Source of the DNA: an endosymbiont of unidentified scaly snail isolate Monju
Lineage (GTDB): Bacteria > Pseudomonadota > Gammaproteobacteria > Chromatiales > Chromatiaceae
Direction of reading: 5' to 3'
DNA length: 64,000 nt
Assembly (NCBI RefSeq): GCF_000801295.1
Contig: NZ_AP012978.1
Span: 620,001-684,000 of the forward strand
A program made the translations under genes and the position numbers. Below, one piece after another: positions 1 to 64,000 of this stretch. A model generated the notes under the pieces. The model saw nothing but the letters and a program-made list of their open reading frames with translations. It searched no databases and was not told the DNA's origin. How positions within the stretch are numbered: the stretch's first letter is position 1; the number at the start of each line of letters is the position of its first letter.

Positions 1-885
1 CAGGATGTTGTCCTCGTCGGAGACGGTGATGGCGACATCGGCGTTGTCCAGTGCCGAGCGCATGCGCCCGTTCTCGGTGAGTTGCTGCTTCATGCGCACC
101 ATCTGTTCGCGCAGCGCGTTGCGCATCTCCAGCAGGGCGCGGTACAGGCCACCGGCCTGTTCTTCCCCCGTGTAACGGGTATCGAGGTCACCGGCCGCGA
201 TCGAGGCGGCGATCCGCTCCAGCTCGCCTGGATCGTGCCCGATGGTGCGGAAGATGTTGCGGAACAGCCAGGCCATGAGTGCCACCACCAGCGCAAAGTT
301 TATCGAACCGATGCTGGTGTAGAGCAACAGGTTGCCCGATAGCGACTTGTTCAGTTGTGACTGGATGGCGACCTGTTCCCTTGCCTTCTGCAGGAAGGGC
401 TGAATCTCGCCCGAGAGCCTCTCGGCAGCGGCGTCGAACTCGCCCATCAGGGCGTTTCCGGCATCGGGGCCACCTTCCACATAGGCGGTGGCCATGCGTT
501 TTCCCGCCGCGTAGTAGGACTCGAAGGCCGGCAGCATGCGCCCGTAGTCGTCACGGCCGGTCGGGTCGATCTGTTGCAGCTCGCTCAGCAGTTCGCGGAA
601 GCGTCGTGCCTGGGCCTCGGCCTCGTCGAAACCGTCGTTGAGACCATCTTTCCCTCGGGTGGCGCTGATGTCGGTCAGCCATTGCTGCACCTGTACCACC
701 GCCAGGTTGAGCTGGTGGGCCTTGTCCATGACCACCACATCGTGGTCGAGCAGGGTGTCCATCTGGCTGGTCAGTCGATGTTCAGAGGACAGGATCAGGG
801 CGATGGTGGCACTGGCGGTGATCACCAGCATGAGCACGATGGCTACCAGTTGTTGTTTCAGGTTCAGGCGGGATAACCGGGTCAT
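1..885 (-). CDS. Methyl-accepting chemotaxis protein, C-terminal part beyond left edge
   Basis: This open frame of 295 codons runs off the left edge. It starts at ATG 885, preceded by GAGGAA at suitable spacing. A first membrane segment (about residues 9-30) is followed by a helical periplasmic region, a second membrane segment (about 185-205) and a HAMP-like stretch beginning GHDPGELERIAASIAAGDLD. The last visible residues (SALDNADVAITVSDEDN) look like the start of a PAS domain of the kind found after HAMP in some chemoreceptors. The methyl-accepting signalling domain would lie outside the window, so the receptor assignment is an inference from this architecture. A histidine kinase with the same front end is the main alternative. 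The ligand cannot be told. Confidence 0.75.
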   Translation of the reverse strand, partial: MTRLSRLNLKQQLVAIVLMLVITASATIALILSSEHRLTSQMDTLLDHDVVVMDKAHQLNLAVVQVQQWLTDISATRGKDGLNDGFDEAEAQARRFRELLSELQQIDPTGRDDYGRMLPAFESYYAAGKRMATAYVEGGPDAGNALMGEFDAAAERLSGEIQPFLQKAREQVAIQSQLNKSLSGNLLLYTSIGSINFALVVALMAWLFRNIFRTIGHDPGELERIAASIAAGDLDTRYTGEEQAGGLYRALLEMRNALREQMVRMKQQLTENGRMRSALDNADVAITVSDEDNIL

Positions 886-1289
886 GCCATGGTTCCTCGA
901 GTGCAGTGGAAGGGTGACATGCTTATCTGGCGACCCCGGCCGGCGTTTCTTTAGCTTTTTGAAGAGTCCGGGGGCTCTCCAGGGTCACGAACCAGCGAAG
1001 CGGCGTTCAGCATGGCCCGTGATCCGTTCTGCACATTGCAGGCAGGAAAGGGTGGATGCGAGAAGGAGGGAGTCCCTGGCCCGGGTAGCGCGCATCGCAC
1101 GTGCCGATATGGCGTGGCATCGCCAATGCCCGGCACACGAGCGGGAACCGGACGAGGCGGGCGCCGTCCTGTTGGTGGGCTGCTGCCTGGAAGGCTACGA
1201 TCGCAGGCAGTCGAGGCGAGATCGCCGCCATCTCGCGCCCTGCCGACAGCTCGATTGGCGTGAACCGGTGGCGGCAGGGGGCGGGCATG
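886..1289. other. Intergenic region, no convincing gene
   Basis: About 400 bases lie between the chemoreceptor start and the rpsT terminator. Open frames here have poor composition and no ribosome-binding site. On the minus strand a TAAAG at about 950-954 lies upstream of the chemoreceptor, but no GCCGATAA-like box falls at the required spacing, so no promoter is claimed. Confidence 0.5.
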
Positions 1290-1314
1290 AAAAAACCGGC
1301 CGCAGCCGGTTTTC
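1290..1314 (-). terminator. Rho-independent terminator of rpsT
   Basis: Read on the minus strand, AAAACCGGC, a four-base loop and GCCGGTTTT are followed by further Ts. The hairpin lies about 20 bases past the rpsT stop codon. Confidence 0.85.
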
Positions 1315-1335
1315 GTACGTCCTGGCAGGGCCAGT

Positions 1336-1596
1336 TCAGAGCGCCTTGATCTGGGCGTTGAGACGGCTCTTGTGGCGCGCGGCCTTGTTCTTGTGGATCA
1401 GGCCCTTGCAGGCCAGACGATCCAGGATCGGCACCGCCTGCTTGTAGGCCTCTTCCGCGGCGCTCTTGTCACCGGCAGCGATCGCCTTGATCACCTTCTT
1501 GAGCTCGGTGCGCATCATGCTGCGGCGGCTGGCGTTGTGCCGACGACGCTTCTCTGCCTGGCGGGCGCGCTTGCGTGCTTGAGGAGAATTGGCCAC
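1336..1596 (-). CDS. rpsT: 30S ribosomal protein S20
   Basis: This is a primary binding protein of the 30S subunit that contacts 16S rRNA. The 86-residue product matches the family length of about 87. It starts [20 protein letters not shown] after the initiator and is rich in Lys and Arg, with the conserved [12 protein letters not shown] stretch near the C terminus. GTG at 1596 is chosen as start because AGGAG sits eight bases upstream and the family begins M-A-N-S; an upstream ATG in frame would add an unconserved tail. A GTG or TTG start is common for rpsT and limits its translation. The gene is transcribed divergently from murJ, as in many gammaproteobacteria. Confidence 0.96.
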
Positions 1597-1639
1597 TTCA
1601 GTGCTCCTGAATTTGTTGGGCTTCGTAAAAAGACGGCGA

Positions 1640-1668
1640 ATTATGTGGACCACCGCGCGACTTGTCAA
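1640..1668 (-). promoter_or_regulatory. Sigma-70 promoter of rpsT
   Basis: On the minus strand, TTGACA (1668-1663) and CATAAT (1645-1640) are separated by 17 bases. The -35 is perfect and the -10 matches five of six. It lies about 45 bases upstream of the rpsT GTG, as expected for a strong ribosomal-protein promoter. Confidence 0.8.
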
Positions 1669-1708
1669 GCACAGCTTCCCGCTGCTGTCGTCGCGGCGCG
1701 GCGCTTCC

Positions 1709-1714
1709 TATAAT
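1709..1714 (+). promoter_or_regulatory. Probable -10 box for murJ
   Basis: A perfect TATAAT lies 42 bases before the murJ start codon. The matching -35 position (about 1685-1690, CTGTCG) is weak, so this is only a candidate promoter for the murJ-lspA unit. Confidence 0.4.
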
Positions 1715-1755
1715 GCGCTACTTCCCAGACCCTGCTGGAGGCCGGGCCGCTGTCC

Positions 1756-3288
1756 TTGTTTCGTTCCCTGTCCACCGTTGGTGTGTTTACCCTGGCGTCG
1801 CGCATCCTGGGTTTCCTGCGCGACCTGGTGCTCGCGCACCTGTTCGGGGCCAATGCCCTGACCGACGCCTTTTTCGTCGCCTTCAAGATTCCCAATTTCC
1901 TGCGTCGCCTGTTCGCCGAAGGGGCCTTTGCCACGGCTTTCGTGCCGGTACTCACCGAGTATCGGGCGCGCGGTGACGCGCGCGAGCTGCGCGATTTCAT
2001 CGACCACGTGGCCGGCAGCCTGGGATTGGTGCTGCTGGGGGTGTCTGCCGTCGGGGTGCTGGCCGCGCCCCTGGTGGTGGGGCTGTTTGCCTTTGGCTGG
2101 GTGATGGGCGAGCAGCACGAGAAGCTGGCCCTGGCCGCCGACATGCTGCGCCTCACCTTTCCCTACCTGTTCTTCATTTCCTTGACCGCCTTTGCCGGCG
2201 GCATCATGAACGCCTGGAACCGCTTCGCGGTGCCCGCCTTCACCCCGGTGCTGCTGAATCTCTCGCTGATCGGGTGCGCCCTGTGGCTCTCGCCGCTGAT
2301 GGATCAGCCCGTGGTCGCCCTGGCCTGGGGGGGGCTGATCGCCGGTGTCACCCAGTTCGTGTTCCAGTTGCCCTTCCTCGCGCGGCTCGACCTGTTGCCG
2401 CGGCCGCGTCCGGGCTTCGATCATCCGGGGGTGCGGCGCATTCTCAGGCTGATGCTGCCGGCCTTGTTCGCCGTGTCGGTCACCCAGATCAACCTGTTGC
2501 TGGACACGGTGCTGGCCTCCACCCTGGTCACCGGCAGCATCTCCTGGCTGTATTACTCGGATCGCCTGATGGAGTTTCCCCTGGGCGTGCTCGGCGTGGC
2601 CCTGGGCACGGTGCTGCTGCCGCGCCTGTCACGCGAACGGGCCGAGCAGTCGCCGGCCGAGTTCGACCGCACGCTCGACTGGGGGCTGCGCATGGCGGTG
2701 CTGTTCGGGGTGCCCGCGGCGGTGGGACTGGCGGTGCTGGCCGGTCCCGTGATCAGCACCCTGTTCCAGTCGGAAGCCTTTTCTGGCGAGGACGTGTTGA
2801 TGGCGCGGCGCAGCCTCATGGCCTACGCGGTGGGACTGCCGGCCTTCATCCTGATCAAGGTGCTGGCGCCGGCCTGGTATGCCCACCAGGACACGCGCAG
2901 CCCGGTGCGCATCGGCGTGATCGCCATGCTCGTGAACATGGTGTTCAACCTGATCCTGATATTTCCCCTGCAGCATGCCGGTCTGGCGCTGGCCACCAGC
3001 CTGTCGGCCTGGTTGAATGCCGCCCTGCTGGGGCGTGGCCTGCATCGCAAGGGCTGGTTCCGTCCCGCGGCGGGTTGGGGGCGGTTGCTGGGCCGGGTGA
3101 GCCTGGCCTGCCTGCTGATGGTCCTGGTGTTGCATTTCGGGGCTGGCGATCCGGCTGACTGGCTGGCCGCCACGCGCACGCAACGCGCGTTCGACCTGTT
3201 GCTGTGGGTGCCTGCGGGGGCGCTGGCCTATTTCGGCCTGCTGTTCGCCAGCGGCCTGCGTCCGGCGCACCTGCGCCGTAGTAACTAG
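1756..3288 (+). CDS. murJ: Lipid II flippase MurJ
   Basis: MurJ flips lipid-linked peptidoglycan precursor across the inner membrane. The product is 510 residues, the usual length, and hydrophobic throughout in a pattern fitting about 14 membrane helices. Its N-terminal signature (TLASRILGFLRDLVLAHLFG, then FFVAFKIPNFLRRLFAEGAF) is diagnostic of the MVF/MurJ family. TTG at 1756 is taken as start because it gives the conserved N terminus; GGAGG at 1737-1741 is rather far upstream. Position next to divergent rpsT is typical of the family. lspA follows after nine bases and is probably cotranscribed. Confidence 0.96.
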   Translation: MFRSLSTVGVFTLASRILGFLRDLVLAHLFGANALTDAFFVAFKIPNFLRRLFAEGAFATAFVPVLTEYRARGDARELRDFIDHVAGSLGLVLLGVSAVGVLAAPLVVGLFAFGWVMGEQHEKLALAADMLRLTFPYLFFISLTAFAGGIMNAWNRFAVPAFTPVLLNLSLIGCALWLSPLMDQPVVALAWGGLIAGVTQFVFQLPFLARLDLLPRPRPGFDHPGVRRILRLMLPALFAVSVTQINLLLDTVLASTLVTGSISWLYYSDRLMEFPLGVLGVALGTVLLPRLSRERAEQSPAEFDRTLDWGLRMAVLFGVPAAVGLAVLAGPVISTLFQSEAFSGEDVLMARRSLMAYAVGLPAFILIKVLAPAWYAHQDTRSPVRIGVIAMLVNMVFNLILIFPLQHAGLALATSLSAWLNAALLGRGLHRKGWFRPAAGWGRLLGRVSLACLLMVLVLHFGAGDPADWLAATRTQRAFDLLLWVPAGALAYFGLLFASGLRPAHLRRSN

Positions 3289-3297
3289 GAGGGCGGG

Positions 3298-3765
3298 ATG
3301 AGACGTTTCCTGTGGCTGGCGCTGGCGGTGGCGCTGATCGACCAGGGCAGTAAATACTGGATTCTCGGGCATTTTCGTGAATACGAGGTGCTCACCGTCT
3401 GGCCGGTGTTCAATCTGACCCTGGTCTACAATCGGGGGGCGGCTTTCAGTTTCCTGGCCGATGCGGGGGGCTGGCAGCACTACCTGTTCGTCGGGCTGGC
3501 GCTGATGATCTCCGTGCTGCTGGTGGTGTGGTTGTGGCGCCTGCCGCCGGAGCGGCGGCTCGAGGCCTGGGGATTGTCACTGGTGCTCGGTGGTGCGCTG
3601 GGCAACCTGGTCGATCGTCTGGTGCATGGCCGGGTGGTGGATTTTCTGCAGTGGCACTGGGAGGAACACTATTTTCCTTCGTTCAACCTGGCGGACAGTG
3701 CCATTACCCTGGGCGTGATCCTGTTGCTGATCGATGCCCTGCGCGGCCGGGCCGATGTCAGATGA
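3298..3765 (+). CDS. lspA: Lipoprotein signal peptidase
   Basis: This aspartic protease in the inner membrane cleaves the signal peptide from diacylated prolipoproteins. The product is 155 residues with four predicted membrane helices. Conserved motifs are visible: DQGSKYWI near the N terminus, FNLTLVYNRGAAFSFL, GGALGNLVDR, then the two catalytic-Asp motifs VVDF and FNLADSAI. The start at 3298 follows GGAGGGCGGG. In most gammaproteobacteria lspA lies after ileS; here it sits directly behind murJ and before ribF, an altered order within the same cluster. Confidence 0.96.
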   Translation: MRRFLWLALAVALIDQGSKYWILGHFREYEVLTVWPVFNLTLVYNRGAAFSFLADAGGWQHYLFVGLALMISVLLVVWLWRLPPERRLEAWGLSLVLGGALGNLVDRLVHGRVVDFLQWHWEEHYFPSFNLADSAITLGVILLLIDALRGRADVR

Positions 3766-3911
3766 TTCCTACACGATTTGTCGCCATTTGCCGATGTGTG
3801 GAAAGCGGGCGCGGCCGATAACGCACTTGCCGCTGCAAGGATGAAGGCCGGCAAGGGATCGCCGGCGCAGGGAAGCCCTTGTCAGGGACGGATCGTGCAA
3901 CCGGCGGTGCT

Positions 3912-3942
3912 GCCTGCCCCAGGGAAGGGAGCAGGCTTTTTT
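3912..3942 (+). terminator. Candidate terminator after lspA
   Basis: GCCTGC (3912-3917) can pair with GCAGGC (3931-3936), followed at once by six Ts. The 13-base loop is long but itself contains a CCC/GGG complement. It lies 150 bases after lspA and before ribF, so it would separate the two transcripts. Confidence 0.55.
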
Positions 3943-3985
3943 GTTGCCTGCCGTTTACCGATGCCGCCGGCAAGAGGCTTTCCGA

Positions 3986-3991
3986 TATAAT
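3986..3991 (+). promoter_or_regulatory. Probable -10 box for ribF-ileS
   Basis: TATAAT lies 31 bases before the proposed ribF start. No good -35 hexamer is seen at 16-18 bases upstream, so the assignment rests on the -10 and on its position after the terminator. Confidence 0.4.
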
Positions 3992-4022
3992 CCGACGCTT
4001 GTTTTCGAGAATCGGAACGGGT

Positions 4023-4982
4023 GTGCAACTCATTCGCGGGCAACACAATCTGCGCGATGTTCACCGGGGCTGCGTGGCGACCATCGGCAATTTCGATGGT
4101 GTGCACCGAGGTCACCAGGCGGTGTTCGAGGCCTTGCGTGCGCGCGCCGCTGAGTACGCGCTGCCTTCGCTGGTGATCACCTTCGAGCCGCATCCGCTGG
4201 AGTATTTCCGGCCCGAGGAGGCGCCGGCGCGCCTGATGCGCACTCGCGAGAAGCTTGAGCACATCCGCACTGCCGGCATCGATCGCGTGTTGCTGTTGCG
4301 CTTCGACCAGGACCTGGCGCTGTTGTCGGCCGAGGATTTCATCCAGGACTACCTGGTGGATGCGCTGGGCGTGCGGCACCTGTATGTTGGTGACGACTTC
4401 CGCTTCGGTCACCGGCGCGCCGGCGATTTCGCGTTGCTGGCAGCGGCGGGCGAGCACCATGGCTTTGCCGTGGAGAGCCTGGAGACGGTCAGCGACGGCG
4501 ACGGCCGGATCAGCAGTACGCGTATCCGCGAGGCGCTGGCGGCCGGAGACCTGGCTACCGTGCGCTGTTGCCTGGGGCGGGACTACACGGTCAGTGGTCG
4601 GGTGGCGCACGGCCACAAGCGTGGGCGCACCATCGGTTTTCCGACGCTGAACGTGGGGCTGGCGAGGCAGCGCAGCCCAGTGCGCGGGGTGTTCGCGGTG
4701 CGCGTCGCGGGGCTCGGTGATGATCTGCTGCCCGGCGTGGCCAATGTCGGCAACCGGCCCACCTTGGAAGGCGATGACCGCTTCCTGCTTGAGGTGCACC
4801 TGTTCGATTTCGACCGCGAGGTCTATGGCGAGCGGGTCACCGTACATTTCATCGAACGTATCCGCGACGAGAAGAAATTCGACTCGTTCGACCAGCTGCG
4901 TGTGCAGATCGCTCAGGATGCGCAACGCGCACGCGAACTGCTGGCCGGCGACTCCTCCTCCTGCATCACCAACCGGGCATGA
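4023..4982 (+). CDS. ribF: Bifunctional riboflavin kinase / FAD synthetase
   Basis: This enzyme converts riboflavin to FMN and then FAD. The 319-residue product shows the nucleotidyltransferase half ([17 protein letters not shown], later [15 protein letters not shown] and [10 protein letters not shown]) and the C-terminal kinase half ([40 protein letters not shown]). GTG at 4023 is preferred because family members begin with a short M-x-L-I-R-G stretch; the open frame continues 48 codons upstream without conserved sequence. Its TGA overlaps the ileS ATG in ATGA, which suggests translational coupling. Confidence 0.95.
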
Positions 4983-7792
4983 CCGTGAGTGACTACAAAG
5001 ACACCCTGAACCTCCCCAAGACCGCATTTCCCATGAAGGCCAACCTGGCCCAGCGCGAGCCCGAGCGGCTGGCCAAATGGGAGAGCGAGGGCCTGTATCA
5101 GCGCATTCGCCGTGCCTGCGAGGGGCGCCCGAAGTTCGTACTGCATGACGGACCGCCCTATGCCAACGGCGACATCCACATCGGGCACGCGGTGAACAAG
5201 CTGCTCAAGGACATGATCGTCAAGAGCCGCACGCTCGACGGTTACGATGCCCCCTATGTGCCGGGTTGGGACTGCCACGGCCTGCCGATCGAGCTGCAGG
5301 TCGAGAAGAAGGTCGGCAAGCCGGGGCGCAAGGTGAGCGCGGCCGAGTTCCGCCAGGCCTGCCGGGATTACGCCATGAAGCAGATCGAGCGCCAGCGCGT
5401 GGACTTCAAGCGCCTGGGAGTGCTGGGTGATTGGGAGAATCCTTACCTCACCATGAACTTTGTCCAGGAGGCCGACATCGTGCGCGCCCTGGGGCGTATC
5501 GCCGCGCGCGGTCACATCGTGCAGGGCGCCAAGCCGGTGCACTGGTGCATCGATTGCGGCTCGGCACTGGCCGAGGCCGAGGTCGAATACAAGGACAAGG
5601 AATCCTGGGCCATCGACGTGCGTTTCCCGGTGGTCGATGTCGAGGACCTGCTCTCGCGACTGCCCGAAGCCGCGCCCGGTCGTGGCCCGGTCTCGGTGGT
5701 GATCTGGACCACCACCCCCTGGACCCTGCCGGCCAACCAGGCGGTGGCGCTGAACGCCGACCTGGACTATGTGCTGCTGCAGGCCGGTGACGAGCGTCTG
5801 CTGATCGCCGAGGGCATGCGCGAGTCCGCACTGGCCCGCTGGGGGCGGGAGGAGGCCGAGGTGCTGGGCGTGGTGCGCGGCGCGGTGCTCGAGCACCTGA
5901 AGCTGCGTCACCCCTTCTATGATCGCGAGGTGCCGGTGGTCCTCGGCGAACACGTCACCCTGGATGCCGGTACCGGTGCGGTGCACACCGCGCCCGGGCA
6001 TGGCGTGGAGGACTTCGTGGTCGGTCAGCGCTACGGCCTGCCGGTGGACAACCCGGTGGCCGGCAACGGCGTCTACGTGGAGGGGACCGAGCTGCTGGCC
6101 GGCGAGCACGTGTTCAAGGCCAATGAAAAGGTGATCGACATCCTGCGCGATCGCGGGATGCTGGTGCATGCCGGGAAGCTCATCCACAGCTATCCCTGCT
6201 GCTGGCGGCACAAGACGCCGATCATCTTCCGCGCCACCCCGCAGTGGTTCATCGGCATGGAGCAGGCCGGGTTGCGCAAGACCGCGCTGACACAGATCGA
6301 GCAGGTGGAATGGCTGCCCGACTGGGGCCGCGCGCGTATCCGTGGCATGGTCGAGAACCGGCCTGACTGGTGCATCTCGCGTCAGCGCACCTGGGGGGTG
6401 CCCATCGCCTTCTTCGTGCACCGCGAGACCGGCGAGCTGCATCCCGACACCGAGCGGCTCACCGAGGAGGTCGCCCGGCGCATCGAACGCGAGGGCATCC
6501 AGGCCTGGTTCGATCTGCAGGCGGGGGACCTGCTGGGCGAGGAGGCCGACCAGTACGAAAAGGTCACCGACACCCTGGACGTGTGGTTCGACTCCGGCGT
6601 GACCCATGCCTGCGTACTCGACCGGCGCACCGAGCTGGCACGTCCTGCCGACCTGTACCTGGAGGGCTCCGACCAGCATCGCGGCTGGTTCCAGTCGTCC
6701 CTGCTGACCTCGGTGGCGATGTTCGATGCCGCGCCTTATCGCGCCTGCCTGACCCATGGCTTCACGGTGGATGCCCAGGGGCGCAAGATGTCCAAGTCGC
6801 TGGGCAACGTCATCAGCCCGCAGGAGATTCTCAAGACCCTGGGCGCAGACATCATCCGCCTGTGGGTGGCGGCCACCGATTATCGCTCGGAGATGACCGT
6901 CTCCAAGGAGATCCTCAAGCGCACTGCCGATGCCTACCGGCGCATGCGCAATACCCTGCGCTTCCTGCTCGCCAATCTCAATGGTTTCGATCCCGCGGCA
7001 GACCAGGTGGAACCTGCGGATCTGCTGCCGCTGGACCAGTGGGCGGTCGACCGTGCCTGGCAGCTACAGGAAGAGATCCGCCAGGCCTATGCCGACTACA
7101 ACTTCCACCTGGTCTACCAGAAGGTGCTCAACTTCTGCGTGGCCGAGATGGGCAGTTTCTATCTCGATATCATCAAGGACCGCCAGTACACCATGCCGGC
7201 CGACAGTCGGGGGCGGCGTTCCTGTCAGACCGCCATGTACCACATCGCCGAGGCCATGGTACGCTGGCTGGCGCCGATCATGAGCTTCACTGCCGACGAG
7301 GCCTGGGAATACCTGCCGGGCGAACGTGAAGCATCGGTGTTCATGGTCACCTGGCACGAGGGACTGCGCGAGATGACCGATGCCGAGGCGCAGCGTATCT
7401 TCTGGCAGCAGGTGATGGCGGTGCGTTCGGCAGTCTCCAAGCCGCTCGAGGCGATGCGCAAGGCCGGGGAGATCGGCTCTTCACTGGATGCCGAGGTGGA
7501 TCTGTACTGCAATGACTCCTTGTACGGACAGCTCGAACGTCTGGGCGAGGAGTTGCGTTTCGTGCTCATCACCTCCGAGGCGAGGGTGCTGCCGTTGGAT
7601 CAGCGTCCGCCGGAGGCGGTGGCGACCGACGTCGAGGGACTGTTCGTGCAGGCACGCGCCAGCGAACATGCCAAGTGCGTACGATGCTGGCACCATCGGC
7701 CTGATGTGGGCGCGGACCCGGATCACCCCGGCTTGTGCGGCCGCTGTGTAGCCAATGTCGCTGGTGACGGCGAGAAACGAGAGACCGCCTGA
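4979..7792 (+). CDS. ileS: Isoleucyl-tRNA synthetase
   Basis: This class Ia synthetase charges tRNA-Ile and edits mischarged valine. The 937-residue product has HIGH at 67-70 and KMSKS at about 603-607. The C-terminal zinc ribbon shows CVRC near residue 900 and CGRC about 20 residues later. Length and C-terminal zinc site are those of the bacterial type found in E. coli. It overlaps ribF by four bases. cysC follows after 32 bases. Confidence 0.97.
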
Positions 7793-7824
7793 CGCGATTC
7801 TGCGCGGGTCAAGGAGGAACGACA

Positions 7825-8433
7825 ATGGGCCGGAAATCGTCCAACGTGGTCTGGCACAAGGCCGCTGTCAGCCGCGCCGATCGTGAGCGGCGCAACAATC
7901 ACAAGTCGGTGGTGCTCTGGTTCACCGGCCTGTCGGCCTCGGGCAAGTCCACGCTGGCGCACGCGGTGGAAAAGGAACTGCACGAACTGGGCTGCAACAC
8001 CTATGTGCTCGATGGCGACAACGTACGCCACGGGCTCTGTTCCGACCTGGGGTTCAGTCTGGAGGATCGTGCCGAAAACCTGCGCCGTATCGGCGAGGTG
8101 GCCAAGTTGATGACCGAGGCCGGCACCATCGTGCTCACCGCCTTCATCTCGCCGTTGCGTCGCGACCGTGAGCGGGTACGCAGCCTGTTCCCGCACCGGG
8201 ACTTCATCGAGATCTTCTGTGATGCCAGCATCGAGGTCTGTGAATCACGCGACCCCAAGGGCCTGTACCGGCGCGCGCGTGCCGGCGAGATCCCCGATTT
8301 CACCGGCATTTCCTCTCCCTACGAACCACCTGTCAATCCCGAGCTGCGCTGCAATACCGGCGAGGACAGCGTGGAACACAACGTGGCGCGGGTGCTCGAG
8401 CTGTTGCGGGAGCGTGGCATCATTCCGCGTTGA
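7825..8433 (+). CDS. cysC: Adenylylsulfate (APS) kinase
   Basis: CysC phosphorylates APS to PAPS with ATP, in sulfate assimilation or sulfonucleotide supply. The 202-residue product has the P-loop GLSASGKST at 35-43, followed by the family motifs [36 protein letters not shown] and [26 protein letters not shown] precedes the start. No other cys genes are present, so its place behind ileS looks like chance linkage rather than a pathway operon. Its last 14 bases overlap the end of the convergent binding-protein gene. Confidence 0.95.
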
Positions 8434-9157
8434 GGCGCTGGCGGCACAGGGCGGGCAGGGCCTCGGCCAGGCGTGGCCCGGGACGTGCCAGCAGGGCGCT
8501 GCCGAGTCGGCCGGGGGCCGGAGGGATGTCGCGCAACACCAGGTGCGGAAGGTGCGCGCGCAGCAGCAGGGTCTCCGGGTCGGGCGTGAAGACCGCGCGC
8601 TCCACCTCGGCAAAGGTGTTGTGCAGTCCCAGGTGGCGCAAGACATCGTTCAGCCAGTGACGCCCTCCCAGGCTCAGGGGGGGGTGCGGCCAGATCTCGA
8701 TATAGACCTTCCGGGGCGGCAGGGTGGCACAGGGCGTGTTCACTGCCGCCAGGAATCTCGTGGCCGCCGCCTCGGCCGTCTCGCGGGTGCCCAGCAGTCG
8801 TCCGAGGGCGCGGATGTCCCCGGCGATATCGTCCAGGCCTGCCGGTTCGCTGGCGTAGAGGCGGACGTCCAGGGAGCGTAGCCAGGCCAGGTCGGCCGGG
8901 TGGGTGCCCGAGGTCCAGATCACGATCAGATCGGGTCGCAATGCCAGCAGGCGTTCCCGATCGATGCCGCCATAGCTGTGCAATGGCGCCACCCGGCGAG
9001 GCAGCGGTCTGTCGGCCGGCACGGCTCCCACCAGCAGGTCGGCCCCGCCGGCGGCGATCACCAGCTCGGTCGTGTGCGGTGCCAGCGATACCACCCGCGG
9101 GCCGGCCATCGCCTGTGCCGCCAGCCAGCACGACAGCACCAGCCACACACCTCTCAT
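8420..9157 (-). CDS. Periplasmic cobalamin/iron-chelate binding protein, BtuF-like
   Basis: The 245-residue product begins with a signal peptide ([19 protein letters not shown]) and then [20 protein letters not shown], the typical opening of class III substrate-binding proteins of the BtuF/FhuD type. Later motifs, such as [12 protein letters not shown] and [19 protein letters not shown], agree. In this family the protein delivers vitamin B12 or a metal chelate to an ABC importer. No permease or ATPase gene lies nearby, so the ligand is inferred only by family. The ATG overlaps the ampD stop (ATGA), making it the last gene of a three-gene unit. Confidence 0.8.
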
Positions 9158-9693
9158 GCCAGCAGGCTCCGGTAGCGTTCCCAGTCGAAGGCCGGTCCCG
9201 GGTCGGTCTTGCGACCGGGGGCGATGTCGGCATGCCCGGTGATGCGCTGCGGGACGATGGCCGGGTAGTGGGTGCGGATCTGTTGTGTGAGCGTTGCCAG
9301 CTGCTCGTACTGGGCGTCGGTGTAGGGCAGTTCGTCGGTCCCTTCCAGCTCGATGCCGATGGAGAAGTCGTTGCAGCGTTCGCGACCGGCAAAGCAGGAC
9401 ACGCCGGCCTGCCAGGCGCGCCGCTCCAGGGGCACGAACTGGCAGCTGCTGCCGTCGCGTCGGATCAGCAGGTGGGCCGAGACGCGCAGGGTGGCGATCT
9501 CCGCGAAATACGGATGGGCGTGCGGGTCGAGGCGGTTGAGGAACAGGTCCTCGATCCAGGGGCCGCCGAACTCCCCCGGCGGCAGGCTGATGTTGTGGAT
9601 CACCAGCAGGTCCACGGTACTGCCGGGCGGACGCTCGTCGCAGTTGGGCGAGGGGAGGCGGCGCACCCCGGGCAGCCAGATGCCGTCGTTCAT
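9154..9693 (-). CDS. ampD: 1,6-anhydro-N-acetylmuramyl-L-alanine amidase AmpD
   Basis: AmpD is a cytoplasmic zinc amidase that recycles peptidoglycan anhydromuropeptides, and in some species its loss induces AmpC beta-lactamase. The 179-residue product keeps the zinc ligands at His33 (VIHNIS), His154 and Asp164 (HADIAPGRKTDPGPAFDW), almost the same numbering as in E. coli, and the GIELEG segment of the active site. Both ends overlap neighbours by ATGA, so thioredoxin-like gene, ampD and binding protein form one translationally coupled operon. Confidence 0.95.
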   Translation of the reverse strand: MNDGIWLPGVRRLPSPNCDERPPGSTVDLLVIHNISLPPGEFGGPWIEDLFLNRLDPHAHPYFAEIATLRVSAHLLIRRDGSSCQFVPLERRAWQAGVSCFAGRERCNDFSIGIELEGTDELPYTDAQYEQLATLTQQIRTHYPAIVPQRITGHADIAPGRKTDPGPAFDWERYRSLLA

Positions 9694-10037
9694 GGCGCCT
9701 CCTCGGGCGGCAGTTGCAGCGCCTCCTCGATTGCGCGCTCGATGGCCTCGACGCGCGCCTCGCAGTCCAGGGCGCGATGGTAGTTGCCATCCGAGAACAG
9801 GAACAGTGCCGGCAGGTGGAAGACCTCGAATTCGCGCACCAGGCCGCCTTCCTGTTCGGCATCGATCTCGTAGATTCGCCAGTCCGGGTGTCGGGCCTGG
9901 ACCTCGCGCAGCACCAGTTTCAGGTGACGGCAGGCGGCACAGGCCGGGCTGGTGAAGAACACCAGGGTGGGGGCCGGATCCTCAGCGATCCGGTGGTGCA
10001 GGTCGAACTGGCTCATCTTCGGGAACATTCCGTGCAT
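9690..10037 (-). CDS. Thioredoxin-family protein with CAAC motif
   Basis: The 115-residue product has a thioredoxin fold pattern: LVFFTSPACAACRHLKLVLREV with the redox pair Cys33 and Cys36, then a strand with EIDAEQEGGLVREFEV and the cis-proline region HLPALFLFSDG. No signal peptide or membrane segment is seen, so it is probably cytoplasmic. CAAC differs from the CGPC of classical thioredoxin, and the partner is unknown. ATG at 10037 is used, though an internal Met at residue 8 is possible because neither start has a strong ribosome-binding site. It heads the ampD operon. Confidence 0.8.
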   Translation of the reverse strand: MHGMFPKMSQFDLHHRIAEDPAPTLVFFTSPACAACRHLKLVLREVQARHPDWRIYEIDAEQEGGLVREFEVFHLPALFLFSDGNYHRALDCEARVEAIERAIEEALQLPPEEAP

Positions 10038-10111
10038 GATAGGAGTCGGACGACGCGTGTGTCACGGTCTCGACGCATGGGCGCCATCAGGAAGGGGAGC
10101 CCCCGGTGCAT

Positions 10112-10176
10112 GTGAGGGAATTCACGTCGTTCGGCCGGCTGGTGGCCTCTTTCCCTCTTAACGTGAAGGAATTCAC
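10112..10176. promoter_or_regulatory. Two direct copies of a 14-base motif between divergent genes
   Basis: GTGAGGGAATTCAC (10112-10125) and GTGAAGGAATTCAC (10163-10176) differ by one base and lie 51 bases apart, close to five helical turns. They sit between the thioredoxin-ampD operon and the DUF1631 gene. Binding by a regulator is inference; the repeat itself is plain. Confidence 0.45.
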
Positions 10177-10267
10177 ATTGGGATGAACGCCTTGGGACTA
10201 CTGTTCAGGGCGGTGGGGAAGGTCATGGATGGGTTTCTCCATAGAGAAAGACACAAGGCTTGGAATC

Positions 10268-12563
10268 ATGGCAAACGATAATGTGATCTCATTCGAGAAA
10301 TCGGCAGATCAGGCCAGAAATCGGCTGGTCGGCGAACGCTGTCGCCGTGCAGTACGTTCCATGCAGGACTACCTGCAGAAGACGCTGCCGCGGCTGGTGC
10401 AGGACCTTTTCGACCGCCTGGACGACGAGCTGTATGCCATGGCCGACAAATCGGCCAGTGATCTGCTGCAGACGCGTTATTTCGATGCCATGCGCGAGCT
10501 GCGCAAACACCGGAGCGGTATCGAGCAGCGTTTCGTGCAGGGACGCCTGGCGGCCTTTGAACGTTTCTGGGATGCCGCACCGCCTCGCGCCGAAAAGACC
10601 GAGGAGTACGCCTCTTCCCTGACCGAGGATGAATTGTCGCTGGTCGAAGAAGATGTGCTGGAAGAGGAGCTGGCGATCGCCTCGTTGGTCTCCAAGGCGG
10701 AGAACCGCTATCACCGGACCCTGTTTGCACTGAACAAGCGTTTTGCGGCCATTCACCGGGTAGAGGAATTCGATGTCGCCAGCAATCCCGTGGGGCCGAA
10801 GGCGCTGGCCGAAGGTTTTTCCGAGGCCTTGTCCGGCTGGCAGAGCGAAACCGACGTTCGCCTGATCGTCTATAAACTGTTCGTATCGTTACGTCATGGC
10901 CTATGTCGGTGGCATCTATGACGAACTGAACGACATCCTGGTCGAGAACGATATCCTGCCACGCATCTCGCAGCGCGTACGCCGTAACCCGGTGGCTCCC
11001 TCGGTGCGGCATGCGAACTCCAAACAGAGGGGTGAGGCAGGCGATGCCGGTTTCGATCCCGAAATGCTGAATATGCTCGGCCAGATGTTGAGCGAGCGGC
11101 GGCGTGCCGAAGATCGCATTCCCTGGTATGCGCGTGCCGACAGCACGCCCCAGTTGCCACAGATACCGACCAGCGAGCTGCTGGGTGCGCTCGACGAGAT
11201 ACAGCGCTATACGCTGAACACGGTGCCGCCTGACCTGGCCAGCCTGCGCGAGCTGCAAGACGAGTTGATGCAGAGTCTCGGCCGCGAACTGGATGTCGGC
11301 TCACCCGAGCGGCCGATGAAGCGGCTGGGTGAAGGTGACCGCAGCATGCTCGATGTCATGGAGCTGCTGTTCGATTTCATACTGGGCGACGAGAACCTGC
11401 CTGAGCCCATGAAGGCCCTGCTGGGTCGTCTGCAGATCCCGTTGCTCAAGGTGGGATTGCGCGACCGTCGTTTCTTCAGTGATGCACGGCATCCAGCCCG
11501 GCGATTGCTCAACAACCTGGCACGTGCCGGTCTGGCCTGGACCGATGACGGGGACCGTTCGGTGACCAGCCCCTATGGTCGCATCGAATCGGCGGTGTTG
11601 CGCATTCTCAGTGACTTCGATGACGATATCGGCATCTTCGAGCAGGTCAACGAGGAATTCGAAGGCTGGCTCGAACGCGAGCAGAAGCACGCGCGGATCG
11701 CCGAGCAACGCCTGACCCAGGCCCGCGAAGGACAGGAGCAGCTGCATCAGGCGCGCGTGCGGGTTGCCCAGGAGATCCGGCGACTTCTCGATGATTGTGC
11801 GCCCCCCGAATGCCGTGTGCCCGAGGTGGTCGAACGCCTGCTCACCGAGGGCTGGCGTGATGTCATGTTGCTGGCGCTGTTGCGCGAGGGGGAGGACGGC
11901 GAGCAATGGCGACAGGCCGTGGAGTTGGCCGGGCGACTGGTCTGGAGCGTGCAGCCCAAGCACGAACCGACCGAACGCCAGCGTCTGCTCAAGGCCATTC
12001 CCGAGCTCTTGAGTGGCCTGCGTGAGGGACTGAACAATATTTCCTTCGATCCGCACAAGGCGGGACGCCTGTTCAAGGCGCTGCAGGCCTGCCACATCGC
12101 TGCTCTGAGGGGAAACTGGATCAGCGAAGAGGCCGGCAAGCCGGTCGCCCCCCCGGAAGATGCACGGAAGACCACCGCGAGCAACGAGCGGAGCGGGGAT
12201 CTTGTCCAAACTGAACCGGCGCCGCAGGATGTGATGGCCGAGGAACCGCCGTCCCCGCCGCCCGACGAGTTCCTGCGGATGGCCCAGGCGTTGATGCCAG
12301 GCGTCTGGCTGGAATGGACCGATGAGTCGGGTCGCGAGTTGCGCGGCAAGCTGTCCTGGCGCAGCCAGCTCACCGGCAATTGCGTATTCGTCGATCGCCG
12401 TGGCATGAAGCTGGCGGAACTGGGGTGCGAGGAGCTGGCCGCGATGCTGCGTGAGGGCCGGGCGCGCAAGCTCGAGGACCTGAATACGCCGCTGATGGAT
12501 CGTGCCCTCAATGCCATGCTCGAGGTGCTCAAGCGCACCGAACCGGTGCCACCCACCCACTGA
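10268..12563 (+). pseudogene. DUF1631-family gene with a one-base frameshift
   Basis: Two overlapping frames together make a protein of about 765 residues, the usual length of DUF1631 (PF07793) proteins, whose function is poorly known. The first frame (from ATG 10268) ends its conserved sequence at LIVYKLF and then runs into unrelated residues and a stop at 10921. The second frame takes over at RYVMAYVGGIYDELNDILVEN. Removing one T at about 10884 restores F-D-R-Y-V-M across the joint. The second part holds a coiled-coil-like stretch (about 11640-11790) and a C-terminal SWRSQLTGNCVFVDRRG segment. ATG 10229, also in frame, is an alternative start. The context TTCGTATCG is not a homopolymer, so a true mutation is plausible, but a sequencing error cannot be excluded. 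Confidence 0.75.
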
Positions 12564-12585
12564 TCCCGCGCCTTCGTTACAATGT

Positions 12586-12617
12586 AAATGCCGACCAGGA
12601 CCCTGGTCGGCATTTTT
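12586..12617 (+). terminator. Strong hairpin with T-run between DUF1631 and FKBP
   Basis: AAATGCCGACCAG and CTGGTCGGCATTT form a perfect 13-base stem with a four-base loop, continuing into six Ts. It starts 23 bases after the DUF1631 stop and ends 16 bases before the FKBP start. TACAAT at 12578-12583 just upstream could be a -10 box, which would put the hairpin in the FKBP leader. Confidence 0.85.
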
Positions 12618-12632
12618 TCGTGGGAGATACGC

Positions 12633-12977
12633 ATGAGCGAGAAGATCAGTGACAGTGGCCTGAAGTACGAAGATCTGGTCGAGGGTGAGGGCGCGGTGGC
12701 CGAACCGGGGCAGCGGGTCTCGGTGCATTACACCGGCTGGCTGGAAGACGGTACCAAGTTCGATTCCAGTGTCGATCGCAACGGGCCTTTCCGGTTCGCG
12801 CTGGGACGCGGCATGGTGATCCGTGGCTGGGACGAGGGCGTGGCCGGGATGAAGGTGGGCGGCAGGCGCCGGCTGGTGATTCCGCCGCACCTGGGCTATG
12901 GGCCGCAGGGGGCGGGCGGGGTGATCCCGCCGAATGCCACCCTGGTATTCGAAGTGGAACTGCTCGACATCCTCTGA
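12633..12977 (+). CDS. FKBP-type peptidyl-prolyl isomerase
   Basis: This single-domain FKBP is 114 residues long. It catalyses cis-trans isomerisation at proline. The full core is present: [76 protein letters not shown]. It has no signal peptide and is probably cytoplasmic. ATG 12633 is chosen because GGGAG lies just upstream and residues before it come from the terminator hairpin. Its stop codon shares a base with the nadC start (TGATG), so the two are coupled. Confidence 0.93.
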
Positions 12978-13819
12978 TGAAACCGGATGCCGCGGAGATT
13001 GCCCGCCAGGTGCGGCAGGCCTTGCGCGAGGACCTGGGCGAGGGCGACCTGACGGCGCAGCTCGTGCCCGCGACGGTGCAGGCGCAGGCCACGGTGATCG
13101 CACGAGAGCCGGCGGTGCTGTGCGGCCGCGACTGGCTGGACGAGGTGCTGCGCCAGGTCGATCCTGCCTGCCGTGCGGAATGGGCCGTTGCGGACGGCGA
13201 AGCGTTGACGCCCGATCGGCCCCTGTGTCGCCTGCAAGGGCCGGCGCGCAGCCTGCTCACCGCCGAACGTACCGCGCTCAACTTTCTGCAGACCCTGTCG
13301 GGCACAGCCACCTTGGCGGCGCGCTATGTGCAGGCCGTGGCCGGCACCGGCGCGCGTATCCTGGATACCCGAAAGACGGTTCCCGGATTACGTCTGGCCC
13401 AGAAATACGCAGTGCGTTGCGGTGGTGCCAGCAACCATCGCATCGGCCTGTTCGACGCCATTCTCATCAAGGAGAACCACATCGCGGCAGCCGGATCCAT
13501 TGCGGGCGCGCTGGCCGCCGCGCAGCGCATTTGCGAGGACCTGGGGCGGCCGGTGGAGATCGAGATCGAGGTCGAGGACCTGGCGCAGCTCGAGGAGGCG
13601 CTGGCGCAGGGCGCGAAGCGGGTGCTGCTCGACAACTTTGACCTGCCTGCCCTGCGCGAGGCCGTGCGTCTGAATGCCGGGCGTGCCCGCCTGGAGGCCT
13701 CGGGCGGGGTCGACCTGGAGACTGTGCGCGCCATCGCCGAGACCGGGGTGGACGACATCTCGGTGGGTGCCCTGACCAAGGACGTGCACGCGGTCGATCT
13801 GTCGATGCGCTTTACCTGA
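12977..13819 (+). CDS. nadC: Nicotinate-nucleotide pyrophosphorylase (quinolinate phosphoribosyltransferase)
   Basis: NadC makes nicotinate mononucleotide from quinolinate and PRPP in de novo NAD synthesis. The 280-residue product carries the family motifs [68 protein letters not shown] and [24 protein letters not shown]. The start overlaps the FKBP stop by one base. The stop codon is followed immediately by a MITE-like repeat, so the downstream flank is the insertion site of that element. Confidence 0.96.
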
Positions 13820-13986
13820 TTACTGTAAAGCAACGCTCAGAGCGCTCTCCGTGGGCGGGCCTCTGGGCGCCCATCCACGGTGTTGCGCTGGCTTGACATG
13901 GAATGGCCATGCCTGCTGCCTGTGCGCCTTGTGGGTGAACGCCCTGAGACCCGCTGAGTGTCGCTTTACTTAGGGTTGCCTCAGTA
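13820..13986. mobile_element. MITE-like repeat, copy 1 (167 bp)
   Basis: It is near-identical to 15219-15399 over its interior. The right end (GCTTTACTTAGGGTTGCCTC) matches the terminal inverted repeat of copy 2 with two changes; the left end has lost 13 bases between TTACTG and TAAAGC. TA flanks both ends (TA-CTG and CTCAG-TA). It begins right after the nadC stop, and its right end supplies the TGA of the minus-strand EgtB-like gene. It encodes no transposase. Confidence 0.75.
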
Positions 13987-15183
13987 TTCCCAGAACGCCG
14001 GCCCCGGCGGCAGCACCAGGCGCAGGCCGGCGAAGCCGGTCTCTGTGTCGGCGGGCACGCCGATGCGGAAGCTGGCGCGCCGCACCGCCGGCTGGCTGTG
14101 CAGCGAGGCGCCACGCTGCACGTTCCAACCCGCGTCCAGTCCCGGGGTGGCCAGTTCGGGGTCTTCTGGCGCCTGGTAGGCATCGTAGGCCTCGAAGGGG
14201 TTGGCGCACCATTCGCGGGCCCGCCCGGTGTCTTCCAGCAGGCCCAGCCGGGCCGCGGTCTCCCACTGGTACTCGTGTTGCAGCACCGCCCCCTCCAGTT
14301 CTTCGATCTGCGCCGAGGCCCAGGCGGCGAAGGCGCGCGCCTCGTGGACGTTGATGCCGGTGACCGGCTCATCCGGTGTCAGGTCGGCCGGTCCCTTGAT
14401 GCCCACGCCGTACCAGAGTCCCTGGGCATCGCGTCGCCAGTGCCAGGGCGCGGTGCGTTCGTGCCGTGCCAGCCAGTCCTGTCCGGCGGCATCCCACCAG
14501 TCGGTGTTCTCGTAGCCGCCCGCTTTGATGAAGGCCAGGAATTCGGCATTGCTCACCGGCCGCTTCTGGATACGGAAGGCGTGCAGTTCGACCACCTGCA
14601 CCGGCTGCTCGCAATCGGTGATCACGCCCTCGCGGGCGCCGATGCGGTAATGGCCCTGGTCGACGCGCTGGCTGTCCGCTGCCGGTCGGTGGGCCCGCAA
14701 TGGCTGGGTGACTGCGTGGTCATCGTGCTCCCCGTGCAGGGTGCGCGCCTGGGTCACTGCCAGCAGGGCTTCGTAGATCAAGGCGTGGCGCTGTACCAGC
14801 CAGGCGGGCAGCCAGCCGCCTTCGAGCAGGGGGTGTTCCGGCAGGAAGCGAGGGTTGGCCAGCAGGGTCATGTGGTGATCGAAGATCTCCAGCGCCCAGT
14901 TGAGCAGGTGATCCTGGGGCGGCAGTTGTGCGAACAGGGCATCGTCGGGCACCACGTCGTGTGCAAAGAAATGGCGCACCCGGTCGCTCAGGTCGTGGTC
15001 GTCGAACAGGTGTCCGCGCAGCAGGTGGGTCTCCAGGTACACGGCGCGTCCCAGCAGCCAGCCGGCGGCCGGCAGCCGTGGGTGGAAGCGACGGTTCACA
15101 TCGCGAGCGGGCAGGGTCTCGACGAGCTGGATGAGGCGTTCGTGTATCCCGGCGAGCGCGCCGAGGGTCTGGGCTGGAATCAT
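13981..15183 (-). CDS. EgtB-like protein: DinB-type helical domain plus SUMF1/FGE domain
   Basis: The 400-residue product has an N-terminal four-helix DinB-like domain (about 1-150) and a C-terminal formylglycine-enzyme-like domain (about 190-400, with FRIQKRPVSNAEFLAFIKAG, EYQWETAARLGLLED, REWCANPFEAYD and GFAGLRLVLP). This is the layout of ergothioneine/selenoneine sulfoxide synthases (EgtB, SenA), non-haem iron enzymes that bind the metal with three His residues. By eye, those positions here read Arg46 (WLLGRAVYLET), His133 and Tyr137 (RHALIYEAL), so two of three ligands seem replaced. The activity may therefore differ or be lost. No egtD, senB or senC homologue is nearby. The gene is framed exactly by two MITE-like repeats. 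Confidence 0.75.
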   Translation of the reverse strand: MIPAQTLGALAGIHERLIQLVETLPARDVNRRFHPRLPAAGWLLGRAVYLETHLLRGHLFDDHDLSDRVRHFFAHDVVPDDALFAQLPPQDHLLNWALEIFDHHMTLLANPRFLPEHPLLEGGWLPAWLVQRHALIYEALLAVTQARTLHGEHDDHAVTQPLRAHRPAADSQRVDQGHYRIGAREGVITDCEQPVQVVELHAFRIQKRPVSNAEFLAFIKAGGYENTDWWDAAGQDWLARHERTAPWHWRRDAQGLWYGVGIKGPADLTPDEPVTGINVHEARAFAAWASAQIEELEGAVLQHEYQWETAARLGLLEDTGRAREWCANPFEAYDAYQAPEDPELATPGLDAGWNVQRGASLHSQPAVRRASFRIGVPADTETGFAGLRLVLPPGPAFWEY

Positions 15184-15218
15184 GCGACAGCCTTCCGAGT
15201 GCGGGAGAGGCGCCGATC

Positions 15219-15399
15219 TTACTGAGACAACCCGAAGTAAAGCAACGCTCAGAGCGCTCTCCGTGGGCGGGCCTCAGGGCGTCCATCCACGGTGTTGCGC
15301 TGGCTTGACATGGAATGGCCATGCCTGCTGCCTGTGCGCCTTGTGGCTGAAAGCCCTGAGACCCGCTGAGTGCCGCTTTACTTCGGGTTGTCTCAGTAA
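15219..15399. mobile_element. MITE-like repeat, copy 2 (181 bp), full terminal inverted repeats
   Basis: The ends are perfect 25-base inverted repeats (15219-15243 and 15375-15399; the outer part reads TTACTGAGACAACCCGAAG). Each is flanked by TA, which would fit a TA target duplication as in IS630/mariner-type elements. The interior matches copy 1 in the same orientation. Short frames inside are not genes. It separates the EgtB-like gene start from the following chemoreceptor. Confidence 0.8.
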
Positions 15400-15437
15400 C
15401 CCAGCGCTAACCCAGCGCGGCGCGCCGGTGTGCGGGG

Positions 15438-17468
15438 TCAGCCGTACAGGCGGAACCGCGAGGAGGCCTCGCGCAGGCGTGCCGCCGACTCGTCCAGGCC
15501 CTCGCTGGCTGCCGAGACCTCCTCGGCCAGCCGGTAGGTGGCGTGCGAGGAATCGTTGATCTGCACCATGGTCTGGTTGATCTCTTCGGTAGCCACGCTC
15601 TGCTCCTCGGCAGCGGTGGCGATCTGGCTGCTCATGTCGTTGATGCGTTCGATGGCCTGGCTGATGGCGTCCAGCGCCTCGTTGGTGCGGTGTGCCTCGG
15701 CCACGCCGGCGCGGGCCTTTTCCTTGCTGGCCTGCATCACTTCGACCGCCTGACGGGTACCGTTCTGCAGGCGCTCGATCATGTTGTGGATCTCTTCGGT
15801 CGATTGCTGGGTGCGCGAGGCGAGGGTGCGTACCTCGTCGGCGACGACCGCGAAGCCGCGACCCTGTTCGCCGGCGCGTGCAGCCTCGATGGCAGCGTTC
15901 AGTGCCAGCAGGTTGGTCTGCTCGGCGATCGAGCGAATGACCTCCAGGACGGTGCCGATTTCCACGCTGCCGGCCTCCACCTCGCCTACCACGCCGGCGG
16001 CATGCTCCACCTCGTTGGCCAGTGATTCGATGGCCTGGGCGTTGTGCAGCACGATCTCACGTCCCCGGCCGACCAGCTCGTGAGCCTCGCTGGTCGCCTC
16101 GGCGGTCTGTGCCGAGCTGCGGGCGATTTCCTGCACCGTGGCGGCCATTTCGTTGATGGCGGTGGCCACCTGGCTGACCTGCAACTGTTGCTGATTCATC
16201 GCCTCGCGCGTCTGCTCGGTGATCGCCGCGATGCGTCCCGAGGCATCGGAAACGGCATCGCCCGCCTGTACCATCCCGGCTACGAGGCTGTTGACCGACT
16301 CGGCCATGTGGTTGATGGCGTCCTGTACCTCGACCATTTCGTCGCGGGTGGGGATGGCCACGCGGGCCGAGAGATCACCTGCTGCGACCTGGCTGGCGCC
16401 TTCGCGGATGTGGCGGATGGTCTGCATGATATTGAGGTAGAAACCGCCACCGAACCAGCCCATCAGCAACAGGGAGAAGGCGGCGATGACCGCGGCACCG
16501 AGGATCTCGCGTTCGGCTGCCACGGTCCGCTGTGCCAGATCCTGTACCAGGACCTGTGCTGCCTGATCGAAGGCGGCAAAGGCCTTCTCGATGGCGGCAG
16601 TGCCGGTATCGAAGACCTCGCCAGGCGCGGTCTGCACCTGCTCGGGGGTCAGCAGGCGCTCACGAACGAAACGGGCATAGTCCGCAAGCGCCTCGGTGGC
16701 GGACTGCATGGGCCGCGTGATCGACTGGTACAGCGCAGGATTCTTGGCGCGGGCATGTGTGAGCTTGCGCTCCAGGACGTCGAGGTGATGCTCCAGGGTG
16801 CTGACCTGGTTGCTCAAGCGGGTGTAGGTCTCGGGGGTGAATCCCCCCCGGGCCGCCACTCCGGTACCCAGGCCACGTACGCGCCCCGCGTATTCGGTGC
16901 TCAGCAACAGATCCTCGGCGATCCCCCGGGTGAGCAGGGCGAAACCCAGCGCCGGGTCGGTGCTCAGGCCCGACTCGTCGTTGACGTGGATCATCAGGGC
17001 ATGCAGATCCATGATGATCGCGGTGTGACGTTCGAAGGACCGGGCCGGTGTTTCATTTGCCTGCTGTTCGAGCAGGGCGCGCCAGGCCTGGGCGATCTGT
17101 CGGGCGCGATCACCAGTTGCCAGTGTTGCGCCAGCCTGCGCATCCAGGGCCAGCCAGGTCTTCATCGCCGAATCGATGGCGAGTCGCTTGGCGTTCTGTC
17201 TTGCCCGGGAATCCTTGTCGCCGTGCAGGGCTCCCTGCGAGAGCCCCCGGTGCTGCGGAATCAGACCGAACACCTTGCGAGCCACCTGCAGGTATTGCAG
17301 TCCCTGCTGCTCGCGATGCATGCGATGCAGGGCTTCCTGGGCATGGGAGAAATCCAGCCACAACAGGTAACCGACCGGGATGAGAAACATGACCACAGTC
17401 AGAAGGATTTTGCCAGAGTAAGAAAGACGCCCGATAATGGCCTCGGCAGGGGCAAACAGACGTTTCAT
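15438..17468 (-). CDS. Methyl-accepting chemotaxis protein
   Basis: This 676-residue inner-membrane chemoreceptor has a membrane segment at about 20-40, then a long helical periplasmic region whose start ([20 protein letters not shown]) resembles the nitrate/nitrite-sensing (NIT) domain opening. A second membrane segment at about 325-345, a HAMP domain ([17 protein letters not shown]) and the signalling domain follow. The hairpin tip is conserved: [37 protein letters not shown]. It ends SRFRLYG with no CheR-binding pentapeptide. A sigma-28-like promoter lies upstream, in keeping with flagellar regulon control. The ligand is not known. Confidence 0.93.
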
Positions 17469-17507
17469 TGGGTTCCATCTCCAGACAGGTGATCGGGGCT
17501 GCCGGAT

Positions 17508-17534
17508 ATAGCGACCTGTTCCCGGCCTTCTTTA
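17508..17534 (-). promoter_or_regulatory. Possible sigma-28 promoter of the chemoreceptor
   Basis: On the minus strand, TAAAG (17534-17530), 14 bases, then GTCGCTAT (17515-17508). The spacing equals the consensus TAAAG-N14-GCCGATAA, with five of eight matches in the -10. It is 40 bases upstream of the start codon. Confidence 0.5.
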
Positions 17535-17553
17535 ACCCTTCGAGGAACATTGT

Positions 17554-18042
17554 GTGAATATTGCGAAGAATTGCGTGGTAGCGGCCGATTTCCGGCTGTT
17601 CGACAAGGCTGGTGAACTGATCGATTCGTCCGACAGCAACGGCCCCCTGGTGTATCTGCACGGTGCGGAACAACTGCTGCCGGCGCTCGAGGCCGCGCTG
17701 GACGGCCATGCCATAGGCGACGAGCTGATGGTTGAACTGACCCCCGAGCAGGCCTTTGGTGAGCATGATCCGGGCCTGGTGGACAAGGCGCCACGTGCCA
17801 ATTTCCCGGGCGTGGATCACATCGAGCCTGGCATGCGTTTCCAGACCCAGTTGCCGGATGGCACGCCCATGGTGGTCACTGTCACGGCAGTGGACGACGA
17901 ATGGGTCACTGTCGACGGCAATCACGAACTGGCCGGCAAGGACCTGCGTTTCGAACTGAAGGTGGTCGCGGTGCGCGAGGCCACGGCAGAGGAGCTGGCG
18001 CACGGCCATGCCCACGGCGTGGACGGTAGCGAGGAGCACTGA
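17554..18042 (+). CDS. slyD: SlyD-type FKBP peptidyl-prolyl isomerase / metallochaperone
   Basis: The 162-residue product has the SlyD arrangement of an FKBP core split by an IF (insert-in-flap) domain. The core shows FRLFDKAGELIDSS, LVYLHGAEQLLPALEAALDGHAIGDEL and ELTPEQAFGEHDPGLV; IF-domain sequence follows, then NHELAGKDLRFELKVVAVREAT. The tail HGHAHGVDGSEEH is His-rich, as in nickel-binding SlyD proteins, though short. GTG at 17554 follows GAGGAACATT. It is divergent from the chemoreceptor. In the family it assists protein folding and nickel delivery. Confidence 0.9.
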   Translation: MNIAKNCVVAADFRLFDKAGELIDSSDSNGPLVYLHGAEQLLPALEAALDGHAIGDELMVELTPEQAFGEHDPGLVDKAPRANFPGVDHIEPGMRFQTQLPDGTPMVVTVTAVDDEWVTVDGNHELAGKDLRFELKVVAVREATAEELAHGHAHGVDGSEEH

Positions 18043-18045
18043 AGA

Positions 18046-18150
18046 GGGCCCACCCCGGGCCGAATGTTTGCGGCGGGGGCGCCGCTCCTGCCCTGTAGGA
18101 GGCCCGTCCCCGGGTCGAAGGTTCGCGGCGGGAACGCCGTTCTTGCGGGC
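18046..18150. repeat. Two tandem units of a GC-rich REP-like repeat
   Basis: Two partial units share the pattern AGGAGGCCCGTCCCCGGG, then CCGAATGTTCGCGGCGGG, then a CGCCG arm. The same sequence recurs at 31535-31618. The arms CGGCG and CGCCG can pair. It fills the gap between slyD and the convergent grx gene. Confidence 0.65.
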
Positions 18151-18154
18151 GGCC

Positions 18155-18526
18155 TCAGGCCTTGCCGAACCGTTCTTCCAGCCAGGCGACGATATCGCTG
18201 GATTCATACAGCCAGCGGGTCTTGCCGTCTTCCTCGATGCGCAGGCAGGGCACCTTGTGCTGGCCGCCCTGTTCGATCAGTTCTGCCTGGTATTGCGGGT
18301 CGTTCAGGGCGTCGCGCAACGCGATGTTCAGGCCGAGCCGGTGGATGGTGCGGCGTACCTTGACGCAGAAGGGGCAGAGCCGGAACTGGTAGAGCGCCAG
18401 GTTCGCGGTCTGTGCGTCGATGGCGGCCTGTTCTTCAGGTGTGCGTTGAGGTGGCTTCGGACGGGTGAGCCAGTCGCCGAACAGGATGAGCTGGCCGAGC
18501 ACCCAGCGGATCGCGCGCAGGATCAT
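18155..18526 (-). CDS. Glutaredoxin-domain protein with N-terminal hydrophobic segment
   Basis: The 123-residue product from ATG 18526 has a hydrophobic N-terminal stretch (ILRAIRWVLGQLILFGDWL) and then a glutaredoxin/GST-N fold: LALYQFRLCPFCVKVRRTIHRLGLN with a CPFC redox motif, KVPCLRI with the cis-proline, and ESSDIVAWLEERF. The N-terminal segment could anchor it at the membrane. ATG 18526 is preferred to a longer upstream start because it overlaps the bolA stop in ATGA. Pairing with bolA fits the known BolA-glutaredoxin partnership in iron-sulfur handling, although this is not a classical CGFS monothiol glutaredoxin. Confidence 0.85.
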   Translation of the reverse strand: MILRAIRWVLGQLILFGDWLTRPKPPQRTPEEQAAIDAQTANLALYQFRLCPFCVKVRRTIHRLGLNIALRDALNDPQYQAELIEQGGQHKVPCLRIEEDGKTRWLYESSDIVAWLEERFGKA

Positions 18527-18837
18527 GACTTTCCGCCTCCCAGACAGGGGGGCGAATCGGACAACTGTCCGCCTTTTGCAAACCATTCCTCGGGCGTCAT
18601 GGTGTGCAGGGCCAGGGCGTGGATGGCGTCCATGATCTCTCCGGCAAGGACCTGGTTGACCGCGCGGTGACGCTGGATCAGCGACTGGCCGGCAAAGGCC
18701 TCGGCAACCAGGGTCACCTTGAAGTGCGATTGCGCATCTTCAGGCACATTGTGCATGTGGCTCTCGTCGAGCACCTCGAGGTGCAGTGGCGCGAAGGCAT
18801 CTTTCAGGGCCTGTTCGATTCTCTCCTGCATGCGCAT
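18523..18837 (-). CDS. BolA family protein
   Basis: The 104-residue product shows the BolA class-II KH-like pattern: IEQALKDAFAPLHLEVLDESHMHNVPEDAQSHFKVTLVAEAFAGQSLIQRHRAVNQVL. It includes the conserved SHxHN and the His of QRHR, which in the family take part in iron-sulfur cluster binding with glutaredoxins. ATG 18837 is used, with GGAG eight bases upstream. The C-terminal tail (WFAKGGQLSDSPPCLGGGKS) is extended and contains one Cys. It overlaps the glutaredoxin gene by four bases. Confidence 0.9.
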   Translation of the reverse strand: MRMQERIEQALKDAFAPLHLEVLDESHMHNVPEDAQSHFKVTLVAEAFAGQSLIQRHRAVNQVLAGEIMDAIHALALHTMTPEEWFAKGGQLSDSPPCLGGGKS

Positions 18838-18929
18838 GGCGGCGGCTCCAGTCGGTATTCGGGAAGGCGATTCTGGAGCCGCCCGGCGCGCGCATCAACC
18901 CGGCGGGCCTGGGGAAACCGCTGGATCGC

Positions 18930-20462
18930 TCAGCGGTTCTGGTGCAGGGTGTGCCTGAGCTCGGCGATACGCATCGACCATTCGGCCGGCCCACGCTGGT
19001 GCACCGACTCGCCGTGGCTGTCCACCGCCACGGTGACCGGCATGTCCTGTACCTCGAACTCGTAGATGGCCTCCATCCCCAGATCTTCGAAGGCGACCAC
19101 CCGGGCCTTCTTGACTGCCTGCGAGACCAGGTAGGCGGCGCCGCCGACTGCGATCAGGTAGGCGGCCTTGTGGCGGCGGATGGACTCGATCGTCTCGGGG
19201 CCGCGTTCGGCCTTGCCGATCATGCCCAGCAGGCCGGTCTGGCCAAGCATCAACTCGGTGAACTTGTCCATGCGCGTGGCCGTGGTGGGGCCGGCCGGTC
19301 CCACCACCTCGTCGCCGACCGGATCGACCGGGCCGACGTAGTAGATCAGTCGGTTGGTGAAGTCCACGCCCTCGGGCAGGCCCTGGCCCGATTCCAGCAG
19401 TTGCTGGATGCGTTTGTGCGCGGCGTCACGCCCGGTGAGCAGGCGGCCGGACAGCAGCAGGCGATCGCCGACTTGCCAGGAGGCGATCTCCTCGCGGGTC
19501 AGGGTGTCGAGGTTCACCCGCCGTGCCTCGGGTCCGGGCGCCCAGTGGATATCGGGCCAGTCGTCCAGCGAGGGCGGTTCGAAGGTGGCGGGTCCGGTGC
19601 CGTCCAGTTCGAACTCGAGGTGCCGGGTGGCCGCGCAGTTGGGGATCATGCCCACAGGTAGCGAGGCGGCATGGGTGGGGTAGCTGAGGATCTTGACGTC
19701 GAGCACCGTGGTGAGGCCGCCCAGCCCCTGGGCGCCGATGCCCAGCGTGTTGACCCGCTCGTGGATCTTCAGGCGCAGTTCTTCGATGGGATTGGACGGG
19801 CCGCGCTGTTGCAGCTCGTGGATGTCGATGGGCGAGAGCAGGGCCTCCTTGGCCATCAGCAGGGCCTTCTCGGGGGTGCCTCCGATGCCGATGCCGAGGA
19901 CGCCCGGCGGGCACCAGCCCGCTCCCATGCCCGGCAGGGTGCGCACGACCCACTCGACCAGGTCGTCGCTGGGGTTGAGGGTGGTAAAACGGGCCTTGTT
20001 CTCCGAGCCGCCTCCCTTGGCGGCGATGGCGATCTCGAAGCGGTCGCCGGGTACCAGCTCGGTGTGGACGATAGCCGGGGTGTTGTCGCCGGTGTTGCGA
20101 CGCTCTCCGATCGGTGGATCGACCATGGACGCACGCAGTGGGTTGATCGGATCGGTATAGGCGCGGTGCACGCCCTCGTCGATCATCTCCTGCAGGGAGC
20201 GGTTGCTGTCGAAGCGCACATTCATGCCGATCTTGAGGAAGACCACCACCACGCCGGTGTCCTGGCAGATCGGCCGGCGACCCTCGGCGCTCATGCGCGA
20301 GTTGGTGAGGATCTGTTCCAGTGCGTCCTTTGCCGCAGGCGACTGTTCGCGCTCCCAGGCCGCGGCCACCGCACGTACGAAGTCTCGCGGGTGGAAGTAC
20401 GAGATGTATTGCAGGGCATCGTGGATGCTCTGGATGAGATCGTCTTCGCGGATCAGTGTCAT
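18930..20462 (-). CDS. Class I fumarate hydratase (4Fe-4S)
   Basis: This oxygen-sensitive fumarase interconverts fumarate and malate in the TCA cycle. The 510-residue product contains both alpha and beta parts in one chain, as in E. coli FumA and FumB. The likely cluster cysteines are in RRPICQDTG, GAGWCPPGVLG and IPNCAATRH. The beta part carries GPAGPTTATRMDKF. It begins one base after the sucB stop, so it is almost certainly expressed with the 2-oxoglutarate dehydrogenase genes. Confidence 0.95.
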   Translation of the reverse strand: MTLIREDDLIQSIHDALQYISYFHPRDFVRAVAAAWEREQSPAAKDALEQILTNSRMSAEGRRPICQDTGVVVVFLKIGMNVRFDSNRSLQEMIDEGVHRAYTDPINPLRASMVDPPIGERRNTGDNTPAIVHTELVPGDRFEIAIAAKGGGSENKARFTTLNPSDDLVEWVVRTLPGMGAGWCPPGVLGIGIGGTPEKALLMAKEALLSPIDIHELQQRGPSNPIEELRLKIHERVNTLGIGAQGLGGLTTVLDVKILSYPTHAASLPVGMIPNCAATRHLEFELDGTGPATFEPPSLDDWPDIHWAPGPEARRVNLDTLTREEIASWQVGDRLLLSGRLLTGRDAAHKRIQQLLESGQGLPEGVDFTNRLIYYVGPVDPVGDEVVGPAGPTTATRMDKFTELMLGQTGLLGMIGKAERGPETIESIRRHKAAYLIAVGGAAYLVSQAVKKARVVAFEDLGMEAIYEFEVQDMPVTVAVDSHGESVHQRGPAEWSMRIAELRHTLHQNR

Positions 20463-20463
20463 A

Positions 20464-21732
20464 TCATACCCCTAGCATCAGGCGGGCTGGATCTTCCAGG
20501 CACTGTTTGATGGTGACCAGTGTCTGTACGGCCTCGCGCCCGTCGATGATGCGGTGATCATACGACAGGGCGAGGTACATCATCGGACGGATCACGATTT
20601 CGCCATCGACCACCACCGGGCGCTCGGTAATGTTGTGCATGCCCAGGATGGCGCTCTGCGGCGGGTTGAGGATGGGGGTGGACAGCATGGAGCCATAGAC
20701 CCCTCCGTTGGAAATGGTGAAGGTACCACCAGTGAGTTCCTCGTAGCTGAGGGTGCCGTCCTTTGCCTTTTGCGCGAACTGCTTGATGCGGTGCTCGATC
20801 TCCGCAAAGCCGAGTTGGTCGGCGTCGCGCAGGATGGGTACCACCAGGCCGCGTGGCGAGCCCACGGCGATGCCGATGTCAAAGTAGTCATGATAGACGA
20901 TATCGGTGCCGTCCACCGAGGCGTTGACCACCGGGAATTTCTTGAGTGCCTCGACGACGGCCTTGACGAAGAAGGACATGAAACCCAGCTTGACGCCGTG
21001 TTCCTGCTCGAAGCGCTCGCGCAGGCGGCGGCGCAAGGCCATGACCTCGGACAGGTCCACCTCGTTGAAGGTAGTGAGGATGGCGGCGGTGTGCTGTGCC
21101 TCGACCAGGCGCTCGGCGATGCGCGCACGCAGGCGGCTCATGGGTACCCGCGTCTCGTTGCGTGCCGGTCCACTCTCTGCCGTCGGCGGGATCATCGCCT
21201 TGAGGTCTTCCTCGTCCTGCTGTTTCTGCAGCTCGTCGAGATAGCGCATCACGTCTGCCTTGAGGATGCGTCCGTCCTTGCCGGTGCCGCGGATCTTGCT
21301 CGGGTCCAGCGACAGCTCCTTGACCAGGCGACGTACTGCCGGGGTGAGCACGGGTTCGGCATCGTTGCTCGCAGGCGGTGTATCTGCCGCGGGGGACGAG
21401 GCCTTCGCGGCAGGGGTCGGGGTCTTCGCTGCGGGAGCATCGATCGGTTCGGGGGAGGGCGCCTCGGCCGGTGGGGCGGTCTTCGCGGTGGCGCTGCCCT
21501 GTTCGATGAGTCCCAGCAGGTCGTCGCTGGTGACCACTGCGCCGGTCTCGGCGCGGATCTCGGCGAGTACCCCGTCGACCGGCGAGGGAACCTCGAGCAC
21601 GACCTTGTCGGTTTCCAGGTCGAGCAGGTTCTCGTCGCGCGCGACGGGATCACCCGGTTGCTTGTGCCAGGCCAGCACGGTGGCGTCGGTGACCGATTCG
21701 GGAAGGGTCGGGACCTTCAGTTCGATGGGCAT
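20464..21732 (-). CDS. sucB: Dihydrolipoyllysine succinyltransferase (E2 of 2-oxoglutarate dehydrogenase)
   Basis: E2 transfers succinyl groups to CoA in the 2-oxoglutarate dehydrogenase complex. The 422-residue product has one N-terminal lipoyl domain with the modified Lys in [11 protein letters not shown] (near residue 43), then an Ala/Pro-rich linker (about 85-120). A peripheral-subunit-binding domain ([25 protein letters not shown]) and the catalytic domain follow, ending with [15 protein letters not shown]. It lies three bases after sucA. No lpd gene follows, so the E3 subunit is encoded elsewhere. Confidence 0.97.
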
Positions 21733-21735
21733 GAT

Positions 21736-24597
21736 TCAACCTCTGCGGTTCATGGACGGATCGGCATAGCCGGTGAGGGCGTCGTCGACCAGTTTTTCCT
21801 GTTCTTCCTGGTGCACCCGGAAATAGCCGGTGGCCGGTGCCGCGGCCGAGGGACGGCCGCAGTAGATCAGCGGCTTGCGCGGGTCCAGCGAGGCGTGGAA
21901 GCGGTGCTTTATCTGGTCCCAGTAGCCCTGGTTCTGGGGTTCTTCCTGGCACCAGACGTATTTCTCCACCGCCGGGTAGCTGTCGATGATCTGGCGGTAG
22001 GCATCCCAGGGGAAGGGATAGATCTGCTCGAGACGCACGATGGCCACGTCCTCGATGCCGCGGCTGCGGCGTGCCTGCAACAGGTCGTAATAGACCTTGC
22101 CGGTGCACAGGATGAGTTGCCGGACCTTTTCCTTGTCGAGCGGATCGACCTCGTCGATCACGGTCTCGAACTGGCCGGTGCTCAGCGATTCCAGCGGCGA
22201 GGTGGCCAGCGGGCTGCGCAGCAGGCTCTTGGGCGTGAACACGATCAAGGGGTGCCGGAAGGGGCGGATCATCTGCCGCATCAGCAGGTGAAAGATCTGC
22301 GCCGGGGTGGTGGGCACGCAGACCTGGATGTTGTGCTCGGCGCACAGCTGCAGGTAGCGCTCGGGACGCGCCGAGGAGTGTTCCGGTCCCTGGCCCTCGT
22401 AACCGTGTGGCAGGAACAGGGTGAGCCCGCAGTACAGGCCCCACTTGGCCCCGGCCGAGGTGATGAACTGGTCGATCACCACCTGGGCGCCGTTGGCGAA
22501 GTCGCCGAACTGGGCTTCCCAGATGGTCAGCCCATCGGGTTCGGCCGAAGCGTAGCCGTACTCGAAGGCCAGCACCGCTTCTTCGGACAGTACCGAATCG
22601 ATGATCACGCAGTTGGGCTGGTTCGGGTGCAGGTGCTGCAGGGGCATGTAGCTCTCGCCGGTCTCCTGGTTGCGCCACATGGCATGGCGGTGGAAGAAGG
22701 TGCCGCGCCGGGCGTCCTGCCCCGAGAGGCGAACCGGGTAGCCGCGGTCGAGCAGGCAGGCATAGGCCATGATCTCGGCGAAGCCCCAGTCCATCAGCCG
22801 GGTGCCCTGCGCCATCTGCTGACGGTCCTCGAGGATGCGCGCCAGCCGTGGGTGCAGCGGGAAGTCCTGCGGCGGGGTGAAGATCTGTCCGGCCAGCGCC
22901 GCGACGCGGTCGGGATCGACCCGGGTGTCGACTGGAGTATCCCAGCTCACGCCGTGGAAGCGTTTCCAGTCCACGTGGATGCGTCCGTCCAGGTCGCACA
23001 GGGCGGTGCGGCCCACGCAGTTGCCCTTTTCGAACTCGTTGCGGATGTCTTCCGTTTCCTTCTGCACCACCTCGGGCGTGACCACACCCTCGGCGATCAG
23101 GCGCTCGGCATACAAGGCGCGCACCGGCGGGTGGTTGCGGATCTTGCGGTACATGACCGGCTGGGTCACCGCTGGCTCGTCGGCCTCGTTGTGGCCCTGG
23201 CGGCGGTAGCACACCAGGTCGATCACCACGTCCTTGTGGAAGCGCATGCGGTAGTCGAAGGCCAGGCGGGTGACGAAGATCACCGCTTCGGGGTCGTCGC
23301 CGTTCACGTGGAAGATGGGGGCCTGCACCATCTTGGCGATGTCGGTGCAGTAATGGGTGGAACGGCTGTCCAGCAGGTTGCTGGTGGTGAAGCCGATCTG
23401 GTTGTTGATCACGATATGCACCGTGCCGCCGACGCCGAAGCCACGCGCCTGCGACATGTTGAAGGTCTCCTGGTTGACGCCCTGGCCGGCGATGGCGGCG
23501 TCACCGTGGATCACTACCGGGATGATCTTGTCGCCGGTGACATCGTGGTAGCGTTGCTGGCGCGCCCGCACCGAGCCCATGATGACCGGGTTGATGATCT
23601 CCAGGTGCGAGGGATTGAAGCCCAGGGTGACATGGATGGGACCGTGCGGGGTCTCCAGGTCCACCGAAAAGCCCTTGTGATATTTCACGTCGCCCGAGGA
23701 CAGGATGCCCCGGTCGGGGTGTTCGGGGCGTGCGCCCTCGAATTCCTGGAAGATCTCGCGCGGCGGCTTGGCCAGGATATTGGCCAGCACGTTGAGTCGC
23801 CCGCGATGCGCCATGCCGATGACCACTTCTTCGGCCTGGTCGCGTCCCGCGCGAACGATCAGTTCATCGAGCAGGGGAATCAGCGTCTCACCGCCCTCGA
23901 GTGAGAAGCGCTTCTGCCCCACGAAGCGGGCGTGCATGTATTTCTCGATGCCCTCGGCCGCGGTGATCATGTGCAGCAACCAGCGCCGGTCCTCGTCGCT
24001 CAGTTCGGGGCGCGCCCGGTAGCCTTCCAGGCGTTGCTGTATCCAGCGCTTCTCCTCGGTGCTGGTGATGTGCATGTACTCCGAGCCGACCTTGCCGGTG
24101 TAGACCGTCTGCACGATCTCGAGGATCTCGCGCAGTGGCAGGCGCTCGGGGGCGAACAGCGAGCCGGTGTTGAAGGTCTCGTCCATATCCGCCTCGGAGA
24201 AGCCGTAATAGGCGGGTTGCAGCTCGGGCAGGGGGATGATGTCGTGCAGCTTGAGGGGATCGAGATCGGCGTTCTGATGGCCGCGCACCCGGTAGGCGTT
24301 GATGAGGCGCAGCACCTTCACCTGACGCTCGGCCGCTGTCGCATTGAAGGCCGGTGCCTGGCGGTAGACCGGGCCGGTGGTCAGGTGCGTGAGATTGGTA
24401 CGGATCTCGCGGTGCGAGACATCGGGCCGTTCGCGCCCCGGGCCGTCCACCGGTGGCAGCGACTCGAAATGCCGGCGCCAGTCCTCGGGAACACTGGCAG
24501 GGTCTTTCAGGAAGTCTTCGTAGAGTGCTTCGATGAAGGGGGCGTTGCCGCCGAAGAAACCCGAGGCTCGGGCCTGTTTTTCCAGGAAGTCCGACAT
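21736..24597 (-). CDS. sucA: 2-oxoglutarate dehydrogenase E1
   Basis: This is the thiamine-diphosphate-dependent decarboxylase of the TCA cycle. The 953-residue product is full length for the family. Visible motifs include the N-terminal FIEALYEDFLKDPASVPEDWR, FSLEGGETLIPLLDELI, MAHRGRLNVLANIL, GDAAIAGQGV and RGFGVGGTVHIVINNQIGFTTS for thiamine-diphosphate binding. GTFFHRHAMWRNQETGESY, YGYASAEPDGLTIWEAQFGDF and the C-terminal VWCQEEPQNQGYW follow. It heads the sucA-sucB-fumarase unit. A short dyad upstream (24672-24690) is the only operator-like sequence seen. Confidence 0.97.
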   Translation of the reverse strand: MSDFLEKQARASGFFGGNAPFIEALYEDFLKDPASVPEDWRRHFESLPPVDGPGRERPDVSHREIRTNLTHLTTGPVYRQAPAFNATAAERQVKVLRLINAYRVRGHQNADLDPLKLHDIIPLPELQPAYYGFSEADMDETFNTGSLFAPERLPLREILEIVQTVYTGKVGSEYMHITSTEEKRWIQQRLEGYRARPELSDEDRRWLLHMITAAEGIEKYMHARFVGQKRFSLEGGETLIPLLDELIVRAGRDQAEEVVIGMAHRGRLNVLANILAKPPREIFQEFEGARPEHPDRGILSSGDVKYHKGFSVDLETPHGPIHVTLGFNPSHLEIINPVIMGSVRARQQRYHDVTGDKIIPVVIHGDAAIAGQGVNQETFNMSQARGFGVGGTVHIVINNQIGFTTSNLLDSRSTHYCTDIAKMVQAPIFHVNGDDPEAVIFVTRLAFDYRMRFHKDVVIDLVCYRRQGHNEADEPAVTQPVMYRKIRNHPPVRALYAERLIAEGVVTPEVVQKETEDIRNEFEKGNCVGRTALCDLDGRIHVDWKRFHGVSWDTPVDTRVDPDRVAALAGQIFTPPQDFPLHPRLARILEDRQQMAQGTRLMDWGFAEIMAYACLLDRGYPVRLSGQDARRGTFFHRHAMWRNQETGESYMPLQHLHPNQPNCVIIDSVLSEEAVLAFEYGYASAEPDGLTIWEAQFGDFANGAQVVIDQFITSAGAKWGLYCGLTLFLPHGYEGQGPEHSSARPERYLQLCAEHNIQVCVPTTPAQIFHLLMRQMIRPFRHPLIVFTPKSLLRSPLATSPLESLSTGQFETVIDEVDPLDKEKVRQLILCTGKVYYDLLQARRSRGIEDVAIVRLEQIYPFPWDAYRQIIDSYPAVEKYVWCQEEPQNQGYWDQIKHRFHASLDPRKPLIYCGRPSAAAPATGYFRVHQEEQEKLVDDALTGYADPSMNRRG

Positions 24598-24911
24598 TTT
24601 TGGACGATCGACCTTTTTTGTTGCTCGTGACGCCAGCCATACTCAATGGGCTGATATTACAAGGCAGACTAGCACCTGTGTAGCAGGTGTTCATGATCTG
24701 TTTCAACAATAGGACGATCGTCATATAATTGAGTCGTCCAGACGATGTGAATGCCGGGGCAGGCGCGTCGTGGCTGGGTGAGGCGGTGCGTGCCCGAGAT
24801 TGCCCGATGTCGGCGACGACCGGCCGACCCTTTGCTAGTATCACTCGCAGAACCTTTACCGGCGGTGCGGCTCCACAGGGGGCCGGGACCCCGGGTCAAT
24901 GGTCCATACAG
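24598..24911. other. Intergenic region upstream of sucA, with dyad and -10-like box
   Basis: This stretch of 314 bases lies between divergent sucA and a small gene. It holds CACCTG-TGTAG-CAGGTG (24673-24689), a candidate operator for sucA, and a TATAAT at 24724-24729 on + with a weak TTTCAA 17 bases upstream. GGACGATCG occurs at both about 24602 and 24711. No gene is seen. Confidence 0.4.
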
Positions 24912-25109
24912 ATGAGTAGCAGCAGAAAGAAGGACAAGCCTGTTTCACGTCCCGACATCCATGCCATCGAGGCGGATGTCGCCTATTTCGACGCCCGTAT
25001 CTCCTTCGCCTCGCGCGGAGACCGCACGGTGTACAAGCAGGCCCAGCGCAAGGCCTACGAGGCGCTGAGCAAGAGCCTTTCCGAGACACTGGAGCGGCTG
25101 CGCAAGTAG
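24912..25109 (+). CDS. Small conserved-looking hypothetical protein
   Basis: This 65-residue product is hydrophilic, with a charged start (SSSRKKDKPVSRPDIHAIEAD) and an amphipathic helical end (YKQAQRKAYEALSKSLSETLERLRK). I do not recognise a family. ATG 24912 is chosen over an earlier in-frame ATG because the upstream 61 residues are low-complexity and resemble non-coding frame. There is no clear ribosome-binding site. A TATAAT box lies about 180 bases upstream. It ends convergently five bases from the RND gene. A structural or nucleic-acid-binding role is possible but unsupported. Confidence 0.5.
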   Translation: MSSSRKKDKPVSRPDIHAIEADVAYFDARISFASRGDRTVYKQAQRKAYEALSKSLSETLERLRK

Positions 25110-25114
25110 CGGGT

Positions 25115-28218
<3,104 letters not shown>

Positions 28219-28222
<4 letters not shown>

Positions 28223-29355
28223 GACGCGCGGATCTTCACCCGGGTGCCCGGCGCCAGGCCGGCCGGGTTGCCACGCAACAGCCGGTCACCAGCCGGGAGG
28301 GGGTCGATCAATACCTCGGCAGGACCAGTAAAGCGACGCCGTACCCGGCGTATTTGCAGGCGGTTGTCGGCATCGACCACCCAGACCCGATCGTCGTCCA
28401 GCAGATATTCGCGGGGCAGGGCGACGACCCCGTCGAGGCTGCCCAGCTCGATCTGCGCCTGCACCAGGCTGCCGAGCAACAGGGGCGGGCGGTCGCCGTA
28501 CCGGCCCGTGCGGTCGAGCGGGTCGTCGATGCGTGCCACGATCAGGAGCTGACGGGTCTGTTCGTCGAGTTGCCGGTCGATGCGCTCGAGCCGCGCCGGG
28601 TAGTCGTGGCCGGCCTGCCGCAGGGTGATCCTGGTGATCCCCCTTTTCAACCAGGGCAGACGCTCCGGCGGCAGGTGCAGGCGGACCTGGAAGTGGTCGG
28701 CGGGCGCCAGCCGGGCGATGCGCTCGCCGCGATCGACCAGTTCACCGGCCGTCCGGTCGCGTGCCAGCACCAGAGCGTCGAACGTGAGGCGAGGCCGGCA
28801 GCGTTCCAGGTCGAGCTGTGCCCGCTCCAGCCCGGCACGGGCCAGCGCCACCTCGGCCTGGGCCTCGCGCAGCTGGGGTTCGCGCAGGGTGAGTGGCAGG
28901 GAACGTGCGTCGACACGCAGGTGGTCCTGCAACATGCGCAGTTCCTTCTTCGCCAGCTTGTGCTTTCCGCCTTCGATCACCAGTCGCGCCTGGGCCTTGG
29001 CCAGCCTGGCCTCGGCCTGGCGCACCGCGAGGCGGTAGTCGGCCGGGTCGATCTCGACCAGGGGCTCGCCCGCGGGGATCACGCCGCCGGGATACAGTTG
29101 CGGGTGTCGTCTCTCGATGTTGCCGTCGACCCGGACGCGCAGATCCAGGGCGTCTTCCGCCACCACCCGGCCCCAGGCCTGGATGCGCAGGAGATGGGAT
29201 CCCGGCCGGGCATCGAGTACCGCAACGGCTGGCGGCGGTGTGTCAGCGGCCGCTACGTGCTGGCGTTGTTCGGGATGCAGAATCTGCCAGGTCGCAACAC
29301 CGAAGACGGTGGCCACCAGGAGCACCGGCAGAGACCGACGTACGAGGCGGTTCAT
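28219..29355 (-). CDS. RND efflux periplasmic adaptor (membrane fusion protein)
   Basis: The 378-residue product joins the RND pump to an outer-membrane channel. It has an N-terminal membrane anchor (LVRRSLPVLLVATVFGVATWQI), a barrel-sandwich half (GRVVAEDALDLRVRVDGNIE, then PGGVIPAGEPLVEIDPADY), a helical hairpin rich in Ala, Arg and Gln (about 115-190) and the returning barrel. ATG 29355 is preferred because the signal anchor follows directly; an earlier in-frame ATG adds an unlikely tail. Its TGA overlaps the GTG of the pump gene. Confidence 0.92.
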
Positions 29356-29515
29356 GGGGTGCCTGGCAAGGCCGGGGGCGGACTGGCCGCCTGCAGGGGC
29401 ATGGAACGGGATTTCATGTGGCCGAGTATAAACCAAGGAAAAGCGCCCGAAAAACAATTGCCTGTTGGCGGTTGTTCAGGTGGGTCGGTGGAAACAGGGG
29501 TTTCGTTTCCCGAAT

Positions 29516-29542
29516 TAAAGTTCGTTCTGCGCTGGCCGTAAC
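29516..29542 (+). promoter_or_regulatory. Sigma-28-like promoter of the diguanylate cyclase gene
   Basis: TAAAG (29516-29520), continued by TT, lies 14 bases before GCCGTAAC (29535-29542). The spacing equals the FliA consensus, the -35 is perfect and the first four bases of the -10 match. It is 34 bases upstream of the start codon. Confidence 0.6.
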
Positions 29543-29575
29543 AGGAGGCAGGCACACGGAACCAGATGTGACCCC

Positions 29576-30652
29576 ATGGCATTGCAGACACTGAACATTT
29601 CGGCGCCGAGGCGTTGTTCCACTATCCAGGTGATCGACAGCCTGGCAGAAATCACGCGTTATCTCGACAAGGAACTGATCGAACACAGCCTGCTGGCCAC
29701 GCTCAGCGAGTTCGAACGCGACCAGGAACTGCGCCTCTACAAGGTGCTGCGGCACGACCCCAACCTGGAACTCGCCCTGGTGGGAGACTATCGCGAGGGC
29801 GTCATCATCCATGGAAGCGATATCCGCTGCCATTCCATCGAGGAAGATCTGGCAGAGTTGATTGCGCGCAGCATCGAGATGGGGCAGATGGTGGTCGTGC
29901 CCGATGCCATCCACGGCAAGTCGGCCTATGTTCACCCGATCTACGATCAGGAAGGCGAACTGTATTCGCTGCTGGTGCAGATCTGTTCGCCCTTGCAGAC
30001 AGGGGACGAATGTCTGATCGGTGGCCTGTTGCGGATCTATTCCAATTACCTGTCGCTGCTGGATCTCAGCCAGAAGGACAAGCTGACCTCACTGCTCAAT
30101 CGTGACCGCCTGCATACCAACGTGATGCAGATTCTCAGTCGTCAGCGTATGAGTGATGGCTGTAAACACCAGCACAACCGGCGTTGTTACGACGATCAGA
30201 AGTTCTGGCTGGGAGTCATCGACATCGACCATTTCAAGCGGGTCAACGATGTCTACGGCCACCTGATCGGTGACGAGATCCTGATTGTCTTCGCTCGCCT
30301 GATGCACGAGGTGTTCCGCAACGACGATCTGCTGTTCCGCTACGGTGGCGAGGAGTTCGTGGTCATCATCCGCGCCGACGACAAGGAAAAGGCAAGGCGG
30401 GCCTTCGAGCGCTTTCGCACTCGTGTGGCCGAACACGAGTTCCCCATGGTGGGTGCCATGACCGCCTCGCTCGGCGTGGTGGAAATCGATGGTCAGGAGA
30501 GTCCTGCCGATGTGATCGACGCGGCTGATCGCGCCATGTACTGGGTGAAGGCGCACGGTCGCAACCGGCTGGCCTTCTACCAGGAGTTGGTGGAAGCGGG
30601 TGATATCGTGCCCAAGGCCATGCCGACGGCTGGCGAAATCAACCTGTTCTGA
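29576..30652 (+). CDS. Diguanylate cyclase (GGDEF domain)
   Basis: The 358-residue product would make c-di-GMP from two GTP. The first 160 residues have no recognised motif and no membrane segment. The GGDEF domain (about 165-335) shows DKLTSLLNRDRL, GVIDIDHFKRVNDVYGHLIGDEIL, the active-site RYGGEEF near 256-261 and an inhibitory RxxD site (RNDD) five residues before it. DAADRAMYWVKAHGRNR closes the domain. A His/Cys-containing insert (CKHQHNRRC, near 197-205) separates the first two motifs, which is unusual and could bind metal. A sigma-28-like promoter links it to the flagellar regulon. Confidence 0.93.
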   Translation: MALQTLNISAPRRCSTIQVIDSLAEITRYLDKELIEHSLLATLSEFERDQELRLYKVLRHDPNLELALVGDYREGVIIHGSDIRCHSIEEDLAELIARSIEMGQMVVVPDAIHGKSAYVHPIYDQEGELYSLLVQICSPLQTGDECLIGGLLRIYSNYLSLLDLSQKDKLTSLLNRDRLHTNVMQILSRQRMSDGCKHQHNRRCYDDQKFWLGVIDIDHFKRVNDVYGHLIGDEILIVFARLMHEVFRNDDLLFRYGGEEFVVIIRADDKEKARRAFERFRTRVAEHEFPMVGAMTASLGVVEIDGQESPADVIDAADRAMYWVKAHGRNRLAFYQELVEAGDIVPKAMPTAGEINLF

Positions 30653-30658
30653 GCGGGC

Positions 30659-31411
30659 TCAGAAGAACAGCAGCTTGATGATGAAGGCCACCAGTGTGAG
30701 GTTGAGCATGCGTCGTATCCAGGCATCGCCGTGGGTCACGCTCGAATGTGCACCCAGCCAGCCCCCGATCGCGTTGCCCAGCGCTAGCCAGGCGCCCACC
30801 CACCACATCAGTTGCACCTGCGAGGCGAACACGACCAGCGCCACCACGGTATAGGCGGTGATGATGAACACCTTGTGCATGTTGGTCAGCACCAGGTTCA
30901 GTCCCATCACCCGGTGCAGGATGGGCATCAGGATGAAGCCCACGCCGAGCTGGATGAAACCTCCCCAGAAACCCGCGCCCACCATCAGCAGGTGACCGGC
31001 CAGCAGGCGGCGAGGCTGTTCGCCGGCGGCTTGCGCAGCGTGTTCGGCCGAGCGCTTGTCTCGCCACATCAGCAACATCACGCCGAGCATGATCAGGGCC
31101 ACCACGCGATCGAACCATTCGCCCTCCAGGCGCACGCCCACCAGGGCGCCGAACAGGGCGCCCACCGAGGCGGCGGCCGAGAGCGTCAGGCTGAGGCGAA
31201 AGTCGGAGAAGCCGCGTTGCCGGAAGGTTGCCACCGCAGTGATGTTCTGCAGCAGGATGGCGATGCGGTTGGTGCCGTTGGCCACGGGGCCGGGCAGGCC
31301 CATGAACACCATCAGCGGCACGGTCAGCAGCGAACCACCGCCGGCCACGACGTTCAGCCAACCGCTCACCACCCCGGCCAGCGCCAGCAAGGCCAGTTCC
31401 CAGTCACTCAT
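30659..31411 (-). CDS. TauE/SafE-family permease
   Basis: The 250-residue product is a membrane protein with about seven to eight hydrophobic helices. Its N-terminal repeat begins VVSGWLNVVAGGGSLLTVPLMVF, continues NGTNRIAILLQNITAV, and the C-terminal half echoes it (GAGFWGGFIQLGVGFILMPIL, LTNMHKVFIITAYTVVALVVF). This two-repeat layout is that of the TauE/SafE (DUF81) family, proposed to carry sulfonates, sulfite or similar anions. The substrate cannot be read from sequence. It is convergent with the cyclase gene, with six bases between their stop codons. Confidence 0.9.
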   Translation of the reverse strand: MSDWELALLALAGVVSGWLNVVAGGGSLLTVPLMVFMGLPGPVANGTNRIAILLQNITAVATFRQRGFSDFRLSLTLSAAASVGALFGALVGVRLEGEWFDRVVALIMLGVMLLMWRDKRSAEHAAQAAGEQPRRLLAGHLLMVGAGFWGGFIQLGVGFILMPILHRVMGLNLVLTNMHKVFIITAYTVVALVVFASQVQLMWWVGAWLALGNAIGGWLGAHSSVTHGDAWIRRMLNLTLVAFIIKLLFF

Positions 31412-31534
31412 CTCCGGTCTCTCCGCTCGAAAACCCGGAGTCTCGCGCGTGTTGCGGCAGGGAAAAAGTGGAAAATTTCAATACAACGGGGAAGGGGGAT
31501 TATGGCGCCCGGGGTTCGCTGCAGGAGACCGTCA

Positions 31535-31618
31535 TCGGGCCAAACCGTTCGCGGCGGGGACGCCGCTCCCACATGGCCTGTAGGAGGCCCGTCCCCGGGC
31601 CGAATGTTCATGGCGAGA
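31535..31618. repeat. REP-like repeat related to 18046-18150
   Basis: CCGTTCGCGGCGGGGACGCCG is followed by TGTAGGAGGCCCGTCCCCGG and GCCGAATGTTC. The order of sub-blocks matches the earlier copy. It lies just beyond the 3' end of the tRNA gene. Confidence 0.6.
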
Positions 31619-31624
31619 GGGAAT

Positions 31625-31701
31625 TGGCGCCCCCGAGACGATTCGAACGTCCGACCCACCGCTTAGGAGGCGGTTGCTCTATCCGACTGAGCTACGGGGG
31701 C
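31625..31701 (-). tRNA. tRNA-Arg (anticodon CCT)
   Basis: The minus strand folds as a full cloverleaf: acceptor GCCCCCG/CGGGGGC, D-arm GCTC/GAGC, anticodon arm ACCGC-CTCCTAA-GCGGT with anticodon CCT, T-arm GGACG-TTCGAAT-CGTCT, discriminator G and an encoded CCA (31627-31625). It decodes AGG, a rare arginine codon in GC-rich genomes. Confidence 0.97.
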
Positions 31702-31765
31702 AGGGGCGGGCATATTAACATTCCCCGGCCGGTCCCGTATGCTCCGCCGTTTTCAAGAGAGACCC

Positions 31766-32719
31766 ATGCTCGATACCGCCAGTCGTCTGTTTCCCGGTAC
31801 CTTCCCCGCCTTGCGGCGCGACCGCCTGCACACCCTGCAGGTGAATCTGGGGTATCGCTGCAAGCAGCAGTGCCAGCATTGCCATGTCAATGCCGGGCCC
31901 AACCGTTCCGAGGCGATGAGCGAGGAGAACCTGGCGCGCGTGCAGCAGGTGCTGGCGGGCGGAGGCATCGAGACCCTGGACCTCACCGGCGGTGCGCCGG
32001 AGCTGCACCCGGGTTTTCGCGAGCTGGTGCGTTTCGCCCGCGGGCAGGGGGTGCGGGTGATCGACCGCTGCAACCTCACCATCCTGGGCGAGCCGGGACA
32101 GGAGGACCTGGCCGCGTTCCTCGCCGCCCACCAGGTGGAGGTGGTCGCCTCCCTGCCCTGCTATCTCGAGGAGAACGTCGACGCCCAGCGTGGGCGCGGC
32201 GTGTTCCGGCGCAGTATCGAGGGCCTGCGCCGGCTCAACGCGCTGGGTTACGGCGCGGGCGAGGGGTTGGTGCTCAGCCTGGTCTACAATCCCGTCGGCC
32301 CGGTGCTGCCGCCGCCGCAACAGGCGCTCGAGGCCGATTACCGCGAGCGTCTGGCCGCCTACGGGGTACGTTTCGACCACCTGCTCACCATCGCCAACAT
32401 GCCTATCCAGCGCTTCGGCAGCCTGCTCGCCTCGAAGGGGCAGTTCGATGACTACCTGGCCCTGCTCAAGTCGGCGCACCGCGAGGAGAATCTGGCCGCG
32501 GTGATGTGCCGCTCGCTGGTGAGCGTGGACTGGCAGGGACGGCTGTACGATTGCGACTTCAACCAGATGCTCGGGCTGCCGCTGTGTGACGGTGGGCGTC
32601 CCCTGCACCTGGACAGCCTGAAGCCCGGACGCCTGGAGGGGCTGGCGATCGCGGTGGCCGATCATTGCTACGGTTGTACTGCCGGGCAGGGCAGCAGTTG
32701 CGGCGGGGCGCTGACGTGA
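31766..32719 (+). CDS. arsS: Arsenosugar biosynthesis radical SAM protein ArsS
   Basis: The 317-residue product carries the radical-SAM cluster motif CKQQCQHC (CxxxCxxC) near its N terminus, followed by HVNAGPNRSEAMS and LTGGAPELHP. A Cys-rich C-terminal extension (YDCDFNQML, then DHCYGCTAGQGSSCGG) resembles a SPASM-like auxiliary cluster region. These features define the ArsS family, which links ribose-derived carbon from SAM to dimethylarsenic in arsenosugar synthesis. ATG 31766 follows GAGAGA. The next two genes overlap and encode glycosyltransferase-like proteins often found with arsS. No arsM methyltransferase lies in the window, so the pathway is incomplete here. Confidence 0.87.
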   Translation: MLDTASRLFPGTFPALRRDRLHTLQVNLGYRCKQQCQHCHVNAGPNRSEAMSEENLARVQQVLAGGGIETLDLTGGAPELHPGFRELVRFARGQGVRVIDRCNLTILGEPGQEDLAAFLAAHQVEVVASLPCYLEENVDAQRGRGVFRRSIEGLRRLNALGYGAGEGLVLSLVYNPVGPVLPPPQQALEADYRERLAAYGVRFDHLLTIANMPIQRFGSLLASKGQFDDYLALLKSAHREENLAAVMCRSLVSVDWQGRLYDCDFNQMLGLPLCDGGRPLHLDSLKPGRLEGLAIAVADHCYGCTAGQGSSCGGALT

Positions 32720-33414
32720 CCACCAGCATCGTGGTGCCGGTGCGCGACGAGGGCGCGGTGATCGAGCACCTGCTCGCGGCATTGCAGCCGGCGCGCGCCG
32801 CCGGGCACGAGCTGATCGTGGTCGATGGCGAGAGCGCCGACGATACCCGCGAACGCGCCGTGCCGCATTGCGACCGCCTGCTGGTCTCTCCGCCTGGCCG
32901 CGCGCGGCAGCTGAACGCCGGTGCCCGGGTGGCCGGAGGCGACTGGCTGTGGTTCCTGCATGCCGATAGTGGTTTCCCCGAAGGCGTGATGGCGGCGTTG
33001 TCGCGCCTGTCTGCCTGTGAGGGTGGCTGGGGCCGTTTCGATGTGCGCCTGGACGACCCGGCCCCCGTGTTCCGGGTGATCGAGACGGCGATGAACTGGC
33101 GTTCGCGACTCACCGGCATCGCCACCGGCGACCAGGGGATCTTCGTGCGTCGCGCCCTGTTCGAGCAGGTCGGTGGTTTCCCCGAGATCCCGCTGATGGA
33201 AGACCTCGCGCTGTCGGAACGGTTGCGCCGGCACGGCTGGCCCGCCTGCCTGCGTCCACCGCTGCATACGTCGGCCCGGCGCTGGCGCCGACACGGGGTG
33301 CTGCGTACCGTGCTGCTGATGTGGCGGTTGCGCCTGGCCTGGTTCCTGGGGGCCGACCCGGCGGTGTTGGCCCGCCGTTACGCATCATGCAGTTCCCCGA
33401 CGCGCGCATCCTGA
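32716..33414 (+). CDS. Arsenosugar-type glycosyltransferase family 2 (TIGR04283-like)
   Basis: The 232-residue product is a GT2 glycosyltransferase: SIVVPVRDEGAVIEHLLAAL, LIVVDGESADDTRE, PPGRARQLNAGARVAGGDWLWFLHADS with the divalent-metal motif HADS, then GDQGIFVRRALFEQVGGFPEIPLMED. This pattern is that of TIGR04283 proteins, which recur beside arsS. GTG 32716 is taken as start because it overlaps the arsS stop (GTGA) and gives the conserved N terminus. The 3' end overlaps the following gene by 28 bases. The C-terminal tail after DPAVLARRY is therefore read in both frames. Confidence 0.85.
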   Translation: MTTSIVVPVRDEGAVIEHLLAALQPARAAGHELIVVDGESADDTRERAVPHCDRLLVSPPGRARQLNAGARVAGGDWLWFLHADSGFPEGVMAALSRLSACEGGWGRFDVRLDDPAPVFRVIETAMNWRSRLTGIATGDQGIFVRRALFEQVGGFPEIPLMEDLALSERLRRHGWPACLRPPLHTSARRWRRHGVLRTVLLMWRLRLAWFLGADPAVLARRYASCSSPTRAS

Positions 33415-34079
33415 TCTTCGCCCGGGCCCCGGTGCCGGGGCGAGTGAAGACGCGCCTGATCCCGGCGTTGGGAACCGAGGGGGCCTGCGCGCTGTATCGC
33501 GATTGTCTTCTGCACGTGGTCGAGATGGCCTGCGTGGCGGGCCTGGCACCGGTCGAGCTGTGGTGTGCCCCGGATGCCACTCACCCCGTGTTTGCGCAGC
33601 TGGCGTCACGCTGGCCGTTGACCTTGCGGGTCCAGCAGGGTGACGACCTGGGTGCGCGCATGCGGCACGCCGCGGCGGCGGCTCTGCACGGGGCACGAAA
33701 GGTCGTGTTGATCGGCAGCGACGTGCCGGCGCTGGGCAGTGTGCATCTGCAACGGGCGTTGTGCGATCTGGAGGCGTTCGAGGTGGTGATGAACCCGGCC
33801 GAGGATGGCGGCTATGTGTTGCTGGGGGTGCGTACCGATCACCCCGGACTGTTCGAGGACATGCCCTGGGGCGGCGAACAGGTTGCCGCGGAGACGCGCC
33901 GGCGCTGCCGCGCGGCGGGACTGCGGCTGCGCGAGGGTGAACGGCTATGGGATCTCGATCGGCCGAACGATCTGGCGCGGCTCGCCGCCGTGCCGGCGTT
34001 GGAAGCGTGGGTCGGGCGTGTTCAGCACTTGCCCAGCGAGTGCCCGCCGGCAACACTGCCGCCGGGCCGGGGCGAATAG
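33387..34079 (+). CDS. TIGR04282-like (DUF2064) glycosyltransferase/nucleotidyltransferase
   Basis: The 230-residue product opens with ILIFARAPVPGRVKTRLIPALG, the signature of the DUF2064/TIGR04282 family with a nucleotide-diphospho-sugar transferase fold. It continues VVLIGSDVPALGSVHLQRAL and NPAEDGGYVLLGV. The family is commonly next to TIGR04283 and arsS genes, though its exact step is not settled. ATG 33387 is used; a longer frame exists but would overlap the previous gene by 94 bases. Its last 58 bases overlap the end of the convergent flgN. Confidence 0.85.
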   Translation: MQFPDARILIFARAPVPGRVKTRLIPALGTEGACALYRDCLLHVVEMACVAGLAPVELWCAPDATHPVFAQLASRWPLTLRVQQGDDLGARMRHAAAAALHGARKVVLIGSDVPALGSVHLQRALCDLEAFEVVMNPAEDGGYVLLGVRTDHPGLFEDMPWGGEQVAAETRRRCRAAGLRLREGERLWDLDRPNDLARLAAVPALEAWVGRVQHLPSECPPATLPPGRGE

Positions 34080-34504
34080 GTATCGGGGCTGGCCGGGCGG
34101 CCGGTGAGGATGCCCAGTGCCTGACGGGCGTGACGTTCGCCGGCCAGCGCCAGCTTGCCGTTGTGGTCGTTCAGCTCGGCCACCTCGCGCGAGAGCGTGA
34201 GCAATTCGTGCCAGGTCTCCGCCAGTTCGTCCGGTGCGAAGTGTTGGCTGACGAAGCGTTCGGCGCCGCCCAGGCCACCGGGCAACCCGACCTGTTGCAG
34301 CATCTGTTCGCGGGCGCGCACGCTGTGCTCGAGTTGTGCCAGACAGTCGTTCTTCTGGCGCACGGCCTGCTCCAGCGAGGCCGCGTCACCACCACTCAGG
34401 GCCCGTTGCTCTTCGAGCAGGATGTCGCGCAGCACGCGCAGTTCCGCCAGCGAGGCCTCGAGAGTGGCGCGGAAGGGGGCCTTGAGCGTGTTGGCGTCGT
34501 GCAC
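34022..34504 (-). CDS. flgN: Flagellar chaperone FlgN
   Basis: FlgN is the cytoplasmic export chaperone for hook-junction proteins FlgK and FlgL. The 160-residue product is mostly helical, with LEASLAELRVLRDILLEEQRALSGGDAASLEQAVRQKNDCLAQLEHSVRAR, the charged helix pattern of the family. Its place three bases after flgM, with flgA upstream, supports the call. The last 58 bases overlap the 3' end of the convergent DUF2064 gene, so the Gly/Pro-rich C terminus is constrained by both frames. Confidence 0.85.
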   Translation of the reverse strand: MHDANTLKAPFRATLEASLAELRVLRDILLEEQRALSGGDAASLEQAVRQKNDCLAQLEHSVRAREQMLQQVGLPGGLGGAERFVSQHFAPDELAETWHELLTLSREVAELNDHNGKLALAGERHARQALGILTGRPASPDTYSPRPGGSVAGGHSLGKC

Positions 34505-34507
34505 GGA

Positions 34508-34828
34508 TCAGCCCTGCTCGCCCAGGCCGGCCTCGAAGCGGAGCAACTTGTCGGCGACCCGTGCCGGGTCGATCTCCAGGATGCCGGTGGCCAGCGCCCG
34601 CTGCACATCCTGCACACGCTGGCTGTCCACCACCGGCTGGCTGGCGATCTCCTGCTCGAGCTGCTGCAGGCGGTTGGCGCGGTCGGTCATCTGGAAGGTG
34701 TCGGCCACGGTGCGCGCCTGGCCGGTGACGCCGCTTTCCTTGCTGTCGTTGCGCGCGCCGCTGGACTGCATGGTCTCCGTGGTGCCCAGTGGGGGGCGGC
34801 CGTTGGAACCGTTGATCTCGATACTCAT
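34508..34828 (-). CDS. flgM: Anti-sigma-28 factor FlgM
   Basis: FlgM holds sigma-28 (FliA) inactive until it is exported through the finished hook-basal body. The 106-residue product has a disordered, Ser/Gly-rich N terminus (INGSNGRPPLGTTETMQSSG) and the sigma-binding C-terminal helices (IASQPVVDSQRVQDVQRALATGILEIDPARVADKLLRFE). A sigma-28 promoter lies 37 bases upstream, giving the usual feedback arrangement. flgN follows after three bases. Confidence 0.92.
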   Translation of the reverse strand: MSIEINGSNGRPPLGTTETMQSSGARNDSKESGVTGQARTVADTFQMTDRANRLQQLEQEIASQPVVDSQRVQDVQRALATGILEIDPARVADKLLRFEAGLGEQG

Positions 34829-34864
34829 GTCAGCATTACCTGGTTTCTGCCTGTGTCGCGCAGT

Positions 34865-34891
34865 ATATCGTCCAGGATTTGACGGACTTTA
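34865..34891 (-). promoter_or_regulatory. Sigma-28 promoter of flgM
   Basis: On the minus strand, TAAAG (34891-34887), 14 bases, then GACGATAT (34872-34865). The spacing is exactly that of TAAAG-N14-GCCGATAA, with six of eight -10 bases matching. It lies between flgA and flgM, so flgMN can be expressed late, apart from flgA. Confidence 0.75.
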
Positions 34892-34976
34892 GCCAGCAGC
34901 GCTAAGTGGTGAATCTGCTTCCGAAAATGCCCTGGTTGGCAGAATCGGTGCGAACGGGTTCACAGTGCATGCCCCT

Positions 34977-35696
34977 TCAGTGGGCTACCTGCACGGTGCC
35001 GGCGGCGATCACCTCGCCGGTGATCTCGCGCCCCGAGGCCTGGTTGCGCACGCGGATGCGGTCGCCCAGGGCGCCGTTCTGCAGGGCCTTGCCTTGCACG
35101 CGTACCTGCAGGGGGCCGCGCTGCACCACGATCTGCACCGTGCCGCCACGGCGTACCAGACGGCGGCGCTCGAGCAGGCCGGGGTGCAGGATGCGACCAG
35201 CGGCGATCTGGCGGCGTGCGCGCTGGCCGATCAGGTCGCGGGTCTGGGTGTAGAAGGCCTGGTGCAGGCGCGCGGTGTCGCGCTGCTCGATGCGCAGATC
35301 GGCCGCGCTGACCTGCTGACCACGGGCCAGCGGCCGGGCCGCCACCACCACCGGTTGCAGGGTGGCGATATCGACCGTGACGTACAGTTTCCAGGGATGC
35401 TGGCCGGTGCAGCGCACGCCCACCACGTTGCGCCCCGGGCGCAAGCCGTTGGGCGAGTCATAGGTCTCGAGCGGGCGTTCGCAGCGACGTAGCCGCAGGC
35501 GTGGGTCCAGGCGCGCGATCTTCACCTCGATCTGCCCGGGCAGCTGGTCGGCGCGGGCCAGCACATGGGCGCGCGCGGCCTCGCGGATGCGCTGGTGCGA
35601 TTCGGTGGTGTCATTGCCCGCTCCTGCTGTCGTTGCCAGTATCAGCAGGCACAGCAGCCAGGGCCAGGCATGCAAGGTGTCAATGAATTGACGCAT
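34977..35696 (-). CDS. flgA: Flagellar P-ring assembly chaperone FlgA
   Basis: FlgA is a periplasmic chaperone for polymerisation of the FlgI P-ring. The 239-residue product has a signal peptide (MRQFIDTLHAWPWLLCLLIL and on to TTAGA). The SAF-like domain follows: ARPLARGQQVSAADLRIEQRD, IGQRARRQIAAGRILHPGLLERRRLVRRGG and LGDRIRVRNQASGREITGEV. ATG 35696 is chosen because the signal peptide starts there; the open frame runs on into the antisense of cheV. It is divergent from cheV. Its partner FlgI in this window lacks a conserved block. Confidence 0.93.
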   Translation of the reverse strand: MRQFIDTLHAWPWLLCLLILATTAGAGNDTTESHQRIREAARAHVLARADQLPGQIEVKIARLDPRLRLRRCERPLETYDSPNGLRPGRNVVGVRCTGQHPWKLYVTVDIATLQPVVVAARPLARGQQVSAADLRIEQRDTARLHQAFYTQTRDLIGQRARRQIAAGRILHPGLLERRRLVRRGGTVQIVVQRGPLQVRVQGKALQNGALGDRIRVRNQASGREITGEVIAAGTVQVAH

Positions 35697-35765
35697 CGTT
35701 TCGACCTTCTTTCCTTTCAGGAGCAGGTCAGCAATATCCATGCCCGGAATCGAGTGGTGGGCGCC

Positions 35766-35792
35766 TAAAGCTCCACCGCCTGCGGCCGTTAT
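35766..35792 (+). promoter_or_regulatory. Sigma-28 promoter of cheV-cheR
   Basis: TAAAG (35766-35770), 14 bases, then GCCGTTAT (35785-35792). The -35 and spacing are perfect and six of eight -10 bases match. It is 42 bases upstream of cheV. Confidence 0.75.
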
Positions 35793-35834
35793 GCAGCGTA
35801 TCCCATCTGAATCGAATCGAAGAGGTGACAAGGC

Positions 35835-36776
35835 ATGGCGGGAATTCTCGACGGCGTCGATTTGCGCACCCAACTGGCCGGGCACAACCGTCTGGAGCTG
35901 TTGCTGTTTCGCCTCGGGGGCAAGCAGCGTTACGGCATCAACGTGTTCAAGGTGCAGGAGGTCATTCACTGCCCGCCGCTGACACGGGTGCCGCAGGCGC
36001 ACCCGGTGGTCAAGGGCATCGCCAACATGCGTGGCAAGACCATCACCATCATGGACCTGTCGATGGCCATCGGTGGACCGCCGCTGGAAGACTACGAGAA
36101 CAAGTTCACTGTCATCACCGAGTACAACCGGCGTGTGCAGGGCTTTCTGGTCGATTCGGTGGACCGTATCATCAACATGAACTGGCAGGATATCCTGCCG
36201 CCACCCCGTGGCGCGGCCGAGGGCACCTACATGACGGCGGTCACTCAGATGGACGGCGAGCTGGTCGAGATCATCGACGTGGAGAAGGTGCTCAAGGAGG
36301 TGATCGGTGGGCAGGAAGATGTGTCCGAAGGGGTGATCGAGGAACGGACAGACGAACAGCCGCACCATGTGCTGGTGGTCGACGATTCCAGTGTCGCGCG
36401 CAACCAGGTCACCCGGGTCCTCAAGCGGATGGGCGTGGATTTCACTGCCTGCAAGGACGGACAGGAGGCCTGGGAGCAATTGCAGTCCTGGCTGGATGAT
36501 GAACGCAATGTCGAGGATTTCCTGTCGCTGGTAATCTCGGATGTGGAGATGCCGCGCATGGACGGCTATTCACTCACCAAGAAGATCCGTGAACATCCGG
36601 CGCTCGAGAAGCTGCATGTCATTCTGCACACCTCGCTCAGCGGCGTGTTCAACAAGACCATGGTCGCCAAGGTTGGCGCCAATGACTTCCTTCCCAAGTG
36701 GGAACCGGATACCCTGGCGATGATCGTGCAGGAACAACTGCGCCAGCACGATCAGGCACGTGCCGATGCGGCGTGA
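35835..36776 (+). CDS. cheV: Chemotaxis coupling protein CheV
   Basis: The 313-residue product joins a CheW-like domain (about 1-170, with LLLFRLGGKQRYGINVFKVQEV and VKGIANMRGKTITIMDLS) to a receiver domain (about 185-305, VLVVDDSSVARNQVTRVL, with the phosphorylated Asp in VISDVEMPRMDG). It couples chemoreceptors to CheA and is tuned by phosphorylation. GAAGAGGTGA precedes the ATG. cheR follows after 36 bases, the common cheVR pair next to flgB in gammaproteobacteria with polar flagella. Confidence 0.96.
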   Translation: MAGILDGVDLRTQLAGHNRLELLLFRLGGKQRYGINVFKVQEVIHCPPLTRVPQAHPVVKGIANMRGKTITIMDLSMAIGGPPLEDYENKFTVITEYNRRVQGFLVDSVDRIINMNWQDILPPPRGAAEGTYMTAVTQMDGELVEIIDVEKVLKEVIGGQEDVSEGVIEERTDEQPHHVLVVDDSSVARNQVTRVLKRMGVDFTACKDGQEAWEQLQSWLDDERNVEDFLSLVISDVEMPRMDGYSLTKKIREHPALEKLHVILHTSLSGVFNKTMVAKVGANDFLPKWEPDTLAMIVQEQLRQHDQARADAA

Positions 36777-36812
36777 TTCCGTGTCTGTAAGGAAGCGGAA
36801 ACGGACCAAGAG

Positions 36813-37637
36813 ATGAAAGGAGGCGTCAGCCTGTCGGAAGAGCAGTACCAGGCCATCGCCCGTTACCTGGAGCGGTGCGCGGGCATTCGCCTGGGAGCCG
36901 GCAAGGAATACCTGGTGGTGAGTCGCCTGCGCGGTGTGCTTCAGCGGCATGGCCTGGCTGGCTTCGATGCCCTCGTGCAGGCCCTGCAAGCGGGCGGTGA
37001 CCGCGCGATACAGACCGCGGTGGTCGATGCGATGACTACCAATGAGACCTTCTGGTTCCGCGATGCCGCTCATTACCGCATCCTGGTCGAACAATTGTTG
37101 CCCGCCTGCATCGGCCGTACCGCGCGTATCTGGTCGGCGGCCGCTTCCACCGGCCAGGAACCCTACAGCATCACCTTCGCCATTCAGGAGGCGGTGCTCT
37201 CTGGCCGCCTGCCGCGCGGCTTCGACTACCAGATCCTGGGGACCGACATCTCACCCTCCGCGTTGGCCCAGGCCGAGGCCGCCCGCTACTGCGGGCTGGC
37301 AGGGGTGCGCGGACTGACCCTGGAACAGCGCCAGCGTTTCTTTGTGGACGACGGTGACTGCATCGAGGTCCAGGCCGCCTACCGGCGGCAGGTGCGTTTT
37401 CGTCCTTTCAACCTGCTCGATTCCTTCGATCAGCTCGGGCGTTTCGACGTCATCTTCTGCCGCAACGTGCTCATCTATTTTTCGCAGGAGCGCAAGCGCG
37501 ACATCCTCGAGCGTTTCCATCGCACCTTGAATCCCGGCGGCGCCCTGTTCCTGGGTTCCACCGAGTCGATGAGTGAACACGCCGACCTGTTCGAGATGGA
37601 ACGGCACGGCACAGGGCTGGTGTATCGCCGGTGCTGA
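36813..37637 (+). CDS. cheR: Chemotaxis protein methyltransferase CheR
   Basis: CheR methylates glutamates of chemoreceptors with SAM, setting adaptation. The 274-residue product has the N-terminal helical domain (YLERCAGIRLGAGKEYLVVSRL) and the SAM-binding domain with SAAASTGQEPYSIT, ILGTDISPSALAQAEAARY, FDVIFCRNVLIYFS and GGALFLGSTESM. It shares the cheV transcript. Confidence 0.95.
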   Translation: MKGGVSLSEEQYQAIARYLERCAGIRLGAGKEYLVVSRLRGVLQRHGLAGFDALVQALQAGGDRAIQTAVVDAMTTNETFWFRDAAHYRILVEQLLPACIGRTARIWSAAASTGQEPYSITFAIQEAVLSGRLPRGFDYQILGTDISPSALAQAEAARYCGLAGVRGLTLEQRQRFFVDDGDCIEVQAAYRRQVRFRPFNLLDSFDQLGRFDVIFCRNVLIYFSQERKRDILERFHRTLNPGGALFLGSTESMSEHADLFEMERHGTGLVYRRC

Positions 37638-37726
37638 TTGCCGCCGGCGGCAAGGCCTTGCCCTTCTTGCCGCCGCAGTCCCGCCAGACCTCTCACAAGT
37701 AATTGAATCCACAGCGCTGTTCTGCC

Positions 37727-37742
37727 TGGCACAAAGTCTGCT
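37727..37742 (+). promoter_or_regulatory. Sigma-54 (RpoN) promoter of flgB
   Basis: TGGCACAAAGTCTGCT fits TGGCACG-N4-TTGCW with the GG and GC elements at exact spacing. It lies 35 bases before flgB, as expected for class II flagellar genes. Confidence 0.8.
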
Positions 37743-37777
37743 TCGTGTTCCGTAGACAAGTTGTGTACAGGTGCGAC

Positions 37778-38173
37778 ATGAATCTCGACAAGGTCTTTGG
37801 CATTCACGAACAGGCATTGCAGTTGCGTGCGCGCCGAGCCGAGGTGCTGGCCGCCAACCTGGCGAATGCCGACACTCCCGGCTACAAGGCACGTGATTTC
37901 GATTTCCGCGAGATCCTGCGTGGCCAGTTGCCCCCGCAGGTACAGCTCGCGGCGACCCGGCCCGGGCATATCGTCCCACCGCGCGAGGCGCTGCCGCCTG
38001 CTGCACTGCAATACCGCGTACCCCAGCAGCCTTCGCTCGACGGCAACACCGTGGAGGTAGAGCGCGAGCAGGTCGAATACAGCGCCAACGCGGTGCAGTA
38101 CCAGGCCAGCCTGCGCTTTCTCGACGAGACCATTCGCACGCTCAGGACCGCCATCAAGGGGGCTGCCCAATGA
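37778..38173 (+). CDS. flgB: Flagellar proximal rod protein FlgB
   Basis: FlgB forms the lowest part of the rod. The 131-residue product begins LDKVFGIHEQALQLRARRAEVLAANLANADTPGYKARDFDF, containing the NLANADTPGYKARD rod signature, and ends with the helix QYQASLRFLDETIRTLRTAIKG. ATG 37778 is preferred because it gives the family N terminus. Its TGA overlaps flgC in ATGA. Confidence 0.95.
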   Translation: MNLDKVFGIHEQALQLRARRAEVLAANLANADTPGYKARDFDFREILRGQLPPQVQLAATRPGHIVPPREALPPAALQYRVPQQPSLDGNTVEVEREQVEYSANAVQYQASLRFLDETIRTLRTAIKGAAQ

Positions 38174-38583
38174 GTAGCTTCAAGATCTTCGATATTGCCG
38201 GCTCCGGCATGAATGCGCAGAACCTGCGCCTGAACATCGTCTCTTCCAACCTGGCCAACGTGGATGCGGTATCGAGCAGCGCGGGCGAGACCTACCGGGC
38301 GCGCGAGCCGGTGTTTCGCGCCATCCTCGATCGCTTCGACCCGCAGGCGCCGGCGCAGGGCGTGAGCATGGTCGGTGTGGTCGAGAGCCAGGCGCCGCTG
38401 GTGCGCGAATACGCGCCGAATCACCCGATGGCGGACGAGGACGGCTACATCTACCGGCCCAATGTGAACGCCGTCGAAGAGATGGCCAACATGATTTCCG
38501 CTTCACGCGCCTATCAGAACAACGTGGAGGTGCTCAACGCAGCCCGCCAGATGCTGATGGCGACCATCAATCTCGGACGTTGA
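38170..38583 (+). CDS. flgC: Flagellar rod protein FlgC
   Basis: The 137-residue product begins SSFKIFDIAGSGMNAQNLRLNIVSSNLANVDAVSSS, the FlgC form of the rod motif, and ends EEMANMISASRAYQNNVEVLNAARQMLMATINLG. Length matches the family. It overlaps flgB by four bases, and flgD follows after 11. Confidence 0.96.
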   Translation: MSSFKIFDIAGSGMNAQNLRLNIVSSNLANVDAVSSSAGETYRAREPVFRAILDRFDPQAPAQGVSMVGVVESQAPLVREYAPNHPMADEDGYIYRPNVNAVEEMANMISASRAYQNNVEVLNAARQMLMATINLGR

Positions 38584-38594
38584 GGCAGACCGAC

Positions 38595-39281
38595 ATGAGT
38601 GTGACCGCACTGGACAATACCCAGGACCCCTTCGCCGCGTTGGGACTGAGCCGCCGCGAGGAACAGCAGGGGACCAATGATCCCTCCGAGCTGGGCATGG
38701 GGACCTTCCTCAAGCTGATGGTGACCCAGATGAACAACCAGGACCCGTTCAAGCCCATGGAGAACGGCGACTTCCTCGCACAGATCGCGCAGTTCGGTGC
38801 GGTCTCCGGGCTGGATCGGCTCAATACCCAGATCAGCGACCTGTCCACTTCGCTCACCTCGGGCCAGGCCCTGCAGGCCGGTGGACTGGTGGGGCACGAG
38901 GTCCTGGTGCCGGTGGACAGCGGCTACCTGGCGCCTGGCGGCAGTATTCGCGGCCAGGTCGAGCTGCCGCAGTCCAGCCCCGAGGTGACGCTGCGCATCC
39001 ACGACCAGGCCGGGCAACTGGTGCGCGAGCTGCCGCTGGGCGGCGCACCCGGTGGTCCGCTGCGCTTCGACTGGGATGGCACCGACGACGCCGGCGCCCA
39101 TCTGCCGCCCGGCCGCTACCGGGTAAGTGTCACCGCGGTCCAGGGCGAGAGCAGCGTCGATCTGCAGACCCAGCTGTTCTCGCGGGTGGAATCGGTCAGC
39201 CTGTCCGCCCGCGAGGGCCTGACCCTGAATCTCGAAGGCCTGGGACCGGTGGCCTTCGCCAACATTCAACAGATCTTCTGA
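38595..39281 (+). CDS. flgD: Flagellar hook cap FlgD
   Basis: FlgD caps the growing hook and is later discarded. The 228-residue product has the N-terminal export and cap region (LGMGTFLKLMVTQMNNQDPFKPMENGDFLAQIAQF) and a C-terminal FlgD Ig/TUDOR-like part (LRIHDQAGQLVRELPLGGAPGGPLRFDWDGTDDAGAHLPPGRY). ATG 38595 follows GAGG nine bases upstream. It lies in the flgBCDEF unit. Confidence 0.95.
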   Translation: MSVTALDNTQDPFAALGLSRREEQQGTNDPSELGMGTFLKLMVTQMNNQDPFKPMENGDFLAQIAQFGAVSGLDRLNTQISDLSTSLTSGQALQAGGLVGHEVLVPVDSGYLAPGGSIRGQVELPQSSPEVTLRIHDQAGQLVRELPLGGAPGGPLRFDWDGTDDAGAHLPPGRYRVSVTAVQGESSVDLQTQLFSRVESVSLSAREGLTLNLEGLGPVAFANIQQIF

Positions 39282-39294
39282 CCGGAGGCAAGCC

Positions 39295-40551
39295 ATGTCC
39301 TTTCGCATCGCACTCAGCGGCCTGAACGCCGCATCCACGGACCTCGAGGTCACCGGCAACAATATCGCCAACGCATCGACCATCGGCTTCAAGGAGTCGC
39401 GCGCCGAGTTCGCCGACATGTATGCCAGTGCCATCCAGGATACCTCCAAGAACGCGGCAGGGCAGGGCGTGCAGGTGGCGCGCATCGCCCAGCAGTTCGG
39501 CCAGGGCTCGGTGGACTTCACCTCCAACAATCTCGATCTGGCGATCAGTGGTCAGGGCTTCTTCGTGCTGCAGAATCCGGATGGCACCATCAGCTATACC
39601 CGGGCCGGGGCCTACAGCGTGGACCGCAACGGTTATGTCATCAATCACGCCAACGACCGGCTCCAGGTGTACCCGGCGGTCAACGGGGTGGGCGGCACGA
39701 CCACCTTCAACACCGGGGTATTGCAGGATCTGCAACTGCCCACCACGCCCAGCGCGCCGCAACCCACCAGCGAGGTGACCGCTTCGCTGAACCTGAATTC
39801 TTCCGAGACGGTGCCGGCGGTAGCCTTCGACCCGGCCAACCCGGCCAGCTACAACAGCTCGACCTCGACCACCATCTACGACTCGCTGGGCAATCCGCAC
39901 ACCGCAACCTTCTATTTCCGCAAGACCGCCAACAATGCCTGGGACAGCTATGTGTACGTGGATGGCAACAGCATCCAGACCGGTACCACCACGCCCCCGG
40001 CGACCGCCGACGTGGCGCTGAGCTTCAGCGCCTCGGGCGCCCTGACCTCGCCGGCAGGCGGCATTGCCACCCTGAGTACCTTCACCCCGTCCGGTGGCGG
40101 GGCACCGCTCACCATCGACCTCAACCTCACGGGCACCACCCAGTACGGTGCGGCCTTCGGGGTCAACAACCTCATTCAGGATGGCTATACCTCGGGTCGC
40201 CTGGCCGGCGTGGACATCGACACCGAGGGTGTGATCTTCGCGCGTTATACCAACGGCCAGTCTTCGGCGCTGGGCAAGGTGGCGTTGGCCAAGTTCAACA
40301 ACAACCAGGGATTACGCCAGGTCGGTGACACCGCCTGGGTGGAGTCCTACCAGTCGGGCGCGGCGCAGCTGGGCGAGGCCGGGACCTCGAGCTTCGGGCA
40401 GATCCAGTCAGGGGCACTGGAGGCATCGAACGTGGACGTGGCGGAACAGCTGGTCAACCTGATCACTGCGCAGCGCAACTTCCAGGCCAATGCCAAGGCC
40501 ATTTCCACGGGTGACCAGATCACCCAGGCCATCATCAACCTGGCCCGCTGA
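39295..40551 (+). CDS. flgE: Flagellar hook protein FlgE
   Basis: FlgE makes the flexible hook. The 418-residue product starts FRIALSGLNAASTDLEVTGNNIANASTIGFKESRAEFADMY and ends EQLVNLITAQRNFQANAKAISTGDQITQAIINLAR, the two ends that pack into the D0/D1 core; the middle is the variable outer domain. GGAGG precedes the start. No lesion is visible here, unlike the genes downstream of flgH. Confidence 0.96.
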   Translation: MSFRIALSGLNAASTDLEVTGNNIANASTIGFKESRAEFADMYASAIQDTSKNAAGQGVQVARIAQQFGQGSVDFTSNNLDLAISGQGFFVLQNPDGTISYTRAGAYSVDRNGYVINHANDRLQVYPAVNGVGGTTTFNTGVLQDLQLPTTPSAPQPTSEVTASLNLNSSETVPAVAFDPANPASYNSSTSTTIYDSLGNPHTATFYFRKTANNAWDSYVYVDGNSIQTGTTTPPATADVALSFSASGALTSPAGGIATLSTFTPSGGGAPLTIDLNLTGTTQYGAAFGVNNLIQDGYTSGRLAGVDIDTEGVIFARYTNGQSSALGKVALAKFNNNQGLRQVGDTAWVESYQSGAAQLGEAGTSSFGQIQSGALEASNVDVAEQLVNLITAQRNFQANAKAISTGDQITQAIINLAR

Positions 40552-40566
40552 TCGGGAGGCTGAGCC

Positions 40567-41307
40567 ATGGACCGTATGCTGTATATCGCCATGAGCGGCG
40601 CGCGCGAGACCTTGATCGCCCAGGGCAATGCGAGCAACAACCTGGCGAACGCCAATACCACCGGCTTTCTGGCGGACCTCAACCAGTTTCGCAGCATGCC
40701 GGTCTATGGGCCCGGGCATCCTACTCGCGTATACGCCCTGGACGAGCGGCCGCAGACCGATTTCACGCACGGCGTCATCACCCAGACCGGGCGGGCCCTG
40801 GACGTGGCGGTCAAGGACGGTGGCTGGATCGCGGTGCAGGCGCGCGACGGTTCCGAGGCCTATACCCGGCGTGGTGACCTGAAGGTCGATGCCTCGGGCC
40901 TGCTGGTCACCGGCAACGGCTTGCCGGTACTGGGCGATGGGGGTCCTATCGCGTTGCCGCCCTACGATGCCATCCAGATCGGCAGCGATGGCACCATCTC
41001 GATTCGCCCGCAGGGTGCGGCGGCCAGCGAGCTGGCGGTAATCGATCGCATCAAGCTGGTGGCACCGCAGTTCGATCGCATGGTCAAGGGTGAGGATGGT
41101 CTGATGCGCCTGAAGGATGGTGGCGAGGCCGAGGCGGCGGCCGAGCAGCGCCTGGTCTCGGGCGCGCTGGAGGCGAGCAACGTCAACATCGTCAACGAGA
41201 TGGTGGAGATGATCGAGTTGCAGCGCCGCTTCGAGATGCAGATCAAGCTGATGAAGACCGCCGAGGAGACCGCCTCGGCCAGCGCTTCGGTCGTGCGCCC
41301 GGTCTGA
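40567..41307 (+). CDS. flgF: Flagellar proximal rod protein FlgF
   Basis: The 246-residue product begins DRMLYIAMSGARETLIAQGNASNNLANANTTGFLADLNQFRSM and ends EMVEMIELQRRFEMQIKLMKTAEETASASASVVRPV, both typical of FlgF. It is the last gene of the first flg transcript here. The usual direct neighbour flgG is displaced by an antisense Sel1 gene and about 1.4 kb of DNA. Confidence 0.95.
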   Translation: MDRMLYIAMSGARETLIAQGNASNNLANANTTGFLADLNQFRSMPVYGPGHPTRVYALDERPQTDFTHGVITQTGRALDVAVKDGGWIAVQARDGSEAYTRRGDLKVDASGLLVTGNGLPVLGDGGPIALPPYDAIQIGSDGTISIRPQGAAASELAVIDRIKLVAPQFDRMVKGEDGLMRLKDGGEAEAAAEQRLVSGALEASNVNIVNEMVEMIELQRRFEMQIKLMKTAEETASASASVVRPV

Positions 41308-41420
41308 ACCTCGCAGCCTGTCGGACGTGACGCTGTCTGGCGGCAAATCCGTGGACAGCGCTCAACTGAACTTGTCGAACTCGTTCTTCTGCGCAGAGCA
41401 TCGTTCAGGAACGCGGAGCA

Positions 41421-41449
41421 GGCGCCGGTTGCGGTTTGTGTCCGGCGCC
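41421..41449. terminator. Hairpin between convergent flgF and Sel1 gene
   Basis: GGCGCCGG (41421-41428) and CCGGCGCC (41442-41449) form a perfect eight-base stem. There is no T-run on either side, so termination is only suggested by position. Confidence 0.35.
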
Positions 41450-41472
41450 GTTCGACGGGTGCAGCATCCGGG

Positions 41473-42291
41473 TTAGTCGGCCTCCTCGGCCAGGAAGGCG
41501 GCGACATAGCCGATGAGATGGCCCTCGGGCAGGTAGATCTCATACCACTGCCCGTCCCGGGACTCCCCGAGCCGATAGACGATATCGCCGGCGTTGCGCC
41601 GATCGATGATTTCGGCTTGCAGATCGGGCTGGATGCGGATGTTGACTCGGGTACGATGGATGCGCAGGCGCGGCAGGCGCTGTACGTATTCCTCGACCCG
41701 CTTGCGGGCCGGTTCCACTCCCTGCTGTGCCGCCAGCGCTTCCCAGAACACGGCCAGGCCGTCGTCGCGCTCCGTACCGTAGCCCTCGGCATACATGATG
41801 CCCAGGTTCATCTGTGCCCAGGCATGGCCCTGGCGCGCGGCCAGGGTGAACCAGCGGAACGATTGCTGCAGATCCCGCTCTTCCGGTGGACGGCTGGCAT
41901 ACAGCAGGGCCAGGTTGTATTGCGCCTTGGCTATCCCCTTGGCGGCGGCCTTCTCGTACCAGTAGCGGGCCTTTTCGGGATCGCGCTCGACCCCCTTGCC
42001 CTTGTGGTAGATGGCGCCGAGGTTGACCATGGCCTTGCCATACCCTTGTGCCGCAGCCTTTTCGTACCAGGCAATGGCCTTCTCGATATCGCGGGTCCTT
42101 TCCTGTCCCGCTTCGTAGAAAAGCCCGAGCACGTACTGGGCTTGTGGATCACCCTCGTGGGCCAGTCGCAGTGTCTCCTTCAGCACCAGCGAAAGGGATG
42201 AGGTTTTCGCGTCTGCGGCCTGTTCCGCCTGGAGGGGCAGGGGGGCCAGGGAAAGGATCAGCAGCCAGGCGGCAAGGGTGTTCTGCTTCAT
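41473..42291 (-). CDS. Secreted Sel1-repeat protein with C-terminal SH3-like domain
   Basis: The 272-residue product begins with a signal peptide (MKQNTLAAWLLILSLAPLPLQ, cut after QAEQA or nearby) and is therefore probably periplasmic. Sel1/TPR-like repeats follow, such as YVLGLFYEAGQERTRDIEKAIAWYEKAAAQ, MVNLGAIYHKGKGVERDPEKARYWYEKAA and MNLGIMYAEGYGTERDD. The last 65 residues look like a bacterial SH3 domain (TRVNIRIQPDLQAEIIDRRNAGD and on). Such proteins scaffold interactions or bind cell wall. It lies antisense between flgF and flgG, splitting the flg operon; a role in flagellar assembly is possible but not shown. Confidence 0.88.
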   Translation of the reverse strand: MKQNTLAAWLLILSLAPLPLQAEQAADAKTSSLSLVLKETLRLAHEGDPQAQYVLGLFYEAGQERTRDIEKAIAWYEKAAAQGYGKAMVNLGAIYHKGKGVERDPEKARYWYEKAAAKGIAKAQYNLALLYASRPPEERDLQQSFRWFTLAARQGHAWAQMNLGIMYAEGYGTERDDGLAVFWEALAAQQGVEPARKRVEEYVQRLPRLRIHRTRVNIRIQPDLQAEIIDRRNAGDIVYRLGESRDGQWYEIYLPEGHLIGYVAAFLAEEAD

Positions 42292-42399
42292 GGGTTCGGC
42301 GGGCCTGTCGTTTCTGAAGGTGCGGTCGTCGGCATTTCCTGCGCCTTGGGGATCTCCGGTCAGGTCGTTCCCTGACGAGCCGGGAGGCTCGGGTGTTAT

Positions 42400-42433
42400 C
42401 CCCCTCCCGACCTTCCCCGCAAGTGGCGGAGGG
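42400..42433. repeat. GC-rich palindromic unit
   Basis: CCCCCTCCCGACCTTCCCCG is followed by CAAGTGGCGGAGGG. It is a diverged member of the same palindrome family as 60285-60372. Confidence 0.5.
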
Positions 42434-42595
42434 AACCGACCGGAGGCTCCCTTGGCTCCGGCGAACTTATACCCTCGACGCCTCGTGCCTGCAAATGGCC
42501 GCCGTGCCACTCGGGCGGCAAGGTCTTGCCGCTCGATCAGGCCATGGCGCGGTCCCCGGTCGGCCAGGGGCCGTTCTGGCGGGGCTTGTGCGACA

Positions 42596-42611
42596 TGGCA
42601 AGCCTCTTGCT
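42596..42611 (+). promoter_or_regulatory. Sigma-54 (RpoN) promoter of flgG operon
   Basis: TGGCAAGCCTCTTGCT matches TGGCACG-N4-TTGCW at all but one of the conserved positions. It is 66 bases upstream of flgG, giving this half of the flg locus its own RpoN control. Confidence 0.8.
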
Positions 42612-42677
42612 TGCTTCTCGGGTGAAGAGCCAACCCGCCGGGGCGATGACGCACCGGCACGAAAGGAGAGAATGCCC

Positions 42678-43463
42678 ATGTACCCCGCACTCTGGATCGC
42701 CAAGACCGGACTCGACGCCGAGCAGACCCGCATGTCGGTGATCTCCAACAACCTGGCCAACGTCAATACCACCGGCTTCAAGCGTGATCGCGCGGTGTTC
42801 GAGGACCTGATGTACCAGAACATTCGCCAATCCGGTGCCAGCAGTACCCAGGACACCAATCTGCCCTCGGGTCTCTATCTGGGCACTGGCGTGCGCACCG
42901 TGTCCACCCAGAAGCTGCACACCCAGGGCAACATCGTGCAGACCAACAACAGTTTCGACGTGGCGGTGCAAGGCAACGGCTTCTTCCAGATCAGCCATCC
43001 CGACGGCAGCATCGTCTACACGCGCGACGGCGCCTTCGGCCTGGATGCCAACGGGCAGCTGGTGACCCAGAACGGCTTCCCGCTGGAGCCGGCGATCACG
43101 GTGCCGGCCAACACCATCAAGGTGACCATCGGCTCGGACGGCACGGTCTCCGCGCTGGTGGCGGGCAACACCACGCCGACCACCATTGGCACTATCACCC
43201 TGGCGCAGTTCGTCAACCCGACCGGGCTGGAGGCCATCGGTGACAACCTCTATCGCGAGACTGCCGCCAGCGGTGCGGCGCAGGTCGATACCCCCGGGCA
43301 GAACGGGGCGGGCACCCTGATCCAGGGCGCGTTGGAGAATTCCAACGTCAACGTGGTCGAGGAGCTGGTGAACATGATCGAGACCCAGCGTGCCTACGAG
43401 ATGAACTCCAAGGCCATCTCCACCACCGACGACATGCTGGTCTACGTGAGCCAGCAGCTCTGA
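42678..43463 (+). CDS. flgG: Flagellar distal rod protein FlgG
   Basis: The 261-residue product begins [50 protein letters not shown] and ends [31 protein letters not shown], the FlgG ends. Length equals the family. ATG 42678 gives the family N terminus with AGGAG nine bases upstream; ATG 42672 would add two residues. It is expressed from the sigma-54 promoter above. Confidence 0.96.
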
Positions 43464-43479
43464 GCCTGAGGTACGCGGG

Positions 43480-44190
43480 ATGATGCCGATGCATACCATG
43501 CGACGCCTGGCCGGCCTGCTGGTGCTGGCCGTGTTCGCGCTGGCTGGCTGCCAGTCGCAGCCAAAGCGCGACCCGGCCTTCGCACCGGTGCCGCCCGAGG
43601 TACCGAAGCCGGCGGCGCAGGCCAATGGCGCCATCTACCAGGCCGGCTTCGAGCATCGCTGGTTCGAGAATGTGCGCGCGCGGCGAGTGGGTGACATCCT
43701 GCTGGTGACCCTGGTGGAGAACACCGAGGCCAAGCATACCAATGCCGGCAAGGTGAAGAAGTCCAATACCAGCTCGATCACCAATCCCACCCTGCTGGGC
43801 AAGCCCTTCAGCTTCGTGCTGCCAGGCGTGACCGGCGGCAAGGACGCGGACCTGGGCGCCAGTCTGTCATCGAGCAGTGATTTCTCGGGTAGCGGCGAGA
43901 ACACCCAGAACAACCAGTTCAATGGCTCCATCTCGGTGATGGTCACCGAGGTGTTGCCCAACGGCTACCTGCGGGTGCGCGGCGAGAAGCGCATCGCCAT
44001 GACCGGTGGTAACGAGTACATCCGCGTCTCCGGCATCGTGCGGCCCGAGGACATCGACGTGGACAACAGCATCGCCTCGACCAAGATCGCCGATGCCACC
44101 CTCACCTACGTGGGCGACGGCCAGACCGGCATGGCCTCGACCATGGGCTGGCTGGCGAAGTTCTTCATCTCGGCGGTGATGCCTTTCTAG
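43480..44190 (+). CDS. flgH: Flagellar L-ring lipoprotein FlgH
   Basis: FlgH forms the outer-membrane ring. The 236-residue product has a lipoprotein signal with lipobox LAGC at Cys24. The body carries [76 protein letters not shown] and [15 protein letters not shown]. It seems intact and ends with TAG, showing that TAG serves as an ordinary stop here. Confidence 0.95.
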
Positions 44191-44197
44191 AGGGGAC

Positions 44198-45211
44198 ATG
44201 ACGATGCGCAAGGTGCTGATCTTCTTCCTGTCACTCGGCCTGCTGAGCAGTGCGGTTCGGGCCGAGCGCATCAAGGACCTGGCCAATGTGCAGAGCCTGC
44301 GCAGCATGCTCACCCAGCTCGGCATCGTGGTGCCGCCCGGCACCAAGATCAATCCCAAGAACGTGGCGGCGGTGACGGTACATGCCGAGCTGCCACCCTT
44401 CGTCAAGCCGGGGCAGCGCATCGACGTTACCGTCTCGTCGATCGGCGACGCCAAGAGCCTGCGTGGCGGCAGCCTGCTGATGACCCCGCTGAAGGGTATC
44501 GACGGCAAGGTGTACGCCATCGCCCAGGGCAACCTGGTGGTCGGCGGCCTGTCCGCCGAGGGCGCGGATGGTTCGCGGGTGACCATCAACATTCCCAGCT
44601 CGGGCCGGATTCCGGATGGGGCTACCGTGGAACGCACGGTAGCAACCGGTTTTGCCAGCAACCCGACCCTGACCCTGACCCTCAAGGAGGGTGACTTCAC
44701 TACCGTCTCGCGCGTAGTCAAGGCGATCAACGACACCATCGGCCCCGGCACCGCGCGTGCCCTCGACATGGCCTCGGTGCAGGTCAATGCGCCGGCGGAC
44801 ATCGGCCAGCGTGTGACCTTCATGTCCATGATCGAGAACATCGAGGTCGAGCCCGCGCAGGCCGTGGCGCGGGTGATCGTCAATTCGCGTACCGGCACGG
44901 TGGTCATCAACCAGGCAGTGCGAGTGGCACCGGCCGCGGTGTCGCACGGCAGCATGACGGTCACGATCAGCGAGGCGCCACAGGCCTCGCAGCCCAATCC
45001 CCTGAGCGGTGGACAGACCGTGGTGGTGCCCAACAGCCAGGTGGATGTCACCGAGAACGGGCGGCACATGTTCAAGTTCGCGCCCGGGGTGACCCTCGAC
45101 GAGGTAGTGCGCGCGGTCAACGAGGTGGGGGCCGGTCCCAGTGACCTGGTGGCCATTCTCGAGGCGCTCAAGCAGGCCGGTGCGCTGAAGGCGGACCTGG
45201 TGATCATCTGA
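44198..45211 (+). CDS. flgI: Flagellar P-ring protein FlgI with internal deletion
   Basis: FlgI builds the periplasmic P-ring around the rod. The 337-residue product has a signal peptide ([20 protein letters not shown]) and a normal body and C terminus. However, [10 protein letters not shown] is joined directly to [18 protein letters not shown]. In E. coli FlgI these parts are separated by the highly conserved block with [20 protein letters not shown], about 31 residues; our length is short by just that amount from about 365-370. The frame is kept. GTGCAG at the joint would encode the V-Q found on both sides of the missing block, so loss between short direct repeats is plausible. Whether it still assembles is doubtful. 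The stop overlaps flgJ. Confidence 0.9.
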
Positions 45212-46107
45212 TGAGTATCGAACTGGCCCAGGTCTATACCGATTTCTCCGCGCTGGGCAGCCTGCGTGCCCGTGCGCGTGCCGACCGCGAGGGGGCGGTG
45301 GACGAGGTGGCGAGCCAGTTCGAATCGCTGTTCACGTAGATGATGTTGCGCAGCATGCGCGACGCCAGCTTCGGCGGCGGTCTGCTCGACAGCCAGCAGA
45401 GCCGCTTCTACCGCGACATGTACGACCAGCAGCTCGCCATCGAGCTGAGCAGCCAGCGTGGCCTGGGGCTGGCCGAGGTGATCAAGCGGCAGCTCCAGGG
45501 CATGCAGCCGGCCAGTGGCGCGGGACGGACGCCGACCGACTATCGCGCACAGACCATTGCCCCAGCGCCAGTCGATCCCGCAACACCCGCCGAGGCGCCA
45601 CCGGTGCTTGATGGCACACCGGAGGGCTTCGTGCACACATTGTGGCCGGCGGCAGAGAAGGCCGCCCGGGAACTGGGCCTGCCGCCCGAGGCCCTGCTGG
45701 CCCAGGCCGCACTGGAGACCGGCTGGGACGCACACGTGATGACGCGCGCCGACGGCAGTTCCAGTCACAACCTGTTCGGTATCAAGGCCGACGAACGCTG
45801 GTCGGGGGAACGGGTGACGGTGACGACCCTGGAATATCGCGATGGCGTGGCAGTGCGGACCCGCGCCGATTTCCGCGCCTATACGGACTGGGAGGAGAGT
45901 TTCACGGACTATGTGCGCTTCGTCCGCGACAACCCCCGTTACCGGCAGGCGCTGGAAGTGGCCGATGACCCGCAACGTTATTTCGAGGCGCTGCAGAAGG
46001 CAGGCTATGCCACCGATCCGGCCTATGCCGAGAAGATCCAGCGCATCCTCGAACGCGGCACCTTGCATACCGCCGCCATGGACAAGGAGGGCGCAAGGGC
46101 CGGGTGA
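45211..46107 (+). pseudogene. flgJ: flgJ (rod cap / peptidoglycan hydrolase) with in-frame amber codon
   Basis: ATG 45211, overlapping the flgI stop, opens the FlgJ N terminus (ELAQVYTDFSALGSLRARAR, then VASQFESLFT). Codon 43 (45337-45339) is TAG where the family has Gln in the motif F-x-Q-M-M-L-K-S-M-R. The frame goes on without a break as MMLRSMRDASFGGGLLDSQQ and MYDQQLAIELSSQRGLGLAEV. The C-terminal glucosaminidase domain (FVHTLWPAAEKAARELGLPPEALLAQAALETGWDAH, HNLFGIKADERW) ends at 46107. Full length would be 298 residues. TAG is followed at once by ATG-ATG, so a 255-residue protein lacking the first part of the rod-cap domain could arise by restart. Confidence 0.85.
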
Positions 46108-46124
46108 CCGGCCGCGCATGAAGC

Positions 46125-48887
46125 ATGGCAAACATCCTCAACACCGGTGTCAGTGCCCTCAACGCCTTCAAGCGCCAGCTGGCGACCACCGGGCACAATA
46201 TTGCCAACGTCAACACCGAGGGCTACAGCCGCCAGCGAGTGGAACTGGCCACCCTGGCGCCGCAGGCGGGCAGCGACGGCTTCACCGGTTCCGGCGTCAA
46301 TGTCACCGCCATCCGCCGCAGCTACGACGACTATCTGGCCGGCAGGGTGCGCGCCTACAACGCCTCGCAACAGGAGTACGCCATCTACCAGGAGCGTGCA
46401 GGGCAGGTGGACAACGTCATCGCGGATGCCGCCTCGGGGCTGGATTCGATGATGCAGGACTTCTTCGCCAGCATCGAAGACCTGTCCGCCGACCCGACCT
46501 CCATCCCCGCGCGCAACGTCATGCTCAACCGGTCCGAGGTGCTGGTCGACCGTTTCCATTCGCTCGACGGCTGGATGAACGACCTGCGGACCCAGGTCGA
46601 TCGTGACCTGGAGAACTTCGCCAGCGAGATCAACGGTCTGGGTTCTGCCATCGCGTCGGTGAACCAGCGCATCCAGGCACTCAGTGCCGGCATCAAGAAC
46701 CCGCCCAACGATCTGCTGGACGAGCGCGACCGGCTGATCGACAAGTTGTCGCAATACGTCAAGGTCGACACCGTGGCGCAGGACAATGGCGCCATGAACG
46801 TCTTCATCGGCAACGGCCAGGCGCTGGTGATCGGCGAGAACGCCAATCGCATGTCGGTGATCAACAATGCCGAGGCGGCCGACCGCAAGGAGCTGGCGAT
46901 CGACATCCTCGGTGCGGGCAGTACGGTGGTCACCGGGCAGATCAGCGGCGGCAAGCTGGGCGGCCTGTTGCGCTTCCGCGACGAGGTGCTCGATCCCGCA
47001 CAGAACACCCTGGGCCTGGTGGCCATCGGCTTGGCCGAACGCTTCAATGCCCTGCACCGTACCGGCATGGACCTGGACGGTGACCTGGGTGGGGACTACT
47101 TTGCCCTGGCCGCGCCCGAGGTGCTGGCCAATCCGGGTAACGTCGGCAGCATCAGTGTCGGTATCGACAGCGTGGCCGGCCTGCAACCGCACGAGTACCA
47201 GCTCGTCTACGACGGCGCGAACTGGAATCTGACCGACCTGACCACCGGCGGCAACGTGGCCCTGAGTGGCGCCGGCACCGCGGCCAGCCCCCTGGTGGCC
47301 GACGGCATGGCGATCGTGGTGGGGACGCCGCCGGCGGCCGGTGATCGCTACCGGCTGCGGCCGACGCGTGACGGCGCATCGGCCATCGACACCCTGGTGA
47401 AGAACACCCGCGACATTGCTGCCGCCGACCCGGTGCGTACCGCCCCGGTGGGGAGCAACACCGGTACTGGACAGATCGGTGCCGGCGCCCTGGTCACGCG
47501 AACCGGCAACACCCCGCTGGCCGCGCCGGTCACCCTCAGCTATGACAGCGCGCTCAAGCAGTTCAACCTGTCCAGCGGCGGCAGCATCCCCTACGACCCG
47601 GCGACCGACAGCGGAAACACCCTGACGGTGACGCTGGCCGGCCTGGGCGATTTCAGTTTCCGCATGACCGGCAACCCGGCCAATGGCGACCAGTTCGTGC
47701 TTGCCGACAACACCGGCGGGGTGGGCGACAACCGTAACGCGATGCGCCTGTCGGACCTGCAGAAGACTTCCCTGCTGTTCGGCAACAGCGCCACCCTCGG
47801 TGATGCCTACGGCTACCTGATGGCCGACGTGGGTACCCGCACCCGCCAGGCTGCCGACAACGCCGACGTCCAGGCACAACTGCTGGGTCAGGCGGAGTCC
47901 GCGCGCTCCGCTACCTCGGGTGTGAATCTCGACGAGGAGGCCGCCGAGCTGGTGCGTTTCCAGCAGGCCTACGCGGCCGCCGCACAGGTGGTCGCCACCC
48001 CCTACCTGTTCTCCCGCGGCGTGGATGTGATGTTGCGCAAGCAGGTCGAGATCAGCCAGACCGAGCTGCAACTGGCCAACGGCCGGCGCATCCTCCATCC
48101 TTCCGACGACCCGGCCGGTTCGGTGCAACTGCTCGACCTGAAGGAGACCAAGGCCCGGCTGGACCAGTTTCAGCGCAATGCCGATGCAGCGAACGCCCGC
48201 CTGTCCGCCGAGGAGGTCGCCCTCGAGGGCATCGGCAACCTGCTGCAACGGGTGCGCGAACTGACCGTGCAGGGCAACAACGACGCCCTGAGCGCGCAGG
48301 ACCGCAAGGCCATCGCGCTGGAGATCCGTCAGCATGCCGAGGGCTTTCTGCAACTGGCCAACAGCCGCGACGCCAACGGCGAATACCTGTTTGCCGGTTA
48401 TCGTACCGATACGCCGCCACTGAGCCACGACGGCGCCGGCAACTTCACTTACAACGGCGATGCCGGGCAACGCCGGGTCAAGGTGGGCGATACCCGCGAG
48501 ATCGCCATGAACGACCCGGGCACCCTGTTCATGGACCTGCCGGCGGCCGGTGGCGGTACCACCGACATCGGTGCCGTGCTCTGGCGTATTGCCGACAACT
48601 TCGCCGCGGGCAACCGCGATGCCAACGGTCTGACCGACCTGGACAATGCCATGGGGCGCATCCTCGAGACCCGCGCCTCGGTGGGGGCGCGCATGAACGC
48701 CATCGAGGAACAGAAGACCGCCAATGCCTCGTTCAGCGTTGCGGTCGAGCAGGTGCGCTCCACGCTGGAAGACCTGGACTATGCCGAGGCGATCAGCCGC
48801 TTCAACCAGCAGCTCGCCGCCCTGCAGGCCTCGCAGCAGAGCTTTCTCAAGATCCAGGGGCTCAGCCTGTTCGACTACCTGCGCTGA
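46125..48887 (+). CDS. Fused hook-junction proteins FlgK-FlgL
   Basis: This single 920-codon frame encodes FlgK (about 1-625) continued by FlgL (about 626-920). The FlgK start is NILNTGVSALNAFKRQLATTGHNIANVNTEGYSRQRV; its end is recognised in GVNLDEEAAELVRFQQAYAAAAQVVAT. There, instead of the last dozen residues and a stop, the chain passes to PYLFSRGVDVMLRKQVEISQTELQLANGRRILHPSDDPAGS, which is FlgL without its first four or five residues. The rest is normal FlgL, ending SLFDYLR. The joint lies at about 47995-47999, where CCACC could be shared by both parents. These two junction proteins are normally separate, and both ends of each pack in the filament core, so function of the fusion is uncertain. 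Confidence 0.9.
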   Translation: MANILNTGVSALNAFKRQLATTGHNIANVNTEGYSRQRVELATLAPQAGSDGFTGSGVNVTAIRRSYDDYLAGRVRAYNASQQEYAIYQERAGQVDNVIADAASGLDSMMQDFFASIEDLSADPTSIPARNVMLNRSEVLVDRFHSLDGWMNDLRTQVDRDLENFASEINGLGSAIASVNQRIQALSAGIKNPPNDLLDERDRLIDKLSQYVKVDTVAQDNGAMNVFIGNGQALVIGENANRMSVINNAEAADRKELAIDILGAGSTVVTGQISGGKLGGLLRFRDEVLDPAQNTLGLVAIGLAERFNALHRTGMDLDGDLGGDYFALAAPEVLANPGNVGSISVGIDSVAGLQPHEYQLVYDGANWNLTDLTTGGNVALSGAGTAASPLVADGMAIVVGTPPAAGDRYRLRPTRDGASAIDTLVKNTRDIAAADPVRTAPVGSNTGTGQIGAGALVTRTGNTPLAAPVTLSYDSALKQFNLSSGGSIPYDPATDSGNTLTVTLAGLGDFSFRMTGNPANGDQFVLADNTGGVGDNRNAMRLSDLQKTSLLFGNSATLGDAYGYLMADVGTRTRQAADNADVQAQLLGQAESARSATSGVNLDEEAAELVRFQQAYAAAAQVVATPYLFSRGVDVMLRKQVEISQTELQLANGRRILHPSDDPAGSVQLLDLKETKARLDQFQRNADAANARLSAEEVALEGIGNLLQRVRELTVQGNNDALSAQDRKAIALEIRQHAEGFLQLANSRDANGEYLFAGYRTDTPPLSHDGAGNFTYNGDAGQRRVKVGDTREIAMNDPGTLFMDLPAAGGGTTDIGAVLWRIADNFAAGNRDANGLTDLDNAMGRILETRASVGARMNAIEEQKTANASFSVAVEQVRSTLEDLDYAEAISRFNQQLAALQASQQSFLKIQGLSLFDYLR

Positions 48888-48948
48888 GGAACCTCTGAAG
48901 TCGCGAGGCCCTTGCCGCACCGGATTCGATACACTGCCGGCCGCTGCC

Positions 48949-49896
48949 GTGCGTCAGGGGATTGGTGTCTATTTCGACCAGGATCTGCTGCTGCCCCTGG
49001 TCAACGAGGATCGCGACTACACCATGGGTGTGGGCATCGAGTTCTTCCAGGAGGACGAGGGCTTCTATCCCTTCGAATACCCCCTCAAGCTGGTGGCGCG
49101 CTTTCTCGGCATCCACGAGGCCGAGCGCCGGGTGCGCCGCAGTTACCTGCTCGGGTCGGTCAACTACACGCCGGACGACCTGTCGGCCAGCGCGCCACTG
49201 GTCGGCGAGCGGCCCTACGCCTCGGTACTCTATCTGGCCAACAAGCGGGTACTGGCCGATCGCCAAAAGGCCGTCGGCGTGGAGGTGCAGGTCGGTCTGC
49301 TCGGTACCTATCTGGCGCGCGAGATCCAGCGCAAGCTGCATCGGGCCTGGCGCGGGGCCACCGGCAGCGACCAGCCGGTGACGCCACGTGGCTGGAGCAA
49401 TCAGGTCAGTGCCGGCGGCGAGCCCACCCTGCGCCTGCGCCTGGCGCGCTCCGACCTGCTGGCGGAAAACCCCGGGCACTGGGACCTGGCGAGCAGTGCG
49501 GACATCAGCCTGGGCTACCAGACCAACGCCAGCCTGGGCCTGGCTGCCCGGGGCGGGGTGATCGCCAGCCCTTTCTGGAGCCTGCCTTACGATCCCATCA
49601 ATCGCGGCCACTTCGTGCCGGCCTTCGGGGGCGACGAAGCCTATTTCTGGGTGGCGGTACGCGGCCGGGTGGTGGGCTACGACGCCCTGTTGCAGGGGCA
49701 GTTTGGCGACAGTGTGTTGACCTACGATGCCAGCCGGATTCGGCGCCTGGTGCTGGATGCGGGGAGCGGCGTGACCGGGAGCTGGGGTGGCTGGCAGCTG
49801 ACCGTCTCGGCCAATCTGAAGACCTCCGAGCTGGATACGGGGGCTGCCGATCGCACGCACTGGTGGGGTGGATTGTACCTGGTGACGCGGTTCTGA
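48949..49896 (+). CDS. LpxR-like lipid A deacylase family (DUF2219), no signal peptide
   Basis: The frame encodes an outer-membrane beta-barrel of the LpxR/DUF2219 family: VYFDQDLLLPLVNEDRDYTMGVGIEF, GERPYASVLYLANKR, QVGLLGTYLAREIQRKLHRAWRG, GWSNQVSAGGEPTLRLRL and a final barrel strand ending in Phe (THWWGGLYLVTRF). LpxR removes the 3'-acyloxyacyl chain of lipid A. The usual signal peptide is absent: upstream in frame there is no ATG back to the flgL end, and the GTG at 48949 is only the best available start. About 20-25 residues seem lost, so the gene may be truncated at its 5' end. Confidence 0.7.
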   Translation: MRQGIGVYFDQDLLLPLVNEDRDYTMGVGIEFFQEDEGFYPFEYPLKLVARFLGIHEAERRVRRSYLLGSVNYTPDDLSASAPLVGERPYASVLYLANKRVLADRQKAVGVEVQVGLLGTYLAREIQRKLHRAWRGATGSDQPVTPRGWSNQVSAGGEPTLRLRLARSDLLAENPGHWDLASSADISLGYQTNASLGLAARGGVIASPFWSLPYDPINRGHFVPAFGGDEAYFWVAVRGRVVGYDALLQGQFGDSVLTYDASRIRRLVLDAGSGVTGSWGGWQLTVSANLKTSELDTGAADRTHWWGGLYLVTRF

Positions 49897-49897
49897 T

Positions 49898-49924
49898 AAA
49901 AAAACTGGCGCCAGGTGGCGCCAG
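49898..49924 (-). terminator. Rho-independent terminator, minus strand
   Basis: CTGGCGCC-ACCT-GGCGCCAG followed by seven Ts when read on minus. It would end transcripts coming from the right, yet only a fragment of a minus gene (49994-50106) remains there. Confidence 0.85.
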
Positions 49925-49993
49925 AATAATGACGAGGGGGGCTCGTCTGGCTGAGGAGGCAAACGATTCAGCTTGCGGACGCTCCGGGGCCTC

Positions 49994-50106
49994 TCAGCAG
50001 GGCGTCCACGGTGCGTCCGTGGCGAGCAGGCCGGCCGGGTCTGCGCTGGCCTGCCGACGCAGCTGCTCGATCGCGGCCAGGGCCTGTGCCGGATCACCGA
50101 GGCTGC
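49994..50106 (-). pseudogene. 3' remnant of an unidentified minus-strand gene
   Basis: On the minus strand an open stretch reads DGSLGDPAQALAAIEQLRRQ, then ASADPAGLLATDAPWTPC and a TGA at 49996-49994. Codon use is strongly GC-ending like real genes here, the peptide looks helical, and a good terminator lies 70 bases beyond the stop. Further upstream the frame meets a TAG inside sequence that belongs to the plus-strand DUF3108-like gene. I read it as the tail of a gene whose 5' part has been deleted. The family is not recognised. Confidence 0.5.
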
Positions 50107-50114
50107 CGTCTCCC

Positions 50115-50771
50115 GACGCCCCCTACCTGGAGAGCGAACTGTTCGCTTCCTCGGCGCCTTATGGCGCGGTCGAGGCCTTCTACGCCATTCGTTACCGTTT
50201 CCGTTCCTGGTACTGGCGTGACCGCTCCGGTGTGCTTGCCGCCGAGTATCACGAATTCGGGCGGCCCGACGATCTGGAGCACAAGCTGATCTATCTCGAC
50301 GATCCCGAGAAACCCTTCATCGCGCGCAACCTGCTGCACGAGGGAGAGCTGGACCTGCCCCGGTTGCGCACCGGTGCCTATGCTGCGCGGGTGGCCGTCG
50401 GCGAGCGTCATGCCTTCGACCGGCTGGGCCTGCTGCAGGCGGTCAGAAGCCGTGCCCTGCGGCCGGGCGAGGTGTTCGAGGCCCGGGTCTCCAATGGCAG
50501 CCGCATGCTGAATTACCGGGTTAAGGTGGAAAAGGTCACGCGCGTGCACGTCGCTGGCAGCGAGCGGGAGGCCCTCAAACTGCGTTTCGATGGCATCGAG
50601 TACGACCGGCGCGGCAGGGCAAAGGCGACGCATCGTCCCGTCTACATCTGGGTGAGCACCGACGCTCGCCATATCCCCCTGCTGGCAGAGGCGCGTGCCG
50701 CGGTCGGCAGGTTCCGCGTGGAGCTGCAGCCGTCATCCCCGCGATCGGAGCTGGCGCTGCGTTCCGGTTGA
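50115..50771 (+). pseudogene. DUF3108-like envelope protein, 5' end missing
   Basis: From about 50115 the plus strand encodes a convincing protein: PYLESELFASSAPYGAVEAFYAIRYRFRSWYWRDRSGVL, LIYLDDPEKPFIARNLLHEGELDL, GLLQAVRSRALRPGEVFEARVSNG and KVTRVHVAGSEREALKLRF. The end is WVSTDARHIPLLAEARAAVGRFRVEL. This resembles DUF3108 proteins, which are exported and of unknown function. The frame has no start codon or signal peptide at the proper place; upstream codons belong to the minus-strand remnant. About 20-40 N-terminal residues seem gone. The family assignment is by eye only. Confidence 0.55.
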
Positions 50772-50772
50772 T

Positions 50773-51366
50773 TCAGTCGCCCTTGTCTGTCTCCCCGGCC
50801 TCTTCGGCCAGGCGCAGGTGCGAGATGTCCGGCAGGTCCGCCGGTGGCGGCGGGGCGGCGCAATCTTCCAGGCTGAAGCTGCCGGGTTCCGACATCGACA
50901 GGCCGGACAGGTCGAATGCCGGTTCGGGGGCCTCCGGGCGTTCGTCGAGGGTCACGCCGGGGGCGTCCAGGCGCATCCAGCTGATGTCGCCGATGGGGGC
51001 AGGCTCCACCGACGGGGCGCAATCGGCAAGCGAGCCGGTGCGCGGCGGCAGCAGCTCGAAATCGGGGGCCTGGCTTGCCGACGGCTCCGGTGATGCCGCT
51101 GCCGGCACGGCGACCGTCCGCGGCTGCGGCGGTAGCGAGCCATGCGGCACGATGTCCACCAGGGCCCCGGCCTGGCGGAAGGCGGCGCGATAGCGCCCGG
51201 CCCTGTCCGCATCCACCCCGGCCTTCACGCGCATCGGCTTGCCGCTGAACAGGCGGTCGAGAGTGGCCTCGTCCATGGCGAACAGCCGACCCAGCATGAG
51301 GCGGGCGGCCTGCGGCGAGGTGTCGGGGAGCAGTTCCCCGCGAAAATAGATGTCGAACCTGTCCAT
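50773..51366 (-). CDS. Hypothetical protein with conserved N-terminal domain and Pro-rich tail
   Basis: The 197-residue product has a compact N-terminal part of about 75 residues: FDIYFRGELLPDTSPQAARLMLGRLFAMDEATLDRLF, then GKPMRVKAGVDADRAGRYRAAFRQAGALVDIVP. I have seen this pattern at the front of various membrane or hypothetical proteins but cannot name a function. The rest is disordered, rich in Pro, Ala, Glu and Asp, with short repeated acidic pieces such as GSLADCAPSVEPAPIGDISW and GSFSLEDCAAPPPPADLPDISH. The pair of S-L-x-D-C-A-P motifs may be a linear binding motif. No signal peptide is seen. Confidence 0.75.
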   Translation of the reverse strand: MDRFDIYFRGELLPDTSPQAARLMLGRLFAMDEATLDRLFSGKPMRVKAGVDADRAGRYRAAFRQAGALVDIVPHGSLPPQPRTVAVPAAASPEPSASQAPDFELLPPRTGSLADCAPSVEPAPIGDISWMRLDAPGVTLDERPEAPEPAFDLSGLSMSEPGSFSLEDCAAPPPPADLPDISHLRLAEEAGETDKGD

Positions 51367-51410
51367 GCCGGCGGGTGCTTCAGCCTCGATGGTGATTGAT
51401 TCTAGCCCGG

Positions 51411-52286
51411 CTATCGCGTTCGGGACGTGATGGGCGTAACGGGACGACGGACAGCCGGGGAGGCGAGCAGGGCGGCCAGCACCCGGCCGTCGTGCGGCCC
51501 CAACCGGTGACCGGGAGGCGTGGTGTAGGCACGGGCGCGGGTGCCGATCGCCGGCACCTGGCGCATGTCCTGGCTGAAAGGTGGCACCAGGCGGTCACCG
51601 GGCAGGCGCAGGGTGCGGCCGCGGATCAGCGCGATGTACTCGATGTCGGGGTGTGGTTGCTGGTTGAGCCAGTACAGCAGGGTGCCGGGGCGCGCCGGGA
51701 CCAGGTCCTGAAGCACTCCCCGGCTGGCGCGCAGGGTGTGGTAGAGGGGGTCTCCCAGGCGGCGTCGTACTTCCCAGCGGCGGATCTGCTGCAGGGGCGG
51801 CGGCCAGTCGTCGTCCACGGCATCGAGTGCCTGCAGGGCACGCCAGGTGCCGAGGTGCGGGGCGGCGATGGTGATCAGGCGCTGCACGCCTGCCGGCCGG
51901 TGGCGGACCAGGGTCATGCGTGCGACCACTCCACCGGCGGAATGCCCGACCAGGGTGATCGCGTCGCGGGGATGGCGGTGGTGGATCTCCTGCAGGTAGG
52001 CCGCCAGCCAGTCGGCCTGCACCACGATGGGCGCGAGAGACGGCAGCAGCACCGTGTACAGCGGCCGGCCGGGTCCCTTGTCGAGCGGAAAGTAGACAGG
52101 ACCTTGTGGCGAGGGATGCCAGGTGCCGCGCAACACGTGGCCGTGGTCTTGCAGGGCCGCGATCACCCCGCTGTCGACCCAGGAGCGGTCGCTGCCGAGA
52201 TAGCCGTGCACCAGCACGGTGACGTCTGCGCGCACCGGCAAGTTGGCCAGTAAACCCAGGAACAGGAGCCAAACCGCTTTTTTCAT
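51411..52286 (-). CDS. Secreted alpha/beta-hydrolase (lipase-like, PGAP1-type)
   Basis: The 291-residue product begins with a signal peptide (MKKAVWLLFLGLLANLPVRA) and then VTVLVHGYLGSDRSW, the oxyanion-hole strand. The nucleophile elbow is GHSAGG, in AITLVGHSAGGVVARMTLVRH, followed by ITIAAPHLGTW as in PGAP1-like and triacylglycerol lipases. The acid is probably in RLPGDRLVPPFSQDM and the His in PPGHRLGPHDGRVLAALL. ATG 52286 is chosen for the signal peptide. The substrate is unknown. Confidence 0.88.
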   Translation of the reverse strand: MKKAVWLLFLGLLANLPVRADVTVLVHGYLGSDRSWVDSGVIAALQDHGHVLRGTWHPSPQGPVYFPLDKGPGRPLYTVLLPSLAPIVVQADWLAAYLQEIHHRHPRDAITLVGHSAGGVVARMTLVRHRPAGVQRLITIAAPHLGTWRALQALDAVDDDWPPPLQQIRRWEVRRRLGDPLYHTLRASRGVLQDLVPARPGTLLYWLNQQPHPDIEYIALIRGRTLRLPGDRLVPPFSQDMRQVPAIGTRARAYTTPPGHRLGPHDGRVLAALLASPAVRRPVTPITSRTR

Positions 52287-52518
52287 GGGGCGATTCACCA
52301 CTTTGTGCGCCAGGGGCGGTTGCCTTGTAACTGCCGGTTCCACGGCGGATTTTCAAGTCGTTTCATAGAATATTCTGATGCACGGGCGACAAGTCGTCAG
52401 GTGTCAGAACAATCTATTGGGAACGTGCGCCCACCCCTCTATTCTTGGTAGTGACGTTACGCGCTGGACGGCAGGGTCTCTGTCGCTTTTCCAGCGGACC
52501 CCGAGAGGAGGGCAAACC

Positions 52519-53028
52519 ATGAGACGGCGATTGTATTTTCTGCTGCCGGACATCGAATCGGCGAGGACCATCGAGCGTGAACTGCTGCTTGCCAAGGTGG
52601 AGGACCAGCACTTGCACTTCCTTGCCCGCGAGGGCATCCAACTGGGCACCCTGCACGTGGCCAACCTGTTGCAGCGTTCCGATCTGTTGCACGGCATGGG
52701 CATCGGCATGGTCGCCGGCGGCGTGACCGGAGCGGTGGTGGGCTTCCTGGTCTCGGCCACCGAGACCGGTGCGGCTCTGGGGCTGGGCAGCGTGCTGATC
52801 CTGGCTACCCTGGGAGCGCTGGTGGGTACCTGGGCCTCGGGCATGATCGCTGTGGGCATCCCCAATACCCGGTTGCGGCGTTTCCAGAACGCATTGGAAC
52901 AGGGGCGCATCCTGCTGATGGTGGACGTGCCGCCGAGGCGGGTGCGCGAGATCCGCAAGCTGATCCTGTCGCGGCATCCCGAGGCCCTGGCAGGCGGCCA
53001 GGATGTGCACATACCGGCCTTCCCCTGA
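52519..53028 (+). CDS. DUF1269-like membrane protein
   Basis: The 169-residue product begins RRRLYFLLPDIESARTIERELLLAKVEDQHLHFLAREG, the start of a widespread family related to DUF1269. A glycine-rich pair of membrane helices follows: GMGIGMVAGGVTGAVVGFLV and ALGLGSVLILATLGALVGTWASGM. The end is GRILLMVDVPPRRVREIRKLI. AGAGGAGGG precedes the start. In the family the glycine-zipper helices sit in the inner membrane; function is unknown. It is divergent from the hydrolase gene. Confidence 0.85.
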   Translation: MRRRLYFLLPDIESARTIERELLLAKVEDQHLHFLAREGIQLGTLHVANLLQRSDLLHGMGIGMVAGGVTGAVVGFLVSATETGAALGLGSVLILATLGALVGTWASGMIAVGIPNTRLRRFQNALEQGRILLMVDVPPRRVREIRKLILSRHPEALAGGQDVHIPAFP

Positions 53029-53032
53029 GCAT

Positions 53033-53770
53033 TCATTCCAGGTAGCGGGCCTGCCAGTCCAGATAGCGTTGCTGCACGGCCTGGCAGTAGTCCGCCTTGT
53101 CGGTGAAGTCACGCGGGTCGATCGCATCGAACAGGTGGTAGTTGGCCACCGGGTTGGTGGCGCGCATGATCTGCCAGAGCTTGAGCGGCAGGGACTCGCG
53201 GTCCCAGAAGAAATCCCGCTGCGCCTCGTAGTGGATGAAAACCGGCACGATGGGGATGCCGGTCTCCAGCGAGACGGCAAAGGCGCCATAGCGGAATTCG
53301 TGTACGCGCATGCCCTTCACCCCGCCCTCGGGATAGAGCGCCATGCTGCGCCCGCCGCGCAGGTGACGGGCGATGGCCTTGGCAGCGTGCCGGCGTGACT
53401 CCTGCGAGTCGCGTTCGACATAGAGGGTGCCGGCTGCGGCGCTGATGCGACCGACCAGGAACCAGTGACGCACCTCGTGCTTGGCCAGGCTGTCCACGTC
53501 GAACAGGGCCGGGATGCCGACATCCTCGAAGGCGGAAGGATGGTTGGCGATCAGCAGGAATACCGGCGGCAACGGATGCAGGTTGTGCTGGTGCAGCCGC
53601 AGCCGCACCCCCAGTGCCGCCACCCAGACCCGACTCCAGTAGCGGAACAGCGAGCGGTAGGCCGGTCGCGGAAAGGGGGTGAACGACAGCAGCCAGAGCA
53701 GCAGGGTCAGGGGCACGAGTTCGGCCCAGCCGGCGGCCATGCCCAGGGCGCGTGCCAGCGAGCGGAACAT
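53033..53770 (-). CDS. PlsC-like 1-acylglycerol-3-phosphate acyltransferase family protein
   Basis: The 245-residue product has an N-terminal membrane stretch (ELVPLTLLLWLLSFTPFPR) and the acyltransferase block LLIANHPSAFEDVGIPALF, GRISAAAGTLYVERDS, GGRSMALYPEGGVKGMRVHEFRYGAF and IPIVPVFIHY. Motif I reads NHPSAFED, so the HX4D aspartate aligns with Glu and an Asp follows one place later, a variant of the usual catalytic pair. It probably acylates a lysophospholipid or similar acceptor at the inner membrane. ATG 53770 lies one base beyond the stop of the disrupted thioredoxin-like gene. Confidence 0.85.
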   Translation of the reverse strand: MFRSLARALGMAAGWAELVPLTLLLWLLSFTPFPRPAYRSLFRYWSRVWVAALGVRLRLHQHNLHPLPPVFLLIANHPSAFEDVGIPALFDVDSLAKHEVRHWFLVGRISAAAGTLYVERDSQESRRHAAKAIARHLRGGRSMALYPEGGVKGMRVHEFRYGAFAVSLETGIPIVPVFIHYEAQRDFFWDRESLPLKLWQIMRATNPVANYHLFDAIDPRDFTDKADYCQAVQQRYLDWQARYLE

Positions 53771-53771
53771 C

Positions 53772-54174
53772 TCAGGCCTGCAACAGGTGCAGGATCTGGC
53801 GCCGCGACCTGGCACCCAGCCCGGCGCGCTGGATCCGGCCATGCTCGATCAGCAGCAGGCTGGGAGTGGCACGCACGCCCAGTTCTCTGGCCAGTTCCCG
53901 GTCCTCGCCGAGATCGATCTTGATGATGGGATAGCCCTCCTCGCGCAGCTGGTCGATGATGGGCGTCATGCTGCGGCAGGGCGGGCAGGCGCCCGTGTAA
54001 CAGTAGATCAGGACACGCTCGGGGTAGTTGCGTCAGTTCGGGGATGCGCCCGGACAGGCCATCCACCTGGCGACCGCGCATCGATTGGGTGGAAAGCCAC
54101 ATATAGGCCATGTAGGCCCCCCAGGCGAGCACCACCCCGCCCACGATGTAGATCTCGTCAAGTCCATACTCCTT
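53772..54174 (-). pseudogene. Membrane-anchored thioredoxin-like gene, frame-disrupted
   Basis: Two frames are needed. The first encodes EYGLDEIYIVGGVVLAWGAY, MAYMWLSTQSMRGRQVDGLS, GRIPEL, a clear membrane anchor; the second continues RNYPERVLIYCYTGACPPCRSMTPIIDQL with a CPPC redox motif and then PSLLLIEHGRIQRAGLG to 53772. An extra A at about 54029 separates them (CTGACGC instead of CTGCGC). The anchor frame also has no start: the codon expected to be ATG, just after AGGAGTAG, is AAG (54174-54172), and the nearby ATG 54167 is out of frame and soon stops. The gene is probably non-functional unless these are sequence errors. Confidence 0.65.
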
Positions 54175-54346
54175 CTACTCCTGTGGTGGATCTGCCGTCT
54201 TCGCGGCATGCATGGTCAATTACAGGTCAAGCCCGCGCGGAATGCCAGCGTGGTTTTCCCTGGCTTTCGTCATGATGGCCGTATCCGGCTTCAAGTTCGT
54301 CGCCCTGCCGTCGATAGGAAAGGGAGACGATGACAGGAGCGATGGT

Positions 54347-55069
54347 GTGGATCTGAGCGATTGGCAGATGCCGATGGCGGTGCTGGGCCTGTTGCTGGCC
54401 TTGCTGTTGAGTGCAGGGCTGGTCAACCGATACCACCAGTACCGGGCGGCCCAGCGCGCCCTGTTGCGCGCCCTGGTGCAGCAGGTGCAGGGGCTGGAGC
54501 AGGCCCTGGATGTCCTGGCGCAGGTGCCCATCGGGCGCGCGTTGCGCAGTGCCCTGCGTGCCCGGATTCACGGGCTCTACCAGCACATCCGTGCCATCCA
54601 TCGGGACTATCCCGAGATCGACCACCTGCTGGAAGTCGCGGCGGCGAAAATACAGGCCGACGGCGGGGTGGCCGAGGGGCGGGTACCGACGATCGAAGGC
54701 GAGGCGCACTTCCGAAAGCTGCTGTCCGCCATCGATCGCCTGATCGGCGAGCTGCGCGGCGTGCCGGCGACCCCGCAACAGCGCCAGCAGTGGCGCGTGG
54801 AGCTGCTGGAGCGACGTGCCGAGGTGCTGACGCGTCATCACATCGTCCAGGCACATCGCCAGCAGAAGGAAGGGCGGCGGCAGGACGCCATCGCGTACTT
54901 GCAGCACCTGCTGGGCGAGCTGCAACGGCGGGGGCCCGATACCGAGTTCGTGCGTGCCCTCTACGAGGAGGCCGATACCCTTTACCAGCGCCTGTTGCAG
55001 GGCAAGTCACTGGAGAAGGACGACCCGGAAGGCGACGATCAGCGGGCGGACCAGTCGTCGGCGGCCTGA
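54347..55069 (+). CDS. Hypothetical membrane-anchored coiled-coil-like protein
   Basis: GTG 54347 has AGGAG seven bases upstream, better than any ATG in the frame. The 240-residue product has one membrane segment (MAVLGLLLALLLSAGLVNRY) and then long charged helices (YRAAQRALLRALVQQVQGLEQALDVLAQVP, RIHGLYQHIRAIHRDYPEIDHLLEVAAAKI, QQWRVELLERRAEVLTRHHIVQAHRQQKEGRR). The family is not recognised. The shape suggests an inner-membrane protein with a cytoplasmic helical domain. Its last 31 bases overlap a small antisense frame. Confidence 0.75.
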   Translation: MDLSDWQMPMAVLGLLLALLLSAGLVNRYHQYRAAQRALLRALVQQVQGLEQALDVLAQVPIGRALRSALRARIHGLYQHIRAIHRDYPEIDHLLEVAAAKIQADGGVAEGRVPTIEGEAHFRKLLSAIDRLIGELRGVPATPQQRQQWRVELLERRAEVLTRHHIVQAHRQQKEGRRQDAIAYLQHLLGELQRRGPDTEFVRALYEEADTLYQRLLQGKSLEKDDPEGDDQRADQSSAA

Positions 55070-55173
55070 CGCAGCGCGCTCTCGAATAGCCGGGCGGCCC
55101 TGTGGCTCACGGGATCGGCGACCGGCTCGGCGGAGGCTTGCCCTTCCCGGCGCTTCTCGACCGGGACCGGCAT
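55039..55173 (-). CDS. Possible small protein, 44 residues
   Basis: A short frame reads MPVPVEKRREGQASAEPVAD followed by PVSHRAARLFESALRQAADD and WSAR. GC-ending codons and an amphipathic end make it gene-like, but there is no ribosome-binding site. In another frame just upstream lies VLVRFDAPEITNITLRQ, so it may be the end of a slightly longer, frameshifted gene. It overlaps the 3' end of the plus-strand gene. Confidence 0.3.
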   Translation of the reverse strand: MPVPVEKRREGQASAEPVADPVSHRAARLFESALRQAADDWSAR

Positions 55174-55327
55174 GCTGGCGCAGGGTGATGTTGGTGATTT
55201 CCGGCGCGTCAAACCTCACCAGAACCCCTCGGGTCGATCTTCCCCGGACGGCTGTGCTGCCGGCGGGGGAGGACTTGCTTGGAATTCCCTTTAAAGAATG
55301 GGTGGGGTGCTGCCGAAAACACCGGGC

Positions 55328-56104
55328 ATGGAAACACCGAAAAGCGACACCCTGGAGGTCAACCTGCGCGGGCGGATCCTGCTCGGTGCCGCGCGTCACG
55401 GCGTGCGCGATCCGCGGCGGGTGGCCGTGCTGGCGCGCGCCATCGTTGCGGTGGTGGAGCATTGCCACCCCGAGGAGCGTCCCTCCTTGCGCCAGCTCGA
55501 GCCCCTGCTCACCGAACAGCTCGCCCTGCTCGAGGCGGCGCTGGTGAATGCACGGGCGCAGGAAGCCCCGGCGTTGGCCGTCGCGGCGCCAGTCGCGGCA
55601 CAGACGGCCGGACCCGAGGACGAGGCCTCCGAGACGGCCGAAGAGCCCCCGCGAGGTTTGCGTCGCCGTACCCTCAAGGGCAAGGGGCACACCGTGGTCG
55701 CCAAGAGCATGGAAGAGAAGTTGCGCGAAGGCCGGCAGCCGGTGCAGGAGCTGCTGCGCAACGATTGCGTGCAGCTGGGCCTGATCGACCGCAAGCAGGT
55801 CGAGCGCCTGATCCGCGGCATGCTCGGCAAGCAGCCCGAGGTGGCCGAGCAGGACGTGGTCGAGGTGTTGCGCCAGATCCTCCAGGACCAGGTCAAGGGC
55901 ATCATCCGACGCCTCAAGGGCGGCCCCTGGGCTACGCCGCAGGCCCAGGAAGAGATGCGCCAGGACATCCATCATGCGCGCTCGGTGCGCGTCATCCTCA
56001 TGCTTGCCCGCCAGGTCATCAAGGAGCGCCGGGCCTGGGAGAAGAAACACGGCAAGGGGTTGTTCGGCGGCCTGTTCGGTGGACGCCGGGGACTGGGCGG
56101 ATAG
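55328..56104 (+). CDS. Hypothetical protein, charged and helical
   Basis: The 258-residue product starts ETPKSDTLEVNLRGRILLGAARHGVRDPRRVAVLARAI. It has an Ala/Pro/Glu linker (about 85-115) and a basic helical C-terminal half: GLRRRTLKGKGHTVVAKSMEEKL, NDCVQLGLIDRKQVERLIRGMLGKQ, LRQILQDQVKGIIRRLKG. A Gly-rich tail GLFGGLFGGRRGLGG ends it. I do not recognise a family. The start is uncertain: ATG 55298 is also in frame and neither has a good ribosome-binding site. No membrane segment is visible. Confidence 0.7.
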   Translation: METPKSDTLEVNLRGRILLGAARHGVRDPRRVAVLARAIVAVVEHCHPEERPSLRQLEPLLTEQLALLEAALVNARAQEAPALAVAAPVAAQTAGPEDEASETAEEPPRGLRRRTLKGKGHTVVAKSMEEKLREGRQPVQELLRNDCVQLGLIDRKQVERLIRGMLGKQPEVAEQDVVEVLRQILQDQVKGIIRRLKGGPWATPQAQEEMRQDIHHARSVRVILMLARQVIKERRAWEKKHGKGLFGGLFGGRRGLGG

Positions 56105-56134
56105 TGGTTGCGCGGTTGCGCGAAGGCGCGTCGA

Positions 56135-56407
56135 TTACTCCGGCAAGGGCAGGTCGCCGGCGACCAGCGCCTCCTTGGCGGCGCGTTTCAGGCGTTTCAC
56201 CCGGTGTTCGATGCGCAGGGCGCGCGAGCGGTCGCCCACGGGACGGCTGTAGACCAGCTCAAGCGGGCCGCGACCGCGCAGGCGGCGGGCTCCTCGGTTA
56301 TGGCGGTGTTCGTCCAGGCGGCGCTGCACGTCGGTGGTGATGCCGGTGTAGAGGCTGCCGTCGGCACAGCGGATCAGGTACAGGTGCCACAGGGGGCCGG
56401 GGCTCAT
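56135..56407 (-). CDS. GIY-YIG domain protein, UPF0213-like
   Basis: The 90-residue product is a minimal GIY-YIG nuclease domain: [48 protein letters not shown], in which LYLI and LYTG stand for GIY and YIG, and the basic Arg residues and a Glu ([14 protein letters not shown]) complete the site. The single-domain UPF0213/YhbQ type may act in DNA repair, but its role is not settled. Its ATG overlaps the stop of the upstream gene (ATGA). Confidence 0.9.
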
Positions 56408-56724
56408 GGGTTCTCGTTCACGTCCAGATAGCCGCGCTGGATGGCGGCCTCCAGGGCCTTGGCGGCGGCGACCAGTTCATCATAGCGCAGCCGCCGCTGG
56501 TGCAGTGACTTGATCTGCTGGTCGTCCGGCAGCTTGCCGCCGGCCTGGTTGGCGATGTCCAGAAGGGCCTTGAGGTACTGGCCGCGCGCCTCGGCCACCA
56601 TGCGCTGCATGGGCTCGAGATCACTGATGCTCAACGAAGGGATCATCGGGTTGAGCGTGTCCCGGTTGATGACCCGCATCTGTTGCTCGAAGGCGAGCAG
56701 CATGCGGCTGGTTTCAGTGGTCAT
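56404..56724 (-). CDS. Hypothetical small helical protein
   Basis: The 106-residue product ([50 protein letters not shown] and on) is predicted mostly helical, without signal peptide or Cys. ATG 56724 has GGAGA eight bases upstream; a TTG at 56742 would add six residues. It is coupled by ATGA to the GIY-YIG gene. No family is recognised. The Met-rich middle may mark a packing surface. Confidence 0.75.
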
Positions 56725-56791
56725 GGCCGATGTCTCCGTCAATGGTTGGCTGCCCGGTTTATCGGCCGCCGACCAGAGGACTTGAGCGGGG

Positions 56792-57166
56792 TCAGGTGGT
56801 GAGCGCCCGGCGCATCTCCCCGGTGTCCAGCGGCAGGGGCAGCACCGCGTGGATGTCGAACAGGGCAGTCAGCTTGTCCACGTGCGGCCGGTCCTGGGGG
56901 CCGGCGAGCACGATCACCCGGGCATCGGGGGCGTACTTGCGCTGGCTGTGCAGGAACACGTCCAGGTTGCTGACATTGATGCCGGCATAGTTGTTGCCGT
57001 AGCCGTAGAAGAATTCCGCCACTACCCAGTCGGGCGCCTCTTTCTTGAGGTGGGCGATGGCCTTGCGTTGGCTGGTGAACTTCAGCTCGCGCAGTCCCAG
57101 CCTACGGTAGAGATCGGACAGGTCCGGATGGGCGGGGGATTCGATGATCGAATACAGCAGGGTCAT
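56792..57166 (-). CDS. Hypothetical protein with receiver-like fold
   Basis: The 124-residue product reads TLLYSIIESPAHPDLSDLYR, APDWVVAEFFYGYGNNYAGINVSNLDVFL, YAPDARVIVLAGPQDRPHVDKLTALFDIHAVLPLPLDTGEMRRAL. The alternation of strands and helices, VIVLAG and the final PLPLDTGEMRRAL are like a response-regulator receiver domain, but the acidic pocket and Lys are not evident, so it is not a proven phospho-acceptor. It lies alone between other minus-strand hypotheticals. Confidence 0.7.
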   Translation of the reverse strand: MTLLYSIIESPAHPDLSDLYRRLGLRELKFTSQRKAIAHLKKEAPDWVVAEFFYGYGNNYAGINVSNLDVFLHSQRKYAPDARVIVLAGPQDRPHVDKLTALFDIHAVLPLPLDTGEMRRALTT

Positions 57167-57188
57167 CCTCGTCTCGTGGGCTGGTGCT

Positions 57189-57521
57189 TCACACGAGGAA
57201 ATAGGATACCAGCAGCAGCGCGCCCAGGACGCCCAGCACGATGGCCGAGTTGCGCCAGTTTACATAGTTGAGAAAGGCCGGGTTGGTGTGTGGCACCACC
57301 ACCGCGAGCACCGCGCCGATCAGGCAGCCACCGCCCCCCACCAGCAGGGCCTGTTGCACGAAGGCGCGCTTGAGCCGGAAGGAGCCGGTGATGCCGCCGC
57401 TGATGGTCTCGAACTTGTTGGCCAGGGCCGGTTCGGCCAGCAGACCGATGCCGGCGAGCAGGAACAGCAGGGCAAGGGTGGAAAACGGTTTCACGCGGAA
57501 AGGGTGTTTGTACGGGTACAT
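57189..57521 (-). CDS. Small hypothetical membrane protein
   Basis: The 110-residue product has three membrane segments (STLALLFLLAGIGLLAEPAL, ALLVGGGGCLIGAVLAVVV, SAIVLGVLGALLLVSYFLV) separated by KFETISGGITGSFRLKRAF. The family is not known. ATG 57521 is used, though ATG 57545 is possible; neither has a ribosome-binding site. The hairpin at 57588-57609 separates it from the zinc-ribbon gene upstream. Confidence 0.7.
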   Translation of the reverse strand: MYPYKHPFRVKPFSTLALLFLLAGIGLLAEPALANKFETISGGITGSFRLKRAFVQQALLVGGGGCLIGAVLAVVVPHTNPAFLNYVNWRNSAIVLGVLGALLLVSYFLV

Positions 57522-57587
57522 GCCGTCTGTGTCGGCCGCTGGCATGGCGACTTGAGTCCGGGTCTTCGATGCCTTGTAGAAGACAAG

Positions 57588-57609
57588 AAAAAGCCGCGCC
57601 AGGCGCGGC
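57588..57609 (-). terminator. Terminator after the zinc-ribbon gene
   Basis: On minus, GCCGCGCC-T-GGCGCGGC (best drawn as a seven-base stem with a three-base loop) runs into TTTTT. It lies about 33 bases past the zinc-ribbon stop and closes the nrd-side transcript. Confidence 0.8.
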
Positions 57610-57641
57610 AAGAGGTACGGCTTTATGGTTGTGTCTTGGGC

Positions 57642-57848
57642 CTATGCTTGCTCGGTCAGGTGTGTGGAGCCGGCGCTGAAGCGGTAGCGTTCCCCGATGC
57701 GTCGGGGCGACTCGGAGACGGCTTCGTTGCGTCGGCTCACCGTGTGCCGGGTGCCGCAGGCAGGGCACTCGTACCAGGTCTGGCGGGTGTGCAGTTCGAT
57801 GATCTCGTCGGTCTGGTTCGTGGGCTGCTGACAGTGTGGGCAGTGCAT
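57642..57848 (-). CDS. Small zinc-ribbon protein
   Basis: The 68-residue product has two knuckles, CPHC at its start and CPAC about 25 residues later, giving a four-Cys zinc ribbon (HCPHCQQPTNQTDEIIELHTRQTWYECPACGTRHTVSRR). The C-terminal third is unstructured. It lies 32 bases after the R2-like gene on the same strand. Function is unknown; an accessory role to the neighbouring reductase genes is only a guess from position. Confidence 0.75.
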   Translation of the reverse strand: MHCPHCQQPTNQTDEIIELHTRQTWYECPACGTRHTVSRRNEAVSESPRRIGERYRFSAGSTHLTEQA

Positions 57849-57880
57849 GGTCGTCTCCGCATCAGGTGTGGCATGCAGGT

Positions 57881-58861
57881 TCAGGTCGGGTCGATCTCCC
57901 CTGCTGGCCTGGTCAGCCAGCCCAGGGGGTCTCGGGCATCCGGGCAGGGCTCGGGCAGGCGCAGTGCACGGCAGCAGGCGTTGGCGGTAAAGCGCAGGTG
58001 CTCTTCAAGCATTGGCGCGTTCAGGCCGAGCAGGCCGCGCGGCTGGCTGTCGTAGGCGTACTCGGTGGCGAGCTCCAGGGCCTCCCGGATGCAGGCAAGC
58101 AAGGTCTCCGGCAGGGGCTGTTCCTGATAGGGCCGGGCCTTGTCGCGCAACTGCTCGTACAGGGCGAGTTCGAACGCGAGGTGTGCGCTGGCGTCGCGGT
58201 ACGCGTTGCCAAAGAGGGTGGTGATGCCCGACAAGCCGGCCTGCCGGGCCAGGGCCAGTCCCTGCAGCAGGGCCGGGGTCAGCAGTACACCGCCGAAGGC
58301 CACGCGTTTCACCAGGCGGGTGAGAGGGCGATCGTCCAGGTGGCGCCGGTTCTGCCAGTCGTCCATGCGGTGTATCACCGGCAAGGGCTCGAGCGCGCTC
58401 AGGGGAAGGTTCAATGCCCAGACCAGGCGCCGGCAGGCCAGGGTGCGGCGGGTCTCGGCGATGGTCTGCAACTGCCGGTAGCGCGCGTAGTCCGCATTCT
58501 GGAGCCGGGGCGGCGCGGGAGTGGTCTCGTCGAGGTACAACAGTGTGGCCAGGGCGTGCCCGAGCAGGGCGTGCTCGTCTTCACCCGGCGGGTTCGCGGC
58601 GCGCCAGTGTCGGGCGTCCTCGTTGAGAGGCACCGCGGCAGGGTGCCAGGTCTGCTGGCGGGCCTGCTCGAGGTGTGGCTGTATCCAGGGCTGCTTGCCG
58701 CGCAGCCAGATCGTCTCGTCCTGCGCCCCCGGATCGGCGATACCCTCGCCGTGACGAGAAGGGGGAAGGGGATAGAGCGTGCAGGCTGCCCGTTCTCCTC
58801 CAGGTGCCGACAGCCGGGAGGACAGGTGCCGGATGGCGGTCAGTGTGTCCCTGTTCAGCAT
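57881..58861 (-). CDS. Degenerate ribonucleotide reductase R2-like protein
   Basis: The 326-residue product aligns by eye with parts of the adjacent NrdB. WHPAAVPLNEDARHWRAANP with LATLLYLDE (72-112) matches the first metal helix region; AFGGVLLTPALLQGLALARQ (188-207) and YRDASAHLAFELALYEQL (221-238) match FAGVFEG and MRDEVLHASFG. RFTANACCRALRLPEPCPDA matches RFIANRRARNLGLEEPYPGA. Several metal ligands are gone: Glu of GVFEG is Leu194, Glu of RDEVLH is Ala224, and the EESLH helix seems missing. It would not form a di-iron radical cofactor and may regulate or scaffold the reductase. GGAG precedes ATG 58861. nrdB lies 186 bases upstream. Confidence 0.7.
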   Translation of the reverse strand: MLNRDTLTAIRHLSSRLSAPGGERAACTLYPLPPSRHGEGIADPGAQDETIWLRGKQPWIQPHLEQARQQTWHPAAVPLNEDARHWRAANPPGEDEHALLGHALATLLYLDETTPAPPRLQNADYARYRQLQTIAETRRTLACRRLVWALNLPLSALEPLPVIHRMDDWQNRRHLDDRPLTRLVKRVAFGGVLLTPALLQGLALARQAGLSGITTLFGNAYRDASAHLAFELALYEQLRDKARPYQEQPLPETLLACIREALELATEYAYDSQPRGLLGLNAPMLEEHLRFTANACCRALRLPEPCPDARDPLGWLTRPAGEIDPT

Positions 58862-59047
58862 GGGCGGTGCTCCCCGTGGCTTGCGGGCGGATGCTGCTTG
58901 CTCGGGTGGGTCTGGTGCCAGAGTGACCCCGATCCCCCTGGGTGGTGGTCGAGGACGGCGGAAGCCTGTCGCGCGGGAGTTCCCGGGGCCCCTCCGGTAT
59001 GGATCGTCATGGAGTGCTTGTCTCCGTCGGCCGACGTGACTGCGAGC

Positions 59048-60262
<1,215 letters not shown>

Positions 60263-60284
60263 GTGTTCGGTCTCCTTCGTGGGG

Positions 60285-60372
60285 CCCCCTCCCGGCCTCC
60301 CCCGCAAGCGGGGGAGGGGAAGCGGTCTCGGTTTCTGTTCCTCCCGGCCCCCCGCGAGCGGGGGAGGGGGGG
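60285..60372. repeat. Two GC-rich palindromes between nrdA and nrdB
   Basis: Unit one (60285-60318) has a perfect ten-base stem CCTCCCCCGC-AA-GCGGGGGAGG; unit two (60340-60372) repeats CTCCCGGCCCCCCGCGAGCG followed by GGGGAGG. Related units lie at 42400-42433 and 63698-63772. They could trim or stabilise the nrdAB message. Confidence 0.75.
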
Positions 60373-60394
60373 AGGTCGTCTCGTCTTTCGCGGA

Positions 60395-63286
60395 TTACTG
60401 GCAGGCCTCGCAGTCCGGGTCGAGGATGCTGCAGGCCTTGGGTGCGGCGCTGCCGGCTGTCAGCCCGGTGCTGCCGGCGGCGTTCAGGGTGCCGACCGGC
60501 CCCTTGTCGATGGTGGACTTCTCGACGTGGGTGGCGCCCATGGAACGCAGGTAGTAGGTGGTCTTGAGTCCGCGAAGCCAGGCCAGCTTGTAGAGGTTGT
60601 CGAGCTTCTTGCCCGAGGGTTCGCCCATGTAGAGGTTGAGGCTCTGCGACTGGTCGATCCACTTCTGGCGGCGGGCACCGGCCTCGACCAGCCAGCGCGG
60701 GTCGATCTCGAAGGCCGAGGCATACAGCTGCTTGAGGTCCTCGGGGATGCGGTCGATGGGCTGTACCGAACCGTCGTAGTACTTGAGGTCGTTGATCATC
60801 ACCTCGTCCCACAGGCCGCGTTCCTTCAGGTCGCGCACCAGGTAGGGGTTGACCACCGTGAACTCGCCCGACAGGTTCGACTTGACGAACAGGTTCTGGT
60901 AGGTCGGCTCGATCGACTGGCTCACCCCGCAGATGTTGGAGATGGTGGCGGTGGGCGCGATCGCCATGGTGTTGGAGTTGCGCATGCCGACCGTCTTCAC
61001 CCGCTCGCGCAGGCGGTCCCAGTCGAGGCGGGCGCTGGTGTCCGTCTGCAGGCACTGGCCGCGTTCCTCGGCCAGCAGGCGCAGCGAGTCGATGGGCAGG
61101 ATGCCCTGGCTCCACAGCGAGCCCTCGAAGGTGGAGTAGCGGCCGCGCTCCTCGGCCAGGTCGGTGCTCGCCTGGATGGCGAAGTAGCTGACCGCCTCCA
61201 TCGAGGTGTCGGCGAACTCCACCGCCTCCATGCTGGCATAGGGCAGGCGCAGCTTGTACAGCGCGTCCTGGAATCCCATGATGCCCAGCCCTACCGGGCG
61301 GTGGCGCAGATTGGAATTGCGTGCCTGCGGCACCGAGTAGTAGTTGTACTCGATGACGTTGTCGAGCATGCGCATGGCGGTGGAGATGGTCTTCTCCAGC
61401 TTGGCCATGTCCAGCCCCTCGCCCTCGATCACGTGCGCGGCGAGGTTCACCGAACCCAGGTTGCACACCGCGATCTCGCGCTCGTTGGTGTGCAGGGTGA
61501 TCTCGGTGCACAGGTTGGACGAATGCACTACGCCCTGGTGCTGGTTGGTGTAGCGGATGTTGCACGGATCCTTGAAGGCGATCCACGGATGCCCGGTCTC
61601 GAACAGGGCGCCGAGCATCTTGCGCCACAGGTCGTTGGCGCGCACCTTGCGGCAGACCTTGAGCTCGCCGCGTTCAGCCTTTTCCTCGTAGCGCAGGTAG
61701 GCCTCTTCGAAGGCGCGGCCGGTCAGGTCGTGCAGGTCAGGCACCTCGTCGGGCGAGAACAGGGTCCAGTCGCCGTCCTCGGCCACCCGCTTCATGAAGA
61801 GGTCCGGGATCCAGTTGGCGGTGTTCATGTCGTGGGTGCGGCGGCGTTCGTCGCCGGTGTTCTTGCGCAGCTCGAGGAAGTCCTCGATGTCCACGTGCCA
61901 GGTCTCGAGATAGGCGCAGACCGCGCCCTTGCGCTTGCCGCCCTGGTTGACCGCGACCGCGGTGTCGTTGGCCACCTTGAGGAAGGGCACCACGCCCTGG
62001 CTCTTGCCGTTGGTGCCCTTGATGTGGGCGCCCATGCCGCGTACCTGGGTCCAGTCGTTGCCCAGGCCGCCGGCGAACTTGGACAGCAGGGCGTTGTCGC
62101 GGATGGCGCTGTAGATGCCGTCCAGACCGTCGGGCACGGTGGTGAGATAGCAGCTCGAGAGCTGCGGGCGCAGGGTGCCCGAGTTGAACAGGGTGGGCGT
62201 GCTGCTCATGAAGTCGAAGGAAGACAGCAGCTCGTAGAACTCGATGGCCCGTTCTTCACGGTCGATCTCGTTGATCGCCAGGCCCATGGCCACGCGCATG
62301 AAGAAGGCCTGCGGCAACTCGAAGCGGGTGTCGTCGTGGTGGATGAAGTAACGGTCATAGAGCGTCTGCAGGCCCAGGTAGGTGAACTGCAGGTCGCGCT
62401 CGGGCTTGAGCGCACGGCCCAGGCGCTCGAGGTCGTACTGGCACAGGCGCGAGTCCAGCAGTTCCAGCTCGGCGCCGCGCGCGATGTAGGCAGCGAAATA
62501 CTCGCTGTAGACTTTGCTCATGTCGGCCTGGGTGGCGATGTCGGTGTCCAGGTCGAGGAAGCCCAGGGCCTCGCGGCGCAGGATATCCATCAGCAGGCGC
62601 GCGGCGGCCTGCGAATAGTTGGGTTCCTGGTCGATCAGCGTGCGTGCACTCATCACCAGGGCGCGCGAGACGTCTTCTTCCTTCACGCCATCGAACAGGT
62701 TGCGACAGGTGTCGTCGAGGATGGCGTCGGCGGAGACGCCCTCGAGGTCCTCGCAGGCTTCGCCCACCAGGGCGCGCAGCCGCGCCACGTCCAGCGGCCG
62801 GGTGCTGCCGTCGGCCAGGGTGACGTTGACGATGTGCTCCTCTTCCGGCTGGCCGGCGGCCGCCTCTTCGGCGCGCTTGCGGGCCTGCTCCTCGCGATAC
62901 AGCACGTAGGCGCGCGCCACCTTGTGCTCGCCGGCGCGCATCAGGGCCAGCTCGACCTGGTCCTGGATGTCCTCGATGTGCACCGTACCGCCGTCCGGGT
63001 TGCGCCGGTGCAGGGCGTCCACCACCTGGCGAGTGAGACTGTCCACCGTCTCGCGGATGCGGCTGGAGGCCGCGGCACTGTTGCCCTCGACGGCGAGGAA
63101 GGCCTTGGTCAGGGCGATCGCGATCTTGCTGCCGTCGAAGGCGGTGACCTTGCCGTTGCGTCGGATCACGCGCAGGTCACTGGCGGTGGCGACCGGCGGC
63201 TCGGGCGGGGCGGCAGTGTCGGTGACGACGGGGCCGGTGGCAATGCCTTCGGCAATGGCGGAATCAATGGTCGCGTCTGTGCCCAT
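60395..63286 (-). CDS. nrdA: Ribonucleoside-diphosphate reductase alpha subunit (R1)
   Basis: R1 reduces ribonucleoside diphosphates. The 963-residue product has an ATP-cone near its start (RVIRRNGKVTAFDGSKIAIALTKAF), a second cone-like stretch (about residues 150-240, TLADGSTRPLDVARLRALV) and the catalytic barrel with SSNLCTEITLH (Asn-x-Cys-x-Glu active site), NLRHRPVGLGIMGFQDALY and SPTLFNSGTLRPQLSSCYLT. The C-terminal redox pair lies in ACSILDPDCEACQ. ATG 63286 has AGGAGG seven bases upstream; the longer open frame runs through the promoter. NrdR boxes, a strong promoter and a DnaA box lie upstream. Confidence 0.97.
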   Translation of the reverse strand: MGTDATIDSAIAEGIATGPVVTDTAAPPEPPVATASDLRVIRRNGKVTAFDGSKIAIALTKAFLAVEGNSAAASSRIRETVDSLTRQVVDALHRRNPDGGTVHIEDIQDQVELALMRAGEHKVARAYVLYREEQARKRAEEAAAGQPEEEHIVNVTLADGSTRPLDVARLRALVGEACEDLEGVSADAILDDTCRNLFDGVKEEDVSRALVMSARTLIDQEPNYSQAAARLLMDILRREALGFLDLDTDIATQADMSKVYSEYFAAYIARGAELELLDSRLCQYDLERLGRALKPERDLQFTYLGLQTLYDRYFIHHDDTRFELPQAFFMRVAMGLAINEIDREERAIEFYELLSSFDFMSSTPTLFNSGTLRPQLSSCYLTTVPDGLDGIYSAIRDNALLSKFAGGLGNDWTQVRGMGAHIKGTNGKSQGVVPFLKVANDTAVAVNQGGKRKGAVCAYLETWHVDIEDFLELRKNTGDERRRTHDMNTANWIPDLFMKRVAEDGDWTLFSPDEVPDLHDLTGRAFEEAYLRYEEKAERGELKVCRKVRANDLWRKMLGALFETGHPWIAFKDPCNIRYTNQHQGVVHSSNLCTEITLHTNEREIAVCNLGSVNLAAHVIEGEGLDMAKLEKTISTAMRMLDNVIEYNYYSVPQARNSNLRHRPVGLGIMGFQDALYKLRLPYASMEAVEFADTSMEAVSYFAIQASTDLAEERGRYSTFEGSLWSQGILPIDSLRLLAEERGQCLQTDTSARLDWDRLRERVKTVGMRNSNTMAIAPTATISNICGVSQSIEPTYQNLFVKSNLSGEFTVVNPYLVRDLKERGLWDEVMINDLKYYDGSVQPIDRIPEDLKQLYASAFEIDPRWLVEAGARRQKWIDQSQSLNLYMGEPSGKKLDNLYKLAWLRGLKTTYYLRSMGATHVEKSTIDKGPVGTLNAAGSTGLTAGSAAPKACSILDPDCEACQ

Positions 63287-63385
63287 GAGGCTCCTCCTGA
63301 AAATTAAGTCTCGGCTGCGTTCTGATCGTGGTGCGGGGCGGTCGCCTTGCGCGACGGGAAGAGAGGTACGGCTCACCCTGGGGGC

Positions 63386-63430
63386 ACAATATATACGCTC
63401 ATCAGGCGCTGTCAATAACAATATCTTGTG
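63386..63430. promoter_or_regulatory. Two NrdR boxes
   Basis: ACAATATATACG (63386-63397) and ACAATATCTTGTG (63418-63430) both resemble the NrdR consensus ACAcTATATaTTGTG-like palindrome. Their starts are 32 bases apart, the three-turn spacing typical for NrdR pairs. The first overlaps the -10 and the second lies just upstream of the -35, which fits repression when dATP is plentiful. Confidence 0.7.
63388..63415 (-). promoter_or_regulatory. Sigma-70 promoter of nrdA
   Basis: On minus, TTGACA (63415-63410), 16 bases, TATATT (63393-63388). The -35 is perfect and the -10 matches five of six. The leader would be about 95 bases. Confidence 0.8.
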
Positions 63431-63470
63431 TATATAAGCTGTGGAAAACTGTGGGGCGACTGTGGATAAC

Positions 63471-63479
63471 AAGGGGAGA
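63471..63479. promoter_or_regulatory. DnaA box upstream of nrdA
   Basis: TGTGGATAA is the exact complement of TTATCCACA. A weaker TGTGGAAAA lies at about 63441. DnaA control of nrd genes is known in E. coli. Confidence 0.6.
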
Positions 63480-63697
63480 AAAGGCAAAAAGGGCCGCCCT
63501 TTCAGCGACTTGGCACCACCTGGACCCAACGGATCAGAAAAACACCATATATTGGGGTTCCGGAGCTTTCGGGGCACAAGATCGGCGGCATCCATCCCTG
63601 TCATCCCCTTTTGCCCATCGCGCCTCGACAGATTGCCTGTCAACCGATCCCCCGGCCCGGCGTTGTCCTGAGTAACCCGGGTTGCAAGGCCCCTCCG

Positions 63698-63772
63698 GCC
63701 CAGTTCCCCCGCATGCAGGGGAGGTCAATCGACTGGAGTGTCCCTCCCCGCTTGCGGCGGAGGCCAGGAGGG
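63698..63772. repeat. Diverged GC-rich palindromic units
   Basis: CAGTTCCCCCGCATGCAGGG followed by GAGG, and CCCTCCCCGCTTGCGGCGGA followed by GGCCAGGAGGGGG, resemble the 60285-60372 family. CCCC/GGGG arms can pair. Confidence 0.45.
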
Positions 63773-63816
63773 GGAAAACGTTTTTTCGAACACCGAAATT
63801 TCAGGAGATCATCGAA

Positions 63817-64000
63817 ATGAACAGCAAGGCATATGGATTGATGGGGCTGGTCCTGTGGGGCATGGCCGCAGGCAGCGCGCTGGCCGCCGACTTCGGCGAC
63901 CGCGTGGAAGACCGCCTGGACCGTCGTGGCGACCGGATCGAACAACGGCTGGACCTGCGCGGGGACCGCATCGAACAGGCGCTGGATGTCCGAGGGGACC
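63817..64000 (+). CDS. Secreted charged repeat protein, cut by right edge
   Basis: ATG 63817 follows AGGAGA. A signal peptide (MNSKAYGLMGLVLWGMAAGS and then ALAA) is followed by DFGDRVEDRLDRRGDRIEQR and LDLRGDRIEQALDVRGD, where the window ends. An 11-residue repeat of the form L-D-x-R-G-D-R-I-E-Q-x is visible, rich in Arg, Asp and Glu and predicted helical. The mature protein is therefore a periplasmic or secreted repeat protein. Function is unknown. The remaining length lies outside the window. Confidence 0.75.
   Translation, partial: MNSKAYGLMGLVLWGMAAGSALAADFGDRVEDRLDRRGDRIEQRLDLRGDRIEQALDVRGD

Follow-up and report, generated by a model that had tools for sequence, protein, structure and literature searches.

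The fused flgK-flgL reading frame

Does an open reading frame in which flgK and flgL run into each other without a stop encode a new one-piece hook-filament junction protein, or is it a trace of a flagellum that is being lost? The frame lies in a 64,000-nt stretch of DNA (the window, in which the positions in Table 1 are counted), as the last gene of the flgB-to-flgL run of a genome of 2,597,759 bp in a single contig, termed G000 here. The fusion is best read as ordinary decay, one of several breaks, and not as evidence of a new junction protein. With a probability of roughly 0.88, the fused frame arose as a side effect of flagellar decay in a bacterium which has probably been living inside a host for a short time only; that no flagellum would be built, and the order of events proposed below, we infer from the sequence.

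Table 1. Features of the flagellar gene run in the window (all coordinates in bp from the first position of the window)
Feature	Position	Strand	Source or remark
cheV, cheR, flgB to flgH, frames open	35835..44190	+	
flgI lacking 93 bp in frame, with loss of 31 conserved residues	44198..45211	+	
17-bp imperfect direct repeat at the flgI deletion joint	44290..44306	+	
flgJ, interrupted at codon 43	45211..46107	+	
In-frame TAG in flgJ, Gln codon in CTD079	45337..45339	+	
flgK-flgL fused open frame, 920 codons, ATG to TGA	46125..48887	+	ORF listing, Pfam, NCBIfam
FlgK part, equivalent to residues 1-625 of 639 in CTD079	46125..47999	+	
CCACC at the joint	47995..47999	+	two copies flank the missing 67 bp in CTD079
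FlgL part, equivalent to residues 7-301 of 301 in CTD079; residues 626-920 of the fusion	48000..48884	+	

Pfam and NCBIfam models place FlgK_D1 and FlgK (TIGR02492), followed by Flagellin_N, Flagellin_C and FlgL (TIGR02550), in one and the same protein. The scores of 316.2 bits for TIGR02492 (curated cut-off, 170.75), 259.9 for FlgK_D1 (PF22638; cut-off, 28.6) and 274.8 bits for TIGR02550 (curated cut-off, 127.2) put both families above their thresholds in a single open reading frame, and thus bear out the original prediction of one 920-codon flgK-flgL gene. Within the assembled sequence, the fusion is real. The C-terminal end of FlgK is incomplete, since the final 14 of the 639 residues present in CTD079 are gone together with the stop codon, and the FlgL part lacks its own start codon and the first five CTD079 residues. 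The stop, the spacer and the first FlgL residues had been correctly predicted to be absent, while the loss of “about a dozen” FlgK residues is to be specified as exactly 14. Sequence homology to FlgK and FlgL of Salmonella (PDB 9go6) extends along both parts of the fused protein; in Salmonella, however, these are two proteins with free ends, whereas in G000 they make up a single chain that is trimmed at both inner ends.

A 67-bp deletion at the joint

CTD079 (CP037918.1, G003), the nearest relative found, shares the flagellar gene order of G000, with DNA identities of about 89-94% over the blocks that were compared. Unlike G000, it possesses two flagellins and separate flgK and flgL genes, of 639 and 301 codons, respectively, with the flgL frame at +1. 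CTD079 carries CCACC twice at a spacing of 67 bp, in the end of flgK and again at the start of flgL, while the window contains a single copy and 67 bp fewer. Direct repeats of at least 5 bp at a distance of 67 bp are expected at only 0.6% of positions (65 kb of CTD079), so that the microhomology, which the original prediction had already suspected from the CCACC motif, exceeds chance expectation. The +1 offset between the flgK and flgL frames is identical in all five genus relatives which carry both genes (G002 to G006). Since the 67-bp loss matches this offset, the join is in frame; an in-frame outcome is a one-in-three event for any deletion. We propose a deletion between the two CCACC copies, with slippage of strands during replication as the probable mechanism, which took out the end of flgK, its stop codon, the spacer and the start of flgL; a flagellum already out of use, or going out of use, would have allowed this deletion to persist.

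A search for the same fusion in related genomes, as suggested together with the original prediction, recovered no second fusion among the loci read. Within the genus, flgK and flgL are apart in 5/5 relatives carrying both (CTD079 and four more); in one of them, G005, flgL itself is split over two frames. FlgK/FlgL matches were not found in the genus members G001 and G007. A scan of 369 genomes of the class yielded 192 with a match to the joint region, and among the matches listed only G000 spans the whole joint query without a stop. Eighty DNA stretches from 80 genomes, picked mostly for wide open frames or for matches across the joint, were combined with the loci from the genus and class searches to give 116 loci from approximately 111 genomes. 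None of these 116 loci, 111 of which hold both parts, contains a fused flgK-flgL, and the same script scores G000, used as positive control, as fused. At 57/116 loci (53/96 + 4/20), which are not a fair sample as many loci were chosen for wide frames, flgK and flgL lie in one frame with a single stop codon between them, so that loss of this stop alone would fuse the genes there.

The missing flagellin block

In a genome-wide profile search of G000 no flagellin was found; the Flagellin_N and Flagellin_C models match only the FlgL part of the fusion. The two flagellin genes of CTD079 are located upstream of fliD, and the interval from fliD to the next shared gene spans 12.4 kb in CTD079 as compared to 2.0 kb in G000. 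Twelve listed CTD079 reading frames of this interval are without G000 counterpart, one of which, on the opposite strand, may be spurious. The neighbours of the flagellins in CTD079 are presumably flaG and fliW. The flagellin block also comprises a large gene with an MptE-like domain, for which we assume a role in flagellin glycosylation. The genes fliD and fliS are retained in G000, and in a separate listing a weak match to 45% of the length of flaG is left. We take the gene in the 2.0-kb interval beside fliD of G000 to be of the GGDEF/EAL type. A candidate for fliK turned out to code for a GGDEF-EAL protein instead.

Breaks in basal body, switch and regulator genes

The fliF gene contains TAG at codons 31 and 53 (numbering of CTD079), around the predicted membrane helix of residues 32-50, which is the only predicted N-terminal membrane helix of the protein. 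Because the two TAGs bracket this helix, neither the normal start nor a restart would yield FliF with its first helix. In CTD079, G005, G001 and G002, fliF is open over its full length; in G006 it occurs in two pieces on two contigs, and it was not found in G004 and G007. Frameshifts affect fliM (codon 327 of 361, relative to CTD079), fliG (codon 56, inside FliG_N; the gene is open in five relatives) and two regulator genes, which we take to be flrB (codon 29, relative to CTD079) and flrC (codon 377, with removal of the Fis helix-turn-helix at 398-437), the changes in fliG and flrC falling in runs of C, which are prone to sequencing error. The 31 residues missing from flgI, lost between imperfect 17-bp repeats, are present in CTD079 and four outgroups, and the TAG in flgJ directly precedes ATG ATG. 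Four residues of fliH are lost in frame, and the loss of 34 residues of a repeated linker from cheA may be harmless. In G000, the MS ring, the switch, the P ring, FlgJ and regulators all have genes with breaks. When CTD079 was in turn checked against G000, none of these genes was flagged as broken in such a way; a flag at the start of flgB looks like a start-site artefact. The lack of flagellin and the breaks in fliF, fliG, fliM, flgI, flgJ and the two regulators support the suggestion, made together with the original prediction, that a broken fusion would mark loss of the flagellum.

Age and pattern of the proposed decay

Values of dN/dS between G000 and CTD079 are low for the flagellar genes (0.068 for the fused frame). 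Replacements in flagellar and chemotaxis genes numbered 57 specific to G000 versus 64 specific to CTD079, compared with 133 and 124, respectively, in other genes; raised amino-acid change in the flagellar and chemotaxis genes of G000 was thus not found, in a branch test which omitted six genes less than 50% identical to the outgroups (including flrC and the gene first taken for fliK) and did not extend to fliE-J and flrAB, where outgroup sequence was absent. As the replacements are even on both branches, the loss looks recent relative to the split between G000 and CTD079. G000 presents a bacterial flagellum early in its loss, with breaks present and amino-acid drift not yet visible.

When breaks were counted by a mechanical rule, which takes in cheA as well as start-site artefacts (fliL, for instance) and overlooks flrB and the fusion, there was no excess in flagellar genes (8/42, versus 10/68 other genes; p = 0.60). 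Genes without flagellar function, such as those of a DUF1631 protein and a hybrid kinase, are also broken, so the erosion may be general. All seven stops and frameshifts, in six genes, fall within about 16% of a gene end, which has a chance probability of about 0.001 if one break per gene is counted, in a test chosen after the fact. The deletions in flgI and flgKL both preserve the reading frame, an outcome not predicted by pure decay. Clustering at gene ends and in-frame deletions may be due to chance, or to residual selection on truncated products.

Four internal stops are taken as real (one in flgJ, two in fliF and one in the hybrid kinase), and all are changes from Gln to TAG; for the three in flgJ and fliF, the chance of this pattern is 0.008 to 0.079, depending on the weight given to transitions. 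A reassignment of TAG was considered and set aside, since TAG still terminates 8/85 conserved genes of G000 and one more internal TAG is found in a doubtful frame.

Alternative explanations

It appears unlikely that a trimmed flagellar export organelle with a working basal body has been kept to send proteins to the host, as considered for Buchnera, the junction genes drifting because no filament is made. Consistent with such an organelle, flhA, flhB, fliP, fliR, fliI, fliH and fliJ are open and have low dN/dS, the stops and frameshifts are close to gene ends, and the available text of PMC8109811 calls the basal body genes of the scaly-foot snail symbiont intact, but not fliC. However, fliF as encoded would give no protein with the first predicted membrane helix, there is damage to fliG, fliM, flgI and two regulators, and the low dN/dS also fits a recent loss.

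Still less probable is a sequencing or assembly error as the origin of the fusion. The fusion is read from assembled sequence, and the C runs in fliG and flrC fit this explanation; but run-length errors would not typically give a clean 67-bp loss with a 5-bp repeat, the loss of 93 bp in flgI, a missing block of 12 kb or three changes to TAG, and the fused frame is open throughout. A more elaborate possibility, to which we attach a lower probability again, is a pared-down export machine with a one-piece FlgK-FlgL tip, in which TAG read as glutamine, or restarts, would rescue FliF and FlgJ, and in which breaks near gene ends, in-frame deletions and the restriction of stops to TAG would be traces of selection.

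That the fused FlgK-FlgL works as a one-piece hook-filament junction is scarcely credible: in Salmonella, FlgK and FlgL each make a layer of 11 subunits, one next to the other (available text of PMC12221982), and the join is in frame with a dN/dS of 0.068, but G000 has no detectable flagellin, FlgK ends 14 residues early, there are breaks in fliF, fliG and flgI, and 0/116 loci are fused. The working fusion for which the original prediction left room is unsupported: a junction would have no filament to bear, and the genes as they stand would not allow the machine below it to be assembled.

Comparison with other partial flagella

According to the accessible part of PMC8109811, Buchnera, like G000, is host-associated and has a partial flagellum, without flagellin but with some flagellar genes kept; its basal-body genes are intact, whereas fliF, fliG, fliM and flgI are damaged in G000. 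In symbionts of the vent snail Gigantopelta aegis, flagellar and chemotaxis operons are disrupted as in G000, but by inserted transposases, as opposed to the small deletions, frameshifts and stops of G000 (PMC7895826, in excerpt). Lysobacter resembles G000 in having lost fliC and other genes with parts of the set left; however, flgK and flgL are gone and not fused, and the organism is a predator of fungi, not a symbiont (PMC9927559, in excerpt).

For the scaly-foot snail endosymbiont, Nakagawa and coworkers reportedly described in 2014 pseudogenes as well as transcribed genes for flagellar assembly, and considered an export of proteins to the host possible. The accessible part of PMC8109811, citing Nakagawa 2014, states that its basal-body genes are intact and fliC is not; in this respect, the missing flagellin is already in print. 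Damage to fliF, fliG, fliM, flgI and flgJ and the flgKL fusion were not found in the literature surveyed, supplements aside. Among the free-living bacteria known, CTD079 (2.75 Mb) was named in 2022 as the nearest relative of the scaly-foot snail endosymbiont, whose published genome is put at 2.60 Mb, and flagellar and chemotaxis genes, among other features, were taken as a sign of a free-living stage (PMC9381778, as far as available). In the available portion of PMC12383625, a table marks a flagellum as present in several columns. The available text of PMC6702916 reports that flagellar genes are lacking in an Alviniconcha symbiont which it describes as very close to the symbiont of Chrysomallon. 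If the genome studied here is that of the scaly-foot snail endosymbiont, as is most likely, both the inference of an intact basal body (PMC8109811, in the part available) and the use of CTD079-like flagellar genes as a sign of a free-living stage (PMC9381778, likewise) need a second look.

Other differences along the genome

A gene on the minus strand of the window (41473-42690), presumably of the Sel1-type repeat family, is located between flgF and flgG. A homologue (58%) occurs at the same place in G006 and only short remnants are left in CTD079, while no such gene was seen in the stretches of G002, G004 and G005; the homologue in G006 rules out a recent insertion between flgF and flgG.

In G001, fliF and fliG are present together with only part of FlhA, and the searches gave no match to FlgK/FlgL, FliD or flagellin; G007 was without match in the same searches. 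The partial gene set of G001 may therefore represent another stage of flagellum loss.

The DUF1631 gene (window 10268-12566) is whole in CTD079 and is divided into two frames in G000 by a 1-bp insertion at codon 206. The hybrid sensor kinase gene (G000:C1:2020245-2024166) is interrupted by TAG at codon 1133 of 1306, where CTD079 encodes Gln, and most of the Hpt end is thereby cut off. Near G000:C1 2024500, about 3 kb outside the flagellar genes are missing relative to CTD079 in a second loss; two genes there are cut to about a third and two others have no counterpart. Small length differences of some 75-300 bp, gains as well as losses, also distinguish the window from CTD079 (e.g., at 12580, 13822, 15260 and 31642), and short overlaps at their ends suggest direct repeats.
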